64,000 nucleotides of DNA from Acidimicrobiales bacterium (GTDB taxonomy: Bacteria > Actinomycetota > Acidimicrobiia > Acidimicrobiales > JAVJTC01). A program made the translations under genes and the position numbers. The DNA lies in the NCBI GenBank assembly GCA_040219085.1, contig JAVJTC010000003.1, positions 62,001 to 126,000 on the forward strand, in the 5' to 3' direction. The notes below the pieces were generated by a model, which was given only the letters and a program-made list of their open reading frames with translations, did no database searches and had not been told where the DNA came from. Below, one piece after another: positions 1 through 64,000 of this stretch (position 1 is the first letter of the stretch; each line of letters starts with the position of its first letter).

Positions 1-94
1 GGGCGCAACGCGCAGCAGCGCATCGGGACAGCAGTGAGACCGGATGTTCGCCGGTCGACGTAGCCCGCAGCCAGAGATCGGATCGGTCGGTCAG

Positions 95-1030
95 ATGAGC
101 AGCGATATCTCGGCACCGGGAATCACGGTGCATGGCCTCACCAAGCGCTATCACGACCGGGCCGTCGTGCGTGACCTCTCGTTCACGGCACGCCCGGGGC
201 GGGTGACCGGGTTCCTCGGACCGAACGGCTCGGGAAAGTCCACGACGATGAAGATCATGCTCGATCTGGCTTCAGCCGACAGCGGTCGGGTGACCATCGA
301 CGGCACCCGGTACCGGGAGATGGGTGACCCCACAGCGGTCGTCGGAGCGCTCCTCGAGTCGAATGCCTTCCACCCGGGCCGCAGTGGACGCAACCATCTT
401 CTGGTCCTCGCGGATGCGGCGGGAGTGGGCCCGTCCCGCGTGGATGACCTCCTCGAGGAGGTCGCCCTCGGCGACGCCGCAGATCGTCGGGTGGGCGCCT
501 ACTCGCTCGGGATGCGTCAGCGCCTCGGCTTCGCGGGCGCTCTGCTGCGCGACCCACCCGTGCTGATCCTCGATGAGCCGGCGAACGGACTCGACCCCCA
601 GGGCATCCACGAGATGCGAGACATACTGCGCGCCCGGGCCGCCCGAGGGGACACCGTGTTGGTCTCGAGTCACCTGTTGGGCGAGGTGGAGCTGCTCGCC
701 GACGACGTCGTCGTCGTGAATCAGGGCCAACTCGTCACGACCGGCGCTCTCAGCGACATGCGCGAGGCCACGGCGTGGGTCCGCACAGCGACTACGGAAC
801 CGCTACAACGCGTGCTCGAGGATGCGGGGGCCGCGGTCGAACCGAGAGACGACGGCCTCATCGTGCAGGGACTCACGGTCGACGAGATCGGCCGCAGGGC
901 CTTCGACGCCGGCATCGCCGTGTACGAACTGTCTCCGCACACCAGTTCGCTGGAAGACAGATTCCTCGAGTGGACCAGAGATCGGAGCGGAGCCGACCTC
1001 GACGACGCTACGGAGGTGTCAGGACCATGA
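95..1030 (+). CDS. ABC transporter ATP-binding protein
   Basis: ATPase subunit of an ABC-2 type (drug/antibiotic or NatA-like) exporter, acting on the cytoplasmic face of the membrane. Counted from the ATG at 95 (311 aa), Walker A GPNGSGKST is at residues 42-50, the signature SLGMRQ at 137-142, Walker B VLILDEP at 156-162 and the H-loop His at 193. The reading frame is open back to an ATG at 44, but the family N-terminus (IxVxxLTKRY) begins just after the ATG at 95, so that start is preferred. Neither start has a strong Shine-Dalgarno. The stop overlaps the permease start (ATGA), so the two are translationally coupled. The substrate cannot be told from sequence. Confidence 0.9.
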   Translation: MSSDISAPGITVHGLTKRYHDRAVVRDLSFTARPGRVTGFLGPNGSGKSTTMKIMLDLASADSGRVTIDGTRYREMGDPTAVVGALLESNAFHPGRSGRNHLLVLADAAGVGPSRVDDLLEEVALGDAADRRVGAYSLGMRQRLGFAGALLRDPPVLILDEPANGLDPQGIHEMRDILRARAARGDTVLVSSHLLGEVELLADDVVVVNQGQLVTTGALSDMREATAWVRTATTEPLQRVLEDAGAAVEPRDDGLIVQGLTVDEIGRRAFDAGIAVYELSPHTSSLEDRFLEWTRDRSGADLDDATEVSGP

Positions 1031-1794
1031 TCTGGCGCCGGCTTCTGCGGGCCGAGATCCGCAAGCTCACCTCGACGAGAATGCCCCTCGCATTCGTCGT
1101 CGTGCTCGCTGCCATCAGCGCAACCACGGCGAGCGCCGTGATCTGGGGAAAGGACTTCGACGGGACCAAGACGTTCGTCTCCACCGCGGCCGATCAGCGG
1201 TCCCTGGTGGCCTTTGCGGCGAATGCCACCGTCATCGGAGCGCTCTACGGCGCGATCGCCGTGTCCCGCGAGTACGCACATGGCACGGTGATCCCCACGT
1301 TCCTGAGCTCCCCACGGCGGCATCGTGCCACGACGGCCCAATCGAGCGCGATCGCACTGGGTGGCGCTGTCATCGGCCTGTTGGGGGCGGGCTTCACAGT
1401 GGCCGCAGTGGCGGCCTCGCTCACCACCACCGAGTTCGGGTTCTCCGTCTCGGCAGCCGGTGTGGTCCGAGTCATCGCCGCGGCAGCCTTCTCGGGCGCG
1501 GTCGGCGCACTGTTGGGCGGAGGAATCGGTGCCGTCGTCCGCAACACCGGCGGGGCAGTCGTCGGGGTGGTGCTCGCCCTGGTCATCGGCCCGCCACTGA
1601 TCGTGCAACTCATCAGCGACGCCAGCCGCTGGATCCCCGCTCCGCTCGCCATCGCCCTGTCCGGGGTCGACGCCGAGGCGGCCGGGCTCGAGAGTCAGGT
1701 GGACGCGATCTCTGCGGTCGGAGGCCTCATGGTCTGGGCGCTGGTCCCGACGGTCGTCGGACTCTGGTCCGTTCAGCGACGCGACGTTGCGTAG
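1027..1794 (+). CDS. ABC transporter permease (ABC-2 type)
   Basis: Membrane subunit paired with the preceding ATPase; its ATG overlaps the ATPase stop. About 255 aa with five to six hydrophobic segments (around residues 20-40, 60-80, 105-130, 145-170, 175-200, 230-250). The start MIWRRLLRAEIRKLTSTR resembles ABC-2 permeases, where an amphipathic basic helix precedes the first membrane span. Many small residues (Ala, Gly, Val) in the spans. The pair is typical of actinobacterial exporters of unknown substrate. Transcription runs towards recA, and a long hairpin separates the two convergent genes. Confidence 0.85.
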   Translation: MIWRRLLRAEIRKLTSTRMPLAFVVVLAAISATTASAVIWGKDFDGTKTFVSTAADQRSLVAFAANATVIGALYGAIAVSREYAHGTVIPTFLSSPRRHRATTAQSSAIALGGAVIGLLGAGFTVAAVAASLTTTEFGFSVSAAGVVRVIAAAAFSGAVGALLGGGIGAVVRNTGGAVVGVVLALVIGPPLIVQLISDASRWIPAPLAIALSGVDAEAAGLESQVDAISAVGGLMVWALVPTVVGLWSVQRRDVA

Positions 1795-1801
1795 AGTTCG
1801 C

Positions 1802-1835
1802 CGACGTCCCCCGGGAGAACTCCCAGGGGACGTCG
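1802..1835. terminator. Bidirectional hairpin between the ABC permease and recA
   Basis: Inverted repeat with arms CGACGTCCCC (1802-1811) and GGGGACGTCG (1826-1835). After one mismatch the inner arms GGGAG and CTCCC pair across a 2-nt loop, giving about 15 paired bases. It lies 7 bp after the permease stop and about 20 bp after the recA stop, so it can end transcription from both sides. There is no T-run on either strand, which is common for hairpins in high-GC actinobacteria. Confidence 0.7.
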
Positions 1836-1854
1836 ACGCCGGCAGAGCGATACT

Positions 1855-2904
1855 TCACTCTTCTATCTTGATCGGCTCCTCATCGGCTTCGCTGAAGCCC
1901 TCTTCACCCTCTTCGGGCTCCTCGGCGGGACGCACCGCGGCCATGATCCGCTCGGAGATCTCGACCATCATCTCAGGGTTGTCACGCAGGAAGGTCTTGG
2001 CGTTCTCCCTGCCCTGGCCGAGTTGTTCGCCCTCGTAGGTGTACCAGGCACCCGCTTTGCGGACGATGTCCAGCTCCGCGCCCTTGTCCAGCACCGAACC
2101 CTCACGACTGATGCCCTGGGAGTACATGATGTCGAACTCGGCCTGACGGAACGGCGGGGCGCACTTGTTCTTGACGACCTTCACACGTGTGCGGTTGCCA
2201 ACCACCTCGACGCCGTCCTTGATGGACTCGATCCGGCGGATGTCGAGACGTACCGACGAGTAGAACTTCAGGGCCCGTCCACCCGGAGTGGTCTCCGGCG
2301 AGCCGAACATGACCCCGATCTTCTCCCGCAACTGGTTGATGAAGATGCAGATGGTCTTCGACTTGTTGAGATTGGCCGTGAGCTTGCGCAGCGCCTGCGA
2401 CATCAACCGTGCCTGGAGACCGACGTGGCTGTCGCCCATCTCCCCCTCGATCTCCGCCCGTGGGGTGAGCGCGGCGACCGAGTCGATCACGATCACGTCC
2501 AGCGCACCCGAGCGGATGAGGGTGTCGGTGATCTCGAGCGCCTGCTCGCCGGTGTCGGGCTGGGAGATCAACAGCTCGTCGACGTCCACGCCGATGGCCC
2601 GCGAGTAGATGGGGTCCAGTGCGTGCTCGGCGTCGATGAACGCACACACGCCGCCGTTGCGCTGCGCCTCGGCCACGACGTGCAGCGCCAGGGTGGTCTT
2701 ACCCGAGGACTCCGGCCCGTAGATCTCGGTGACCCGGCCCCGCGGAAGACCCCCGATGCCGAGGGCGAGGTCCAGCGCCAACGCACCGGTCGGAATGGAG
2801 GCGATGGCGGTGATACCCCTCTCGCCCATCTTCATGACGGCACCCTGTCCGTGCTGCTTTTCGATCTGGCGCATCGCCATCTCGAGTGCCTTCTCTCGCT
2901 CCAC
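1855..2904 (-). CDS. recA: Recombinase RecA
   Basis: ATP-dependent strand-exchange protein for homologous recombination and co-protease for LexA cleavage. 349 aa from a GTG at 2904, which is preceded by AGAGG nine bases upstream. That start gives the usual N-terminus [18 protein letters not shown]; the frame is open about 108 codons further but without RecA homology. Walker A GPESSGKT is at residues 63-70. The tail is strongly acidic, as usual. No recX follows: the stop is next to a hairpin and a convergent ABC transporter. The upstream region carries a LexA operator inside the promoter, so SOS control is expected. Confidence 0.98.
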
Positions 2905-3043
2905 CTGTTCGTTCCTCTCGTGACTTCGGGGGTTTCGGGGAATGTCGTCGGGCTCGGCGTGCACCGGAGCCGTGTTGAACCCGACCCTACGGACGGGGGG
3001 TGACAGTCTCCGGAGCGGGTCGGTCCGGCGCCGGAATGACAGC

Positions 3044-3072
3044 AGCGTAACTTCGAACGGTTGTTCGATCAA
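3044..3072 (-). promoter_or_regulatory. recA promoter, -35 TTGATC / -10 TACGCT
   Basis: On the minus strand TTGATC (3072-3067) and TACGCT (3049-3044) are separated by exactly 17 bp. Both are plausible sigma-70 hexamers, with TTGA and TA...T matching consensus. The spacer contains most of the LexA operator, so bound LexA would block RNA polymerase. The predicted transcript start near 3037 would leave a leader of about 130 nt before the GTG. Confidence 0.6.
3053..3068. promoter_or_regulatory. LexA operator (SOS box)
   Basis: The sequence TCGAACGGTTGTTCGA is a perfect match to the TCGAAC-N4-GTTCGA operator known from mycobacteria and to the core GAAC-N4-GTTC of other Gram-positives. It sits between the predicted -35 and -10 of recA. 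It also lies about 144 bp upstream of the divergent msrB, which might therefore respond as well, but that is speculative. Confidence 0.88.
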
Positions 3073-3211
3073 GCCTTTCGGCCCGGACGCGCCGGATCTT
3101 CGCCGGCGTGGGCGGATCCGGCCGATTCGGGGAACGGATCGGCCCCCCGGGGCGTTGATACCTTCGAAGCAGGTCCGCACCCGCCGCGGACCGCTCTCCA
3201 CGAGGAGGACC

Positions 3212-3631
3212 ATGTCCACCAGCGACACCGACGACCTGCGTCACCGACTCACCCCCGAGCAGTACCACGTCACCCAGGAGGCCGGCACCGAGCGTGCGTT
3301 CACCGGCGAGTACTGGGACACGAAGGACCCTGGGATCTACCGCTGCGTCGTCTGCGACGAGCCCCTCTTCTCGAGCGAGGCCAAGTACGACTCCGGGTCC
3401 GGCTGGCCGAGCTTCCACTCCGAGATCGACGATGGAAAGGTGGACCGCCACAGCGACGTCAGCCTCGGCATGGTGCGCACCGAGGCGGTGTGCGGCAACT
3501 GCGGGGCCCACCTCGGCCACGTCTTTCCCGACGGCCCCCGGCCCACGGGCGAGCGCTACTGCATGAACTCGGCCTCGCTGCGCCTCGATCGCGACGCCGC
3601 TGACGCGGACCCCTCGACCGACGAGGCCTGA
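3212..3631 (+). CDS. msrB: Peptide-methionine (R)-S-oxide reductase MsrB
   Basis: Reduces methionine-R-sulfoxide in oxidised proteins using thioredoxin. 139 aa from the ATG at 3212, preceded by GAGGAGG at 3202-3208. Two zinc-binding pairs (CVVC and CGNC) and the catalytic Cys in RYCMNSASL are present; SGWPSF and GHVFPDGP are family signatures. Cytoplasmic, single-domain, no MsrA fusion. Transcribed away from recA and convergent with thpR. Confidence 0.96.
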
Positions 3632-3696
3632 CCGACGAGGCCCGAGCGGAAGCTCATGAGTCGCCGCCGGGACCGACCCGACTGTTGCCGCGCCCC

Positions 3697-4257
3697 TCAG
3701 CGCAGCGTCACCGTCGACACCACCGAATAGACCGGCCCGTCGTGGCGCGTCTCGCTGCGCATCAGATGGACCTCTGCCGCGGTGAATCGAGCCGTCACCC
3801 GGTGCCCGATCAGATCGACACCGCCCGCCGGGCCCCTCGTACGCGCGAGGGTGAGATGACCCCGGAAGTCGCGCCCGTCTGGCGCCTCAGCCACGCTCGC
3901 GGTGGCGCCCACCACGGCCCTCGCGAGGCCGTCCACCCCCGACGCCGGCACCATCACGATCGAGGTCCCGAGCACTTCCACGGTGGGTCCCAGCTCGACA
4001 TCGACCGGCGGATACGCCAACCCGGCGAGGGCCCGGGTCGCCCCGTCGAGATCCACCGTCCCGAGGAACCGCAGGGTCACGTGCCACTGCTCACGGCTCG
4101 TCCAACGCAGCCCAGGCTGTTCCCACCGGGGAAGCGCCTCCAACAGGTCGCACACCTCAGGGGGCGGCACCAACGCTACGAAGGCCCGCGCCGCGCCGGA
4201 CGAATCGGGACCTCCCGACGGGGTAGCGTCGGGCGATGGCCGGCTATTCGTCGACAC
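3697..4257 (-). CDS. thpR: RNA 2',3'-cyclic phosphodiesterase (2'-5' RNA ligase family)
   Basis: 2H phosphoesterase that opens 2',3'-cyclic phosphates on RNA ends. The two catalytic HxT motifs are HVTLRF and HLTLAR, spaced as in the family. 186 aa from a GTG at 4257. The first 25 residues are Ser/Pro/Gly-rich and not part of the fold, which begins near RAFVALVPP, but no better start is seen. The 5' end overlaps the divergent DUF3052 gene by about 22 bp, so both starts share one short stretch of DNA. Confidence 0.88.
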   Translation of the reverse strand: MSTNSRPSPDATPSGGPDSSGAARAFVALVPPPEVCDLLEALPRWEQPGLRWTSREQWHVTLRFLGTVDLDGATRALAGLAYPPVDVELGPTVEVLGTSIVMVPASGVDGLARAVVGATASVAEAPDGRDFRGHLTLARTRGPAGGVDLIGHRVTARFTAAEVHLMRSETRHDGPVYSVVSTVTLR

Positions 4258-4640
4258 CGCTCGCCCGCAAGCTCGGGATCACGCCGGGCGACACCGTGGC
4301 CCTCGTCGACGGTCCGGACCACCTGGGCGAGATCCTCGCCCCGCTGCCCGACGACGTGGTCATCCGCCACGACCTGCGTGCCGCTGTGGACGTGGCGGTC
4401 GTGTTCTTCACCTCGCGGGCCGCGTTCCGGCGCCGCCTCGGACCGCTGACGCGGGCGATCTTCCCCGCCGGTGGAGCCTGGGTCGCCTGGCCGAAACGGG
4501 CCTCGGGTGTGCCCACCGACATGACCGAGGACGTGGTGCGCGCCGAGGCGCTCCCCCTCGGCGTCGTCGACAACAAGGTCTGCGCCATCGACGACACCTG
4601 GAGTGGTCTGCGGCTCGTGTGGCGACGCGAGAACCGCTGA
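4236..4640 (+). CDS. DUF3052 family protein
   Basis: 134-aa cytoplasmic protein of the DUF3052 family, found mainly in actinobacteria and of unknown function. The N-terminus reads MAGYSSTPLARKLGI, with LARKLGI typical, followed by two alpha/beta halves; the motif AWPKRASG is characteristic of the family. No catalytic motif or membrane segment is visible. It is head-to-head with thpR (overlapping starts) and convergent with ppx. Confidence 0.85.
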   Translation: MAGYSSTPLARKLGITPGDTVALVDGPDHLGEILAPLPDDVVIRHDLRAAVDVAVVFFTSRAAFRRRLGPLTRAIFPAGGAWVAWPKRASGVPTDMTEDVVRAEALPLGVVDNKVCAIDDTWSGLRLVWRRENR

Positions 4641-4664
4641 CCGGACGACCGGACGGCGGCGTCC

Positions 4665-6206
4665 TCACGCGACGACGATCCGTACGGGCCTTCCCACGGC
4701 GTCGGCGAGCAGGTCCGTGCGATCGGTGGCCGTGAAGATCTCGACGTCGGCGTCGGCCCCCGGCGCGATGGTAAGGACGATCTCCAACTCGTCGCCGAGG
4801 CGACACTCCACGTCGGCGACGACCTCGGACCGGCTGCGGTCCAGGGCGATACCCACCCGCAGCAGCCCGGCGAGCATCCGCACCAGGGCACGGTCCGCCT
4901 CGTCGAGCGCCACGAAGGGTTCGTGGCTGGTCTTGGGGGCCGAACGACGGTGATAGCGCGAGACCTGGGCGATGAGCTCGATCTCGCCCTCGGTGAACCC
5001 CACCAGCTGATCGGTGTGACGAATCACGTAGTAGCTGTGCTTGTGATGGGCGGCGTGGGAGATGAACAGCCCGACGTTGTGCAGCATGCCCGCGGCCTCG
5101 AGGAGGTCCCGTTCGGCTGAGCCGTAGCCGTGATGATCGCCGAGTTGGTCGAACATCTCGAGCGCCAGGTCGGTCGCGTGCTCGACCTCGGAGCGGTCCG
5201 CGCTGAAGCGGTCGGCCATGCCCAGCACCGAGTCGCGCCGGATGTCGCTCAGCTGGCGCATGACGTCGCCCCGGTCACCCGCCGCGATCCTGTCCAGGAG
5301 GACCCCCTCGCGCAGCGCGTACTCCGAGACGGTCATCGCGGGGATCGACAACTCGTCGAACAGTGCCTCGAGCAGCAACACGCCGGCGACGATGACATCG
5401 GCGCGCCGCGGATCGAGCCCCGTGAGCGAGCCTCGCCGCTCGGTCGTCTTCGCGGCGAGGATCTCGTCGACCACGACACCGAGATCCTCGCGGTCGAAGG
5501 TCGCGTTGTTCACCCACCTCGTCGGTTCCCGCCCGTGGTGGTGCTCGACCATCGTGGCGATCGACGCGATCGTGCCGGAACTCCCGACCGCCCGCTCGAA
5601 ACCCACCTCGGCGATGTCACGGGCCACCGGTGCCAGGAACGCGGCCAGGTAGCGGCGGCACTCCGCCACCTTCTTGGAGCGGGACCGGCCGTCCGCGAAG
5701 AACCGGTCCGTGAGTCGGATGTGGCCGAGCTTCACACTGCGTGCGGCCAGGACGCGGGGGCCGAGTCCCACCAGCAGCTCGGTGCTGCCGCCGCCGATGT
5801 CGATCAGCAACAGTTGCTCGTCATAGACCGGCACCGCCTGCAGGACACCGAGATGGATGAGCCGGGCCTCCTCCACACCGGAGATGACCTCGACGTCCAC
5901 CCCGGACTCCCGTGCCACTCGGCGCAGGAACTCGTCGCGGTTGGAGGCCTCACGGACGGCGCTCGTCGCGACGGCGGTGACGTCCGCTCCGAGGCTCTCG
6001 GCCAGGCGCGCGTAGTGGGTGATCGCCTCCACCCCGCGTTCGATGGCGTCGGGCTCGAGGCTCCGCAGATCGCCGGGACCGCTACCGAGACGTACGGACG
6101 TCTTCTCGCGGGATACGATCTCGAAGCCACCTTCGGGACGCACCCGTGCCACGACGAGGTGGATCGAGTTGGTCCCGATGTCGATCGCGGCGTGCAGGTC
6201 CGACAC
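4665..6206 (-). CDS. ppx: Ppx/GppA exopolyphosphatase family protein with C-terminal HD domain
   Basis: Hydrolyses polyphosphate and/or pppGpp and so links to the stringent response and phosphate storage. 513 aa. The N-terminal actin-like ASKHA fold has phosphate loops AIDIGTNSIHLVVA (residues 6-19) and LLIDIGGGSTELLVG (near 135-150). The C-terminal third has an HD-type helical domain (MLHNVGLFISHAAHHKHS). Starts with GTG six bases after the cinA stop, so it belongs to the rimO-pgsA-cinA-ppx transcript. Whether polyphosphate or pppGpp is preferred cannot be told. Confidence 0.92.
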   Translation of the reverse strand: MSDLHAAIDIGTNSIHLVVARVRPEGGFEIVSREKTSVRLGSGPGDLRSLEPDAIERGVEAITHYARLAESLGADVTAVATSAVREASNRDEFLRRVARESGVDVEVISGVEEARLIHLGVLQAVPVYDEQLLLIDIGGGSTELLVGLGPRVLAARSVKLGHIRLTDRFFADGRSRSKKVAECRRYLAAFLAPVARDIAEVGFERAVGSSGTIASIATMVEHHHGREPTRWVNNATFDREDLGVVVDEILAAKTTERRGSLTGLDPRRADVIVAGVLLLEALFDELSIPAMTVSEYALREGVLLDRIAAGDRGDVMRQLSDIRRDSVLGMADRFSADRSEVEHATDLALEMFDQLGDHHGYGSAERDLLEAAGMLHNVGLFISHAAHHKHSYYVIRHTDQLVGFTEGEIELIAQVSRYHRRSAPKTSHEPFVALDEADRALVRMLAGLLRVGIALDRSRSEVVADVECRLGDELEIVLTIAPGADADVEIFTATDRTDLLADAVGRPVRIVVA

Positions 6207-6212
6207 GGGGGT

Positions 6213-7466
6213 TCAGCCGACGAGCTGCGCGCGCCGCAGGAGCCGCACGCGCAGGTCCGACAGGGCGGAGATGGTCGTGAACTGGCGCACCCGCTCCCGG
6301 TCGGTCGGGTACGCCATGCGGTGGGTGCTGACCTCGCCGTCGAGAAGCGTCGCCATCCACACGGTGCCCGGGGCGAGACCGTCGACCGGGTCCGGGCCGG
6401 CCACCCCGGTGACGGCGATGGCGCAGTCGGCGCCGAGGACGTCGGCGACGCCGCGGGCCATCGCGACGGCTGCCTCCTCGGAGACGACGGGCACGTCGGG
6501 CACACCCAGGACGTCGTGCTTGACGGTTGCGGCGTAGGAGACGACCGAGCCGACGAAGACGTCACTGGCCCCCGGGATCATCGTCAGACGGGCACCGATG
6601 AGCCCGCCGGTCAGGGACTCCGCCGTGGCGAGCCGCAGGCCGGCGTCGCGACACAGGTCCAGCACGACGGACTCCATCGTCTCGTCGTCCACCCCGAAGA
6701 TGAGCTCGTCTCCGAGCAGCGCGCGCAGCCGGGCCTCTTCGGCGTCGAGGACGGCGGCGAGGTGGGCCGGCGAGTCCGCCTTTGCCGTGATCCGGACCTT
6801 GAGGCCCTCCCAGCCCGACGCGAGGAACGCGATGGTCGCATCGCCGGAGGCGTCCAGCCGTTCGATCTCGGCCTGGAGCCGCTCTGAGAGACCGGACTCG
6901 GACTCCCCCCAGGTCCGCAGGACCCGTGAGCCGATGACGGCGGTGATCCCGGCCCGTCGCTTCAGGTCCTCGACCACGAACTCGCCGACCATCCGCTGCA
7001 TCTCCCAGGGGACCCCGGGCACGGCATAGACGACCTTGTCGCCAACGGGGCACACGAGCCCCGGAGCGGTTCCCGGCATCACCGGTATCAGCGAAGCGCC
7101 GACGGGTACGTCGGCCTGGCGCAGGTTGTTGTCCGACATCGGCCGACCGAGGTCCGCGAAGAACCTCGAGATGCGTCCGACCGCGCCGTCGTCGCGGACG
7201 AGGTCGACGCCCATCACCGCGGCGATCGCTTCACGGGTGATGTCGTCCTGGGTCGGTCCGAGGCCGCCGCAGCAGATCACGGCGTCGCTGCGGTCCAACG
7301 CCTGTGCCAGCACGGCGACCATCCGGGCGAGGTTGTCACCGACCTTGGTCTGGTGGTGCGAATCGATCCCGCTCAGCGCGAGTTGCTCGCCGATCCAACT
7401 CGAGTTGGTGTCGACGATCTGCCCGAGCAGCAACTCCGTGCCGACCGCCACGACTTCACAGTTCAC
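6213..7466 (-). CDS. cinA: CinA: competence/damage-inducible protein with NMN amidohydrolase domain
   Basis: Two-domain protein of 417 aa. The N-terminal MoCF-biosynthesis-like domain starts EVVAVGTELLLGQIVDTN and contains GGLGPTQDD. The C-terminal nicotinamide-nucleotide amidase domain carries AESLTGGLIGARLT with the catalytic Ser. It recycles NMN to NaMN in NAD salvage. The order rimO-pgsA-cinA, near recA, is conserved in many Gram-positives. Confidence 0.94.
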   Translation of the reverse strand: MNCEVVAVGTELLLGQIVDTNSSWIGEQLALSGIDSHHQTKVGDNLARMVAVLAQALDRSDAVICCGGLGPTQDDITREAIAAVMGVDLVRDDGAVGRISRFFADLGRPMSDNNLRQADVPVGASLIPVMPGTAPGLVCPVGDKVVYAVPGVPWEMQRMVGEFVVEDLKRRAGITAVIGSRVLRTWGESESGLSERLQAEIERLDASGDATIAFLASGWEGLKVRITAKADSPAHLAAVLDAEEARLRALLGDELIFGVDDETMESVVLDLCRDAGLRLATAESLTGGLIGARLTMIPGASDVFVGSVVSYAATVKHDVLGVPDVPVVSEEAAVAMARGVADVLGADCAIAVTGVAGPDPVDGLAPGTVWMATLLDGEVSTHRMAYPTDRERVRQFTTISALSDLRVRLLRRAQLVG

Positions 7467-7521
7467 GGTGCGGACCGTACTCGCGCGACGCCACCGGGCC
7501 CCACGGGACGGCGCAGCCGGC

Positions 7522-8118
7522 TCACCCGCCGGTGTGGCTCGTGGCGGTCCGGCCGTCGACCAGGTACTGGAGTCCCGTTGCCACGGTGAACGCGACGGCG
7601 ACCCACAGCGCCGCGGCCACGACGGTGCGCTCGTCGGAGAGCGGCGGGAAGACCGCTATGGCCAGGGCCAGGCCCTGCACGAAGGTCTTGTACTTGGCGG
7701 ACCGGCGTGCGGGCACAGCGAGGCCCTCGCGGGCGAACCGGACCCGCTGAACGCTGATCCACAGTTCCCGGGCGGCGATGATCGCGACCGGCAGCCACCA
7801 GTACCCGTCCACGGCGACGAGACAGACCATCGCCCCGATCACCACGATCTTGTCGGCGAGAGGGTCCAGGAACGCGCCCGAACGCGAGACGTCGTCGGCG
7901 CGACGGGCGAGGCGGCCGTCGTAGACGTCGCTCGCACCCAGGATCCAGCCGAAGATGAACGCACCCCACGACGCGCCCCGGTCGGGTTCGGCGTCGATGA
8001 TGAACCAGAAGAGCAGCGGCGACGCGGCGATCCGGCTGAGCGTGACGACGTTGGCCGGTCGCAACAGCCACGCGTACGACGACGACACCGATTCCGACGC
8101 GGGGTTGACAGAGGTCAC
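7522..8118 (-). CDS. pgsA: CDP-diacylglycerol-glycerol-3-phosphate 3-phosphatidyltransferase
   Basis: Integral membrane enzyme making phosphatidylglycerol phosphate. 198 aa with four to five hydrophobic segments. The complete CDP-alcohol phosphotransferase motif D-x2-DG-x2-AR-x8-G-x3-D-x3-D is present (DVYDGRLAR ... GAFLDPLAD). The start overlaps the rimO stop (ATGA). The family also includes phosphatidylinositol-phosphate synthases, but the neighbours rimO and cinA favour PgsA. Confidence 0.9.
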   Translation of the reverse strand: MTSVNPASESVSSSYAWLLRPANVVTLSRIAASPLLFWFIIDAEPDRGASWGAFIFGWILGASDVYDGRLARRADDVSRSGAFLDPLADKIVVIGAMVCLVAVDGYWWLPVAIIAARELWISVQRVRFAREGLAVPARRSAKYKTFVQGLALAIAVFPPLSDERTVVAAALWVAVAFTVATGLQYLVDGRTATSHTGG

Positions 8119-9353
8119 GGCCGCTCCCCCACCAGATCAGGGCCGACGGCACCGGCCACCTCGACGGTGTGGAACTCGCCGACCGTCAGGTCGTGGGGGA
8201 CGGTCACGATGCCGTCGATCTCAGGGGCTTCACGGTAGGTGCGCGCCACGCCGGGTTCATCCACGAGTACTTGGACCTCGCGACCGATCAATTCGTCACG
8301 TCGCGCCTCGGTGACGAGGTCCTGGATGTCACGCAACTCCGCGAGACGTTCCGCGACGAGGTCGTCGGGGACACGACCGTCCAGGTCCATCGCGTAGGTG
8401 CCCTCCTCGGGCGACCACCCGAAGAAGCCACACCAGTCGAGACGGGCGGACGACACGAACTCGACGAGGGCGTCGTGGTCCTCCTCGGTCTCGCCGGGGT
8501 AGCCGACGATGAAGTTGGTCCGGAACGCGGCCCCCGGCTCGCGCGCTCGGATGGCCTCCATTCGGGCCGCGAACCGGTCGCCGTCGCCCCAGCGGCGCAT
8601 GCGCCGCAGCAGCGGACGGGACACGTGCTGCAGCGACAGGTCGAAGTACGGCACGCCGGTTGCACAGATGGCGTCGATCAGCGCGTCGCTGAGATCAGAC
8701 GGGTACAGGTACAGCAGGCGCACCCACGGCACGCGCTCTGCGACGGTCTCGACGAGCTCGACGATCCGGCGCTCACCCACCCCCTGGTCGCGCCCGAACA
8801 CGGCGAGGTCCTGGGCGACCAGGACGATCTCGCGCGCCCCGAGAGCGTCGACCTCGGCGACGATGTCGGCGATCGTACGTGACCGCTGCGGGCCCCGGAA
8901 CGACGGGATCGCGCAGTAGCCGCACGCCCGGTCGCAGCCCTCGGCGATCTTCACGTAGGCCCAGGGAACCGACGACCGCGGCCGGGGCAGATTCAACAGG
9001 TCGAACGACGGCAGCGACGGCTTCGAACCGATGCTGACGGGCACGCCGAAACCCACGACGGCGTCGGCCTCGGGGATCGCGTCGGCCAGCTCGTCGCCGT
9101 ACCGCTCAGCCATACACCCGGTGACGACCAGCTCGGCACCTGCCCGACGACGCTCACCGAGCGTCAGGATCGTGTCGATCGACTCCTCGCGGGCCTCTTC
9201 GACGAAGGCGCAGGTGTTGACGACGACGAGGTCGGCCTCCTCGGGGCTCGCGGCGGCCTGCATGCCGTCGGCGAGCAGCGTGCCGGTCAGCTTCGCCGAG
9301 TCGACCTCGTTCTTGGGGCAGCCGAGAGTCTCGAGCCAGAACCGCCGTGTCAC
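8115..9353 (-). CDS. rimO: Ribosomal protein S12 methylthiotransferase RimO
   Basis: Radical-SAM enzyme that adds a methylthio group to a conserved Asp of ribosomal protein S12. 412 aa. The N-terminal MTTase domain holds Cys 12, 48 and 80 (LGCPKNEVDS) for the auxiliary cluster. The radical-SAM CxxxCxxC is Cys 140, 144, 147. A C-terminal TRAM domain follows. LGCPKNEVDSA distinguishes RimO from MiaB. First gene of the rimO-pgsA-cinA-ppx run. Confidence 0.95.
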   Translation of the reverse strand: MTRRFWLETLGCPKNEVDSAKLTGTLLADGMQAAASPEEADLVVVNTCAFVEEAREESIDTILTLGERRRAGAELVVTGCMAERYGDELADAIPEADAVVGFGVPVSIGSKPSLPSFDLLNLPRPRSSVPWAYVKIAEGCDRACGYCAIPSFRGPQRSRTIADIVAEVDALGAREIVLVAQDLAVFGRDQGVGERRIVELVETVAERVPWVRLLYLYPSDLSDALIDAICATGVPYFDLSLQHVSRPLLRRMRRWGDGDRFAARMEAIRAREPGAAFRTNFIVGYPGETEEDHDALVEFVSSARLDWCGFFGWSPEEGTYAMDLDGRVPDDLVAERLAELRDIQDLVTEARRDELIGREVQVLVDEPGVARTYREAPEIDGIVTVPHDLTVGEFHTVEVAGAVGPDLVGERP

Positions 9354-9404
9354 GGGGGCGAGCCTACCGGCGCGACCCCGGCCCGGCTGCAGTGGCGAGC
9401 GCCG

Positions 9405-10223
9405 TCACCGCACCGCCGGCACGGCGGGAGCGAGCAGCTCCGCGGCGGCGTCGTGAAGGCACTCTGCGTCGAGATGAATCCCGTCAGCCGCCAGACAACC
9501 GGTCGCAGGCTCATCGCCGAATCCGAGGAGTTCACCGAGATCGGCGATGCGAACCCACGGGCGATCCCGGCCCAGGGCCACGGCCAACGCGTGGATCTCC
9601 CGATTCGTCTCACAGATGACAGCCCGCTCGACGCAGACGTGGCCGACCCACCACACCTGCGTGCCCGTGTCGGAGAACGCGTCGAAGACCCGGGCGAGGC
9701 GCGCCGCGTACGCGACGGACCACCCCGGCTCGCCCCACCGGGCGACCACGGCACCCGAGTCGTCGAGAAGGTCGACGAAGTCGTTGGTTCCCACGGAGAA
9801 GACGAAGACGTCGGGCGGATTCCCCTCGGCGATCTCCTCGGCGCGGGCCGGCCAGTCGTAGCCGTTGGGGAAGGCCAGGCCGGTCCCCTGGACTCCGATG
9901 ACATCCACCGTCACGCCCCCGCCGACGAGGCCGACCAGCTGACGGCCGAGGCCGACCGAGATGGAGTCGCCGGCAACGGTGAACGTCCGGGCCGGGCCGG
10001 AAGGCATGGGCGTCGTGGCGCGCGTGGGCCCGTCCCCCGGCACGTCGACCGACTCCCCCGCCGACGAACCTGCCGTCGGGGTCGACACGGGATCCGTCGA
10101 GGTGATCTCGCCCCGATCGACCACTGAGTCCGTGGCCACCGCACTCGCGCCACAACCCGCGGCGAGGAGGAGGAGCAGGAGGAGCACGGCGGAGGCGGCA
10201 AAGTGAACTCGGAGCACATGCAT
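9405..10223 (-). CDS. SGNH/GDSL-family lipoprotein
   Basis: Predicted extracellular, lipid-anchored esterase/lipase-like protein of 272 aa. A signal peptide is followed by lipobox LAAGC (Cys 24) and a Ser/Thr/Pro linker to about residue 78. The SGNH domain has block I GDS (Ser 87), block III GTND (Asn 147) and block V DGIH (Asp 246, His 249), so the catalytic set is complete. Four other Cys residues may form disulfides outside the cell. The substrate is unknown; acyl groups on cell-wall glycans are one possibility. Divergent from the NfeD/flotillin pair. Confidence 0.85.
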   Translation of the reverse strand: MHVLRVHFAASAVLLLLLLLAAGCGASAVATDSVVDRGEITSTDPVSTPTAGSSAGESVDVPGDGPTRATTPMPSGPARTFTVAGDSISVGLGRQLVGLVGGGVTVDVIGVQGTGLAFPNGYDWPARAEEIAEGNPPDVFVFSVGTNDFVDLLDDSGAVVARWGEPGWSVAYAARLARVFDAFSDTGTQVWWVGHVCVERAVICETNREIHALAVALGRDRPWVRIADLGELLGFGDEPATGCLAADGIHLDAECLHDAAAELLAPAVPAVR

Positions 10224-10310
10224 TGTGTACCCGCCTCCGGTCCGGTCCAGGCCGCGCCCCGACGGCTACCGTGGAGGCTCCGCACGCGACGCCACGGAAA
10301 GGGGCCGATC

Positions 10311-10871
10311 ATGGGTGGCTGGTTCGACGACCTGACCGGCGATCTCCAGGTCTTCTACGTGATCGGCATCGTGGCCGGCGTCTTCTTGTTGTTCCAGCTG
10401 GTGTTGCTGGCCTTCGGCTTCGGCTTCGACGCAGATGTGGACTTCGACGGAGGCGACGGCGGCTTCGACGTCGGCTTCCTGTCCCTGCGGACGCTCACGG
10501 CGTTCTTCTTCGCGTTCGGCTGGACCGGCGTCATCATGAAAGAGGCCGACCAGTCGACACCCGCCGCGGTCGGCGTGGCCGTCGCCGTGGGACTGGCGAT
10601 GTTCCTGGGAGTGGGTCTGTTGTGGCGCCAGTTCACCAAGCTCCAGGAGACCGGGTCCGTGGACTACGCGAACGCCGTCGGCGTCACAGGCAGCGTCTAC
10701 CTGCCGATCGCCGCCAACCGGGGGCGCGCCGGAAAGGTCGAGGTCATGGTGCAGGGCCGACTCGCCGTCGTGGACGCCTACACCCGCCAGGACGAAGACA
10801 TCCCGTCCAAGACCCGGGTCCGGGTCGTCGAGGTGATCGACTCGTCGACCGTGCTCGTCGAACGGATCTGA
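10311..10871 (+). CDS. NfeD-like membrane protein
   Basis: 186 aa. Membrane spans at about residues 14-37, 58-75 and 85-105 are followed by a small beta-barrel (OB-like) domain with TGSVYLPIAANRGRAGKVEVMVQG. Short NfeD proteins of this type (YuaF-like) are encoded beside flotillins and help organise membrane microdomains. The ATG at 10311 follows GGAAAGGGG. The loop between spans 1 and 2 is Asp/Gly-rich. Pairs with the flotillin gene 83 bp downstream. Confidence 0.8.
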   Translation: MGGWFDDLTGDLQVFYVIGIVAGVFLLFQLVLLAFGFGFDADVDFDGGDGGFDVGFLSLRTLTAFFFAFGWTGVIMKEADQSTPAAVGVAVAVGLAMFLGVGLLWRQFTKLQETGSVDYANAVGVTGSVYLPIAANRGRAGKVEVMVQGRLAVVDAYTRQDEDIPSKTRVRVVEVIDSSTVLVERI

Positions 10872-10954
10872 CCGACACCCGATCCCCACCGGGTCCGGCC
10901 CCACGGGGGCCGATGCCATAAGCTCCACCCGATACCCGTACGGAAGGACCCGAG

Positions 10955-12430
10955 ATGGCCGTCATCATCATCGTCGTCGGTGCCGCCGCGCTCCTGTTGG
11001 TGGTACTGCTCGCCTTCGCGACGCGCTACAAGCGGTGCCCGTCGGACCGCATCCTCGTGGTCTACGGCCGCGTCGGCGGCCAGGGCGAGTCATCGCGCTG
11101 CCTGCACGGCGGCGGCGCCCTCGTCGTCCCGATCGTGCAGGGGTACCAGTTCCTGGACCTCACGCCGATCCCGATCGAGATCATCCTCCAGGGCGCACTT
11201 TCCCAACAGAACATCCGCATCAACACGCCGTCGACCTTCACGGTCGGCGTGTCGACCGAGCCCGGCGTCATGCAGAACGCAGCCGAACGTCTCCTCGGTC
11301 TGAACCTCACCGAGATCGAGGCGCTCGCCCGCGACATCATCTTCGGTCAGATGCGCGTGGTGATCGCGACGATGCCGATCGAGGAGATCAACGCCGATCG
11401 CGAGAAGATGATCGCCAACATCACGGACTCGGTCGAGGTGGAACTGCGCAAGGTCGGCCTGCGCCTCATCAACGTCAACATCCAGGACATCACCGACGAG
11501 TCCGGCTACATCGACGCCCTCGGCCGTGAGGCCGCCGCCCGGGCAATCAACGACGCCAAGATCAAGGTCGCCCAGCAGGAACGTGACGGTGAGATCGGCC
11601 GGGCCGACGCCGAGCGCGAGCAGCGCATCCAGGTCGCCGCGGCCAACGCACGGGCAACAGAGGGCGAGAACGAAGCCAAGGTGTCCGTCGCCGAATCAGA
11701 CTCGCGTCGCCGTCAGGCAGAGGCCGACGCCGAGCGCCTCGCGAGCGCCTCGGAGCGGGTCAACTCCGCCCGGGCCGCCCAGGAGTCCTACCGGGCCGAA
11801 GAGGAGTCCGAGCGCACCCGTGCCGAGCGCGACAAGGCGTCGCAGTACGCCAACATCGTCGTACCCGCAGAGATCGAGCGTGAGCGTGTCCGCACGCTCG
11901 CCGACGCCGAGGCCGACAAGATCCGCCGCATCCGCCAGGGTGAGGCCGACGGCCAGCGGGCCCTGATGGAGGCCGAAGCGCTCGGTCTGTTGGCGTTGCT
12001 GTCACGACGGGCCGAGGGTTTCGGCGAGATGGTCAACCAGGTTGGCGGGTCGGGCGACCTGGCCGCGCTGTTGATGGTCACCGAGAAGCTGCCCGAACTG
12101 GTCGCCGAACAGGTCAAGGCGATCTCCAACCTCAAGATCGACAAGGTCACCGTCTGGGACTCCGGCGGCGGCAAGGGAACAGGCGACGGCCCGGGAGGTT
12201 CGACGGCCAACTTCCTTTCCGGCCTCGTCGGCTCGGTCCCGCCGCTGCATGAACTGGCCGCGAACGTCGGCGTGCGCCTACCCGACTACCTCGGGAGCCT
12301 CGAGGGACCGGAGTTGGCGGACCGCCTCCGAGAACTCGCCGACGGAGTGGAGACGAGCGGCGATCAGGCCGGCGACGACAGCGCGGAGGATCCGGCCCCG
12401 GCCGGGTCCGCCGCTCCGGCGTCCGGCTGA
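10955..12430 (+). CDS. Flotillin-like SPFH/band-7 protein
   Basis: Membrane scaffold protein of 491 aa. An N-terminal hydrophobic anchor (residues 2-23) is followed by the SPFH domain (about 30-200). A long Glu/Ala/Arg-rich coiled coil with repeated AEAD/ER patterns runs from about 200 to 340, then a C-terminal region with a disordered tail. Clear ribosome binding site GGAAGGA. Works with the NfeD-like neighbour. The last 67 bp overlap the end of the convergent antiporter gene. Confidence 0.92.
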   Translation: MAVIIIVVGAAALLLVVLLAFATRYKRCPSDRILVVYGRVGGQGESSRCLHGGGALVVPIVQGYQFLDLTPIPIEIILQGALSQQNIRINTPSTFTVGVSTEPGVMQNAAERLLGLNLTEIEALARDIIFGQMRVVIATMPIEEINADREKMIANITDSVEVELRKVGLRLINVNIQDITDESGYIDALGREAAARAINDAKIKVAQQERDGEIGRADAEREQRIQVAAANARATEGENEAKVSVAESDSRRRQAEADAERLASASERVNSARAAQESYRAEEESERTRAERDKASQYANIVVPAEIERERVRTLADAEADKIRRIRQGEADGQRALMEAEALGLLALLSRRAEGFGEMVNQVGGSGDLAALLMVTEKLPELVAEQVKAISNLKIDKVTVWDSGGGKGTGDGPGGSTANFLSGLVGSVPPLHELAANVGVRLPDYLGSLEGPELADRLRELADGVETSGDQAGDDSAEDPAPAGSAAPASG

Positions 12431-13425
12431 ACCTCCGCGATCACAGCCTGAGATCCGACCGACCCTTCCTCGTCCTCATCGTCAGAGACGAGGAAGGGGA
12501 TGGTCGCGACGTAGACGACGAGCAGCAGGGCTGCCTCCCACCGCACCACCTTCAGCCCGGTGAACATGAACAGCGCGCCCGCCACGGACACCCCCACCAT
12601 GATCCAGGTGGCGAGTCCGGCGAGGTTGGAGTCGATGAGCGGGCCCGGTCCGATGAGACCGATCACCGCTCCCACAGCCAGGCTGTTGAAGAGGTTCGAA
12701 CCCAGCAGGTTCCCCACGATCAGGCCCGTCTCACCCTTGCGTGCCGCGATCACAGCGGTCACGAGCTCGGGTAGCGACGTGCCGATGGCGACGAGCGTCA
12801 ACCCGACGAAGCCCGCCCCGAGACCCACCTCCTCGGCGATGTCGAGCGCACCCTCGACGAGCAGCTGCGCGCCGAGGACGGTGCCCGCCAGACCCAGGAA
12901 GGTTCGGAACAGGACCACCCTGACGGGCTTGTCCTCCTCGAGCGGCAATTCCTCGAGCTGCTCGACGATCGGGTCGCCGCCAGCCACTTCGGCCCGCAGG
13001 ATGATGAACAGCGCCGTGACGAGTGCGACGGCGAGGACGACGCCCTCCCACCGCTCGAAGCCGTCCTGAACGAGCAGGGCGAACAGCCCGACGGACAGCA
13101 GCGACAGCGGGGCCTCGCGGCGCATGGTCGCCCGGTCGACCGGTATCGCCATGATGAGGGCCGCCACTCCGAGAACGAGTGACAGGTTCGCCACGTTCGA
13201 ACCGATGACGTTGCCGACACCGAGATCACGGTCGCCACGGCCCGCGGCGAGTCCCGAGACCAGCATCTCGGGAAGGCTCGTACCGAAGCCGACGATGACC
13301 GCGCCGATGACGACCGGCGAGATCCGCAACTTGATGGCCATGGTCGCAGCACCGACGACGAACTCGTCGGCCGCTTTGGCGAGCAGGACGACGCCGATCA
13401 GGACGAAGACGACGGGCAGGACCAC
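12364..13425 (-). CDS. Calcium/cation antiporter (CaCA family, YrbG-like)
   Basis: Integral membrane antiporter, probably Ca2+/Na+ or Ca2+/H+. 353 aa with about ten membrane spans in two halves. The two alpha repeats are GFGTSLPEML plus GSNVANLSLVLG, and AIGTSLPELVTA plus GNLLGSNLFNSLAV, whose acidic residues bind the ion. A middle cytoplasmic loop is rich in Glu. The C-terminal 35 residues are disordered and come from DNA shared with the end of the flotillin gene. Starts with GTG. Confidence 0.93.
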   Translation of the reverse strand: MVLPVVFVLIGVVLLAKAADEFVVGAATMAIKLRISPVVIGAVIVGFGTSLPEMLVSGLAAGRGDRDLGVGNVIGSNVANLSLVLGVAALIMAIPVDRATMRREAPLSLLSVGLFALLVQDGFERWEGVVLAVALVTALFIILRAEVAGGDPIVEQLEELPLEEDKPVRVVLFRTFLGLAGTVLGAQLLVEGALDIAEEVGLGAGFVGLTLVAIGTSLPELVTAVIAARKGETGLIVGNLLGSNLFNSLAVGAVIGLIGPGPLIDSNLAGLATWIMVGVSVAGALFMFTGLKVVRWEAALLLVVYVATIPFLVSDDEDEEGSVGSQAVIAEVQPDAGAADPAGAGSSALSSPA

Positions 13426-13487
13426 GCCGGCAGACTACCGGCGGCGCCGAGCGCCCCTCGCGTCCCGATGGCCGGGTCGGGCCCCGC

Positions 13488-15866
13488 TCAGCCGGGTTCG
13501 GCCGATGAACCGGCCATTTCCTCCGGGCTCATCAGCACCTCACGGGCCTTGGACCCGAGCGACGGGCCGACGACCCCGCGTTGTTCGAGCAGGTCCATGA
13601 GCCGTCCCGCCCGGGCGAAGCCGACGCGGAGCTTGCGCTGGAGCATCGACGTGGACCCCAGCCCGCTCCCGACGACGAGCTCCATGGCCTCCGCGAGCAG
13701 TTCGTCATCGTCGTCGCCACCACCACCGGCGCTGCCCGACGACGGCGTCTCGGTCACCGACTCGGAGTCGATACCCGAGAGGGTCTCGGTCTCGACGGAC
13801 TGCCGACGCCACGCACCGACGACCTTGCGGACCTCTTCCTCGGTCACCCACGCACCCTGGATGCGGTTGGGTGTGCTCGACGACGCGCCGAGCAGCAACA
13901 TGTCGCCCTGTCCGACGAGGCGCTCGGCTCCAGGCTGGTCGAGGATCACGCGGCTGTCGGTGAGGCTCGACACGGCGAAGGCGAGGCGCGTCGGGATGTT
14001 GGCCTTGATGACGCCGGTGATGACGTTGGTCGACGGGCGCTGGGTGGCGATCACCAGGTGGATGCCGACCGCACGGGCCTTCTGGGCGATGCGACAGATC
14101 GAGTCCTCGACATCGCGGGCGGCGACCATCATCAGATCGGCCAGCTCGTCGACCACGACGAGAATCAGGGGAAGTCGCTTGTAGGTGAGGGGTTCACCGG
14201 CGGCATCGGTCTCACCGAGGCCCGGCTGCAGGTCGCCGCGGTCGAACGCGCCGTTGTAGCCGTCGATGTCGCGCACGCCGACGCTGGAGAGCAGTTCGTA
14301 GCGCCGGTCCATCTCCCGACACGCCCAGGACAGCGCATTCGCGGCCTTCTTCGGGTCGGTCACCGGCTGGGTGAGAAGGTGCGGTACCCGCTCGTACTGG
14401 CTCATCTCGACCATCTTGGGATCGACGAGGATCATCCGGACGTCGTCGGGAGTGGACCGCATCAGGATCGACGTGATGATCGAGTTGATGCACGACGACT
14501 TGCCGGCTCCCGTGGCGCCGGCGATGAGCAGGTGGGGCATCTTCGCCAGGTTCATCATCACCGACACGCCGTTGATGTCACGGCCGACGGCGACCTCGAG
14601 GGGGTGGGTGGCCCGGCGGGCCTCCGGTGAGGCGAGGATGTCGCCGAGTGCCACGACCTGGCGGCTCGAATTCGGGACCTCGACGCCGATGGCCTGACGG
14701 CCCGGGATCGGCGCGAGGATGCGGACGTCGGGAGAGGCCATCGCGTAGGCGATGTCCTTGTGGAGACTGGTCAGCCGGGCGACCTTCACGCCCTCGCCGA
14801 GTTCGAGTTCGAAGCGGGTGACCGTCGGGCCGACCACCATGCCGACGAGGTGGGTCTCGACGCCGTGCGCCGCGAGGGCCTGCTCGAGGATGCGCCCCCG
14901 CTCCTGCACGGCCCGCTGATCGACCTTCACCGCGCCCGAACGGTCCAGGACCTTCATGGACGGCAGCTTCCACGGCGAGCCCTTGGCCGCCGGGCCGAGT
15001 TCCATCTCGAGTTGCGCGGGTTCACCCTCTTCGCCCCCCGCGCCGATCTTGACGACCGGTTCGTCGTTCTTCGGGGGTTTCGGGGCCTTCTCCGGACGGG
15101 GTGCGTCCGCCGGGGGCGCCGTCCCGAGCATCGGCGACGGACCGGCGACGTCCTGGTCGAAGACCGCTGCACCGCCGATCACCTCCTCGCCGTCGGGAAG
15201 TGACCGGTCGACGGCGTCGACGGGGTCGGGCTCGCCCATCAGCGCGGCGACGAAGCGGGAGAACCCGACCCGGACGGGCCCGGTCCACCGCGCGGCGTGA
15301 CTGGCGACGCTGCGCAGCGAGGCCTGCGTGACGGCGACCAGGCCGAGAACGCCGATACCGAGCAGGATCGCCGTGGCGGCCCAGGGACCGGTGCCGGCCC
15401 GCAGGGGCGCGCCGAGTGCCCACCCGAGCACACCTCCGGCTTGTGCGAAGTCGTTCACCGAGTCGCCCCACCCGGGGTTGCCCCGGCCCACGTGGGCCAG
15501 CGCGGTCCCGCTCAGGGTCATGAGGACCGCTCCGACGCTGAGCTGGGCCATGCGCAGCGACTCGCCCGCCTTCTTGTCCTCCCGGTCGGTCGGATCCCAG
15601 GCGATGAGGGCGAAGCCTGCAGCAACGAGAGCGAGCGGGATCACGAGGCGGACGATGCCGATCCCGAGTCCGAGGCCGTCGTCGATGACGTCACCCACCG
15701 GCCCGGCCACACCGCCGTAGGTGGCGAGCGCGGTGACGAAACCCGCGACGACGGCGAACAGACCCCATACGTCGGCGCGGTGGTCGCCGAAGGCGGCCGC
15801 GTGCGGGCGCGCTGAGCGCGTTGAACGGGAAGACGATGTCTTCGTACGTGAAGGCTTGTTGGCCAC
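13488..15866 (-). CDS. ftsK: DNA translocase FtsK/SpoIIIE
   Basis: Septum-located pump moving chromosome termini during division. 792 aa. A basic Ser/Arg-rich start is followed by four membrane spans (about 30-190), an acidic/Pro linker, the alpha/beta motor with Walker A GATGAGKS around residue 450 and Walker B LILVVVDELADLM, and a C-terminal gamma winged helix (SMLQRKLRVGFARAGRLMD) that reads KOPS-type sequences. Only about 100 bp separate it from the rnj stop upstream. Confidence 0.97.
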   Translation of the reverse strand: MANKPSRTKTSSSRSTRSARPHAAAFGDHRADVWGLFAVVAGFVTALATYGGVAGPVGDVIDDGLGLGIGIVRLVIPLALVAAGFALIAWDPTDREDKKAGESLRMAQLSVGAVLMTLSGTALAHVGRGNPGWGDSVNDFAQAGGVLGWALGAPLRAGTGPWAATAILLGIGVLGLVAVTQASLRSVASHAARWTGPVRVGFSRFVAALMGEPDPVDAVDRSLPDGEEVIGGAAVFDQDVAGPSPMLGTAPPADAPRPEKAPKPPKNDEPVVKIGAGGEEGEPAQLEMELGPAAKGSPWKLPSMKVLDRSGAVKVDQRAVQERGRILEQALAAHGVETHLVGMVVGPTVTRFELELGEGVKVARLTSLHKDIAYAMASPDVRILAPIPGRQAIGVEVPNSSRQVVALGDILASPEARRATHPLEVAVGRDINGVSVMMNLAKMPHLLIAGATGAGKSSCINSIITSILMRSTPDDVRMILVDPKMVEMSQYERVPHLLTQPVTDPKKAANALSWACREMDRRYELLSSVGVRDIDGYNGAFDRGDLQPGLGETDAAGEPLTYKRLPLILVVVDELADLMMVAARDVEDSICRIAQKARAVGIHLVIATQRPSTNVITGVIKANIPTRLAFAVSSLTDSRVILDQPGAERLVGQGDMLLLGASSSTPNRIQGAWVTEEEVRKVVGAWRRQSVETETLSGIDSESVTETPSSGSAGGGGDDDDELLAEAMELVVGSGLGSTSMLQRKLRVGFARAGRLMDLLEQRGVVGPSLGSKAREVLMSPEEMAGSSAEPG

Positions 15867-15970
15867 GGGTGTCCGTACCTGTCGAGACGACGACTGGGTC
15901 CGGCCCCTACTCCGCCCATGAGGCTAGCGCACCGGCGCGTCCAGCACGGGCAATGGCGGCGAGCGCCGGC

Positions 15971-17647
15971 TCAGTCGTCGGCGAGAAGGACGACCGGCAC
16001 GATCATCGGGCGGCGCCCGGTGAGGTCATTGACGGCGCTCCCGATGGTCCGACGCACGATGCGACCGAGCTCATCGGTGTCGTGGGCGTCCTTCGTGTCG
16101 TCGAGGAACTCCTCCACCGCGCCGCCGAGCTGGCGGGTCATCTCGGTGATCAGATCCCGCTCGTCGGCGTGGTCCAGCCAGCCACGGGCGACGATCACCG
16201 GCTCGGCGACGAGGGCGCGGTGGTCGGGGTCGATACAGACGGTGGCGATGACCGTGCCGTACTCACCGAGGATCTGCCGCTCCCCCACGAGGCCCCGGTC
16301 CGGGCCGATGAACGGCCCGTTGAGGAGGAGGTGGTGGCCGGGGGCGACGTCCTTGTGGAGAGCGAGGCCGTCGTCGCTCAGCACGACGCTGTCGCCGTCG
16401 CGGGCGACGAGCGTGCGGTCCGGTGACATGCCGAGGTCCTGGGCGAGCTCGGCGTGGGCGGTCATGTGGCGCAGTTCGCCGTGGACCGGGACGAACCACT
16501 CGGGCGACGCCACGAGGTGCAGCACCGTCAGCTCGTCACGCTTGCCGTGTCCGCTCGTGTGCAGGTCCAGCGCGCCCGCGGTCTCCACGATCGCGCCGAC
16601 CTCGACGAGGCGGTTGATCATCTGGGCGATCTTGAGGTCGTTGCCGGGGATGGGCGTCGAGGACAACAGGATCGTGTCGTTCGGACCGATCTGAATCCAG
16701 CTGGACCTGCCCGCGGCGGCGAGCGCCAACGAGGACCGCTCCTCACCCTGGGATCCCGTCGAGATGACACAGATCTCGCCCGGGTCGTAGTCGCCGATGT
16801 CACCGATGTCGATGATCGACGCGTCCGGGAGACGGATCACGCCCGTCTCACGTCCGGCGGCGACGTTGCGCTTCATCGACATCCCGAGCGTGGCGATCTT
16901 GCGACCGGATGCGATCGCGGCGTTGGCGATCTGTTGCACCCGGTGCAGGTGTGACGAGAAGCAGGCCGTGATGATCCTGCGCCCGGCGTGCTGCTCGAAG
17001 AGCAGGCGCAGGGTGGGGCCGATCTCGCTCTCGGACTGCGAGGACCCGGGCTCGTCCGCGTTCGTCGAATCGGCGAGCATGAGACGGATACCGGGATCGT
17101 GGGCGAGGGCGCCGATGCGGGGAAGGTCCGTGCGTCGGCCGTCGATCGGGTGGTGGTCGAGCTTGAAGTCACTCGAGTGCAGGACGAGCCCCTGGTCGGT
17201 CGTGATGGCCGAGATCAGCCCGCCCGGCACGGAATGCGTGACGGGAATGAACTCGCACTCGAACGAGCCGATGCTGAGGCGGTCGCCGTCCTCGACCGGC
17301 ACGAAGGTGACCCGGTCCAGCAGCCGTGCCTCCTCGGCGCGGTTGCGGGCGAGGGAGAGGGTGAAGGGGGTGCCGTAGATGGTGAGCGGCACGTGGGGAA
17401 GGACATGCGCGATCGCGCCGACGTGGTCCTCGTGGCCGTGGGTGGCGATCATCCCGATGACCTTGTCGCCATTGTCGACGATGTGCTCGAGCGCCGGCAG
17501 CACCGAGTCCACGCCGGGTCGCATCTCGGACGCGAACATCTGACCGCAGTCCAAGATGAGCATCTCGCCCCGCTGTTCGATCGTGGCGCAGTTGCGTCCG
17601 ATGTCGCCCAGTCCGCCGAGGAAGGTGATCTCGACCGGGTCAGCCAC
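15971..17647 (-). CDS. rnj: Ribonuclease J
   Basis: Metallo-beta-lactamase/beta-CASP nuclease with 5'-3' exo- and endonuclease activity on RNA. 558 aa from GTG at 17647 with GGGAG upstream; this start overlaps the dapA stop. The metal motif HGHEDH is at residues 70-75, followed by the beta-CASP insert and a C-terminal domain. The dapA-rnj order is common in actinobacteria. Together with PNPase it gives a degradosome-type set. Confidence 0.96.
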   Translation of the reverse strand: MADPVEITFLGGLGDIGRNCATIEQRGEMLILDCGQMFASEMRPGVDSVLPALEHIVDNGDKVIGMIATHGHEDHVGAIAHVLPHVPLTIYGTPFTLSLARNRAEEARLLDRVTFVPVEDGDRLSIGSFECEFIPVTHSVPGGLISAITTDQGLVLHSSDFKLDHHPIDGRRTDLPRIGALAHDPGIRLMLADSTNADEPGSSQSESEIGPTLRLLFEQHAGRRIITACFSSHLHRVQQIANAAIASGRKIATLGMSMKRNVAAGRETGVIRLPDASIIDIGDIGDYDPGEICVISTGSQGEERSSLALAAAGRSSWIQIGPNDTILLSSTPIPGNDLKIAQMINRLVEVGAIVETAGALDLHTSGHGKRDELTVLHLVASPEWFVPVHGELRHMTAHAELAQDLGMSPDRTLVARDGDSVVLSDDGLALHKDVAPGHHLLLNGPFIGPDRGLVGERQILGEYGTVIATVCIDPDHRALVAEPVIVARGWLDHADERDLITEMTRQLGGAVEEFLDDTKDAHDTDELGRIVRRTIGSAVNDLTGRRPMIVPVVLLADD

Positions 17648-25401: not shown

Positions 25402-28212
25402 TCAGGTGCGCTCGATCTCGCGATCCTCGAACGTCTCGATCACATCGCCCTGCTTGAGGTCCTGGAAGTCCGACAGGCCGATACCGCACTCGAAACCGGA
25501 ACGGACCTCGGTGGCGTCCTCGGTGAACCGCTTGAGCGAGGTGACCGACCCCTTCCAGATGATCGTGCCCTCCCGCAGGAAGCGGACCTTGGAGCCGCGG
25601 GTGATGACACCGTCGGTGACGTAACAGCCGGCGACTGCGCCGATGCCACGGATCCGGAAGATCTCGCGGACCTCGGCCTCGCCGGTGACGACCTCTTCGA
25701 ACTCGGGGACGAGCATGCCGACAAGAGCCGCTTCGATGTCCTCGATCAGCTTGTAGATGATCTCGTACGTTCGGATCTCGACGGACTCGGCTTCGGCCAG
25801 CTCACGGGCCTTGCGATCAGGGCGGACGTTGAATCCGATGATCGTGGCGTTGGACGCTGCGGCGAGCTGGATGTCGTTCTCGGTGATACCACCGACGCCG
25901 CGGTGCACGAAGGCGAGCTTCACTTCCTCGCGCTCCACCTTGCGGAGACTCTCGGTGAGCGCCTCCAGCGAACCGTTCACGTCGGCCTTGACGATGAGGT
26001 TCAAGGTGGCGGCTTCGCCGGCCTGGATCTCCGAGAAGATGTCCTCGAGCTTTGCGCCGCTCGACGTTGCGGCCGAGTCACGACCGATGCTCGCCAGACG
26101 CTGCCAGTGCTCGCGGGTCTCGGCGACCTTGGTCGCGACCTTGTCGGTGGGAGCGACGACGAACTCGTCCCCCGCATGGGCGACATCGGACAGACCGAGC
26201 ACCTGAACGGGCATGGACGGCCCTGCCGTCTTGACCTGCTCGCCATGATCGTTGATCAGCGCCCGCACGCGTCCCCATGCCGCCCCGGCGACCACGGGGT
26301 CACCGACGGCGAGGGTTCCACGCTGCACGAGCAGTGTGGCCACCGGGCCACGGCCGATGTCGAGATGCGACTCGAGCACGACGCCGGTCGCACGACCTTC
26401 GGGCGGCGCTGTCAGCTCCTCGACCTCGGCCACGAGGATGAGGCTGTCGAGCAGTTCTTCGATCCCGAGCCCCTGGAGGGCCGAGACCTCGATGGTCACG
26501 GTGTCGCCACCCCAGGCCTCGGGGATCAGGTCCCGCTCGGCGAGCTGCTGCATCACCCGGTTCGGATCCGCGTTCTCGCGGTCCACCTTGTTGATGGCGA
26601 CGACGATCGGGACCTCGGCCGCGCGGGCGTGGCTGATCGCCTCTTCGGTCTGGGGCATGACGCCGTCGTCCGCAGCGACGACGAGCACCACGATGTCGGT
26701 GGCCTCGGCGCCGCGGGCACGCATCGCGGTGAAAGCCTCGTGACCCGGGGTGTCGATGAAGGTGAGGCTGTGATCGTTGCGGTGGACCTGGTAGGCACCG
26801 ATGTGCTGGGTGATGCCACCGGCCTCTCCGGCGACCACGTCTGCGTCGCGGATGCGATCCAACAGCTTGGTCTTGCCGTGGTCCACGTGACCCATGACCG
26901 TGATGACCTGCGGACGATGTTCCTCGTCCTCGTCTTCCTCGTCGGGAAGGTCCAGCATCTCCTGGAGCTCGACCTCCTGCTCCTCGCCCGGATCGACGAG
27001 ACGGATCTCGACACCGATCTCGGCCGCGAACAGTTCGATCATGTCGTCGTTCAGCGACTGGGTCGCCGTGACCATCTCACCCTGTTGCATGAGGAACCGG
27101 ACGACGTCGGCCGCCGTGCGGTTCATCTTCGTACCGAGATCCTGGGGCGTCGACATGCGCTCGACGACGACCTCGCCCTCGGGGACGGGTGCGTCCTCGG
27201 GCGTGTAGGTCGGGACGTCGACCGGCTGCAGATCGTCGATGTTGCGACGACGACGGCGACGCGTGCGGCGGCGCGGCTGCCGCGGCGGACCGCCACGACC
27301 ACCACCGGGGCCTCCGCGACCGGGAGGGCCCGAACGTCCGGGGGGCGGACCGCCACCGGGACGGCCACCGGACGGACGAGCGGCTCCACCACCGGAGGGC
27401 GAACCAGAAGGAGGGGCGCCGGCGCGACGGCCGGGCGGCGGACCCGAAGGGCGACCGGCGGCGCGCGAGGTACGCGGACCGGGCGGAGGCGGAATGGGCT
27501 TGCCGGACTGCGAGGTGGGTGGGGCGGGCGGAGGCGGAATGGGCTTGCCCGTCTTGGACGTCGGCGGCACCGCGGGCGCTGACGTCGAGGCGTCGTCGGC
27601 CGGCGGCGCATCGACCGTCGCGGCAGGCTGCGCGGGCGCCTCCGATGGCGGCGCTTCTGCGGGCGGGGCCTCTGCGGGCGGCGCTTCGGCGGCGCGCGTC
27701 GGGGCCGCCGGTGGCGACGGAGGCGTCTCGGCCCGGACAGGGGCGGGGGCGGGACGGGTGGGCCCCGACGATCCACTCGAGGTCACGACGCGGCGTCCCG
27801 GCGGCGGTGTGGTGGGCACGGGCTTCGAGGATTTCGTCTCCGCTGAGGGCTCTGAAGCCGCGGCGGGCTCGTCGACCGGGGCCGGGGACTTCTCGGCCTC
27901 GACGGGGGCCGGTGTCGACTGCTCGGGCGCCGGCGCTTCGACCGCCTCGGCTTCACCGTCGTCGTCACCGTCGTCGTCACCGGTGTCGCGGATCAGGCCT
28001 TCACGTTCGGCCTTGCGGCGGACGCGGTCGGCTTGAGCCTCCTCCATGGATGAGGAGTGGCTCTTCACGCCGATCCCCAGCTCCTGGCAGAGGTCCAGCG
28101 TTTCCTTGTTCTCGAGACCGAGCTCGCGGGCGAGCTCGTACACACGCGTCTTACTTGGCAAGTGCCGACTGATCCTTGTGGTCTTCGGGTCTTTCGGAGC
28201 GGCGCGAGTCAC
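25402..28212 (-). CDS. infB: Translation initiation factor IF-2
   Basis: GTPase that brings initiator tRNA to the ribosome. 936 aa. The N-terminal IF2_N helical domain ([21 protein letters not shown]) is followed by about 300 residues of Pro/Ala/Gly/Arg-rich linker. Then come the G domain from about residue 435 ([20 protein letters not shown]) and domains II-IV. The listed GTG start leaves about 20 residues before the conserved domain; a TTG nearer to it is possible. No ylxR gene precedes it: nusA ends 24 bases upstream. Confidence 0.97.
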
Positions 28213-28236
28213 CTCGTCCGCAGCGCAGCATTCAGC

Positions 28237-29559
28237 CTAGGGGGACTCGGGGTCGTCCCCGCCCTCGGCTGTGTCGTCGGTGGCGGCGTCGGCCCGGTCG
28301 TCGGACTCCCCGGACTCGGCGTCAGCGGCGTCAGCCGCATCGTCGGACTCCGCGGACTCGGCGTCAGCAGCGTCAGCGGCCTCGTCGGACTCCCCGGACT
28401 CGGCGGCGTCGACGGCCACGTCGACGGCCTCGTTGGTGGCCTCTTCGACCGCAGCCGCCGTCCACTCGTCGGCGGAGAGCGCCGGGCCGCCCTCGGCGGG
28501 CTTCCAGACCTGCTCGCCGGTCTCGGGGTCCACGATCCACTCACCCTCGGCCCAGTCCACGTCGGTGTCGACGGCGCCGGACTGCTCCTCGGCGAGCTGG
28601 GTCTCGGACTTGATGTCCACCCGCCAACCCGTGAGGCGGGCGGCGAGGCGGGCGTTCTGGCCCTCCTTGCCGATCGCGAGCGACAGCTGGTAGTCGGGCA
28701 CGATGACGTCGGCCGTGCCGGTCTCCATGTCGATGAGGACGTCCTTCACCTTCGCCGGCGACAGCGCCTTCATGACGAACTCGACGGGATCGTCCGCGAA
28801 CGGAACGATGTCGATCTTCTCGCCCCGCAACTCGTTCACGACCATGCGGACACGCGAGCCGCGTGCGCCGACGCACGCGCCCACGGGGTCCACGTTGGGG
28901 TCGTTGGACCACACGGCGATCTTGGTGCGGTGGCCGGGCTCACGCGCGCACGCCTTGATCTCGACGACGCCGTCCGCGATCTCGGGGACCTCGAGCTCGA
29001 ACAGGCGCTTGATCAGGCCCGGGTGGGTGCGGCTGACGACGATCTGGGGGCCCTTGGCCGTCTTGCGGACCTCGACGATGTAGGCCTTGAGGCGCGTGTT
29101 CGGGTCGGGCCGCTCGTAGGGGACCTGCTCGGCCTGGGGCAGCAGTGCCTCCACCCGGCCGAGGTCCAACAGGGTGTAGCGAGAATCGGTCTGTTGGATG
29201 ATGCCGGTGACGATGTCGCCCTCGCGCCCCGCGTACTCCTCGTACTTGAGCTCCCGCTCGGCCTCGCGGATGCGCTGGGTCATCACCTGGCGGGCCGTCT
29301 GCGCGGCGATCCGGCCGAAGTTGTCGGGCGTCACGTCTATCTCGTCGCCGACGGGCTCACCGTCCTCGTCGATCTCCTGGGCGATGACACGTATGTCCAT
29401 CGAGTCGGGGTCGATGGTCACCCACGCATACTCGTAGGCGCCCGGCATCCGCTTGTAGGCGGACTCGAGCGCATCAGCGAGAGCGGCGAACAGGGTGTCG
29501 ACGGAGATTCCCTTGTCGGCGGCGAGCGCCTGCAGCGCCTCCATCATGTCGGGGTTCAT
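28237..29559 (-). CDS. nusA: Transcription termination/antitermination factor NusA
   Basis: RNA polymerase-binding elongation factor. 440 aa from ATG at 29559 (GGAGG nine bases upstream; overlaps the rimP stop). The N-terminal polymerase-binding domain (1-125) is followed by S1 (GREGDIVTGIIQQTDSRYTL) and two KH domains (DPVGACVGARGSRVRMVV; SLAIGKEGQNARLAARLTG). The C-terminal 80 residues are acidic and repetitive, with a 14-residue unit ESGESDEAADAADA seen three times. Confidence 0.97.
   Translation of the reverse strand: MNPDMMEALQALAADKGISVDTLFAALADALESAYKRMPGAYEYAWVTIDPDSMDIRVIAQEIDEDGEPVGDEIDVTPDNFGRIAAQTARQVMTQRIREAERELKYEEYAGREGDIVTGIIQQTDSRYTLLDLGRVEALLPQAEQVPYERPDPNTRLKAYIVEVRKTAKGPQIVVSRTHPGLIKRLFELEVPEIADGVVEIKACAREPGHRTKIAVWSNDPNVDPVGACVGARGSRVRMVVNELRGEKIDIVPFADDPVEFVMKALSPAKVKDVLIDMETGTADVIVPDYQLSLAIGKEGQNARLAARLTGWRVDIKSETQLAEEQSGAVDTDVDWAEGEWIVDPETGEQVWKPAEGGPALSADEWTAAAVEEATNEAVDVAVDAAESGESDEAADAADAESAESDDAADAADAESGESDDRADAATDDTAEGGDDPESP
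28298..28423 (-). repeat. 42-bp tandem repeat in the nusA tail
   Basis: Three copies beginning TCGTCGGACTCC at 28298, 28340 and 28382, an exact 42-bp period that encodes a 14-residue acidic repeat (ESxESDxAADAADA). Confidence 0.8.
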
Positions 29560-30095
29560 CGCTTCGAGCCTCCAGTCGTCGCGCCGGCGGATCCGTCGGA
29601 AGCGCTGGGCTTCCGACCCGGTGGCGTGCGGCGCGAATCGCCGCCCCCGGCGTTCCAATCGAAGACCGTGCGGGCCTTCGTCATGTCGGCGATGTCGATC
29701 TCGACGGGTTCGCCCTCGTCGGTCAGCACCGTGATCGTCTGAGCATCCGAGCCGGTCAGTACGCCCCGGATGCGGCGGCGTCCGTCACGCTCATGGCGGA
29801 GCTTGACCGACACCTCCGAACCGACCGCACGGGCGAAGTGCTCGGGGTGCCGCAGCGTTCGTTCCAGGCCGGGGCTCGAGACCTCGAGGGTGTACCGGCC
29901 CGGCACGGGGTCGGCGGCGTCGAGCTCCGCGGAGACGGTTCGGGTGGCGGTGGTGAGCTGGCCCGAGTCGATGCCACCCTCGGCATCGACGCTGACGACG
30001 AGGCGTCCTCCGCCCCAGACCACGTCGAAGAGCTCGAGTCCGAGGTCGTCGAGTAGCGGCGCGACGAGTTCGCGCACCCGCTCCTCGACTCCCAT
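29556..30095 (-). CDS. rimP: Ribosome maturation factor RimP
   Basis: Needed for 30S subunit maturation. 179 aa from ATG at 30095, preceded by GGGAG six bases upstream. The N-terminal alpha/beta domain includes GLELFDVVWGGGRLVVSVD and YTLEVSSPGLERTL; the C-terminal SH3-like domain follows; the last 30 residues are Ser/Gly/Arg-rich and disordered. First gene of the rimP-nusA-infB operon, just after a probable terminator. Confidence 0.95.
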   Translation of the reverse strand: MGVEERVRELVAPLLDDLGLELFDVVWGGGRLVVSVDAEGGIDSGQLTTATRTVSAELDAADPVPGRYTLEVSSPGLERTLRHPEHFARAVGSEVSVKLRHERDGRRRIRGVLTGSDAQTITVLTDEGEPVEIDIADMTKARTVFDWNAGGGDSRRTPPGRKPSASDGSAGATTGGSKR

Positions 30096-30148
30096 CTCGC
30101 ACTCCCTCGTGTGTCGTACTCCCGGCGGCGCCGAGAGCCCGAAAACGA

Positions 30149-30173
30149 ATGGCGTGGGCAGAGCCCACGCCAT
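30149..30173 (-). terminator. Rho-independent terminator after proS
   Basis: Perfect 11-bp stem (ATGGCGTGGGC / GCCCACGCCAT) with a 3-nt loop, followed on the minus strand by TCGTTTTC. It lies between the proS stop and the rimP start, so it ends the upstream transcript or attenuates entry into the rimP-nusA-infB operon. Confidence 0.75.
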
Positions 30174-30257
30174 CTTCGACACGCCCGGGGCGCTCGACAG
30201 CCAATTGACTATACCGCGGCGGCCACGATCTCAGAGCCGCCGATCGGCTCGGCGCGG

Positions 30258-31664
30258 TCAGTACGCGCGGGCGCAGATGGCGACGAGGCCCTCTTCGTCG
30301 ACCTCGTCGGGCAGCGAACCGTCGGCTCTCTGCAGGCAGCGCACGGTCACGCCTTCGGCGGCCATCGCGGCCTCACCCTCGGGCCCGCACTGCGACCATC
30401 CGATCCGGACAAAGCCCTCAGCAGCCGCATCCACCGCGTCGGCGGGGCCCGCAGCGTCCACAGTCGCCGCGTCGCGGCGCGTCAGCGCCTCGTTCAACAG
30501 CGCCGCCTGGATCTCCTCGAGCAGGCCGGGCACCATCGCGACCACGCCCTCGGTACCCACCTGGGACTTCTCCGCGCGGTCGCGACGCACGAGCGTGACC
30601 TCGCCGGACGCGAGATCACGGGGCCCGACCTCGATGCGCACCGGCACACCCTTGAGTTCCCAGTCCGTCGCGCGCCGTCCGAACGAGGTGTCGCGGTCGT
30701 CGAGGCGTGCGCGGACCCCGGCGGCCTCCAGGTCGGCGACGAGCGCCCGGGCGACGTCACCGGCACCGTCCTCGTCACGGATGAGAAGCACGACCGCCTG
30801 GATGGGCGCGAGGCGCGGTGGGACACGCAGCCCCCGCTCGTCGCCGTGGGCCATGATCAGTCCACCGACCATCCGGGTCGACACCCCCCACGACGTCTGC
30901 CAGACGTGGCGGCGCTCCCCCGTGTCGTCGAGGAACGTGATGTCGAACATCTGCGAGAAGTTCTGACCGAGCTCGTGGCTCGTGCCCATCTGCAGGGCCT
31001 TGCCATCCCCCATCATCGCCTCGACGGTGTAGCTGTTGATGGCTCCGGGAAAGCGTTCGGCCGCCGTCTTGAGCCCCGGCAGGACCGGGATGGCGAGCAC
31101 CTCGGTCATGAAGTCCTCGTAGACGTCGCGCAGGATCTGCAACGTGTAGGCCTTCGCATCGACCCTGGTCGCATGGGCGGTGTGACCCTCCTGCCAGAGG
31201 AACTCCGTCGTGCGCAGGAACACCCGCGGCCGCATCTCCCAACGCACGACGTTGGCCCACTGGTTGACGAGCAGGGGCAGGTCCCGGTAGCTGTCCACCC
31301 ACTTCGAGAAGAACGCGTTGATGATCGTCTCCGACGTCGGACGCACGACGACCGGTTCATCGAGTTCCTTGCCGCCACCGTGGGTGACCACGGCGAGTTC
31401 GGGGCTGAAGCCCTCGACGTGTTCGGCCTCCTTCGCCAGGAAGGACTCCGGGATGAACAGCGGGAAGTACGCGTTCTCGGCGCCGGCGTCCTTGATGCGC
31501 CGGTCCACCTCGGCCTGCATCCGCTCCCACAGCGAGTACCCGTAGGGCCGGATCACCATCGTCCCGCGCACAGGGCCGTTGTCGGCGAGCTCCGCCTTGG
31601 CGATGACGTCCTGGTACCACCGGGGGAAGTCCTCGGTGGGCGATGCGAGTACGGATTTGGCCAT
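30258..31664 (-). CDS. proS: Prolyl-tRNA synthetase, archaeal/eukaryotic type
   Basis: Charges tRNA-Pro. 468 aa, the short form without the editing insertion. Class II motifs include GTMVIRPYGYSLWERMQ, RPTSET and FLRTTEFLWQEGHTAH; an anticodon-binding domain and a C-terminal domain end in Tyr (ICARAY), as in the archaeal-like type. Pairs of Cys in the C-terminal domain are incomplete compared with zinc-binding members. ATG start. Sits between ispG and rimP as in many bacteria. Confidence 0.95.
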   Translation of the reverse strand: MAKSVLASPTEDFPRWYQDVIAKAELADNGPVRGTMVIRPYGYSLWERMQAEVDRRIKDAGAENAYFPLFIPESFLAKEAEHVEGFSPELAVVTHGGGKELDEPVVVRPTSETIINAFFSKWVDSYRDLPLLVNQWANVVRWEMRPRVFLRTTEFLWQEGHTAHATRVDAKAYTLQILRDVYEDFMTEVLAIPVLPGLKTAAERFPGAINSYTVEAMMGDGKALQMGTSHELGQNFSQMFDITFLDDTGERRHVWQTSWGVSTRMVGGLIMAHGDERGLRVPPRLAPIQAVVLLIRDEDGAGDVARALVADLEAAGVRARLDDRDTSFGRRATDWELKGVPVRIEVGPRDLASGEVTLVRRDRAEKSQVGTEGVVAMVPGLLEEIQAALLNEALTRRDAATVDAAGPADAVDAAAEGFVRIGWSQCGPEGEAAMAAEGVTVRCLQRADGSLPDEVDEEGLVAICARAY

Positions 31665-31710
31665 GGCCCCGCAGGCTAGCGATCAGCCGCCCGCCCGGAC
31701 GCGAGCGGGA

Positions 31711-32934
31711 TCAGGTTCCCTTGCGGATGAGGTCCACCCGTGCCTCGGACTCGTTCACGTCGTCGCCCTGGGAGTCGATGAGCGCGGCGCGGTCCCGCTC
31801 GGCTTCACGGGCGGCAACCGTCGTGTCCACCCGCTCCAGGGCGGCCTCGAAGCCGTTCTCGTGGATGAACACGGCCCACTCGACGAGCTGGTCGACCATC
31901 TCGTCCTCGGGAACCACCGCGACGTTGCGGCCCTTGACGAACAAATGGCCGCGCTTGTTGCCCGCCGCGATACCCAGGTCGGCGTCGCGGGCCTCACCCG
32001 GGCCGTTCACGACGCAGCCCATCACCGCCACCTGCAACGGGATCTCACGGTCACCGAAGGCCGCCTGGGCCTGCTCGGCCACCGCGTAGACGTCGATCTC
32101 GGCGCGGCCACAGCTCGGACAGGCGATGAGGTCCACGTTCTTGCGTTCACGCAGCCCGTAGGACTCGAGCAGCGTGCGACCCGCCCGGGCCTCCTGCACG
32201 GGATCCGCGGTGAGTGAGAACCGGATCGTGTCGCCGATCCCCTCAGCCAGCAGAGTCGCGATCCCCGCCGTGGACTTGATGAGTCCCGCCGGCGGAGGTC
32301 CGGCCTCGGTCACGCCGAGATGCAGCGGGTGGTCCGTCGCCTCGGACAGCTGACGGTACGCCTCGATCATCAGCGGGACGCTCGACGCCTTCACCGAGAT
32401 CTTCACCTGGTCGAAATCGACCTCCTCGAAGTAGGCCAGCTCCGTCATGGCGGACTCGACCATCGCCTCGGGCGTGACCCGGTCGCCGTACTTCGCGTAC
32501 AGATCGGGGTGCAGCGAGCCGCCGTTCACACCGATGCGGATGGGCACACCGCGGTCACGGGCCTCGTTGGCGACGGTCTTGATGTGTTCGGGTCGACGGA
32601 TGTTGCCCGGGTTGAGCCGCAGGCACGCCACACCCGCCTCGAGCGCGGCGAGCGCCATCTTGTACTGGTGGTGGATGTCGGCGACGATCGGCACCGGCGA
32701 ACGGGGCACGATGCGCGCGAGCCCCTCGGCGGCCTCGATCTCGTTGCAGGTGCAGCGCACGATGTCGGCCCCGGCCGCGGCCAGGGCGTAGATCTGAGCG
32801 AGGGTTCCCTCGACATCGGCCGTCTTTGTCGTGGTCATCGACTGGACCGTGACCGGTGCACCCCCGCCGACGGGCACGTCGCCCACCATGATCTGGCGGG
32901 TCTTCCGGCGTTCGAATGTCGCTGCGACGTCCAT
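31711..32934 (-). CDS. ispG: 4-hydroxy-3-methylbut-2-en-1-yl diphosphate synthase
   Basis: Penultimate enzyme of the MEP isoprenoid pathway, carrying a 4Fe-4S cluster. 407 aa: a TIM barrel (PVTVQSMTTTKTADVEGTL; ADIHHQYKMAL; LRLNPGNI) plus a cluster domain with Cys in CPSCGR and CVVNGPGEARDADLG. ATG start. Its Shine-Dalgarno is predicted to lie in a hairpin. Same string as dxr and the M50 protease. Confidence 0.96.
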   Translation of the reverse strand: MDVAATFERRKTRQIMVGDVPVGGGAPVTVQSMTTTKTADVEGTLAQIYALAAAGADIVRCTCNEIEAAEGLARIVPRSPVPIVADIHHQYKMALAALEAGVACLRLNPGNIRRPEHIKTVANEARDRGVPIRIGVNGGSLHPDLYAKYGDRVTPEAMVESAMTELAYFEEVDFDQVKISVKASSVPLMIEAYRQLSEATDHPLHLGVTEAGPPPAGLIKSTAGIATLLAEGIGDTIRFSLTADPVQEARAGRTLLESYGLRERKNVDLIACPSCGRAEIDVYAVAEQAQAAFGDREIPLQVAVMGCVVNGPGEARDADLGIAAGNKRGHLFVKGRNVAVVPEDEMVDQLVEWAVFIHENGFEAALERVDTTVAAREAERDRAALIDSQGDDVNESEARVDLIRKGT

Positions 32935-32968
32935 GGCTCCAGCATGGCACCCCCACGCTGCGGAGCCA
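32934..32968 (-). promoter_or_regulatory. Hairpin covering the ispG ribosome binding site
   Basis: Arms TGGCTCC-AGC (32934-32943) and GCT-gc-GGAGCCA (32957-32968) pair with one 2-nt bulge and a 13-nt loop. On the mRNA the GGAG Shine-Dalgarno next to the ispG ATG would be base-paired, which could limit ispG translation. Position and pairing are seen; regulation is inference. Confidence 0.45.
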
Positions 32969-33012
32969 CCCCGCCGACGCCTCGCGGCCGCGGAACCGAC
33001 CGGGCACAGAGA

Positions 33013-34416
33013 TCAGCCCGAGAGGCTCACCGGGTCGACGATGTCGAGGTAGATCGCGCCGAGCCCGACGGTGATCAACACGAACACGACCGCGTACGCG
33101 ATCGGCAGCATCTTCGCGACGTCCGCGTGGTAGCGCACCCCGTTGCGGGACCGGATCCGTTCGTAGGTCGCTATCACGACGTGGCCGCCGTCGAGCGGCA
33201 GCACGGGGATCAGGTTGAACAGGCCGATGAACACGTTCAACAGGACGAAGAACGCCAGCAGCGCCTCGATCCCCTCGTCGGCGAGGTCCCCGCCGAGGCG
33301 CGCCGCGCCGAGGATGGACAGCACCCGGTCGTCACCGCTGTCGACACTCGTGCCGCCGGAGTTGGAACCGCCCGACAGGGCGGGCTGATCGTCGCCCGAG
33401 ACCAGCGTGGGCTCGTCGTCGACACCGAAGACGTTGCGGAAGAACGAGCCGAGTCCGTCCGGCGAGAAGAAGCGACCGAGCGCCTTGGTCGACTCGACCG
33501 TCAGGTCACCGAAGGTCTCGAAGGACTTCCCGAGACCCGTCAGCGGGTCCACGGTGGGAGCGGGCAGGAGTTCGCGGCCGACGCCGAGGAAGCCGGCGTC
33601 CGGGTCGACGACCCGCGGCGGTGGACGATCGGGGTCGGTGCGCTCGCCCTGGCGGCCGATCGTGCCGTCGAGACGCAGCACCTCCCCGTCACGGACCACC
33701 GTCATCGTGACGGTCTCGCCGCCGAGGTCGGGGATGACGGTTCCGACGTCGTTCCAGGAGTCGATCCGGACTCCGTCGATCTCGGTGATGACGTCACCGG
33801 GCAGGATCCCGAAGTCCTCAGCCGAGGAGTTCTCCGTCAGCGACGCGACCTGCCAGTCCGGTTCCTCGTCGAGTTCGTAGAAACCGACGAACGTGAACAA
33901 CCCCCACAGAAGGCCGAGGGCGAGCAGGAAGTGCATCGCCGAACCGGCCACCGCGACCGAGAGGCGGCGCCAGTAGGGCTTCTGGCGGTAGGTGCGATCC
34001 TCGTCGGCGGGATCGACCTCCTCGAGGTTGTTCATCCCGATGATCTTCACGTACGCACCCGCCGGGATGGCCTTGATGCCGTACTCGGTCTCGCCCCGGC
34101 GGAACGACCACAACCGCGGCCCGAACCCCAGGAAGAACTCGGTGACCTTCATCCCCGCGGACTTGGCCGTCAGATAGTGCCCGAGTTCGTGCAGGAAGAT
34201 CATCACGACGATGCCGAGCACGACGATCAGCAACGGCACGCCGCCCCACACACCCAGAAGGACGAGCAGGCCGACCAGCGCGAACAGCCCGATGAACCCA
34301 CCGGGGCGGCCCTCGTCGGGGTCCGAGGGCTCCGGGCGCGACTCGACGACCCGCTTCTGGCGCCGCGCCACCGACGGCTCGGCCGGCGGCTGGAGTTCTG
34401 AATCGGAGGTCGTCAT
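33013..34416 (-). CDS. Site-2 protease, M50 family (RseP/Rip1-like)
   Basis: Intramembrane zinc metalloprotease that cleaves anti-sigma factors or other membrane proteins. 467 aa. HELGH is at residues 76-80 inside the first spans, a single PDZ domain in the middle (GILPGDVITEIDGVRIDSWND), and the third metal ligand region NLIPVLPLDGGHV near the C-terminus. The first 40 residues are cytoplasmic and polar. Start overlaps the dxr stop (ATGA). The dxr-rseP-ispG order is conserved in actinobacteria. Confidence 0.94.
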   Translation of the reverse strand: MTTSDSELQPPAEPSVARRQKRVVESRPEPSDPDEGRPGGFIGLFALVGLLVLLGVWGGVPLLIVVLGIVVMIFLHELGHYLTAKSAGMKVTEFFLGFGPRLWSFRRGETEYGIKAIPAGAYVKIIGMNNLEEVDPADEDRTYRQKPYWRRLSVAVAGSAMHFLLALGLLWGLFTFVGFYELDEEPDWQVASLTENSSAEDFGILPGDVITEIDGVRIDSWNDVGTVIPDLGGETVTMTVVRDGEVLRLDGTIGRQGERTDPDRPPPRVVDPDAGFLGVGRELLPAPTVDPLTGLGKSFETFGDLTVESTKALGRFFSPDGLGSFFRNVFGVDDEPTLVSGDDQPALSGGSNSGGTSVDSGDDRVLSILGAARLGGDLADEGIEALLAFFVLLNVFIGLFNLIPVLPLDGGHVVIATYERIRSRNGVRYHADVAKMLPIAYAVVFVLITVGLGAIYLDIVDPVSLSG

Positions 34417-35588
34417 GCGGCGGCTCTCGCTTCGATGATGTCGGCAGCGGTCCGCCGCGCCTCGGCGTCGCTGTGCAGGACAACGTCGAGATCGGTGGCC
34501 GGCATTCCCGGGTGCCGCTCGAGTGTGGCGTCGATCACCTCGGAGATGGCCAGCCAGGAGATCCGTCCGGAGAGGAACGCGTCCACGGCGACCTCGTTCG
34601 CCGCGCTCAGCGCCGCAGGGGCCGTCTCACCGAGACGGCCGGCCTCGTAGGCGAGGCGCAGGCAGGGGAACGCCTCGAGGTCGGGCGGCTCGAAGTCCAG
34701 CCGGGAGAGCTCGCGCCAGTCGATCGTTCCGAACGCAGCGTCGAGGCGGTCCGGGTAGGCGAGCGCATAGGCGATGCACAGTCGCATGTCGGGCATCGAC
34801 AGTTGGGCGATCGTGGCACCGTCGCGGTAGGTCACCATGGAATGGACGACGGACTGGGGGTGGACGACGACGTCGATGCGGTCATAACCCACACCGAACA
34901 GTTCGTTCGCCTCGATCACCTCGAGCCCCTTGTTCATCAGCGTCGACGAATCCACAGTGATCTTCGGCCCCATCGACCAGGTCGGATGCGCGAGCGCGTC
35001 GTCGATGGTGACCTCGGCGAGTTCCGCGCGGGTTCGACCGCGGAAGGGTCCCCCACTGGCGGTGAGCACGATCTCGGTGAGCTGCGCGAGGCGGTCCCCG
35101 TCGTCGAGCGTCTCATTGGCACGCAGGCACTGGTGCACCGCGCAGTGCTCCGAATCGACCGGTACGAGTTCGGCACCCGGTGTCTCGCGTGCCCTCTGCA
35201 CGACCGGACCGGCCGCGATCAGCGACTCCTTGTTGGCGAGCGCGAGACGGGCCCCGTTCTCGAGGGTCGCGAGAGTGACGGGAAGACCGGCGAAACCGAC
35301 CACGCCGTTCACGACCGTCTCGGCGGTCCGGGCCGCAGCGGCGAGCGCGTCGGGCCCCGCCCACACCTCGGTTCCGGCCGGGACACGCGCCTCGAGTTCG
35401 GCTGCCCGACTCTCGTCGGCGATCGCCACCACTCTCGGTCGCAGCGCCTCGGCCTGCTCGATGAGGACATCGACCGACCGCGCCGCTCCGATGGCGACGA
35501 CCTCGAGATCCCCGTCGGACGCGGCGATGACATCGAGGGTCTGGGTGCCGATCGATCCGGTGGATCCGCAGATCGCGACCGTGGTCAT
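34413..35588 (-). CDS. dxr: 1-deoxy-D-xylulose 5-phosphate reductoisomerase
   Basis: First committed step of the MEP isoprenoid pathway. 391 aa from ATG at 35588. The NADPH loop GSTGSIG is at residues 8-14, and ALANKESLIAAG, PVDSEHCAVHQCL and SGGPFRGR (catalytic/metal region) are present. No strong ribosome binding site. About 100 bases separate it from cdsA. Confidence 0.96.
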   Translation of the reverse strand: MTTVAICGSTGSIGTQTLDVIAASDGDLEVVAIGAARSVDVLIEQAEALRPRVVAIADESRAAELEARVPAGTEVWAGPDALAAAARTAETVVNGVVGFAGLPVTLATLENGARLALANKESLIAAGPVVQRARETPGAELVPVDSEHCAVHQCLRANETLDDGDRLAQLTEIVLTASGGPFRGRTRAELAEVTIDDALAHPTWSMGPKITVDSSTLMNKGLEVIEANELFGVGYDRIDVVVHPQSVVHSMVTYRDGATIAQLSMPDMRLCIAYALAYPDRLDAAFGTIDWRELSRLDFEPPDLEAFPCLRLAYEAGRLGETAPAALSAANEVAVDAFLSGRISWLAISEVIDATLERHPGMPATDLDVVLHSDAEARRTAADIIEARAAA

Positions 35589-35686
35589 GCAGGGGTCGTT
35601 TCTCGCAGGTACGGGGGAACCATCAGCGTAGGCGCCACGAGGGCGTACCGGCCTTCGCGCCCGGCCGGTGTGTGCGGTCCCGGCGC

Positions 35687-36940
35687 CTAGAAACCGACGT
35701 CGAGCACGAGTGCGGCGCAGAAGGCCGCCGGCAGCACGAACAGAAGGGAGTCGAAGCGGTCCAGCAGACCGCCGTGACCCGGCAGGATCGTGCCCATGTC
35801 CTTGATGCCGAGGTCCCGCTTGATCATCGACTCGGCCAGATCCCCGATCGGGGCGACGATGGCCACCACGATGCCGAGGAGGATGGCGTCGGACATCGAA
35901 CCGTTGTTGGCGCCCCACGGATCGATCTCACCCAGACCCACGACCGCGACGGTCAGCGCGATGGCCGTGATCGCGCCGCCCACGAGCCCTTCGACGGTCT
36001 TGTTCGGGCTCGCCGCCGACAGCGGGGAACGCCCGGCGCTGCGACCGACGAGCCATCCGCCGATGTCGTAGCCGGCCGTGGCGATGATCGGCGCCAGCAG
36101 CATCCCTGAGCCCTTCGGGTAGCTGAGCAACAGCGCTGCGGTCGACCCGAGAACGCCGATGTAGAAGATGCCGAAGAACGTCACGGCGAGATTGGGAACA
36201 GGGCGTTCGTCGCTCACGCCGATGAGGTACCAGAGCACCGCGGCGACCATCGCGAGGAACAACACGACCGGATAGGCGGCCGGTCCGCGCCAGTACACCG
36301 CTGCGGGCAGCGACGCGACGGTCGCCAACCCGACGAGTGTGGCCGGGTGGTAGCTGACCCTCCGCACGGCGTTGAAGAACTCCGCGGCGGCCATGACCAG
36401 CAGGACCGTGATGAACGCGACGGCGAGTCCCTCGCCGATCAGCAGGACGATCCCTGCGACGACCGCGAGACCCACACCGGTGGCGATCGCCATCGGGATG
36501 TTGCGGTCGCTGCCACCGGCACCGGCACCGCCACCGGGCGCGCCACCGCCGGGACCACGTCGACCTCTCGGCGCGCCACTCGCGGTCGGCTGTGGCCCCG
36601 CACCGGGTCGCACCACGGGGACAGCGCCGAACTCGTCGGGGTCGTGGTCGGTGTCGGGCGGCAACATCGGCGGGTCGAACTCGAGGTCGTCGCCGTAGCC
36701 GGCCGTGGGCATCTCGTGGACCTCGGCGAGGTGACGGATGTCATCGGCGTCGTCGTAGTCGCCCGCCGCGCCGCGCCAGCGCGGCGCGCTCCCCAGAGCG
36801 TTCCACGAGTCACTGTCGTCGCCGACTGTCGGCGACGCCCCGCTGGGATCTCCCCAGTGCGGCAGATCGTCGTCCCCGCCGATGAGCCGGAGCCCATCGT
36901 CGTCGGGTTCGTCATCGGGTCCGAATCGGTCCTGGTCCAC
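35687..36940 (-). CDS. cdsA: Phosphatidate cytidylyltransferase
   Basis: Makes CDP-diacylglycerol, the substrate for PgsA. 417 aa. The C-terminal half has about eight membrane spans and the signature DLAESMIKRDLGIKDMGTILPGHGGLLDRFDSLLF. The N-terminal 145 residues are an unusual cytoplasmic extension: very acidic (Asp-rich), then Pro/Gly-rich up to the first span. GTG start, six bases after the frr stop region. Confidence 0.95.
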   Translation of the reverse strand: MDQDRFGPDDEPDDDGLRLIGGDDDLPHWGDPSGASPTVGDDSDSWNALGSAPRWRGAAGDYDDADDIRHLAEVHEMPTAGYGDDLEFDPPMLPPDTDHDPDEFGAVPVVRPGAGPQPTASGAPRGRRGPGGGAPGGGAGAGGSDRNIPMAIATGVGLAVVAGIVLLIGEGLAVAFITVLLVMAAAEFFNAVRRVSYHPATLVGLATVASLPAAVYWRGPAAYPVVLFLAMVAAVLWYLIGVSDERPVPNLAVTFFGIFYIGVLGSTAALLLSYPKGSGMLLAPIIATAGYDIGGWLVGRSAGRSPLSAASPNKTVEGLVGGAITAIALTVAVVGLGEIDPWGANNGSMSDAILLGIVVAIVAPIGDLAESMIKRDLGIKDMGTILPGHGGLLDRFDSLLFVLPAAFCAALVLDVGF

Positions 36941-36946
36941 GTGTCC

Positions 36947-37516
36947 TCAGTCCTCGAGCAGCTCGCGCTCTTTGTGCGCGAGCGACTCGTCGATCTGTGC
37001 CTCGTAGGAGTGGGTGACGTCGTCCAGGCGCTTGCTCGCACGCTGGACGTCGTCGGAGGACGCGTCGCCGGCCTTGTCCAACTCCTCGAGGTCCTGTCGG
37101 CCCGAACGTCGGGCGTTGCGGATACTCACCTTGCCGTCCTCGGCCATCGACTTGACGAGACGGACGAATTCACGGCGACGTTCGGTCGTGAGTGGCGGGA
37201 AAACCAGGCGCATCACGACGCCGTCGTTGGAGGGGCTCAGACCCAGGTCGGCGATGCGGATCGCCCGCTCGATCGCCTCGATCGCCCCCTTGTCGAACGG
37301 GGAGATCACCAGCTGGCGGGCGTCGGGCACGCTGAAGCTGGCGAGCTGCTGCATCGGCACCTCGCTGCCGTAGTACTCGACAGGCAGCTTCTCGACCAGG
37401 GCCGAGGTGGCGCGCCCGGTCCGGATGCCCGCGAATTCCTGCTTCGCATGCTCGACGGCCTTGGCCATCTGCTCGGTGGCCTCGTCGAGGATGACCTGGA
37501 TCAACTCGTCGCTCAT
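36947..37516 (-). CDS. frr: Ribosome recycling factor
   Basis: Splits post-termination ribosomes together with EF-G. 189 aa of three-helix bundle plus small domain. Hallmarks are FAGIRTGRATSALVEKLPVEYYG and PLTTERRREFVR. ATG with AAGGGA upstream. Follows pyrH by 10 bases. Confidence 0.97.
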   Translation of the reverse strand: MSDELIQVILDEATEQMAKAVEHAKQEFAGIRTGRATSALVEKLPVEYYGSEVPMQQLASFSVPDARQLVISPFDKGAIEAIERAIRIADLGLSPSNDGVVMRLVFPPLTTERRREFVRLVKSMAEDGKVSIRNARRSGRQDLEELDKAGDASSDDVQRASKRLDDVTHSYEAQIDESLAHKERELLED

Positions 37517-37526
37517 CGCCGTCCCT

Positions 37527-38285
37527 TCAGCGGACCAGGGTACCGATGGTGTCGCCCGCGAGGATGGACCGCACGTTGCCGCTGCACATGAGGTCGAACA
37601 TCACGATGGGCAGGTCGTTGTCCATGCACAGGGTGATGGCGGTCGAGTCCATCGCCCGAAGGCCCCGGTTGAGGACGTCGATGTAGCTCAACTCGGTCAG
37701 CAGCGTGGCATCCGGGTTGGTCTTCGGGTCGTCGGTGTAGATGCCGTCGGTGCCCCCGTGGGTGCCCTTGAGCAGCGCGTCCGCCTCGATCTCGACCGCG
37801 CGCAGCGCAGCGGTCGTGTCGGTGGTGAAGAACGGGTTTCCGGTGCCTCCGGCGAAGATCACGACCCGACCCTTCTCCAGGTGGCGGATGGCCCGGCGGC
37901 GGATGTAGGGCTCGGCGATCTGAGCCATGTGGATCGCCGTCTGGACCCTGGTGTCCTGGCCGATCTGCTCGAGGCAGTCCTGCAGGGCCAGCCCGTTGAT
38001 GACGGTGGCGAGCATTCCCATGTAGTCCGCCTGGGCGCGGTCCATACCGGCGCCCGCTCCCGACATCCCCCGCCAGATGTTCCCGCCACCCACGACGACG
38101 GCGATGTCGACCTCGAACTCCTCACGGACGTCGAGGATCTCACGGGCGAGTGCGGCGACGATCGCCCCGTCGATGCCGTAGGCCTGGTCTCCGGCGAAGG
38201 CCTCGCCCGAGAGCTTGAGGACGATTCGTCCCCAGCGCGGTTTGGTCTTTCCGGGCGCGTGCGGTCCGGTTGTGGAGTGATTCAT
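37527..38285 (-). CDS. pyrH: Uridylate kinase
   Basis: UMP kinase of the amino-acid-kinase fold. 252 aa. [22 protein letters not shown] and [20 protein letters not shown] form the nucleotide and substrate sites. The first 17 residues are a polar extension. ATG start; standard tsf-pyrH-frr order. Confidence 0.97.
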
Positions 38286-38345
38286 GGTCGAGACGACGCT
38301 ACACCTCGCCGGCCGTGGTAGCGGGGCATCCCCCGGAGTCGTGCG

Positions 38346-39137
38346 TCAGTCTCCGACGTAGGCCAGCACGAAGCGGGCGATGGTTCCCGACCCGATGGTC
38401 TCAGCGACGGTGATCTTGTCGCCGTGCAGACCCTGCTCGAGCAGAACCCGCTCCTTCAGCCAGCCCTTGAGGCGACCGTCGACGATCTTGTCCCAGGCCT
38501 GCTCGGGCTTGCCCTCGGCCTTGGTGATCTCGAGAGCCGACGCACGCTCGCGCTCGACCTCCTCGGCCGGCACCTCGTCGCTGCTGAGGAACTGCGGCTT
38601 GGCGAACGCCACGTGCAGAGCCACCTGGTGCAGGGTGTCCGCGTCGACGCCCGTTCCCTCGACGATGACGCCGTTCACCCCGCGGCCGTCCTGCAGGTGC
38701 AGATACGTGTCGAGGAGCGCACCGTCGGCGGCCACGACGCGCACGACCCGACCCAGCTCGATGTTCTCTTTCTTCGACAGCTTCAGCTCATCGATGTCGT
38801 CGGCGAAACCAGCCGCGGCGTCCTCGCCCTCGGCCAGCACGGCGTCGGCGATCCGGTCGACCAGTGCCACGAAGTCCTCCGCCTTGGCGGAGAAGTCGGT
38901 CTCGCACCGCAGCTGCACGAGCGCCGCGGTCGACCCGTCGGAGAGGACGGCGATCGCTCCTTCGGCGTTCTCCCTGTCGGCACGGGTCGCGGCCTTGGCC
39001 AGACCCTTGGTCTTCAAGATGTCCTTCGCGGCATCCATGTCGCCGCCGGCCTCGGTGAGCGCCTTCTTGGCGTCCATCATCCCGGCACCCGTGGCGTCAC
39101 GGAGAGCCTTCACGTCCTTGGCGCTGATGTCAGCCAT
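38346..39137 (-). CDS. tsf: Translation elongation factor Ts
   Basis: Nucleotide exchange factor for EF-Tu. 263 aa. The N-terminal UBA-like domain KDVKALRDATGAGMMDAKKAL and the motif LRCETDFSAKAEDF are diagnostic; one long dimerisation core follows. ATG with AAGGAG upstream. Follows rpsB by 60 bases. Confidence 0.97.
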   Translation of the reverse strand: MADISAKDVKALRDATGAGMMDAKKALTEAGGDMDAAKDILKTKGLAKAATRADRENAEGAIAVLSDGSTAALVQLRCETDFSAKAEDFVALVDRIADAVLAEGEDAAAGFADDIDELKLSKKENIELGRVVRVVAADGALLDTYLHLQDGRGVNGVIVEGTGVDADTLHQVALHVAFAKPQFLSSDEVPAEEVERERASALEITKAEGKPEQAWDKIVDGRLKGWLKERVLLEQGLHGDKITVAETIGSGTIARFVLAYVGD

Positions 39138-39197
39138 CTGTCGCCGACTCCTTGTGCATCGTCGTCTTCATTCGTCGATTGGTCGTCGTCGACCGGG

Positions 39198-40172
39198 TCA
39201 GGAAGAAGCTTCGCCCGCGGCGTCACTCGCCTCGGGGGTCGCCTCGGCCTGTGGTGCGGCAGTGGGCGCCTCGGGGGCGGCCTCGGCCTGTGGTGCGGCA
39301 GTGGGCGCCTCGGCCTGCGGTGCGGCAGTGGGCGCCTCGGGGGCGGCCTCAGCCGTGGCCTGCGCAGCCAGACGTGCCTCGCGCTCGGCGGCCTGGGCGG
39401 CAGCCGCGGCACGCGCCTCGGCCTGCTGACGGGCGACCTCGGCCTCCTCGGCCTCGCTGCGCTCGACCGCGTCCTCGCGACGGGACTTCACGTAGCGGCC
39501 CTCGATGACCGCATCGCTCATGATGCGACACATCAGCTGGCCCGACCGGATGGCGTCGTCGTTGCCGGCGATCACGAACTTGACGACGTCGGGGTCACAG
39601 TTGGTGTCCACCACGGCGATGATGGGGATGCCGAGCTTGTTCGCCTCGGTGACGGCGATGTGCTCCTTCTTGGTGTCGAGCACGAAGATGGCCTGGGGCA
39701 GCCCGGTCATGTTGCGGATGCCGCCGAGGTTCCGCTCGAGCTTCTCGAGCTCGCGGCTGATCAACAGAGCTTCCTTCTTGGGCATCGCGGCGAGCTCACC
39801 CGAATCACGCATGCGCTGGTACTCAGCCATCTTGCCGACCCGGCGCGAGATGGTCTGGAAGTTCGTGAGCATGCCGCCGAGCCAGCGATGGCTCACGTGG
39901 GGCATCCCACAGCGCTCGGCGAAGGACTGAACCGGGTCCTGGGCCTGCTTCTTGGTGCCGACGAACAGCAGCGTGCCGCCTTCGGCGGTCATGTCGCGCA
40001 CGAACGTGTACGCGTTCTCGATGTGTCCGAGGGTCTGCTTGAGATCGATGATGTAGATCCCGGCGCGCTCGCCGTGGATGTAGCGGCGCATCTTCGGGTT
40101 CCACCGTCGGGTCTGATGACCGAAGTGGACGCCTGCCTCGAGCAGCTGGCGCATAGTGACGACCGGAGCCAT
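39198..40172 (-). CDS. rpsB: 30S ribosomal protein S2 with Ala/Pro repeat tail
   Basis: 324 aa from ATG at 40172 (GGGGAGAAG upstream). The core is standard ([49 protein letters not shown]). After about residue 250 comes an Ala/Glu/Arg helix and then an Ala/Pro/Gln repeat ([11 protein letters not shown] three times), about 70 residues longer than usual S2. First ribosomal gene of the rpsB-tsf-pyrH-frr operon. Confidence 0.97.
39241..39345 (-). repeat. Tandem repeats in the rpsB tail
   Basis: Units starting GCCTCGGCCTG at 39241, 39280 and 39307 (39, 27 and 39 bp, nearly identical) encode the EAPTAAPQA repeats of S2. Confidence 0.8.
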
Positions 40173-40260
40173 GGTTTCTTCTCCCCATCGGTTGGGCGGA
40201 CTCCGCGTCCCGCGCCGTGAGGCGACCGTGGGTGGGACCGGAGAGGATCTGTCGTGGTGC

Positions 40261-40277
40261 GCCCGGACGTCCCGGGC
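40261..40277 (-). other. Hairpin between the LytM-like gene and rpsB
   Basis: Arms GCCCGG and CCGGGC with a 5-nt loop, 14 bases after the LytM-like stop and about 90 bases before the rpsB start. No T-run. Either a weak terminator or part of an rpsB leader. Confidence 0.4.
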
Positions 40278-40290
40278 ACGGCCCCCGATA

Positions 40291-40944
40291 CTACCGGGAC
40301 CACGTCGGGAGGAGGTCCCCCCACCGCCTGAACAGCTCGCGGACCTGCACCACGGCGGTGACGGCCGCGTCCGGCCATGCCGCGGGTCCCGCGGTTCGGA
40401 CGACGGAGCCCCCCGGTTCCGGCCCGGGCCGCGCCGGAGCGGAACCGACTCCCACCAGGCGGGCCCGGGTCCGCTCGAACAACGACGCCGGGTCGATGTA
40501 GTCGTCGCCGACGCGTGCGCCCAGGTGCAGCACGGACCCCGACACGGCGATGGCCTCCCCGCGCGACACGACGTCACCCGTGGAGACGAGGATCCGCGCG
40601 ACGAACGAGTACGACGTCCGTACGCCGTCCGCATGGAGAACCGTCACATGGAGATCGCCACCCACGGGCCCTGCGAACACGACGCGGCCGTCCGCAACGG
40701 CCCCCACCCCCGTCCCCGGGGCGGGGCTGTACTCCAGGCCACGGTTCCCCGGCCCTGCGAAGTGCAGAGGGGCACGGAAGGGGTCGACCACCGCCGCATC
40801 CACCGGTGGTTGGTACACGACGCGATCCACGGTTTCGTCCGGTGAAGCCATCGCTCCCCGGGCGTGTCCGGCCGAAGCCGGAGCGGCGAGCACGACCGCC
40901 AGTACCGCGACGAGCACCGCGAGAAGCGCTGCGGTGACCCCCAC
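40291..40944 (-). CDS. Degenerate LytM/M23-like exported protein
   Basis: 217 aa from a GTG at 40944 (AGGG upstream), 14 bases after the whiG stop. Signal peptide with Ala/Val-rich core and cleavage site APASA near residue 25. One LytM-type beta domain (about 70-155) with [19 protein letters not shown] and [13 protein letters not shown]. Active-site residues are largely replaced: HxxxD is Asn 67/Glu 71, the YxHL His is Phe 114, and HxH is Val 138-x-His 140. It is probably non-catalytic, like EnvC/NlpD-type amidase activators. An M23 gene at this place is conserved in actinobacteria. Confidence 0.8.
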
Positions 40945-40958
40945 CGAGGGCCCTGGCG

Positions 40959-41720
40959 TCAGCCGCGGTCCGCGGCGCTCAGACGCGACCTCATGTGCAG
41001 GACGGCCTTCGTGTGGATCTGACACACCCGGCTCTCGGTCACGCCGAGCACCTCGCCGATCTCCGCGAGGGTCATGCCCTCGTAGTAGTAGAGCGTCAGG
41101 ACGATCTTCTCGCGTTCGCTCAGCCTGTTGATGGACTCCGCCAGGATGTGGCGCATCTCCTGGACCTCGAACTGGCCGACCGGGCCGGGACCGGAATCCG
41201 CGACCGTGTCGCCGAGGGTCACCGAGTCCCCACGCTCGCCACCCAGCGTCTCGTCGAGCGCGTTGATCCCGGCGAGCGACACGTCGGACAGGAGCCGGTG
41301 GAACTCCTCGACGCTGATCGCCATGGCCGCCGCGACCTCCTCGTCCTCGGGTGAACGGCCGTGCTCGGACTCGAACTCCGCGATCGCCTTCTCCACCGAC
41401 CGGGCCCGGGCCCGGACCGACCGGGGCACCCAGTCCATCGCCCTCAACTCGTCGAGGATGGCCCCCTTGATCCGGGGGATGGCGAAGGTCTCGAACTTGT
41501 ATCCCCGACCCGGATCGAAACGGGAGATCGCGTCGATCAGGCCGAACATCCCGTAGCTCACGAGATCCGCGTGCTCGACGTTGTTGGGAAGACCTGCGCC
41601 GACCCGCCCGGCCACGTACTTGACGAGCGGCGCGTAGTTCACGATCAGCCGGTCCCGCGCCGTGGGCGAGTCCCCGTCCAGGAAGTCCTTCCAGATCGAC
41701 TCGAGCGATGGTTCGATCAT
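40959..41720 (-). CDS. whiG: RNA polymerase sigma factor, FliA/WhiG type
   Basis: Sigma-28-class factor of 253 aa. Region 2 (DLVSYGMFGLIDAISRFDPGRGYKFETFA), region 3 (IKGAILDELRAMDW) and region 4 with helix-turn-helix (EKIVLTLYYYEGMTLAEIGEVLGVTESRVCQIH) are all present. In Streptomyces WhiG, encoded near rpsB, controls sporulation; in motile bacteria FliA controls flagella. No anti-sigma factor gene is adjacent. Its role here is unknown. Confidence 0.92.
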   Translation of the reverse strand: MIEPSLESIWKDFLDGDSPTARDRLIVNYAPLVKYVAGRVGAGLPNNVEHADLVSYGMFGLIDAISRFDPGRGYKFETFAIPRIKGAILDELRAMDWVPRSVRARARSVEKAIAEFESEHGRSPEDEEVAAAMAISVEEFHRLLSDVSLAGINALDETLGGERGDSVTLGDTVADSGPGPVGQFEVQEMRHILAESINRLSEREKIVLTLYYYEGMTLAEIGEVLGVTESRVCQIHTKAVLHMRSRLSAADRG

Positions 41721-41726
41721 GGGCGG

Positions 41727-42614
41727 TCAGGCCCTCGGGTGGGCGTTCTCCAGGACGGTCCGCAGACGCTCCCGGCTGACATGTGTGTAGATCTGGGTGC
41801 TCGTGAGGCTCGAGTGCCCGAGCAACTCCTGGACCGACCGCAGGTCTGCCCCACCATCGAGAAGGTGCGTGGCGAAGGTGTGCCGCAGCGCGTGGGGGTG
41901 AGTCGGGCGCACGGCCCGCCGGTCGAGTATCCGCCGCACGTCGCGGGGGGTGAGCGGCTTCGAGCGCTCGTTGTGGAACAGCGGGTCGCCAAGCCCACCC
42001 GTCGTGGTCTCCAGGTGCTCGCCGACCGCCGCCGAGGCGGGATCTGAGAGCGGTACGTAGCGCTGTTTCGCGCCCTTCCCCGTCACGATCACCCGACTCC
42101 GGGTCAGGTCCACGTCGCCCCGGCGGATTCCGCACAGTTCGCTGACGCGCAGACCGGACCCGTACAGGAGTTCCACCACGGCGTCGTCGCGGCGACGACG
42201 GTGCTCCGGTTCGTCGGCCAGACCCGGCCGGCTGGCGTCCAACAGCGCGCCCAGCGAAGGCCCGTCGAGAACCTCGGGCAACCGTCGGTGTCCCGTGGGA
42301 GCGGACACCCCCACCGTCGGATCCACCCCGCTGCGCCCCGTCCGTCGTCGCCAGTCGAAGTAGCGACGCAGCACGGAGACCTTCCGGGCGACGGTGGCTC
42401 GGGCGTAGTCCCGGGCCGCCAGGTGCGCCAGGTACCGACGAATCACGGCTCGGTCCACCGCGTCGGGCCCACCGGCGACGAACTCGTCGGCCCACTGTGA
42501 GAAATCCCGTGCGTCGCGGCTGTACACGGCCGCGGTCGACGGAGCCACCGACGTCAACGACGCTGCGAAATCCTCGACCGACCAAGCCACGGAGATACAC
42601 GGTACCGGTGCCAC
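41727..42614 (-). CDS. xerC: Tyrosine recombinase XerC
   Basis: Resolves chromosome dimers at dif, together with FtsK and XerD. 295 aa. The N-terminal SAM-like domain is followed by the catalytic domain with Arg in GSGLRVSELCGI, HxLRH (HALRHTFATHLL), LGHSSL and the Tyr in TQIYTHV. GTG start; an in-frame GTG about eight codons later is possible. Not a phage integrase: no other mobile genes are near. Confidence 0.92.
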   Translation of the reverse strand: MAPVPCISVAWSVEDFAASLTSVAPSTAAVYSRDARDFSQWADEFVAGGPDAVDRAVIRRYLAHLAARDYARATVARKVSVLRRYFDWRRRTGRSGVDPTVGVSAPTGHRRLPEVLDGPSLGALLDASRPGLADEPEHRRRRDDAVVELLYGSGLRVSELCGIRRGDVDLTRSRVIVTGKGAKQRYVPLSDPASAAVGEHLETTTGGLGDPLFHNERSKPLTPRDVRRILDRRAVRPTHPHALRHTFATHLLDGGADLRSVQELLGHSSLTSTQIYTHVSRERLRTVLENAHPRA

Positions 42615-42647
42615 CCCGGCCTGGCCGGTATCGCAGAGGCGTTCGAC

Positions 42648-43745
42648 TCATGGGCCCGCCACCTGTTCGATCCACTGGCCCGTGCGGGTGAGGCGCCCGG
42701 TGACCACCAGCCGCTCCACGATCACCGCGGCATCTTCGAGGTCGATCTGCGCCGCCCGGGCGACCATGTCGACGGTGACAGGCGCCCAACCGACGGCGTC
42801 GAGCACTGCCTTCTCGTCGCCCGCCGGCGCACGTGACGATGCCGCCAGCGACGCGTGACGCACCGGGTCGAGGCCGATCGCGAGGAGGACGTCACCCACG
42901 TCACACAAGGGAGCAGCCCCGTCCGCGATCAACCGGTTCGTTCCCGCCGATGCCGCGGAACGCACGGGACCGGGGACGGCGAAGACGTCGACGCCTCGAC
43001 GCAACGCCGCCTCGACCGTCGACATCGACCCTCCCCGCTCGCGGGACTCCACGACCACGACCGCATCTGCGAGACCCGCTATCAGCCTGTTGCGAGCCGG
43101 GAACCGCCACCGTTTCGGCGTCGCACCGAGCGGCGATTCGCTCACGATGGTCCCGGCGCTCGCGACGCGCGCCCAGAGTTCGCGATTCGAGGTCGGGTAG
43201 ACCGTGTCCACCCCGCTACCGACCACGGCGACGGGCGCCGTTCCCCCGACGTCGAGGCTCCCCGCGTGAGCAGCCGCGTCGATGCCGCGAGCCAGGCCGG
43301 AGACGACCGAAACCCCGGCGACGCTCAGCGACCGTCCGAGCTCGCGGGCCACGTCCAACCCGTAGCGTGTGCACCGCCGCGTCCCCACGATTGCGACACG
43401 GGGACCCTCGCCGAGTTCCCGTCCCGCGAAGAACAGCACACCGGGAGGCTCGGGGTCGCCGTGGAGGCGTCGTGGATAGCGCTGCGCGCCGCGCCAGGCG
43501 ACCCGATAGGGGCCGGCCTCGAGCGCCTCCCGAATGTCCCCCGGGTCGACGCGGTCGAGAGCGTCGCGCCACCGTTGTACCAACCCGGGCTCGTGCCCGA
43601 CGATGGGCCGCCGCTCCACCAACGAGGCCAGCACCGCACCCGGAGGCGGACCCTCCAGGAGGCGCGCCAGTCGGGCCGGGCCGATCCCGGGCAGGCCTGC
43701 GAGGAGGGCCGCGGCGACCTCGTCGTCGTCGGGACAGGCACCCAT
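42648..43745 (-). CDS. dprA: DNA processing protein DprA/Smf
   Basis: Loads RecA on single-stranded DNA during transformation. 365 aa from ATG at 43745, chosen over a GTG four codons upstream because GAGGTGGG lies at good distance. The N-terminal helical (HhH-like) region is followed by the Rossmann-like DprA core (VAIVGTRRCTRYG; VSGLARGIDAAAHAGSL; PARNRLIAGLADAVVVVES), then a C-terminal winged helix. Between comM and xerC, a classical order. Confidence 0.95.
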   Translation of the reverse strand: MGACPDDDEVAAALLAGLPGIGPARLARLLEGPPPGAVLASLVERRPIVGHEPGLVQRWRDALDRVDPGDIREALEAGPYRVAWRGAQRYPRRLHGDPEPPGVLFFAGRELGEGPRVAIVGTRRCTRYGLDVARELGRSLSVAGVSVVSGLARGIDAAAHAGSLDVGGTAPVAVVGSGVDTVYPTSNRELWARVASAGTIVSESPLGATPKRWRFPARNRLIAGLADAVVVVESRERGGSMSTVEAALRRGVDVFAVPGPVRSAASAGTNRLIADGAAPLCDVGDVLLAIGLDPVRHASLAASSRAPAGDEKAVLDAVGWAPVTVDMVARAAQIDLEDAAVIVERLVVTGRLTRTGQWIEQVAGP

Positions 43746-43758
43746 GTCGGCGCCCACC

Positions 43759-45276
43759 TCACGCAGCCCCCGCCGATGCGACGCCGAAGGGGTCCGATCT
43801 CAGTGTCAGGGCCATGATGACCTGTTGTTCCGACAACGGCGGTTCCACACCAGCCAGGTCCGCGAGGGTCAGCGCCAGACGGCGGATGCGCACGAGTCCC
43901 CGTGCACTGAGGCCCCCGGCCGCGAGTCGGCGCTCGACCACCGTCGTCGCCGCCCGGTCGAAGGGCGCACACCGCAGGAGTTGGTCACCGTCGAGAAGCG
44001 AGTTGACGCTGACTCCACGTTGCGCGGCGCGCTCGCGTGCAGCGCGGACCCGCTGACGCACAGTGGACGAGGACTCGCCCGGGCCGCCTCGCAGCAGGTC
44101 CTCCGGCGACGGGCGCCCCACGGCCACTCGCAGGTCGAAGCGGTCGAGAAGCGGGCCTGAGAGGCGCCGGACGTAGCGCGACCGGGCGACCTCCGAGCAG
44201 CGACACGCCCCCGGGGCCGAGCCTTCACCGCAGGGGCACGGGTTCATAGCGGCCACCAGCAGGAAACGGGCGGGGTAGGTCGCGCGGCCATTGGCACGGC
44301 TCACCCGGATGACGCCCTCCGACAGAGGTTGCCGTAGTGCGTCGAGGACCACCGGCGAGAACTCGCCCAACTCGTCGAGGAACAGAACGCCCCCATGTGC
44401 TGCGGAGACCTCTCCGGGGCGCATCGCGCCGGCTCCGCCACCGACCAGCGCCACCATCGACGCCGAGTGGTGCGGTGCCCGTAGCGGCGGCATCGTCACG
44501 AGTCCACCGGCCGGCAGCGTAAGCCCGGATGCCGAGTGGACCCTCGTGGCGGCGAGGGCGACCTCCCGGTCGAGCGGCGGCAACAGCCCGGGCAGTCGCC
44601 GCGCCAGCATGGTCTTGCCGGCCCCGGGGGGACCGACCATCAAGATGTGATGTCCGCCGGCGGCGGCGATCTCCAGCGCCCGCCGCGCCAGTTCCTGCCC
44701 GCGGACGTCAGCGAGGTCCGGTAGGTCCTCCGGCGACGGGACCGGAGCCGGCTCCGGGGGGTCGGCCCACGGAGCGTCGCCCCGCAGGCAACGCACCACC
44801 CCGCCGAGGTCCCGCACGGTCAACACCTCGTGGCGGCCCACCAGGGCCGCCTCGGCAACGGCGTCCGGGGCGACAACGACCCGGGGACGGTCCACCGCGT
44901 CGACGAGACTCAGCGTTCCCCGGACGCGTCGGAGCGCTCCGTCGAGACCGAGTTCAGCCACGAACGCAGCATCGGCGACGGCTTCGGCCGGGATCTCACC
45001 CGTCGCCGCCAGGATCCCCACCGCGATGGCGAGGTCCAGTCCCGCACCTTCCTTGCGCAACGTGGACGGCGCCAGGTTCACCGTGATCCGACGTTGGGGC
45101 CAGGGCAACTCGCACGAGGCAATCGCCGCGCGTACCCGGTCACGGGCCTCGCGACAGGAGGCATCCGGCAGGCCGACGATGTGGAACGACGGAAGGCCCG
45201 ATGCGACATGGACCTCGACGACGACGGGACGGCCGGTGACGCCATGGAGGGTGGCGGCGGGAACGGTGGCGAGCAC
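43759..45276 (-). CDS. comM: YifB/ComM-family Mg-chelatase-like AAA+ ATPase
   Basis: Hexameric helicase promoting branch migration in transformation. 505 aa from GTG at 45276 with AGGAGAAG six bases upstream. The N-terminal Lon-like S5 fold (EVHVASGLPSFHIVGLPDA) is followed by the AAA+ core (GPPGAGKTMLARRLPGLLPPL; FLDELGEF) and a C-terminal domain with Cys residues (NPCPCG, CRCS). The frame is open 22 codons further without homology. Confidence 0.94.
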   Translation of the reverse strand: MLATVPAATLHGVTGRPVVVEVHVASGLPSFHIVGLPDASCREARDRVRAAIASCELPWPQRRITVNLAPSTLRKEGAGLDLAIAVGILAATGEIPAEAVADAAFVAELGLDGALRRVRGTLSLVDAVDRPRVVVAPDAVAEAALVGRHEVLTVRDLGGVVRCLRGDAPWADPPEPAPVPSPEDLPDLADVRGQELARRALEIAAAGGHHILMVGPPGAGKTMLARRLPGLLPPLDREVALAATRVHSASGLTLPAGGLVTMPPLRAPHHSASMVALVGGGAGAMRPGEVSAAHGGVLFLDELGEFSPVVLDALRQPLSEGVIRVSRANGRATYPARFLLVAAMNPCPCGEGSAPGACRCSEVARSRYVRRLSGPLLDRFDLRVAVGRPSPEDLLRGGPGESSSTVRQRVRAARERAAQRGVSVNSLLDGDQLLRCAPFDRAATTVVERRLAAGGLSARGLVRIRRLALTLADLAGVEPPLSEQQVIMALTLRSDPFGVASAGAA

Positions 45277-45324
45277 GGGAGCTTCTCCTCGAACCAGAAG
45301 GTGGAACGTGGGGGAAGCTCGAAA

Positions 45325-45346
45325 CCAGATGGGCGACCCCATCCGG
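45325..45346 (-). other. Hairpin upstream of comM
   Basis: Inner arms GATGGG and CCCATC with a 4-nt loop, extended by two C-G pairs after one mismatch. Lies in the 173-bp gap between the cytochrome c stop and the comM start. Confidence 0.4.
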
Positions 45347-45449
45347 TGAGAAGGAACCTAGCCCTGCACAGTGACAGGCGAAAGGGCCCGGCACGGACAC
45401 CCTCGCCAGAGAAGCCCCGGAACCCTGCACCGGCGCCCGAATACGCCGG

Positions 45450-45836
45450 TCAGAGGACCTCGCGGGTGTATCTGACGACGGCCTCGATCTCGGCGGGGGT
45501 CAACTTGTCGTCGAAGCGCGGCATGGCACGGCGGCCGGCGTTGACGACCTCGAGCTGGTCGGCCACGTCGGGATAGACCTCGACCATGCGACCGTCGGCG
45601 AGTTTGGAACCGCGCCCACCACCGCCGTCGTCGCCGTGGCACGCGGCGCACCGGGCGCTGTAGACCTCGGCGCCCTCGACGAGGACGGGGTCGGCCTGTC
45701 CGTCGTTGGTGAGCGGGATCTCGGGGGGCTCGGAAGCACCGCATGCGGCAGTCAGCGCAGCGACCGTGAACACGACGGGGGCCATGATCGCAACCGGCCG
45801 CCAACGTCTGGTGGCGCGCGAACTGCGGCTCTTCAC
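45450..45836 (-). CDS. Cytochrome c lipoprotein
   Basis: 128 aa from a GTG at 45836 (an ATG at 45785 is the alternative). Basic N-region, hydrophobic core and lipobox LTAAC predict a lipid-anchored extracytoplasmic protein. One class I cytochrome c domain with heme motif CAACH and the distal Met in RRAMPRF. A single-heme electron carrier, likely serving a terminal oxidase or a small dehydrogenase; no partner is adjacent. Confidence 0.88.
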   Translation of the reverse strand: MKSRSSRATRRWRPVAIMAPVVFTVAALTAACGASEPPEIPLTNDGQADPVLVEGAEVYSARCAACHGDDGGGGRGSKLADGRMVEVYPDVADQLEVVNAGRRAMPRFDDKLTPAEIEAVVRYTREVL

Positions 45837-45893
45837 AAGGGGGTCTCGCACGTACCCGACGATACCCACGGCGGACCGGCGATACTGGCCACC

Positions 45894-46004
45894 GTGGGAT
45901 TCGATCCGACGCGCCGCCACCAACGCACCCGATTCGACGTCGTCTTCGTCGTGGCCGGGATCCTCGTGGCGGTCGCCCTCGTCGCCTGGGCACTCTTCGG
46001 CTGA
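45894..46004 (+). CDS. 36-residue single-span membrane microprotein
   Basis: GTG start at 45894. A basic N-terminus (VGFDPTRRHQRTRFD) is followed by one hydrophobic span of about 20 residues ending WALFG. No ribosome binding site; GATACT seven bases upstream could be a -10 for a leaderless transcript. It is divergent from the cytochrome c gene and its stop is directly followed by the next gene's ATG, which supports it as real. Function unknown. Confidence 0.5.
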   Translation: MGFDPTRRHQRTRFDVVFVVAGILVAVALVAWALFG

Positions 46005-46005
46005 G

Positions 46006-46218
46006 ATGGATCCCGTCGACGCCCTCTGGGCCGATGCCGAGCCGCGCCGCGTCCAGCCGTACGAGGCGACGAAGACGTACCTCTGTCCGGGGTGCAACCG
46101 CGACATCGGTCCCGGGACCGGGCACGTCGTGGCCGTCCCTCCCGAGGCTCCCGATCTGCGTCGACACTGGCACCACGGCTGCTGGCAGCGCAGGACCCGG
46201 CGGCGGCCGCTGTCGTAA
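46006..46218 (+). CDS. Small zinc-finger protein of actinobacterial type
   Basis: 70 aa. The pattern CPGC ... GHVVAVPPE ... RRHWHHGCW gives four probable zinc ligands (two Cys plus His/Cys). Similar small proteins, often labelled ATP/GTP-binding protein, occur across actinobacteria with RPYxCPGCxxxIxPGTxHVV. Function unknown. ATG begins one base after the stop of the microprotein, so the two are coupled. Convergent with yraN. Confidence 0.8.
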   Translation: MDPVDALWADAEPRRVQPYEATKTYLCPGCNRDIGPGTGHVVAVPPEAPDLRRHWHHGCWQRRTRRRPLS

Positions 46219-46236
46219 CGACGAGCCGGCGCAGGA

Positions 46237-46581
46237 TCAGAAAGCCGCCGGTATCACCTCGACCGTGCGCGGAGTGACCGCCACGACGTCGAAGCGGAGT
46301 TCCTCGAACCATTCGCCGGACTCGGCGAGCCAGCGGGCCGCCAGACGCCGCAGCCGCCGCTGCTTGCGGTGATCGACGGCCTCAGCCGGATGGCCGAAGC
46401 GGTCCGAGGTGCGGGTCTTGACCTCTGCCACGACCAGGAGCGGGCCGCGCCGCACGATGACGTCGATCTCGCCCACATCGCAGCGCCAGTTGCGGGCGAC
46501 GACGGTGAAACCGTTCTCGCTGTACCACGCTGCGGCCCGGTCCTCACCGTGACAGCCGGTTCGGCGGCGACCAGCGGTCAC
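46237..46581 (-). CDS. UPF0102 protein YraN
   Basis: 114 aa from a GTG at 46581 (AAGG upstream), giving the usual short N-terminus. Core GEDRAAAWYSENGFTVVARNWRCDVGEIDVIVRRG plus VVAEVKTRTS is a nuclease-like fold with E, D and ExK residues. Function unsettled. Conserved near rplS; the usual rnhB between them is absent. The frame is open upstream into rplS, without homology. Confidence 0.85.
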   Translation of the reverse strand: MTAGRRRTGCHGEDRAAAWYSENGFTVVARNWRCDVGEIDVIVRRGPLLVVAEVKTRTSDRFGHPAEAVDHRKQRRLRRLAARWLAESGEWFEELRFDVVAVTPRTVEVIPAAF

Positions 46582-46672
46582 CGGAGAGGCCTTCGCTGTG
46601 ATCGGGAGTGGGACACGCCACGACGCTAGATCGAGGGTGTGACGGTCCACCGGCGGGGCGACCGTCGGGGGA

Positions 46673-47020
46673 TCAGCGGTCCCGCTTCTCCTTGATCTTC
46701 GCGCGCTTACCGATGCGGTCACGCTGGTAGTAGAGCTTCGCCCGGCGGACATCGCCGCGGACCACCCGTTCGATCATGGCGATGATGGGCGAGTGGACCG
46801 GGAAGGTGCGCTCGACGCCGACACCGAAGCTCACCTTGCGGACTGTGAAGGTCTCACGCACGCCGGAGCCCTGGCGGGCGATGACAGCACCCTCGAACAC
46901 CTGGACGCGCTCGCGGTTTCCCTCGACCACACGTACGTGGACGCGCACGGTGTCGCCGGGCGCGAACTCGGGGATGTCGTCGCGCAGGTTGGCCTTGTCG
47001 ACCAGGTCGGTGGGGTTCAT
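46673..47020 (-). CDS. rplS: 50S ribosomal protein L19
   Basis: 115 aa. [26 protein letters not shown] and [23 protein letters not shown] are diagnostic; basic tail [17 protein letters not shown] with GAGGAG upstream. Follows trmD with a 125-bp structured gap. Confidence 0.97.
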
Positions 47021-47041
47021 CGCAGAGCTCCTCGGAGCGGT

Positions 47042-47058
47042 CGGTCCGGACGGGACCG
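47042..47058 (-). other. Hairpin in the rplS leader
   Basis: Arms CGGTCC and GGACCG with a 5-nt loop, about 20-40 bases upstream of the rplS start codon. Could be a leader structure; L19 leaders are known in Firmicutes but homology is not shown. Confidence 0.4.
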
Positions 47059-47106
47059 TACGGCCCGACAATGATACGGGCCTGCGGTGCGGACACCAAT
47101 CAGTGA

Positions 47107-47138
47107 CGCCCACTTCCGTCTCGACTCGACGGTGGGCG
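47107..47138 (-). terminator. Hairpin after trmD
   Basis: Two stacked stems (CGCCCA/TGGGCG and CCGTC/GACGG) with a 3-nt bulge and 7-nt loop, eight bases after the trmD stop. No T-run. Possible terminator or rplS attenuator. Confidence 0.45.
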
Positions 47139-47145
47139 ACGGCGC

Positions 47146-47868
47146 TCACCCGTCGAGTTCGGTGTCGAGCAGCGTCTGTTCGGCGTCGGTCAGGCCTCCG
47201 CGCCGTTCGATCAGGTCCGGTCGGCGTCGCATCGTCTGGCGCAGAGCCTGGGCCCTGCGCCAGCGTGCGATCCGTCCATGGTCACCCGAGCGCAGGACCT
47301 CCGGGACCACCATGTCGCGGTACTCGGCGGGCCGCGTGTACTGCGGATACTCGAGCAGGTCGTCGCTGAAAGACTCCTCGGTCGCCGACCCGACGTTGCC
47401 CATGACCCCCGGTACGAGCCGACCGACGGCCTCCAGGACGACGAGCGCCGCCACCTCGCCCCCCGACACCACGAAATCCCCGACGGACAACTCCTCGTCG
47501 ACGAGAGCCGTGCGGACCCGCTCGTCGACGCCCTCGTAGCGGCCACACAGCATCGTGAACCCACCGAGGGACGCGAGGCGACGCGCCTCGGCCTGATCGA
47601 AACGCCGACCCGACGGTGACAGCAGGATCAGAGGCCGGGGCGGTTCGACGGCCTCGACCGTTTCGAATATGGGTGGCGCGGTCAGCACCATGCCCGGCCC
47701 CCCGCCGAAGGGCGTGTCGTCCACGGAGCGGTGCACATCATGGGTGGCCGCACGCAGGTCGTGGACACGGACGTCGAGCAACCCCGCGGCCCGTGCCTTG
47801 CCGATCAGACTCTCGGATGCGAAGTCGTCGACCAGGCGGGGAAAGATGGTGAGCACGTCGATGCGCAC
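47146..47868 (-). CDS. trmD: tRNA (guanine-N1)-methyltransferase
   Basis: Methylates G37 of tRNAs. 240 aa from a GTG at 47868 ([10 protein letters not shown]), the family start; an ATG six codons earlier would overlap the rimM end. The trefoil-knot SPOUT fold is seen in [29 protein letters not shown] and [20 protein letters not shown]. Order rpsP-khpA-rimM-trmD-rplS is the classical one. Confidence 0.96.
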
Positions 47869-47872
47869 GGTC

Positions 47873-48370
47873 TCAGGACCCGCCATCGTCCCCGGCGGGT
47901 TCGCCGGTGTCATCATCGTCACCCAGCTCGAAGAGCCCGGGCGGGACCTCCACACTCACCGCACCGTCCGATACCTCGGTCACGAATCGCAGGGGCACGA
48001 GAACACCCGAGTCGGACACGATCAGATCACTCGCCGGGTTCTCCTGGAGTGCGACGACCTCACCGCGGTCGACTCCGCCCTCGAGGATGCGAAGCCCGAT
48101 CAGGTCGTGGGCCCAGAGGACATCGGGGTCGTCCAGGGCGGGCGCGGTCACCGGCCCCCGCAGACCCTCGGCGGCATCCCGGTCGGAGACACCTGCGAAC
48201 CGCACGAGCCACCGGTTCTTGTCGCGACGCGAGCCGACGACTTCGAGTTCGCGGCCCGCCACCGTGAGGACCGATCCGGGCTGAACGCGTTCGAGGCGAT
48301 CCGTGACGAGTTGCACCACGACCTCACCGCGCAGTCCGTGAGCCCGGGTCACGGTCCCGACCTCGAGCAT
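47873..48370 (-). CDS. rimM: Ribosome maturation factor RimM
   Basis: Binds S19 and assists 30S head assembly. 165 aa; starts MLEVGTVTRAHGLRGEVVV (a GTG one codon upstream also follows GGGTGA). The N-terminal beta-barrel and C-terminal PRC-barrel (DLIGLRILEGGVDRGEVVAL ... VLVPLRFVTEV) are present; the tail is acidic. Confidence 0.95.
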   Translation of the reverse strand: MLEVGTVTRAHGLRGEVVVQLVTDRLERVQPGSVLTVAGRELEVVGSRRDKNRWLVRFAGVSDRDAAEGLRGPVTAPALDDPDVLWAHDLIGLRILEGGVDRGEVVALQENPASDLIVSDSGVLVPLRFVTEVSDGAVSVEVPPGLFELGDDDDTGEPAGDDGGS

Positions 48371-48410
48371 CACGTTGTCGTCACCCGGGGTGTTCACGGG
48401 CGACACGGCC

Positions 48411-48668
48411 TCACTGGTCGATGAACTCGACCTCGACCTCTTCTTCGCCGTCGGTGGCAGCGGCAGCGGCCACGACGGTGCGGATGGCGTTGGCCATGCG
48501 GCCACGCTTGCCGATGACGCGCCCCATGTCGCCGTCACCGACGCGCACATCCAGACGGAGCGCGTTCTCGTTCTCGCTGGCCTCGATGTCGACGGCGTCG
48601 GGATCGTCGACGATGGAGCGCACGATCAGATCGAGTACGGCCTCTGCTGCACCGATGTCGTTGCTCAC
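48411..48668 (-). CDS. khpA: KH-domain RNA-binding protein KhpA
   Basis: 85-aa single KH domain; GKRG in DMGRVIGKRGRMANAIRTVV is the GxxG loop. KhpA proteins bind RNA with KhpB (Jag) and affect cell size. Overlaps the rpsP stop by 4 bases. Located between rpsP and rimM as usual. Confidence 0.95.
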   Translation of the reverse strand: MSNDIGAAEAVLDLIVRSIVDDPDAVDIEASENENALRLDVRVGDGDMGRVIGKRGRMANAIRTVVAAAAATDGEEEVEVEFIDQ

Positions 48669-49234
48669 GCGGTCTCCTTCGAATCGTCTGTGTCGTCGGC
48701 GGGGGTATCGGCACCCTCGTCGCTGGTGTCGGTTGCCTCAGCGGCGTCGTCCGTGGAATCAGCGACCTCTTCTGCGGCGTCAGCGACGCTGTCCGCAGCC
48801 GTCGCAGCGACATCCGCAACAGCCTCGGCCACGTCCTCGGCCTTGTCAGCCACGGCGTCGGCGACGTCGGCGACCTTGTCGGCCACGACCTCCGCGGCAT
48901 CGGTGACCTTGTCGGCGACAGCCTCCGCGGCATCCGAAGCGGCGTCAGCGATGCGGGTCACGGCCGGCGGGGGCGGTTCGCCACTGAACTCCTCCCAGGC
49001 ACCGGAGATCTTCAACAACTTCTCGACCCGCTCGGTGGGCTTCGCACCGTCGCGCAACCAGCGCAACGCCTTGTCGTTGTCGATCTTGACCACCGACGGG
49101 TCACGGCGCGGATCGTAGAACCCGACGATCTCGATGAACCGCCCGTCGCGCGGCGAACGCGCGTCGGCTGCCACCACCCGGTAGGTCGGTTGCTTCTTCT
49201 TGCCCATCCGCATCAGGCGGAGCTTCACTGCCAC
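48665..49234 (-). CDS. rpsP: 30S ribosomal protein S16 with hendecad-repeat tail
   Basis: 189 aa, about twice the usual 80-90. The core is residues 1-85 (VKLRLMRMGKKKQPTYRVVAAD ... GFYDPRRDP). From residue 96 to 161 come six exact 11-residue repeats of the form ADKVxDAAEVV, followed by a Thr/Asp-rich end. The start is the first GTG (49234), with AAGGATC upstream. First gene of rpsP-khpA-rimM-trmD. Confidence 0.95.
   Translation of the reverse strand: MAVKLRLMRMGKKKQPTYRVVAADARSPRDGRFIEIVGFYDPRRDPSVVKIDNDKALRWLRDGAKPTERVEKLLKISGAWEEFSGEPPPPAVTRIADAASDAAEAVADKVTDAAEVVADKVADVADAVADKAEDVAEAVADVAATAADSVADAAEEVADSTDDAAEATDTSDEGADTPADDTDDSKETA
48752..48949 (-). repeat. Six 33-bp units coding 11-residue repeats in rpsP
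   Basis: Codes for residues 96-161 of S16: six in-register units beginning Ala-Asp (ADAASDAAEAV, ADKVTDAAEVV, ADKVADVADAV, ADKAEDVAEAV, ADVAATAADSV, ADAAEEVADST). DNA units are diverged, so the period is kept at protein level. Confidence 0.85.
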
Positions 49235-49399
49235 GGCGTTCGTGATCCTTGTTCGAAGTCGGAGATGAGAGATCGTCGGCGCCCGTGCACGGCGATCAGC
49301 CGTTGGACGCAGCGAACCATTGTGCCGGATTGTGCGACGACTTCAATCATGTCGGGCCGCCGCGGTTTCCCAGAGGGCGAAAGACCGGCCGCAGCGACG

Positions 49400-50851
49400 T
49401 CAACCGCCGCCCAGGCGACGCAGTTCGTCCAGGTCCAGACCGCCGGCCCCGTCATCGAGTCCGGGCAACGACAGCGACTTCGCCGCGTTCGCCTTCTGTG
49501 CCTTCGACGGCGTGACCCGCCCGCCCTTCTTGCCCTTCTTCTTTTTCTTCTTCGCGAGGCGCTTCGACCCGAGCCCGCCCATCCGCTTCATCATCCGCTG
49601 GACCTCACGGAACTGCTTGAAGAGTTGGCTGACATCGGAGGGGTTCATGCCGCTGCCGTTTGCGATCCGTGACCGGCGGGAGGCATCGATGATCTCGGGA
49701 TTGGCGCGCTCCTCGAAGGTCATCGAGGTGATCATCGCCTCGACACGCGCCATCTGGCGGTCGTCGATCTCCGCGTCGCGCACCTCCTTCGGCACGCCGG
49801 GAAGCATCCCCATCAGGCTCGTCAGCGGGCCCATCTTCTTGAGTTGCTGCATCTGATCGAGGAAGTCGTCGAGCGTGAACGTGCCGTCGAGGATCTTCTC
49901 GGCGGCCTTCTCGGCCTCCTCCGCCTCATAGGCGCCCTCCGCCTTCTCGATGAGGGTGAGCATGTCGCCCATCCCGAGGATGCGTCCGGCGAGACGGTCG
50001 GGGTGGAACAGGTCGAAGTCCTCGACGCGCTCGCCGGTGGAGGCGAATGCGATCGGGCGCCCGACCACCTCCTTCACCGACAACGCTGCACCGCCGCGGG
50101 CATCGCCGTCGAGCTTCGTGAGGATCACGCCGTCGAGCTCGAGGGTCTCGTGGAAGGCCTGCGCGACGCCGACCGCGTCCTGGCCGGTCATCGCGTCCAC
50201 GACGAGGAAGGTGTAGTCCGGCTCGATGGCCTCGGAGATCTGACGGACCTGGCCCATCAGCTCCGCGTCGATGGCGAGACGTCCGGCGGTGTCGCAGATG
50301 ACGACGTCACGCCCCGTGGCGGCCGCCTCCTCCAGAGACCGGCGCGCGACCTCGACGGGATCGCTCGGCTCCGAGAACACCGGCACGTCGATCTGGCCAC
50401 CCAGGGTGCGGAGCTGCTCGACCGCCGCGGGCCGTTGGAGGTCCGCACCGACCAGCAGCGGGTTGCGTCCCTGCTGTTTGAACCACCGCGCCAACTTCGC
50501 GGAGTTGGTTGTCTTCCCCGAGCCCTGCAGGCCGGCCATCAACACGACGGTGGGCGGCTTCTTGGCGAACTCGATACGGATCGCCTCGCCGCCGAGGGTC
50601 GCGATCAGTTCCTCGTGGACGATCTTGATGACCTGTTGGGCAGGGTTCAGCGCCGCGTGCAGGTCGGCACCGACGCAGCGCTCACGCACCCGGTCACGGA
50701 AGGATCGGACGACACCGACGTTGACATCGGCCTCGAGAAGGGCGACTCGGATCTCACGGAGAACCTCGTCGACGTCGGAGTCCTTGAGGCGTCCCTTGCC
50801 CTTGAGGCCCGAGAAGATCCCCTCGAAGCGTTCGGAAAGTGTTTCGAACAT
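49400..50851 (-). CDS. ffh: Signal recognition particle protein Ffh
   Basis: SRP54 GTPase that directs membrane proteins to FtsY. 483 aa. N domain, G domain (GLQGSGKTTNSAKLA; DTAGRLAID; TKLDGDARGGAAL) and Met-rich M domain (GSGMNPSDVSQLFKQFREVQRMMKRMGG) are complete; a Lys run (AKKKKKKGKK) follows. ATG start. Confidence 0.97.
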   Translation of the reverse strand: MFETLSERFEGIFSGLKGKGRLKDSDVDEVLREIRVALLEADVNVGVVRSFRDRVRERCVGADLHAALNPAQQVIKIVHEELIATLGGEAIRIEFAKKPPTVVLMAGLQGSGKTTNSAKLARWFKQQGRNPLLVGADLQRPAAVEQLRTLGGQIDVPVFSEPSDPVEVARRSLEEAAATGRDVVICDTAGRLAIDAELMGQVRQISEAIEPDYTFLVVDAMTGQDAVGVAQAFHETLELDGVILTKLDGDARGGAALSVKEVVGRPIAFASTGERVEDFDLFHPDRLAGRILGMGDMLTLIEKAEGAYEAEEAEKAAEKILDGTFTLDDFLDQMQQLKKMGPLTSLMGMLPGVPKEVRDAEIDDRQMARVEAMITSMTFEERANPEIIDASRRSRIANGSGMNPSDVSQLFKQFREVQRMMKRMGGLGSKRLAKKKKKKGKKGGRVTPSKAQKANAAKSLSLPGLDDGAGGLDLDELRRLGGG

Positions 50852-50903
50852 GGGGTCCCGAGCCTAGCGGCGGCCCGGTCGGGTCACGGATCGCCGAACA
50901 GGA

Positions 50904-51533
50904 TCAGCTCGTGACGCCTATCGCAGGTGGCAGAACGGCAGCCAGGACACGGTCCCAGTCGTCGATCCCGCACCCGTTGGTCCGGGTGATCGTCACGTCC
51001 ACCTCGACACCGTCGAGAAGACCGCCGATGACGGCCTCGTCGGGGCCCCCGTACTGCTCGGTGCAGATCCGATCCACCGCCGGCCCCTCGGTGAGCAGCG
51101 TGACGACCTCAGGATCGTTCAGCGCGAGGCAGGCCGACTCTGCTCGGACCGACGTCGACCCGAGCACCGTCGCCGTGTCCCCGAGACAGGACACGACGTA
51201 GGTGACCGCCGCCCTGTCCGGGTGGGTGACCGTGACGTCGAGATTCGCCACCGGGTACGCGTCGACCCCGTCCACGGGCCGCGTCGCTGTGCTGTCGCCG
51301 CCGGAGGCGGACCGTCCATCGTCGAGCGGAGCATCCGACGCGCTGTCGTCGCCGCCGGGCGCGGACTGCCCATCGTCGGGCGAACCGTCCGAGGCTGTGT
51401 CGTCGCCGCCGGAGGCTGTGTCATCATCGCCCGTCGCGGTGTCCGAACCGTCGGAACCGCAGGCGACCACGATCAGGGCCACCAGGATCAGCAGGGCTGC
51501 GAGTGGGCGTCGCACGGGTCTGTCTCCGTTCAT
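50904..51533 (-). CDS. Lipoprotein with subtilisin-inhibitor-like (SSI) domain
   Basis: 209 aa. Signal peptide with Cys 25 as lipidation site (LIVVAC), then a 65-residue Asp/Ser/Gly linker with DDTASGGDD-type repeats. The C-terminal domain (about 95-205) has four Cys at 116, 135, 157 and 188, with SACLAL, CTEQYGGPDEAVIGG and TRTNGCGIDDWDRV. Spacing and motifs match SSI-family inhibitors, which normally have two disulfides. The residue at the P1 position (Cys+2) is Glu 159. Predicted to sit on the outer face of the membrane and bind or inhibit a serine protease. Lies between ffh and ftsY. Confidence 0.78.
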   Translation of the reverse strand: MNGDRPVRRPLAALLILVALIVVACGSDGSDTATGDDDTASGGDDTASDGSPDDGQSAPGGDDSASDAPLDDGRSASGGDSTATRPVDGVDAYPVANLDVTVTHPDRAAVTYVVSCLGDTATVLGSTSVRAESACLALNDPEVVTLLTEGPAVDRICTEQYGGPDEAVIGGLLDGVEVDVTITRTNGCGIDDWDRVLAAVLPPAIGVTS

Positions 51534-51591
51534 CGGCTGCAGTACACCGGTTGGACGACGTCGAGGGCCCGCCGGTTCCCGACGGACCGGA

Positions 51592-51852
51592 TCACTCCCC
51601 GTCGGAGTCGCTCTTCTTTCCCTTCCACGGCCGGGCCAACCCGCCGATGACGCGCACCGGAAGCTTCAGGACCTCGCCGAGGGCGTGGACGATCCCCTTC
51701 ACCAGACGCGTCACGACGACGAGCGGTGTCTTCACGAGAGCGACCGGTACACCGGTCACCTTCTTGAACAGCCCCTTCTTGGCGCCGTCGTCGGAACCGC
51801 CGAGGCTCTCGAGCCCGACCAGATCGCTGTCAGTGTGCTTGCGCTTACCCAT
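51592..51852 (-). CDS. Small amphipathic protein of unknown function
   Basis: 86 aa from ATG at 51852 (GGAG seven bases upstream), 14 bases after the ftsY stop. Lys-rich ends enclose a hydrophobic middle (GVPVALVKTPLVVVTRLVKGIVHALGEVLKLPV) that is interrupted by Lys/Arg, suggesting a membrane-surface amphipathic helix rather than a clean span. No family recognised. Probably cotranscribed with ftsY. Confidence 0.6.
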   Translation of the reverse strand: MGKRKHTDSDLVGLESLGGSDDGAKKGLFKKVTGVPVALVKTPLVVVTRLVKGIVHALGEVLKLPVRVIGGLARPWKGKKSDSDGE

Positions 51853-51866
51853 GTCCTGGCTCCTTG

Positions 51867-52991
51867 TCACGCGAACAGTGCATCGACGAAGTCGTCGGCG
51901 TCGAACTCGACGAGATCGCCGATCCCTTCACCGAGACCCACCAACTTGACGGGAATTCCCAACTCCGACTGTACGGCGAAGACGATGCCACCCTTGGCCG
52001 ATCCGTCCAGCTTTGTGAGTACCACACCCGACACGTCGACCGCATCCGCGAACTGTCGCGCCTGGACCAAGCCGTTCTGTCCCGTCGTCGCGTCGATGAC
52101 CAGGAGCACCTCGGCGACGCTGCCCGCACCCTTCTCGGCCACGCGCCGGACCTTGCTGAGTTCCTCCATCAGGTTCGTGTTCGTGTGCAGACGCCCAGCC
52201 GTGTCGGCCATGACGAGCACCGCGCCACGCGCACGGGCGTGATCGATCGCGTCGAACACGACCGAGCCCGGATCGCCGCCTTCGCTACCGCGGATGAAAC
52301 CCGCACCTGAGCGTTGCGCCCACATCTCGAGTTGCTCGGCGGCCGCGGCACGGAAGGTGTCGCCCGCCGCCAGCACCACAGTGCGGCCGTCGACGATCTC
52401 GCGGTGCGCGAGCTTGCCGATGGTGGTCGTCTTGCCGACGCCGTTGACGCCGACGAACAACCACACCGAAGGCGCCTCGCCGATCGACAGGGACCTGTCG
52501 CCGGAGGCCAACTCCGCCTTCATCTCGGCCTTGAGGATGTCGAGGAGTTCGGCTGACTCGGTGGTCCCCGCCTCGGCGGCTCGTTCCCGGAGACGCTCGA
52601 TCAGCTGCGACGTCGTGGCCACGCCCACGTCGGCGGAGATCAATGCCTCCTCGATCTCCTCCCAGGTCTCGTCGTCGATACTGCGCGACAGGATCGACCC
52701 GAAGTACCCGCCGATCGCACGGCGGGCCTTACCCAGGCGGTCGAGGAAGCTCGGAGCGACGAGCTCGTCGACGGGCGGGGCCTCCGGCACGACCGGCTCG
52801 TCGACGACGGTGTCGTCGGCGACCGGTCGATCGAGGACCGCCGTGTCGGAGGCACCGTCGGGGCCCGTCGCCCGACGAGCCGCAGGTGGAGCCGAACCGG
52901 CCCCACGGCCGCGATGACGGGTGGCGACGAAGCCGAGGACCCCGACGAGGACGACGGCCAGGGCTATGAGGATGACCAGCAGAACGACCAT
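51867..52991 (-). CDS. ftsY: Signal recognition particle receptor FtsY
   Basis: SRP receptor GTPase. 374 aa. An N-terminal membrane span (residues 2-24), unusual in E. coli-type FtsY but common in actinobacteria, and an acidic linker are followed by the NG domain with GVNGVGKTTTIGKLAHR, DTAGRLHTN and TKLDGSAKGG. ATG start. Confidence 0.96.
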   Translation of the reverse strand: MVVLLVILIALAVVLVGVLGFVATRHRGRGAGSAPPAARRATGPDGASDTAVLDRPVADDTVVDEPVVPEAPPVDELVAPSFLDRLGKARRAIGGYFGSILSRSIDDETWEEIEEALISADVGVATTSQLIERLRERAAEAGTTESAELLDILKAEMKAELASGDRSLSIGEAPSVWLFVGVNGVGKTTTIGKLAHREIVDGRTVVLAAGDTFRAAAAEQLEMWAQRSGAGFIRGSEGGDPGSVVFDAIDHARARGAVLVMADTAGRLHTNTNLMEELSKVRRVAEKGAGSVAEVLLVIDATTGQNGLVQARQFADAVDVSGVVLTKLDGSAKGGIVFAVQSELGIPVKLVGLGEGIGDLVEFDADDFVDALFA

Positions 52992-53036
52992 GATCCGCGG
53001 AGCCTACCGGCGGACAGGGGCGCCCCGAAGGGTGAG

Positions 53037-54458
53037 TCAGCCGGTTCCGAGGGTGGCTGTCAACGTCGTCTCGGCACCATCACGCATGACGACGATCTCG
53101 ACCGTGTCGCCGGGCACCCGCAGCCGCACCTTGGCGACGAGGTCGTTGTTCGAGCGCACGTCCTCGCCGTCGAAGGCCACGATCAGGTCACCGATGACGA
53201 GGCCGGCTTCGTCGGCGGGCGTACCCGGCTCGACGAGGGTCACCAGCGCGCCCGGCTGCCCGACCACCGGAGCGGTGATGGTCACACCGAGGAAACCCGA
53301 CTCGAGCGGCTCACCGGCAACGATCCGGTCGGCGATCAGCCTGGCCGTATCCATGGGGATGGCGAAGCCGAGTCCGATGTTCCCCTCACTGCCGTCGGTG
53401 CGGATCGAGGTGTTCATCCCGATGACCCGCCCCTCCTTGTCGACCAGGGCGCCGCCGGAGTTGCCGGGGTTGATGGGCGCGTCGGTCTGGATCATCTCGA
53501 CCTGCTGCTCGACGCCGTTCAGGTTGTTGCCGACCACCCTGTTCACCGCGGAGACGATGCCGGCCGTCACCGTCGACTCGAGACCGAACGGGCTGCCGAT
53601 GGCGACTGCGATCTGACCGACCTCGACCGTGTCCAGACCGGCGAGGACGGCCACCGAGAACTCCTCGGTGGCGTCGATCTGCACGACCGCGACATCGGTA
53701 CGCAGGTCTGCGCCGAGTACCCGGCCTTCGACCCTCACCCCGGACGGGAGCCTCACCGTCACCGTCTCGGCCGCATCGACCACGTGGGCGTTGGTCATGA
53801 TGAGCCCCGAGTCGTCGTAGATGATCCCCGAGCCCGTCCCGGTGTTCGCAACGTCGATCTGGACGACGGTCGGCAACACGGCTGCGGCCGCAGCGGCAGC
53901 CGGTTCCTCCGAAGACGGCGAAGACGGCGTGCCCGCACCCGGGGCCGGCGCCTGAGGTGTGGACGTCCCCGTCCCCGGGTCGTCGGTGGCACCCCCGGCT
54001 GCACCCGTGTCGCCGCCAGCGGGGGCGGTCGACGTGTCAACGCCACCCGAGTCGACCGCCGGGACGACGCTGTCCGAGGAGTTGTCGTCGGCGAGCGTGA
54101 AGCCTGCAGCGACCCCCGCAGCCACGAGAAGCGCTCCCACCACCGCCGCGAGGACGAACCAACGGGCCCGTCGCCGCCCGGTCGCGGCCGGTTGGCCGCG
54201 ACCGGGCGGTGGGGCCGTCGTCTGCGGGTCCGGGACCGGAGGGGGGGCATAGGTCACGGTTGCAGTCGACGGCGGGCGATCCGGCGGCGCGGTGGGAGGG
54301 GAGGGATTTCCCCCACCGGTCGCGCTGGATGCCCAGGCCATGTCGCGGGTCGGTACGTCAGTCGACGTGGTCGGCCCGGCGGGCTGTTCGTGGTCGTCGG
54401 CCGGCGGCGTCCGCGGCGGCACGGCCGACCACGGATCGCTGCTGCGCTCGTCGCTCAC
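53037..54458 (-). CDS. HtrA/DegP-like serine protease (S1C) with PDZ domain
   Basis: 473 aa. A Pro/Thr-rich cytoplasmic N-terminus (1-98), one span (about 100-120), an Asp/Gly/Pro linker and the protease domain with His 225 (NAHVV), Asp 255 and Ser 334 (GNSGG), then one PDZ domain (about 375-470). Membrane-anchored quality-control protease outside the membrane. GTG with GAGGAG upstream. Downstream of a two-component system, which could control it. Confidence 0.94.
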   Translation of the reverse strand: MSDERSSDPWSAVPPRTPPADDHEQPAGPTTSTDVPTRDMAWASSATGGGNPSPPTAPPDRPPSTATVTYAPPPVPDPQTTAPPPGRGQPAATGRRRARWFVLAAVVGALLVAAGVAAGFTLADDNSSDSVVPAVDSGGVDTSTAPAGGDTGAAGGATDDPGTGTSTPQAPAPGAGTPSSPSSEEPAAAAAAAVLPTVVQIDVANTGTGSGIIYDDSGLIMTNAHVVDAAETVTVRLPSGVRVEGRVLGADLRTDVAVVQIDATEEFSVAVLAGLDTVEVGQIAVAIGSPFGLESTVTAGIVSAVNRVVGNNLNGVEQQVEMIQTDAPINPGNSGGALVDKEGRVIGMNTSIRTDGSEGNIGLGFAIPMDTARLIADRIVAGEPLESGFLGVTITAPVVGQPGALVTLVEPGTPADEAGLVIGDLIVAFDGEDVRSNNDLVAKVRLRVPGDTVEIVVMRDGAETTLTATLGTG

Positions 54459-54622
54459 TGGTGGCTCCTCGATGCATGGCGGGGGTCTGTTCGGACTCGA
54501 ACGTACGAGTGACGACCGAAAGAAGCCGTAAGCCCGTTCGTTGTTCCCGCTCCCGCCTGATCGGCAGGTCGCGGCGCGACTTCAACGGCGACAGGACACG
54601 TCGGCAGAAGGCCCTGGGTGCC

Positions 54623-55951
54623 TCAGGGACGGGCGAGGGGGATCTCGACCGTGTCGACACCAGGATCTGCGGGCATCAGCGCAGGCAACCAGATCGTGAA
54701 GGTCGACCCTCTCCCCACCTCACTCGTCAGACGCACCTCTCCCCGATGGGCCTCCGCCGTCTGCCGGACGATCGCGAGCCCCAGACCTGCACCGTCCGCA
54801 GAGCGGTTGGGTCCACGCTCGAATCGCTGGAACACACGCTCGACGTCTTCGGGCGCGATGCCCGGGCCCTCGTCGGAGACCGCAAGCCACACCCAGCCCT
54901 GCTCGAGGCCCGCCGCGATCCGGACCGCCGAACCCCGCGGTGCGACCCGCACGGCGTTCGCGAGGAGGTTGGCGAGTGCCTGACGCAGCGAGTCCGGGTC
55001 ACCGATGACCCACAGGGCGCTCGGCGCCGCCGTCGCGATCTCGACGCCCGCGGTGTCCGCCGAACCCGAGAACTCCTCGGCCATGTCATTGACCAGCCGG
55101 GCGATCTCGACCGGTTCGCTACGCAGCGCCACGTTCTGGTGGCGGCCGTAGGCGAGCAGGTCGTCGACGACGCGCGAGATCCGCTCGATCGACCGTCCGA
55201 CCAGGTCTGCGGTCTGCCGGTAGTCCTCGACCGTCGCATTCGGATCGCTGGAGGTGACGTCGAGGTTCGTCCTGATCACGGCGAGCGGGTTGCGCAACTC
55301 GTGACTCGCCTCCTGGATGAAGCGTTGCTGGGTCCGGAACGCGTCGTCGAGACGGTCCAGCATCTCGTCGAACGTGTCAGCCAACTGCCGCAGCTCGTCG
55401 TCGGGCCCGTCCAGGCTGATACGACGCGACAGATCGGTCGCCTGGATCTCCCGGGCCACACCGGTGATACGGCCGATCGGGCGCAACACCCGTCCCGCGA
55501 CCACCCAACCCACCACGAGGCTCGCGAAGAAGAGCGCTATGAGCGCGCCCAGCGAGTACGTCTGGAGCTGCTCGAGAGCCCGTTCGTTCGCGAGCTGTTC
55601 GACGTCGAGGATCGCGAGGCGTACCTCGTCCTGGACGATGACCGAACGGCCCTGGACGAAGCTGCGCAGCGGGACCACGTACTCCTGGGACACGGGCTGG
55701 TCGTCGAGGGAACGGGCCAGGCCCCAGTACACGCCGCCGACGACGATGGCGGCGAGGCCGAACAGGACCAGTGAATAGACCAGGGTCAACCTGAACCGGA
55801 TCGAACCCATCCAGGCCGGCATCCGCCGCCCGACCCGGCCGAGGCGCCCGACCGAGAGCTCGGGAGGTGCCGGCGCATCGGGAGGGACACGCATGGCAGC
55901 CGGCGGCGCGTCTCCGTCCGCCGGCCGCTCCGACCGACCCCGATCAGTCAC
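54623..55951 (-). CDS. Sensor histidine kinase
   Basis: Two membrane spans, about 55 and 145 residues in, enclose a short (about 75 aa) sensor region. Then HAMP (RVLRPIGRITGVAREIQATD), H-box EASHELRNPLAVI, N-box NLLANAVRV, G1 DEGPGIAPEDVERVFQRFERG and G2 GAGLGLAIV. 442 aa from GTG at 55951, which overlaps the response regulator stop; an ATG 19 codons later is possible. Pairs with the upstream regulator. Confidence 0.92.
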   Translation of the reverse strand: MTDRGRSERPADGDAPPAAMRVPPDAPAPPELSVGRLGRVGRRMPAWMGSIRFRLTLVYSLVLFGLAAIVVGGVYWGLARSLDDQPVSQEYVVPLRSFVQGRSVIVQDEVRLAILDVEQLANERALEQLQTYSLGALIALFFASLVVGWVVAGRVLRPIGRITGVAREIQATDLSRRISLDGPDDELRQLADTFDEMLDRLDDAFRTQQRFIQEASHELRNPLAVIRTNLDVTSSDPNATVEDYRQTADLVGRSIERISRVVDDLLAYGRHQNVALRSEPVEIARLVNDMAEEFSGSADTAGVEIATAAPSALWVIGDPDSLRQALANLLANAVRVAPRGSAVRIAAGLEQGWVWLAVSDEGPGIAPEDVERVFQRFERGPNRSADGAGLGLAIVRQTAEAHRGEVRLTSEVGRGSTFTIWLPALMPADPGVDTVEIPLARP

Positions 55952-56663
55952 CGTCGCCGTCCACGACCCCGACGGCCGGTTCGGCATCCACGAGGCGATA
56001 GCCCTGCCCGATCACCGTCTCGATCGGCGGTGCCTCCTCATCGGCCTCGGTGAGCTTGCGCCGCAGCGTGCCGACCGTCACCCGCACGGTGTTGGTGAAG
56101 GGGTCGGCGTGTTCGTCCCAGACGTGTTCGAGGAGCTCCTCCTGGGAGATCACCCGTCCGGGTGAGCTCATGAAGTAGCGCAGGAGCGCGAACTCCTTCG
56201 CGGTGAGCGCGATCTCGTTGCCTGCACGCCTGACCTCATGGGTCGCGGTGTCGAGTGAGATGTCGCCGACGACGAGCACCGCTCCCGAGGCGCCGGCATC
56301 GCGCCGCAACAGTGTGCGGATGCGGGCCGACAACTCCGGGAAGGCGAAGGGCTTCACGAGATAGTCGTCAGCGCCGTCGTCGAGTCCGGCGACGCGTTCA
56401 TCGAGCTCATCGCGTGCCGTCAGGAACAAGATGCGGGGGTTCTCACCGTGGGGCGGTTCCGAGCGCAGCCGCCGGCACACCTCGCGGCCGTCCATGTACG
56501 GCATGGTCACGTCGAGGCATATGAGATCGTAGGGAACGAGGCGTGCCTTCTCGAGAGCCTCCCGGCCGTCGTGGGCGACGTCCACGGCGTAGCCGTCACG
56601 GCGCAGACCCCGGGCGATGGCTTCGGTGAGCTCGCGTTCGTCGTCGACGACGAGCAGGCGCAT
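55944..56663 (-). CDS. OmpR/PhoB-type response regulator
   Basis: 239 aa. The receiver domain has Asp 7/8, phospho-acceptor Asp 51 (LICLDVTMP), Thr 82 and Lys 104 (LVKPF). The C-terminal winged helix (ALTAKEFALLRYFMSSPGRVISQEELLEHVWD ... VRVTVGTLRRKL) binds DNA. Divergent from the MoxR operon, so it could regulate it as well as htrA. Confidence 0.95.
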   Translation of the reverse strand: MRLLVVDDERELTEAIARGLRRDGYAVDVAHDGREALEKARLVPYDLICLDVTMPYMDGREVCRRLRSEPPHGENPRILFLTARDELDERVAGLDDGADDYLVKPFAFPELSARIRTLLRRDAGASGAVLVVGDISLDTATHEVRRAGNEIALTAKEFALLRYFMSSPGRVISQEELLEHVWDEHADPFTNTVRVTVGTLRRKLTEADEEAPPIETVIGQGYRLVDAEPAVGVVDGDGD

Positions 56664-56811
56664 GGTCCGACGGTAGCGGCCGGCACCCCACCGTTGGCGG
56701 CGCCCGGCCGCCGTCCGGCGGGCCCGGCACAGCTTTACAGTGAGTTTCGCGCCATCGTGGTGCCCTGCGGTGCGTGCCCTACCGCGACCCCCGAACGACG
56801 TGAGGAACGAA
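56664..56811. promoter_or_regulatory. Divergent promoter region between the response regulator and MoxR
   Basis: 148 bp between the start codons. On the plus strand TACAGT at 56736-56741 is a possible -10, without a convincing -35. No clear repeat that would mark a regulator site was seen. Confidence 0.35.
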
Positions 56812-58020
56812 GTGACCGAAGGTCCCGACACGAGCCGCTCCGACGACACGTGGGGGGCCACGACCGGCGAGATCCCCGTCGTCGCCGCCGACTCGCCGGA
56901 GCTACCGCCACCGGCCACGGCCACGCTGCCTCCGCCACCCCCGATGCCGCCCGCCGGGACCCCTCCCCCGCCCGCATCCTCCGATGAGCAGGCTGGTTCG
57001 TCGCGGGTGCCCCTGTCCGGCTCAGCGGAGGGGAGCCCCCTGGAGCAGACCCTCTTCGAGGTGAAACAGGTCATCGTCGGCCAGGGGCGAATGGTGGAAC
57101 GGCTCCTCGTCTCGCTCCTCGCCGGTGGTCACTGCCTGCTGGAGGGCGCTCCCGGCCTCGCGAAGACCCTCGCCGTGGAGACCCTCTCCGACGTCGTCGG
57201 TGGCAGCTTCCGACGGATCCAGTTCACGCCGGACCTCCTGCCTGCGGACATCATGGGGACCCGGATCTACCGGGCGTCGACCGAGAGCTTCGACATCGAG
57301 CTCGGGCCGGTCATGGCCAACTTCGTGCTCGCCGACGAGATCAACCGCGCCCCGGCGAAGGTCCAGTCCGCACTGCTCGAGATCATGGCCGAGCGTCAGG
57401 TCTCCATCGGCGGACAGACGTTCCCGGCTCCGGACCCCTTCCTCGTCCTGGCGACACAGAATCCGATCGAATCCGAGGGGGTCTACCCACTTCCGGAGGC
57501 CCAACGTGACCGTTTCCTCATGAAGATCGTCGTCGACCACCCCTCCGCCGCCGAGGAGGTCGAGATCGTGAACCGCATGGGGGTCAGCCCTCCGGTCCCA
57601 CGACAGATGCTGAGCCTCGAGCAGCTGATCGGACTGCAGACCGAGGCGCGGCGGGTGTACGTCGACCGCGGCGTCGTCCACTACGCGGTGTCACTGACGA
57701 TGGCGACCCGCAAGCCGGCGGACTTCGGCCTCCCCGAACTCGACGAGCTGATCGCCTACGGGGCGAGTCCGCGCGCAAGCCTGGGCCTCGTGGCGGCAGC
57801 GCGCGCGCTGGCTCTACTGCGGGGCCGGACATACGCACTCCCCCAGGACGTGTTCGACGTCGCACCGGAGATCCTGCGCCATCGCGTCGTCCTGTCCTAC
57901 GAGGCCCTCGCCCGTGACCTCGTGGCGGACCAGATCGTCGTGAGGATCCTCTCGACGGTGCCCGCCCCGCGCATCGCCCCTTCCCAGGACCCGGCGATCC
58001 AGCGGGCGAGCACCTTCTAG
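56812..58020 (+). CDS. MoxR-family AAA+ ATPase
   Basis: Chaperone-like ATPase that works with VWA proteins. 402 aa from a GTG at 56812, preceded by GAGG six bases upstream. The first 75 residues are Pro/Ala/Ser-rich and disordered. The AAA+ core has LEGAPGLAKT, ADEINRAPAKVQSALLEIMAE, and ATQNPIESEGVYPLPEAQRDRF. First gene of MoxR-DUF58-VWA; the stop codon directly precedes the next ATG. Confidence 0.93.
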   Translation: MTEGPDTSRSDDTWGATTGEIPVVAADSPELPPPATATLPPPPPMPPAGTPPPPASSDEQAGSSRVPLSGSAEGSPLEQTLFEVKQVIVGQGRMVERLLVSLLAGGHCLLEGAPGLAKTLAVETLSDVVGGSFRRIQFTPDLLPADIMGTRIYRASTESFDIELGPVMANFVLADEINRAPAKVQSALLEIMAERQVSIGGQTFPAPDPFLVLATQNPIESEGVYPLPEAQRDRFLMKIVVDHPSAAEEVEIVNRMGVSPPVPRQMLSLEQLIGLQTEARRVYVDRGVVHYAVSLTMATRKPADFGLPELDELIAYGASPRASLGLVAAARALALLRGRTYALPQDVFDVAPEILRHRVVLSYEALARDLVADQIVVRILSTVPAPRIAPSQDPAIQRASTF

Positions 58021-58992
58021 ATGGGCCCTGACAGCGACGGGTCCGACCCACTGCGCGCGGCCGAGACGGACGAGGCGCGTACGGCGAGGCTGCTACGCAC
58101 CCTGGAGCTCGACGTGCGGCGCCGCCTCGACGGCCTGCTGCACGGCGACTACCGCGGGCTCGTGTCGGGCCACGGGTCCGAGCTCGGCGAGACCCGCCTC
58201 TACACCCCCAGCGACGACGTCCGCCGCATCGACTGGAACGTCACCGCACGCACCCAGCAGGTCCACGTCCGCGAGACGGTCGCCGACCGTGAACTCGAGA
58301 CACGCGTCGTCGTCGACCTCTCGCCCAGCGTCGCCTTCGGCACCGCCATCCACACCAAGCGCGACCTGATCATCGCCGCCACTGCCGCGATCGCCCATCT
58401 CACGGCGCGGACCGGCAACCGTTTCGGAGCGGAGGTCATCACCGCCGACGGTGGCTGGTCCTGGCCGCCGCGCCAGGGCCGCGTCGGCGTACAGGCCCTC
58501 CTGCACCGCCTGGTGACGACACCGGTCACCGACGGAGGTCGCGCCGCGCTCGGACCGGCGATGGCCCATACCGCCCGTGGCCACCACCGGCGCGGCCTGG
58601 CCGTCGTGATCTCGGACTTCCTCGCCGAGGAGGGTTGGGAACGGTCACTGCGAAGGGTCACCGCCCGCCACGAGACGCTGTGCATCGAGGTCGTCGATCC
58701 CCGTGAGCTCGAACTGCCCGACGTCGGACTGCTGACCCTCGCCGACCCCGAGTCCGGAGCCGTCCGCGAGATCGACACCCGTTCACGCAAGCTGCGGCGA
58801 CGCTACGCACAGGCTGCTGCCGACCAGCGCCAGGCCATCGCGTCGGCGATCCGCTGGGCCGGAGCCGACCACCTGGTGCTGCGCACCGACCGGGACTGGC
58901 TGCTCGACGTCGCCCGTTTCGTCGACGTCAGACGCCGCCGCAACGGCCACGCCGGGGCCGCCGCCGCTGCCGCAGGGGTGACGTCGCCGTGA
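58021..58992 (+). CDS. DUF58 protein
   Basis: 323 aa, no membrane span. The DUF58 hallmark GHGSELGETRLYTPSDDVRRIDWNVTAR is followed by a VWA-like fold (ETRVVVDLSPSVAFG). The ATG abuts the MoxR stop. Typical partner of MoxR ATPases; function mostly unknown, with links to envelope stress. Confidence 0.92.
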   Translation: MGPDSDGSDPLRAAETDEARTARLLRTLELDVRRRLDGLLHGDYRGLVSGHGSELGETRLYTPSDDVRRIDWNVTARTQQVHVRETVADRELETRVVVDLSPSVAFGTAIHTKRDLIIAATAAIAHLTARTGNRFGAEVITADGGWSWPPRQGRVGVQALLHRLVTTPVTDGGRAALGPAMAHTARGHHRRGLAVVISDFLAEEGWERSLRRVTARHETLCIEVVDPRELELPDVGLLTLADPESGAVREIDTRSRKLRRRYAQAAADQRQAIASAIRWAGADHLVLRTDRDWLLDVARFVDVRRRRNGHAGAAAAAAGVTSP

Positions 58993-59939
58993 CGTTCCTC
59001 GCCGCCGGCCGCCTGTGGTGGCTCCTCCTCGTAGCGGCATTCATCGTCGCCTACGTACTCATGCAGTTTCGCCGCAAGGCCTACGCGGTCCGGTTCACCA
59101 ATGTCGAACTCCTCGACTCGGTCGCACCCAGGCGCCCGTCGTGGCGACGCCACGTGCCCGCCGCGCTGATGACACTGGCGGCGATAGGCCTCGTCGGCGC
59201 CCTCGCCGCACCGGCGCGCAGCACCGAGGTGCCGAGGGAACGAGCGACCATCGTCCTCGCCATCGACACCTCTCTGTCGATGGAGGCCGACGACGTCCGC
59301 CCGTCGCGGATCGAGGCCGCCAAGACCGCCGCGGTCGAGTTCATCAGGGAGCTTCCCGAAGAGATCAACCTCGGGATCGTGAGTTTCAACGGCGTCGCCG
59401 TGGTACGCGTCGCACCGACGACCGACCGCCAGAGCGCGATCGTCGCTGTCGAGGCCCTCGAACTCGACGAGGCCACGGCGATCGGCGAGGCGATCTTCGC
59501 GTCGCTGCAGGCCCTGGACTCGGTGCCACCCGACGAGACCGGGTCCGCTCCCCCCGCGCGCATCGTGGTCATGTCCGACGGCGAGACCACCGCGGGACGT
59601 GCCGACGAGATCGCCGTAGAAGCGGCTCTGCAGGCGGCGATCCCGGTGTCGACCATCGCGTTCGGCACCGACGCCGGCGCCATCTCGCTGCCGGACCAAC
59701 CCTTCGTGCCCGTGCCGGTGAACGAAGCGGCGCTCCTGTCGATCGCCCAGGGCACCGGCGGGCAGTTCTTCGCCGCTGCAAGCGCCGCGGAACTCGCCGA
59801 CGTGTATCGCGACATCGGGAGCTCGGTGGGCTTCGTCGAGGTCGAGAGCGACGTCACCGAGTGGTTCGTCGGGGGATCACTCCTCGTCCTGGCTCTGGCC
59901 GCAGCGACGTCGCTCGCCTGGTTCTCACGGTTCCCCTGA
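58989..59939 (+). CDS. VWA-domain membrane protein (BatA-like)
   Basis: 316 aa. Spans at about 8-25 and 56-74 precede a VWA domain with the MIDAS motif DTSLS (93-97) and VVMSDGETT, and a C-terminal span (about 295-312). The VWA domain is thus extracytoplasmic or between spans, as in BatA. The GTG overlaps the DUF58 stop by 4 bases. No second VWA, TPR or BatD gene follows: smc is convergent next. Confidence 0.92.
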   Translation: MTFLAAGRLWWLLLVAAFIVAYVLMQFRRKAYAVRFTNVELLDSVAPRRPSWRRHVPAALMTLAAIGLVGALAAPARSTEVPRERATIVLAIDTSLSMEADDVRPSRIEAAKTAAVEFIRELPEEINLGIVSFNGVAVVRVAPTTDRQSAIVAVEALELDEATAIGEAIFASLQALDSVPPDETGSAPPARIVVMSDGETTAGRADEIAVEAALQAAIPVSTIAFGTDAGAISLPDQPFVPVPVNEAALLSIAQGTGGQFFAAASAAELADVYRDIGSSVGFVEVESDVTEWFVGGSLLVLALAAATSLAWFSRFP

Positions 59940-59959
59940 AGTCTCGACCGGTCAGCGGC

Positions 59960-62900
59960 TCACGCAGCGGTGTCGGCCTTCTCCGAGACGACCCGTGAGG
60001 CCCCGCCCGGCTGCATGCTCACGCCGTAGAGACAGTCGGCCGCTTCCATCGTCCGCTTCTGGTGGCTCACGATGAGCAGCTGCGCGTCGTCGCGGAACTC
60101 CGCCACCAGACCGAGGAAGCGGTGGAGGTTGACGTCGTCGAGGGCGGCCTCGACCTCGTCCATCACGTAGAACGGCGACGGCCGGCTCCGGAAGACGGCG
60201 AACAGGAAGGCGAGCGCCGTCAGCGAGCGTTCGCCGCCCGACAGCAGCGAGAGCTTGCGGACGTTCTTCCCGGACGGCTGTGCCTCGATCTCGACGCCGG
60301 TCGCCAACATGTCGCTGGGGTCGGTGAGGCGGATCCGTCCCTTACCGCCCGGGAACAATGCGGCGAAGAGCGTCTCGAAGTTCTCGGCGACGTCGGCGTA
60401 GGCCGCGGCGAACAGCCGGACGATCTCGTCGTCCACGGCGCGGATGACCTTCTGGAGCTCGCGACGGGAGCTACGGACGTCGTCGAGCTGGCCCGTGAGG
60501 AACTCGTGACGTTCGGACAGGGTGTCGAACTCGCTCAACGCCAGAGGATTGATGGGGCCCATGAGCTTGAGCTCGCGGTCGAGTTCGCGGACGCGTGCGG
60601 AGGGTGCGACGCCCTCGGGCAACTCGGGGCACTCGGTTGCGACCGCCGTGGCCGGTTCGCAGTCCAACTCGCTGCGGACCGTCTCGACGATCGTCTCCAG
60701 GCGGACGTTCAACTCGGCCTCGGCGACTTCGATCGAGGCCGCTTCGTCGCGCGCCAGCTTCATCTCGCCGGCCATCGCCGCCTGGGACTTCCGTAGCTCG
60801 TCGAGTTCAGCCGCGATGGCCCTGACCTCGTCGCTCTGGCGGCGGCGGCGCTCCCGGAGGGTCGTGACCCGCCCGTCGAGGTCGGCCACGGCACCGCCGA
60901 GAAGCTCTCCGAGCGATTCGATCGTGGTGAGCCGAGCCGTGACACCGTCACGTCGGCGTTGTCCCTGCTCCTCGGCCTCGCGTCGACCTTCGAGCCGGGT
61001 GTCGACCTCGGCGATCCGCTTCGTCAACAACTCGCGTCGTTGTTCCAGCGACGCGGCGCGGACCTCGAGGTCACGGCGTAGGGCTCCGACGGCCTCTCGA
61101 CGTTCATCGAGATCGGACCGCTCAGCTGCCATCCTGCGGCCGGACTCCGCCCGGGCGGCCTCGGCCTGCTCGAGCGCCGGCAGTTCACCGGCCAACTCCG
61201 CTGCGCGTCGACGGTCTGCGTCGAGTCGGGCGTCGAGAGCTTCCACGCGTGCGCCGAGGGCCTCGATCTCCACGGCGATCTCGCGCCCCGTCGCGTCCTT
61301 GCGTTCGAGGTCGGTCCGGAGCCGGTCCCGTTCGACCTCGGCCACCTTGCAGCCGCGTCGGGCGTCGGCGACGCCCCGCTCGGCATCGGCCCGGGCCTGA
61401 CGTGCGCCGGCCAGCGCGGCCTTGGCGTCATCGAGCGTCTGCACGGCCGTCTCCGCCCGCCGGATCGCCTCTTCGAGGGCGGTCCCGGTGGCCCCGGCAC
61501 GATCCACCCCGACCCGCCAACCCGTCGGCGAGAACCGGTCCCCACCGCGGGTGACGACGACGGCCGTCGGACTGTCGAGAACGACGTCCACGGCGGCCTC
61601 CGGCGTGGCGACCGCGACGGCACCACCGATGAGGCTGTCCAGGAGAACGTCGACGAGTGGGGAGACTCCACGGACGTGGGGACGAACCGGCTCGCCGTGG
61701 CCGACCGGCGGCGTCTGCGGCCCGCCGATCCCCATGGCGACGACGGCGCCGGCGGTATCGAGCTCACCCAGCCGGGCCAGAGCTTCACGACCGGTGGCCG
61801 GATCGGCCACCACGACGGCGGCGACGGCCTCGCCGGCAGCGGCCTCGAAGGCCGACTCCCAGCCGGCGTCGACCTCGACGAGCTCAGCGAGGGTTCCCAG
61901 CGCCCCGTCGAGTCCGGCGAGCGCTTCGGCACCGGAGCGGGCGCGGGCCTCGTCGAGGGCGAGTGCGAGCGCGTCGGCGCGTGAGGTCCAGTGACGACGG
62001 TCGGCTTCGGCTTCCGATGCGGCGGCCTCGGCAACGGTCGCCGCATCGACAGCCTGCGTGAGCGTGGCCTCGGCATCGACGAGCGCCGCCTCGGCCGCGG
62101 ACAGAGCCGTGACGGAGATGGCGAGCGAGTCACGCATCGAGGCGGCCTCGGCGTCCAGCCCGGTACGCCGCGCATCGAGCTCGTCGATACGGCGCCGCAC
62201 CTGGCTCCGTTCGGTGTCGGCACGGCTGATCGCCTTCTCGACGGCACCGAACTCGCCGCGCACCCGACCGGCGTCGTCGGCACCAGCGGTCACCGCGTCG
62301 CTCCACCGTTCCTCGAAGGCCCGGGCGCGATCCGCGAGGTCCACCTCGGCGGCCTCTAGCTGAGTCGCGTCGGTCTCGAGCCCGCCCACCCGCGCGGCCA
62401 CGTCATCGAGTTCGGTGGCGAGCCGTTCACGCTCGGCCACGAGGCTGTCGACCATCTCGCGGTCACCGTCGCGGGCCAACTCGGCCGCGAGGCTGCGCCG
62501 ACGCTCGTCGACCACGCGCGCGACGCCGTGGGCGCGGGCGCGCAGGCCCTCGTAGGTGGCGAGTGAGTCGCCCACGTCGTCACCACCGAAGGAGGTGAGC
62601 CGGGCCTCGGCGGCCAGCACGGCGGCATCGACACCGCGCAGCTGCTCCCGCAGCCGGGCATCGGTGTCGAGCAGGTCACGGCGCCGAACCGCACCGGCGC
62701 GGAGGCGCTCCTTGAGCGTCGCGATCTCCCGACCGGCGATGTGGGTCCGGAGCGCGACGAGTTCGTCGAGAAGGTCACCGTGGCGGCGCGCGGCGTCGGC
62801 CTGTCGCTCGAGGGGCTTGAGCTGACGTCGCACCTCACGGACCAGGTCCTGCAGGCGCGTCAGGTTGGCCTCCGTGGCGCCGAGGCGGCGCTCGCTGCGT

Positions 62901-63424
62901 TCCTTGCGGCGCCGGTACTTGAGGACCCCCGCGGCCTCCTCGATCACATGACGTCGCTCCTCGGGCCGGGCGTTGAGGACCGCGTCGATCTGCCCCTGGG
63001 AGATGATCGTGTGCTGTTGGCGGCCCACGCCGCTGTCGGACAGGAGCTCCTGTATGTCGAGCAGCCGGCAGCTCACACCGTTGAGCGCGTACTCACTGTC
63101 ACCGCTGCGGAAGAGGGTGCGGCGGATGGTGACCTCTTCGAAATCGACCGCGAGTTGACCCGAGGAGTTGTCGATGGTGAGCGTCACCTCCGCTCGACCG
63201 AGTGCGGGACGATCGGCGGTGCCGGCGAAGATGACATCGTCCATCTTGTTCGACCGCACGCTGCTCGGTGCCTGGGCTCCGAGCACCCATGCGATGGCGT
63301 CGACGACGTTCGACTTGCCGCTTCCGTTGGGCCCGACGACGACCGTCACTCCGGGCTCGAGGTCGAGCGTCGTGGCGTCTGCGAAGGACTTGAAACCCTT
63401 GAGGGTCAGAGACCGTAGGAACAC
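59960..63424 (-). CDS. smc: Chromosome segregation protein SMC
   Basis: Condensin ATPase, 1154 aa. Walker A GPNGSGKSN at 31-38, hinge domain around residues 510-640 (Gly-rich), two long Ala/Glu/Arg coiled coils, C-terminal signature LSGGERSLTALAFLFAVF and Walker B FYVMDEVEAALDD. GTG start. Follows the Fpg-like gene by about 110 bases. Confidence 0.97.
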   Translation of the reverse strand: MFLRSLTLKGFKSFADATTLDLEPGVTVVVGPNGSGKSNVVDAIAWVLGAQAPSSVRSNKMDDVIFAGTADRPALGRAEVTLTIDNSSGQLAVDFEEVTIRRTLFRSGDSEYALNGVSCRLLDIQELLSDSGVGRQQHTIISQGQIDAVLNARPEERRHVIEEAAGVLKYRRRKERSERRLGATEANLTRLQDLVREVRRQLKPLERQADAARRHGDLLDELVALRTHIAGREIATLKERLRAGAVRRRDLLDTDARLREQLRGVDAAVLAAEARLTSFGGDDVGDSLATYEGLRARAHGVARVVDERRRSLAAELARDGDREMVDSLVAERERLATELDDVAARVGGLETDATQLEAAEVDLADRARAFEERWSDAVTAGADDAGRVRGEFGAVEKAISRADTERSQVRRRIDELDARRTGLDAEAASMRDSLAISVTALSAAEAALVDAEATLTQAVDAATVAEAAASEAEADRRHWTSRADALALALDEARARSGAEALAGLDGALGTLAELVEVDAGWESAFEAAAGEAVAAVVVADPATGREALARLGELDTAGAVVAMGIGGPQTPPVGHGEPVRPHVRGVSPLVDVLLDSLIGGAVAVATPEAAVDVVLDSPTAVVVTRGGDRFSPTGWRVGVDRAGATGTALEEAIRRAETAVQTLDDAKAALAGARQARADAERGVADARRGCKVAEVERDRLRTDLERKDATGREIAVEIEALGARVEALDARLDADRRRAAELAGELPALEQAEAARAESGRRMAAERSDLDERREAVGALRRDLEVRAASLEQRRELLTKRIAEVDTRLEGRREAEEQGQRRRDGVTARLTTIESLGELLGGAVADLDGRVTTLRERRRRQSDEVRAIAAELDELRKSQAAMAGEMKLARDEAASIEVAEAELNVRLETIVETVRSELDCEPATAVATECPELPEGVAPSARVRELDRELKLMGPINPLALSEFDTLSERHEFLTGQLDDVRSSRRELQKVIRAVDDEIVRLFAAAYADVAENFETLFAALFPGGKGRIRLTDPSDMLATGVEIEAQPSGKNVRKLSLLSGGERSLTALAFLFAVFRSRPSPFYVMDEVEAALDDVNLHRFLGLVAEFRDDAQLLIVSHQKRTMEAADCLYGVSMQPGGASRVVSEKADTAA

Positions 63425-63535
63425 TCCGCCGAACGTAGTGGCACCCCGACCCCGCGCGGTGCACCCTCGGCGTGCACCGCCGCCCCACAGGCTCCCGGCG
63501 CGCCCGGAACAGCGGGGGCGCGCGCCGCGTCGAAG

Positions 63536-64000
63536 TCAGACCTGGCTCTGCTCGCAGTAGTAGGTCCACGTGCCCTTGTACTTCGTCCGGGCGATGGGCT
63601 TGCGCGAGCGGGGACTCAGCTCGCCGTCCTTGCCCCACACCGACAGGTGGTCCTGGTAGGACCCCGGCTCGCCGAACACGTCGACGAACGCGTTGGCGGG
63701 CACATGGGTCCCGCTGTACTTCATGGCGTCGTGGAGCGTCTCGACCACCGCACGGTAGAGCCGACGGATCTCCTGAGCCGACAGCGACCCGGTGGTGCGG
63801 TCGAAGCGCAGACCGGCGTTGAACAGGATCTCGTCCGCGTAGAGGTCACTCAGGCCCACGATGACCGCCGGGTTGGTCAGCAACTGCTTCAGCTCGCCGT
63901 CGAAGCCCAGAAGCACCTCGGCGAAGTCCTGCCACGACATCGGCGTCTCGACCGGATCGATGCCGAGATCCACGATCGACGGGACCGTGTCGGGCATGTC
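63536..64000 (-). CDS. Formamidopyrimidine-DNA glycosylase-like protein, partial
   Basis: C-terminal part of a Fpg/Nei-family protein; the N-terminal half with the catalytic Pro lies beyond the window. The H2TH region (LKQLLTNPAVIVGLSDLYADEILFNAGL) is clear, but the usual Asn of GxGNxYADE is Asp. In the C-terminal zinc finger three of four Cys are Ser (ELSPRSRK, CEQS) and the DNA-contacting Arg of the GGRxT motif is Thr. It is therefore a zincless or divergent member. Location next to smc matches mutM. Confidence 0.82.
   Translation of the reverse strand, partial: DMPDTVPSIVDLGIDPVETPMSWQDFAEVLLGFDGELKQLLTNPAVIVGLSDLYADEILFNAGLRFDRTTGSLSAQEIRRLYRAVVETLHDAMKYSGTHVPANAFVDVFGEPGSYQDHLSVWGKDGELSPRSRKPIARTKYKGTWTYYCEQSQV

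Follow-up and report, generated by a model that had tools for sequence, protein, structure and literature searches.

The ribosomal protein bS16 encoded in the window (the whole 64,000-nucleotide stretch of DNA that was analysed) carries, after its conserved core, a tail built largely of six 11-residue repeats in unbroken phase. We put at about one half the probability that this tail is a lineage-specific, selected and strongly acidic helical spacer that goes beyond the known actinobacterial bS16 extension. S16 tails as such, and their Ala/Glu low complexity, are already known, and what seems to be new is this particular 11-residue acidic helical unit on S16.

In the mechanism that we propose, the S16 core would sit in the body of the 30S subunit as usual and, by analogy with Mycobacterium smegmatis and Cutibacterium acnes, the first part of the tail would run over the 30S surface towards uS4. 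Beyond it, the six units (66 residues) would fold into a strongly acidic and for the most part single alpha-helix, about 10 nm long at 1.5 Å per residue, which would point into the solvent and end in a disordered stretch. On the surface of the ribosome, such a tail could serve as a spacer, electrostatic as well as steric, and for this role charge, length and helicity would outweigh the exact sequence. The repeats themselves would go back to a 33-base unit that was duplicated in tandem long ago, and selection on the residues would have held them since.

The rpsP gene and its 11-residue array

The rpsP gene lies on the minus strand at 48665-49234 and encodes 189 amino acids between a GTG start and a TGA stop. 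Its product belongs to bS16, matching PF00886 over residues 9-67 (E 7.9e-24, 83.8 bits against a Pfam cut-off of 27) and TIGR00002 over residues 3-79 (105.5 bits against a cut-off of 45.3), and a search of its own genome with the full-length protein at E <= 0.001 returned a single match, S16 itself. The gene order on the minus strand is ffh, rpsP, khpA, rimM, trmD and rplS, which contains the expected rpsP-rimM-trmD-rplS neighbourhood; khpA, rimM and rplS were assigned by Pfam, and trmD (47146-47955) and ffh (49400-50851) were only read from the translations of their open reading frames. The GTG start of khpA, which encodes a KH domain protein (PF13083; 48411-48668, minus strand), shares four bases (GTGA) with the rpsP stop, and a Shine-Dalgarno-like AAGGAG at 48674-48679 on the minus strand, within the final codons of the S16 reading frame, is a candidate site for khpA translation.

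The protein can be divided into four parts, all encoded on the minus strand. The conserved core (residues 1-80, 48995-49234) ends in ...KISGAW, is covered by the two family models and has AF2 block means of 85-97. It is followed by a Pro-rich proximal linker of 15 residues, EEFSGEPPPPAVTRI (residues 81-95, 48950-48994), and similar linkers stand at the equivalent place in several long-tailed relatives. Next come the six repeats (residues 96-161, 48752-48949), helix-compatible by sequence analysis, and then a degenerate seventh unit with an acidic, probably disordered end (residues 162-189 plus the stop codon, 48665-48751), the AF2 block means being 52-62 over residues 161-189.

The six units read ADAASDAAEAV, ADKVTDAAEVV, ADKVADVADAV, ADKAEDVAEAV, ADVAATAADSV and ADAAEEVADST, and follow each other without insertion or deletion. 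The initial annotation had reported an S16 core with six perfect 11-residue units, and both the array and its coordinates proved exact; "perfect" holds for the phase and the absence of indels but not for the residues, since only A1, D2 and A8 are present in 6/6 units and V11 in 5/6 (Thr in the sixth), with the remaining positions variable and a mean pairwise identity of 0.545 among units. Lag-11 identity over the 66-residue region is 0.60, which none of 20000 composition-preserving shuffles matched, and, with all lags between 2 and 30 considered, 0/5000 shuffles attained the observed repeat identity. Tandem Repeats Finder likewise gives a 33-base period, entered twice (48825-48887 and 48841-48934) with 83% matches in both cases. 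Apolar residues occupy unit positions 4, 7/8 and 11, a 3-4-4, hendecad-like spacing, and the 66 residues include 19 acidic ones and 3 Lys for a net charge of -16, the net charge of the last 97 residues of S16 being -26.

We also considered that the array might be a copy of a repeat located elsewhere in the same genome, which was not supported: the full-length and tail-only searches found S16 alone, with 15 of 28 candidates scored in the latter. In any one genome, such repeat-only and tail-only searches scored no more than 15 candidates, and they have little power to find diverged repeats.

Several other proteins encoded in the window contain repeats or low-complexity stretches. NusA (28237-29658, minus strand) has acidic 14-residue tandem repeats at its C-terminal end (28283-28405), uS2 (39198-40634, minus) has low-complexity repeats at the same end (39228-39340), and PNPase (20558-23248, minus) has an Arg/Gly/Asp-rich C-terminal repeat (20783-20905). 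IF-2 holds low-complexity stretches, and a lipoprotein-like open reading frame (50904-51533, minus) carries, after a signal-like start, an Asp/Ser/Gly-rich 54-base tandem repeat (51285-51413).

Age of the repeats and variation of S16 tails

The codons allow the age of the array to be judged. Among the 43 pairs of identical residues at lag 11 in the tail, the codon is shared in 21, where synonymous shuffles lead one to expect 19.4 (P 0.34), and a second codon-sharing test on the repeat gave 14/25 against 12.4 expected. Because synonymous codons agree between units at chance level only, the repeats do not look like recent copies, and a fresh minisatellite in this rpsP was rejected by the same tests. 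Recently duplicated tails are readily seen with this approach, as in two relatives with 30/32 shared codons against 11.2 expected (L055) and 30/33 against 15.8 (L066), and 11 of the 29 repeat tails tested were plainly recent DNA copies (P <= 0.001), although the test is weak for very short units.

Pooled over the six units, pS is 0.683 and pN 0.311, for a dN/dS of about 0.22 that is rough given that there are six units only; bootstrapping pN-pS gave -0.55 to -0.18. Units 2 and 3 are exceptional, with a pS of 0.24, and at least this duplication may be younger. In neutral-decay simulations that used the units' own base composition, the observed residue identity was equalled or exceeded in 37/139, 3/126, 1/126, 0/120 and 0/121 replicates at five times with mean pS of 0.37, 0.44, 0.51, 0.55 and 0.61, respectively, the longest of which falls short of the observed 0.683. 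Since residues and phase have been kept while synonymous sites are saturated, the repeats look to be held by selection, and they are probably old and residue-constrained rather than products of drift. This constraint may extend beyond the window's gene, because several relatives with other units (for instance, L132, L053, L039 and L206) also show chance-level codon sharing.

For comparison, 190 distinct complete S16 proteins were obtained from 259 loci of the order, some genomes being represented twice, after incomplete, X-bearing and duplicate sequences were dropped; seven further loci gave no S16, five of them being tail-search matches (L138-L142) and two having none in the stretch fetched (L241, L250). 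The sample is non-random, as loci were chosen first by their best core matches from the 382 of 397 order genomes with a match. Tail length, counted as residues after the end of the GAW motif, ranges from 3 to 138 with a median of 32.5, and is at least 30 in 104 proteins, at least 60 in 59, and below 15 in 53. Given these 53 short-tailed proteins among 190, a long S16 tail is, to judge from the sequences, dispensable in the order. Net negative charge is found in 101 of the 104 tails of at least 30 residues and in 29 of the 67 shorter than 20, and 25 of 29 repeat windows in the order's S16 tails contain Pro.

A strong 11-residue period is rare. Only 2 of the 82 tails of at least 44 residues have one, namely the window's (0.70 over the best 44 residues) and that of L228 (0.88), with the next value at 0.42. 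The L228 unit is unrelated to the window's and is freshly duplicated DNA (same codon in 28/30 pairs against 12.2 expected), and its congeners have units of 12 residues (L230, L238) or 22 residues (L227). The window's own unit was found in no other S16 read in this order and, on the present sample, seems to be peculiar to its lineage. A repeat-only search of the 397 order genomes gave six matching genomes at E <= 0.001, and a similar search across 396 phylum genomes gave three at E <= 1e-4; the five and two matches besides the window's are not S16. Among the matches listed in our literature search, there was no report of repeat periods in S16 tails.

A similar unit does serve as a spacer outside S16. 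A phosphonate-binding-type protein with a lipoprotein-like start (L138, 1417-2664), unrelated to S16 and from a different family of the order, has 11-residue DVADSVADEAE repeats ahead of its PF12974 domain.

Of the genomes compared, the four nearest by the neighbouring Ffh protein (74-77% identity), all from families other than that of the window's genome, have S16 tails of 62, 67, 138 and 47 residues without an 11-residue period. The initial annotation had held that such a result would mark the repeat as drift; these relatives do indeed lack the period, but the codons contradict the verdict of drift. The variation can be followed within one genus (g36; 12 genomes, L145, L227-L234, L238, L256 and L260), in which the last 70 core residues are 89-100% identical to those of L227 while tail length varies between 41 and 120 residues and the repeat units differ, some being tandem units of 11, 12 or 22 residues. 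The ends of these tails are alike, mostly with VTxAAS near the core and EKxE...ES at the terminus. Across the order, [VI]TxA..S occurs early in 21 of 88 tails of at least 40 residues (500 shuffles averaged 0.6 such tails, with at most 3), a pattern that was picked after viewing the data and to which the window's own linker has no exact match.

These comparisons bear on a second explanation, in which the tail is passive low-complexity sequence produced by slippage on GC-rich Ala/Asp/Glu codons at a permissive gene end, the 11-residue period is accidental, and nothing beyond solubility and acidity is required of the tail. The changing tails on near-identical cores in genus g36, the recent copies in 11 of 29 repeat tails, the aperiodic tails of the nearest Ffh relatives, and the fact that NusA and uS2 in the same window likewise end in repeats all agree with it. 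However, slippage alone predicts neither residues and phase kept at saturated synonymous sites nor an amphipathicity that leads all 59 long tails, and we regard a passive origin as a serious but unlikely account of this tail. An essential ribosomal protein with such a constant core within a genus, a tail of nearly threefold variable length and swapped units constitutes a clean natural experiment on the purpose of ribosomal tails, and the window's S16 is the best case that we have met for asking whether tails are selected as helices or tolerated as junk.

Helicity, charge and possible partners

The hydrophobic moment of the 66-residue repeat peaks near 98-100 degrees at a value reached by 0/5000 shuffles, and by this measure the tail ranks first of the 59 that have at least 60 residues. 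The proposal that the 11-residue period is compatible with an amphipathic helix is thus borne out. The longest run free of Pro and Gly is 83 residues, the second longest among 45 tails (110 in L206; median 18). The two AF2 runs conflict on the shape of the tail: with 45 aligned sequences, its block means are 50-65 pLDDT and two separate helices are predicted, whereas the single-sequence run gives one helix over residues 90-169 with block means of 90-95 over residues 111-160. The latter run fails on the S16 core (31-46), so its helix may reflect no more than the Ala-rich sequence. We infer that the repeat would be a mostly helical, marginally stable rod.

Charge bears on where such a rod could lie. 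The discrimination value, a HeliQuest-type combination of moment and charge, stays below zero in all 18-residue windows across the repeat (best -0.31, mean -0.98), whereas a membrane-binding amphipathic helix should give a positive value. Because of these values and the net charge of -16 in 66 residues, binding to membranes or lipids is disfavoured, contrary to the membrane contact first suggested for this tail; the hibernation or stress protection proposed alongside it would be speculative. The negative charge would also argue against the tail lying on rRNA.

A bolder version of the spacer reading would have every ribosome of the lineage bear a selected, single acidic hendecad rod, about 10 nm long, on the face of the 30S body turned to the solvent, where it would set spacing or recruit a partner such as neighbouring ribosomes or a factor on the mRNA-entry side, with the S16 tail serving in this order as a fast-evolving adaptor site for unrelated modules. 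The adaptor idea was raised because the S16 of one relative ends in a sunset domain, and we consider this whole picture improbable, if worth stating. From a few cases, the S16 C-terminus in this order looks like a site of tail swapping.

In that near relative (G052), the S16 tail (L004, 1114-1764, minus strand; same gene in L306 and L068) consists of a linker and a sunset domain (NF051437, scoring 73.6 bits where the cut-off is 27), and it is nearly identical to the L4 tail of the same genome (L301). Among its listed NCBIfam matches, this S16 has sunset variants of S2, L4, L17 and L20 and none of S16, and a full-text literature search for "sunset domain" returned only a library-science article. 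As read from sequence, sunset domains in relatives also stand at or near the ends of a putative ATP synthase gamma subunit, S2, an Fe-S oxidoreductase-like protein, L4 and an aquaporin-like channel (L300, L302, L305, L307, L308). The sunset pattern fitted 8 of 12 sunset loci, and the domain was found in 5 of 16 relatives searched, with one match in the window's own genome (L299).

The hendecad-like spacing raises the further possibility of a coiled coil or partner-binding helix, in which the Val/Ala stripe would pair with a second copy of itself or with a different protein, as might happen where ribosomes lie side by side or form dimers. The apolar positions 4, 7/8 and 11, the 11-residue period and the large moment at 98 degrees are what one would expect of such a helix, but the stripe is mostly Ala, 19 acidic residues to 3 Lys disfavour self-association, and the hendecad literature does not include S16 among the matches listed, which together make pairing a still more doubtful proposition.

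Comparison with known extensions and 11-residue repeats

LEA group 3 proteins, apolipoproteins and synuclein have 11-residue repeats, and the S16 tail has both the period and the amphipathicity in common with them; it differs in being strongly acidic and in having no family match above cut-off. The parallel with LEA group 3 and apolipoproteins drawn initially was not backed by the family models: PF02987 (LEA_4) gave no match to the tail or the whole S16 at E <= 10 (beyond roughly 0.1, most matches are discarded by the HMMER filters), and PF01442 (Apolipoprotein A1/A4/E) scored 17.9 bits against a cut-off of 90. Weak tail matches to the gas vesicle protein GvpQ (E 0.0011 and 0.0031), a phage tape measure protein (PF06791, E 0.0034 with the whole protein) and phasins were set aside as compositional. 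In another family of the phylum, a small free LEA_4-like protein consists of 11-residue repeats (L298, 1399-1761; 34.8 bits to PF02987, below the cut-off of 51.1). A membrane- or desiccation-active amphipathic helix of the LEA, apolipoprotein or synuclein kind could appeal to this free protein and to sub-threshold matches, those of the tail to Apolipoprotein (E 0.0027) and YtxH (0.003) and those of the repeat, in the PDB, to SHERP (0.0047) and to a heat shock protein of 12 kDa (0.31), but it is very improbable in view of the charge-driven discrimination values, the family scores just given, and the many Lys that L298 has beside its acidic residues where the S16 repeat has 3 Lys to 19 acidic.

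The closest known systems are the bS16 extensions of M. smegmatis (156 aa) and C. acnes (147 aa), which have the same core, a tail in the same place, FxG right after the core and, in the letters of the M. smegmatis protein, an Ala-rich distal part. According to PMC6133939, the M. smegmatis extension has 74 residues, of which 30 make up a short helix reaching uS4, and PMC10085706 describes a 65-residue C. acnes extension that binds uS4, with part of the C-terminus lacking density, and ties this extension to a short h17. By analogy, the proximal linker would be the part of the window's S16 tail most likely to contact the ribosome. In the window's genome the h17 region is short too, with 33 bases between two anchors, and the stretch is 33-34 bases in 15/15 genomes measured out of 23 (the other eight were dropped because their 16S did not fit the search pattern). 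We therefore rejected the possibility that tail length tracks h17 length: because short h17 accompanies tails of 3 to 120 residues in these genomes, it does not explain the distribution of long tails.

The initial view of such S16 tails as non-standard has to be given up. Besides the 104 of 190 order proteins with tails of at least 30 residues, there are NCBIfam S16 models of 119, 156 and 186 positions, and PMC6821194 ranks S16 fifth among the bacterial annotations richest in low-complexity regions (186), these being mostly Ala and Glu in 157/187. The long-tailed S16 equivalog NF011093 (PRK14520) matches the window's protein over residues 1-148 with 136.8 bits, below its cut-off of 165. What sets the window's tail apart from each of these systems is its unit: the M. 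smegmatis tail is rich in Lys, Ala, Glu and Pro and has no 11-residue repeat, and the low-complexity regions of PMC6821194 differ from an Ala/Asp/Val tail in strict 11-residue helical phase. The tails of the order's other S16 proteins are likewise acidic, Ala-rich, often repetitive and hypervariable in length, and they differ from the window's in building on units of, for example, 4, 9, 10, 12, 15, 17 or 22 residues.
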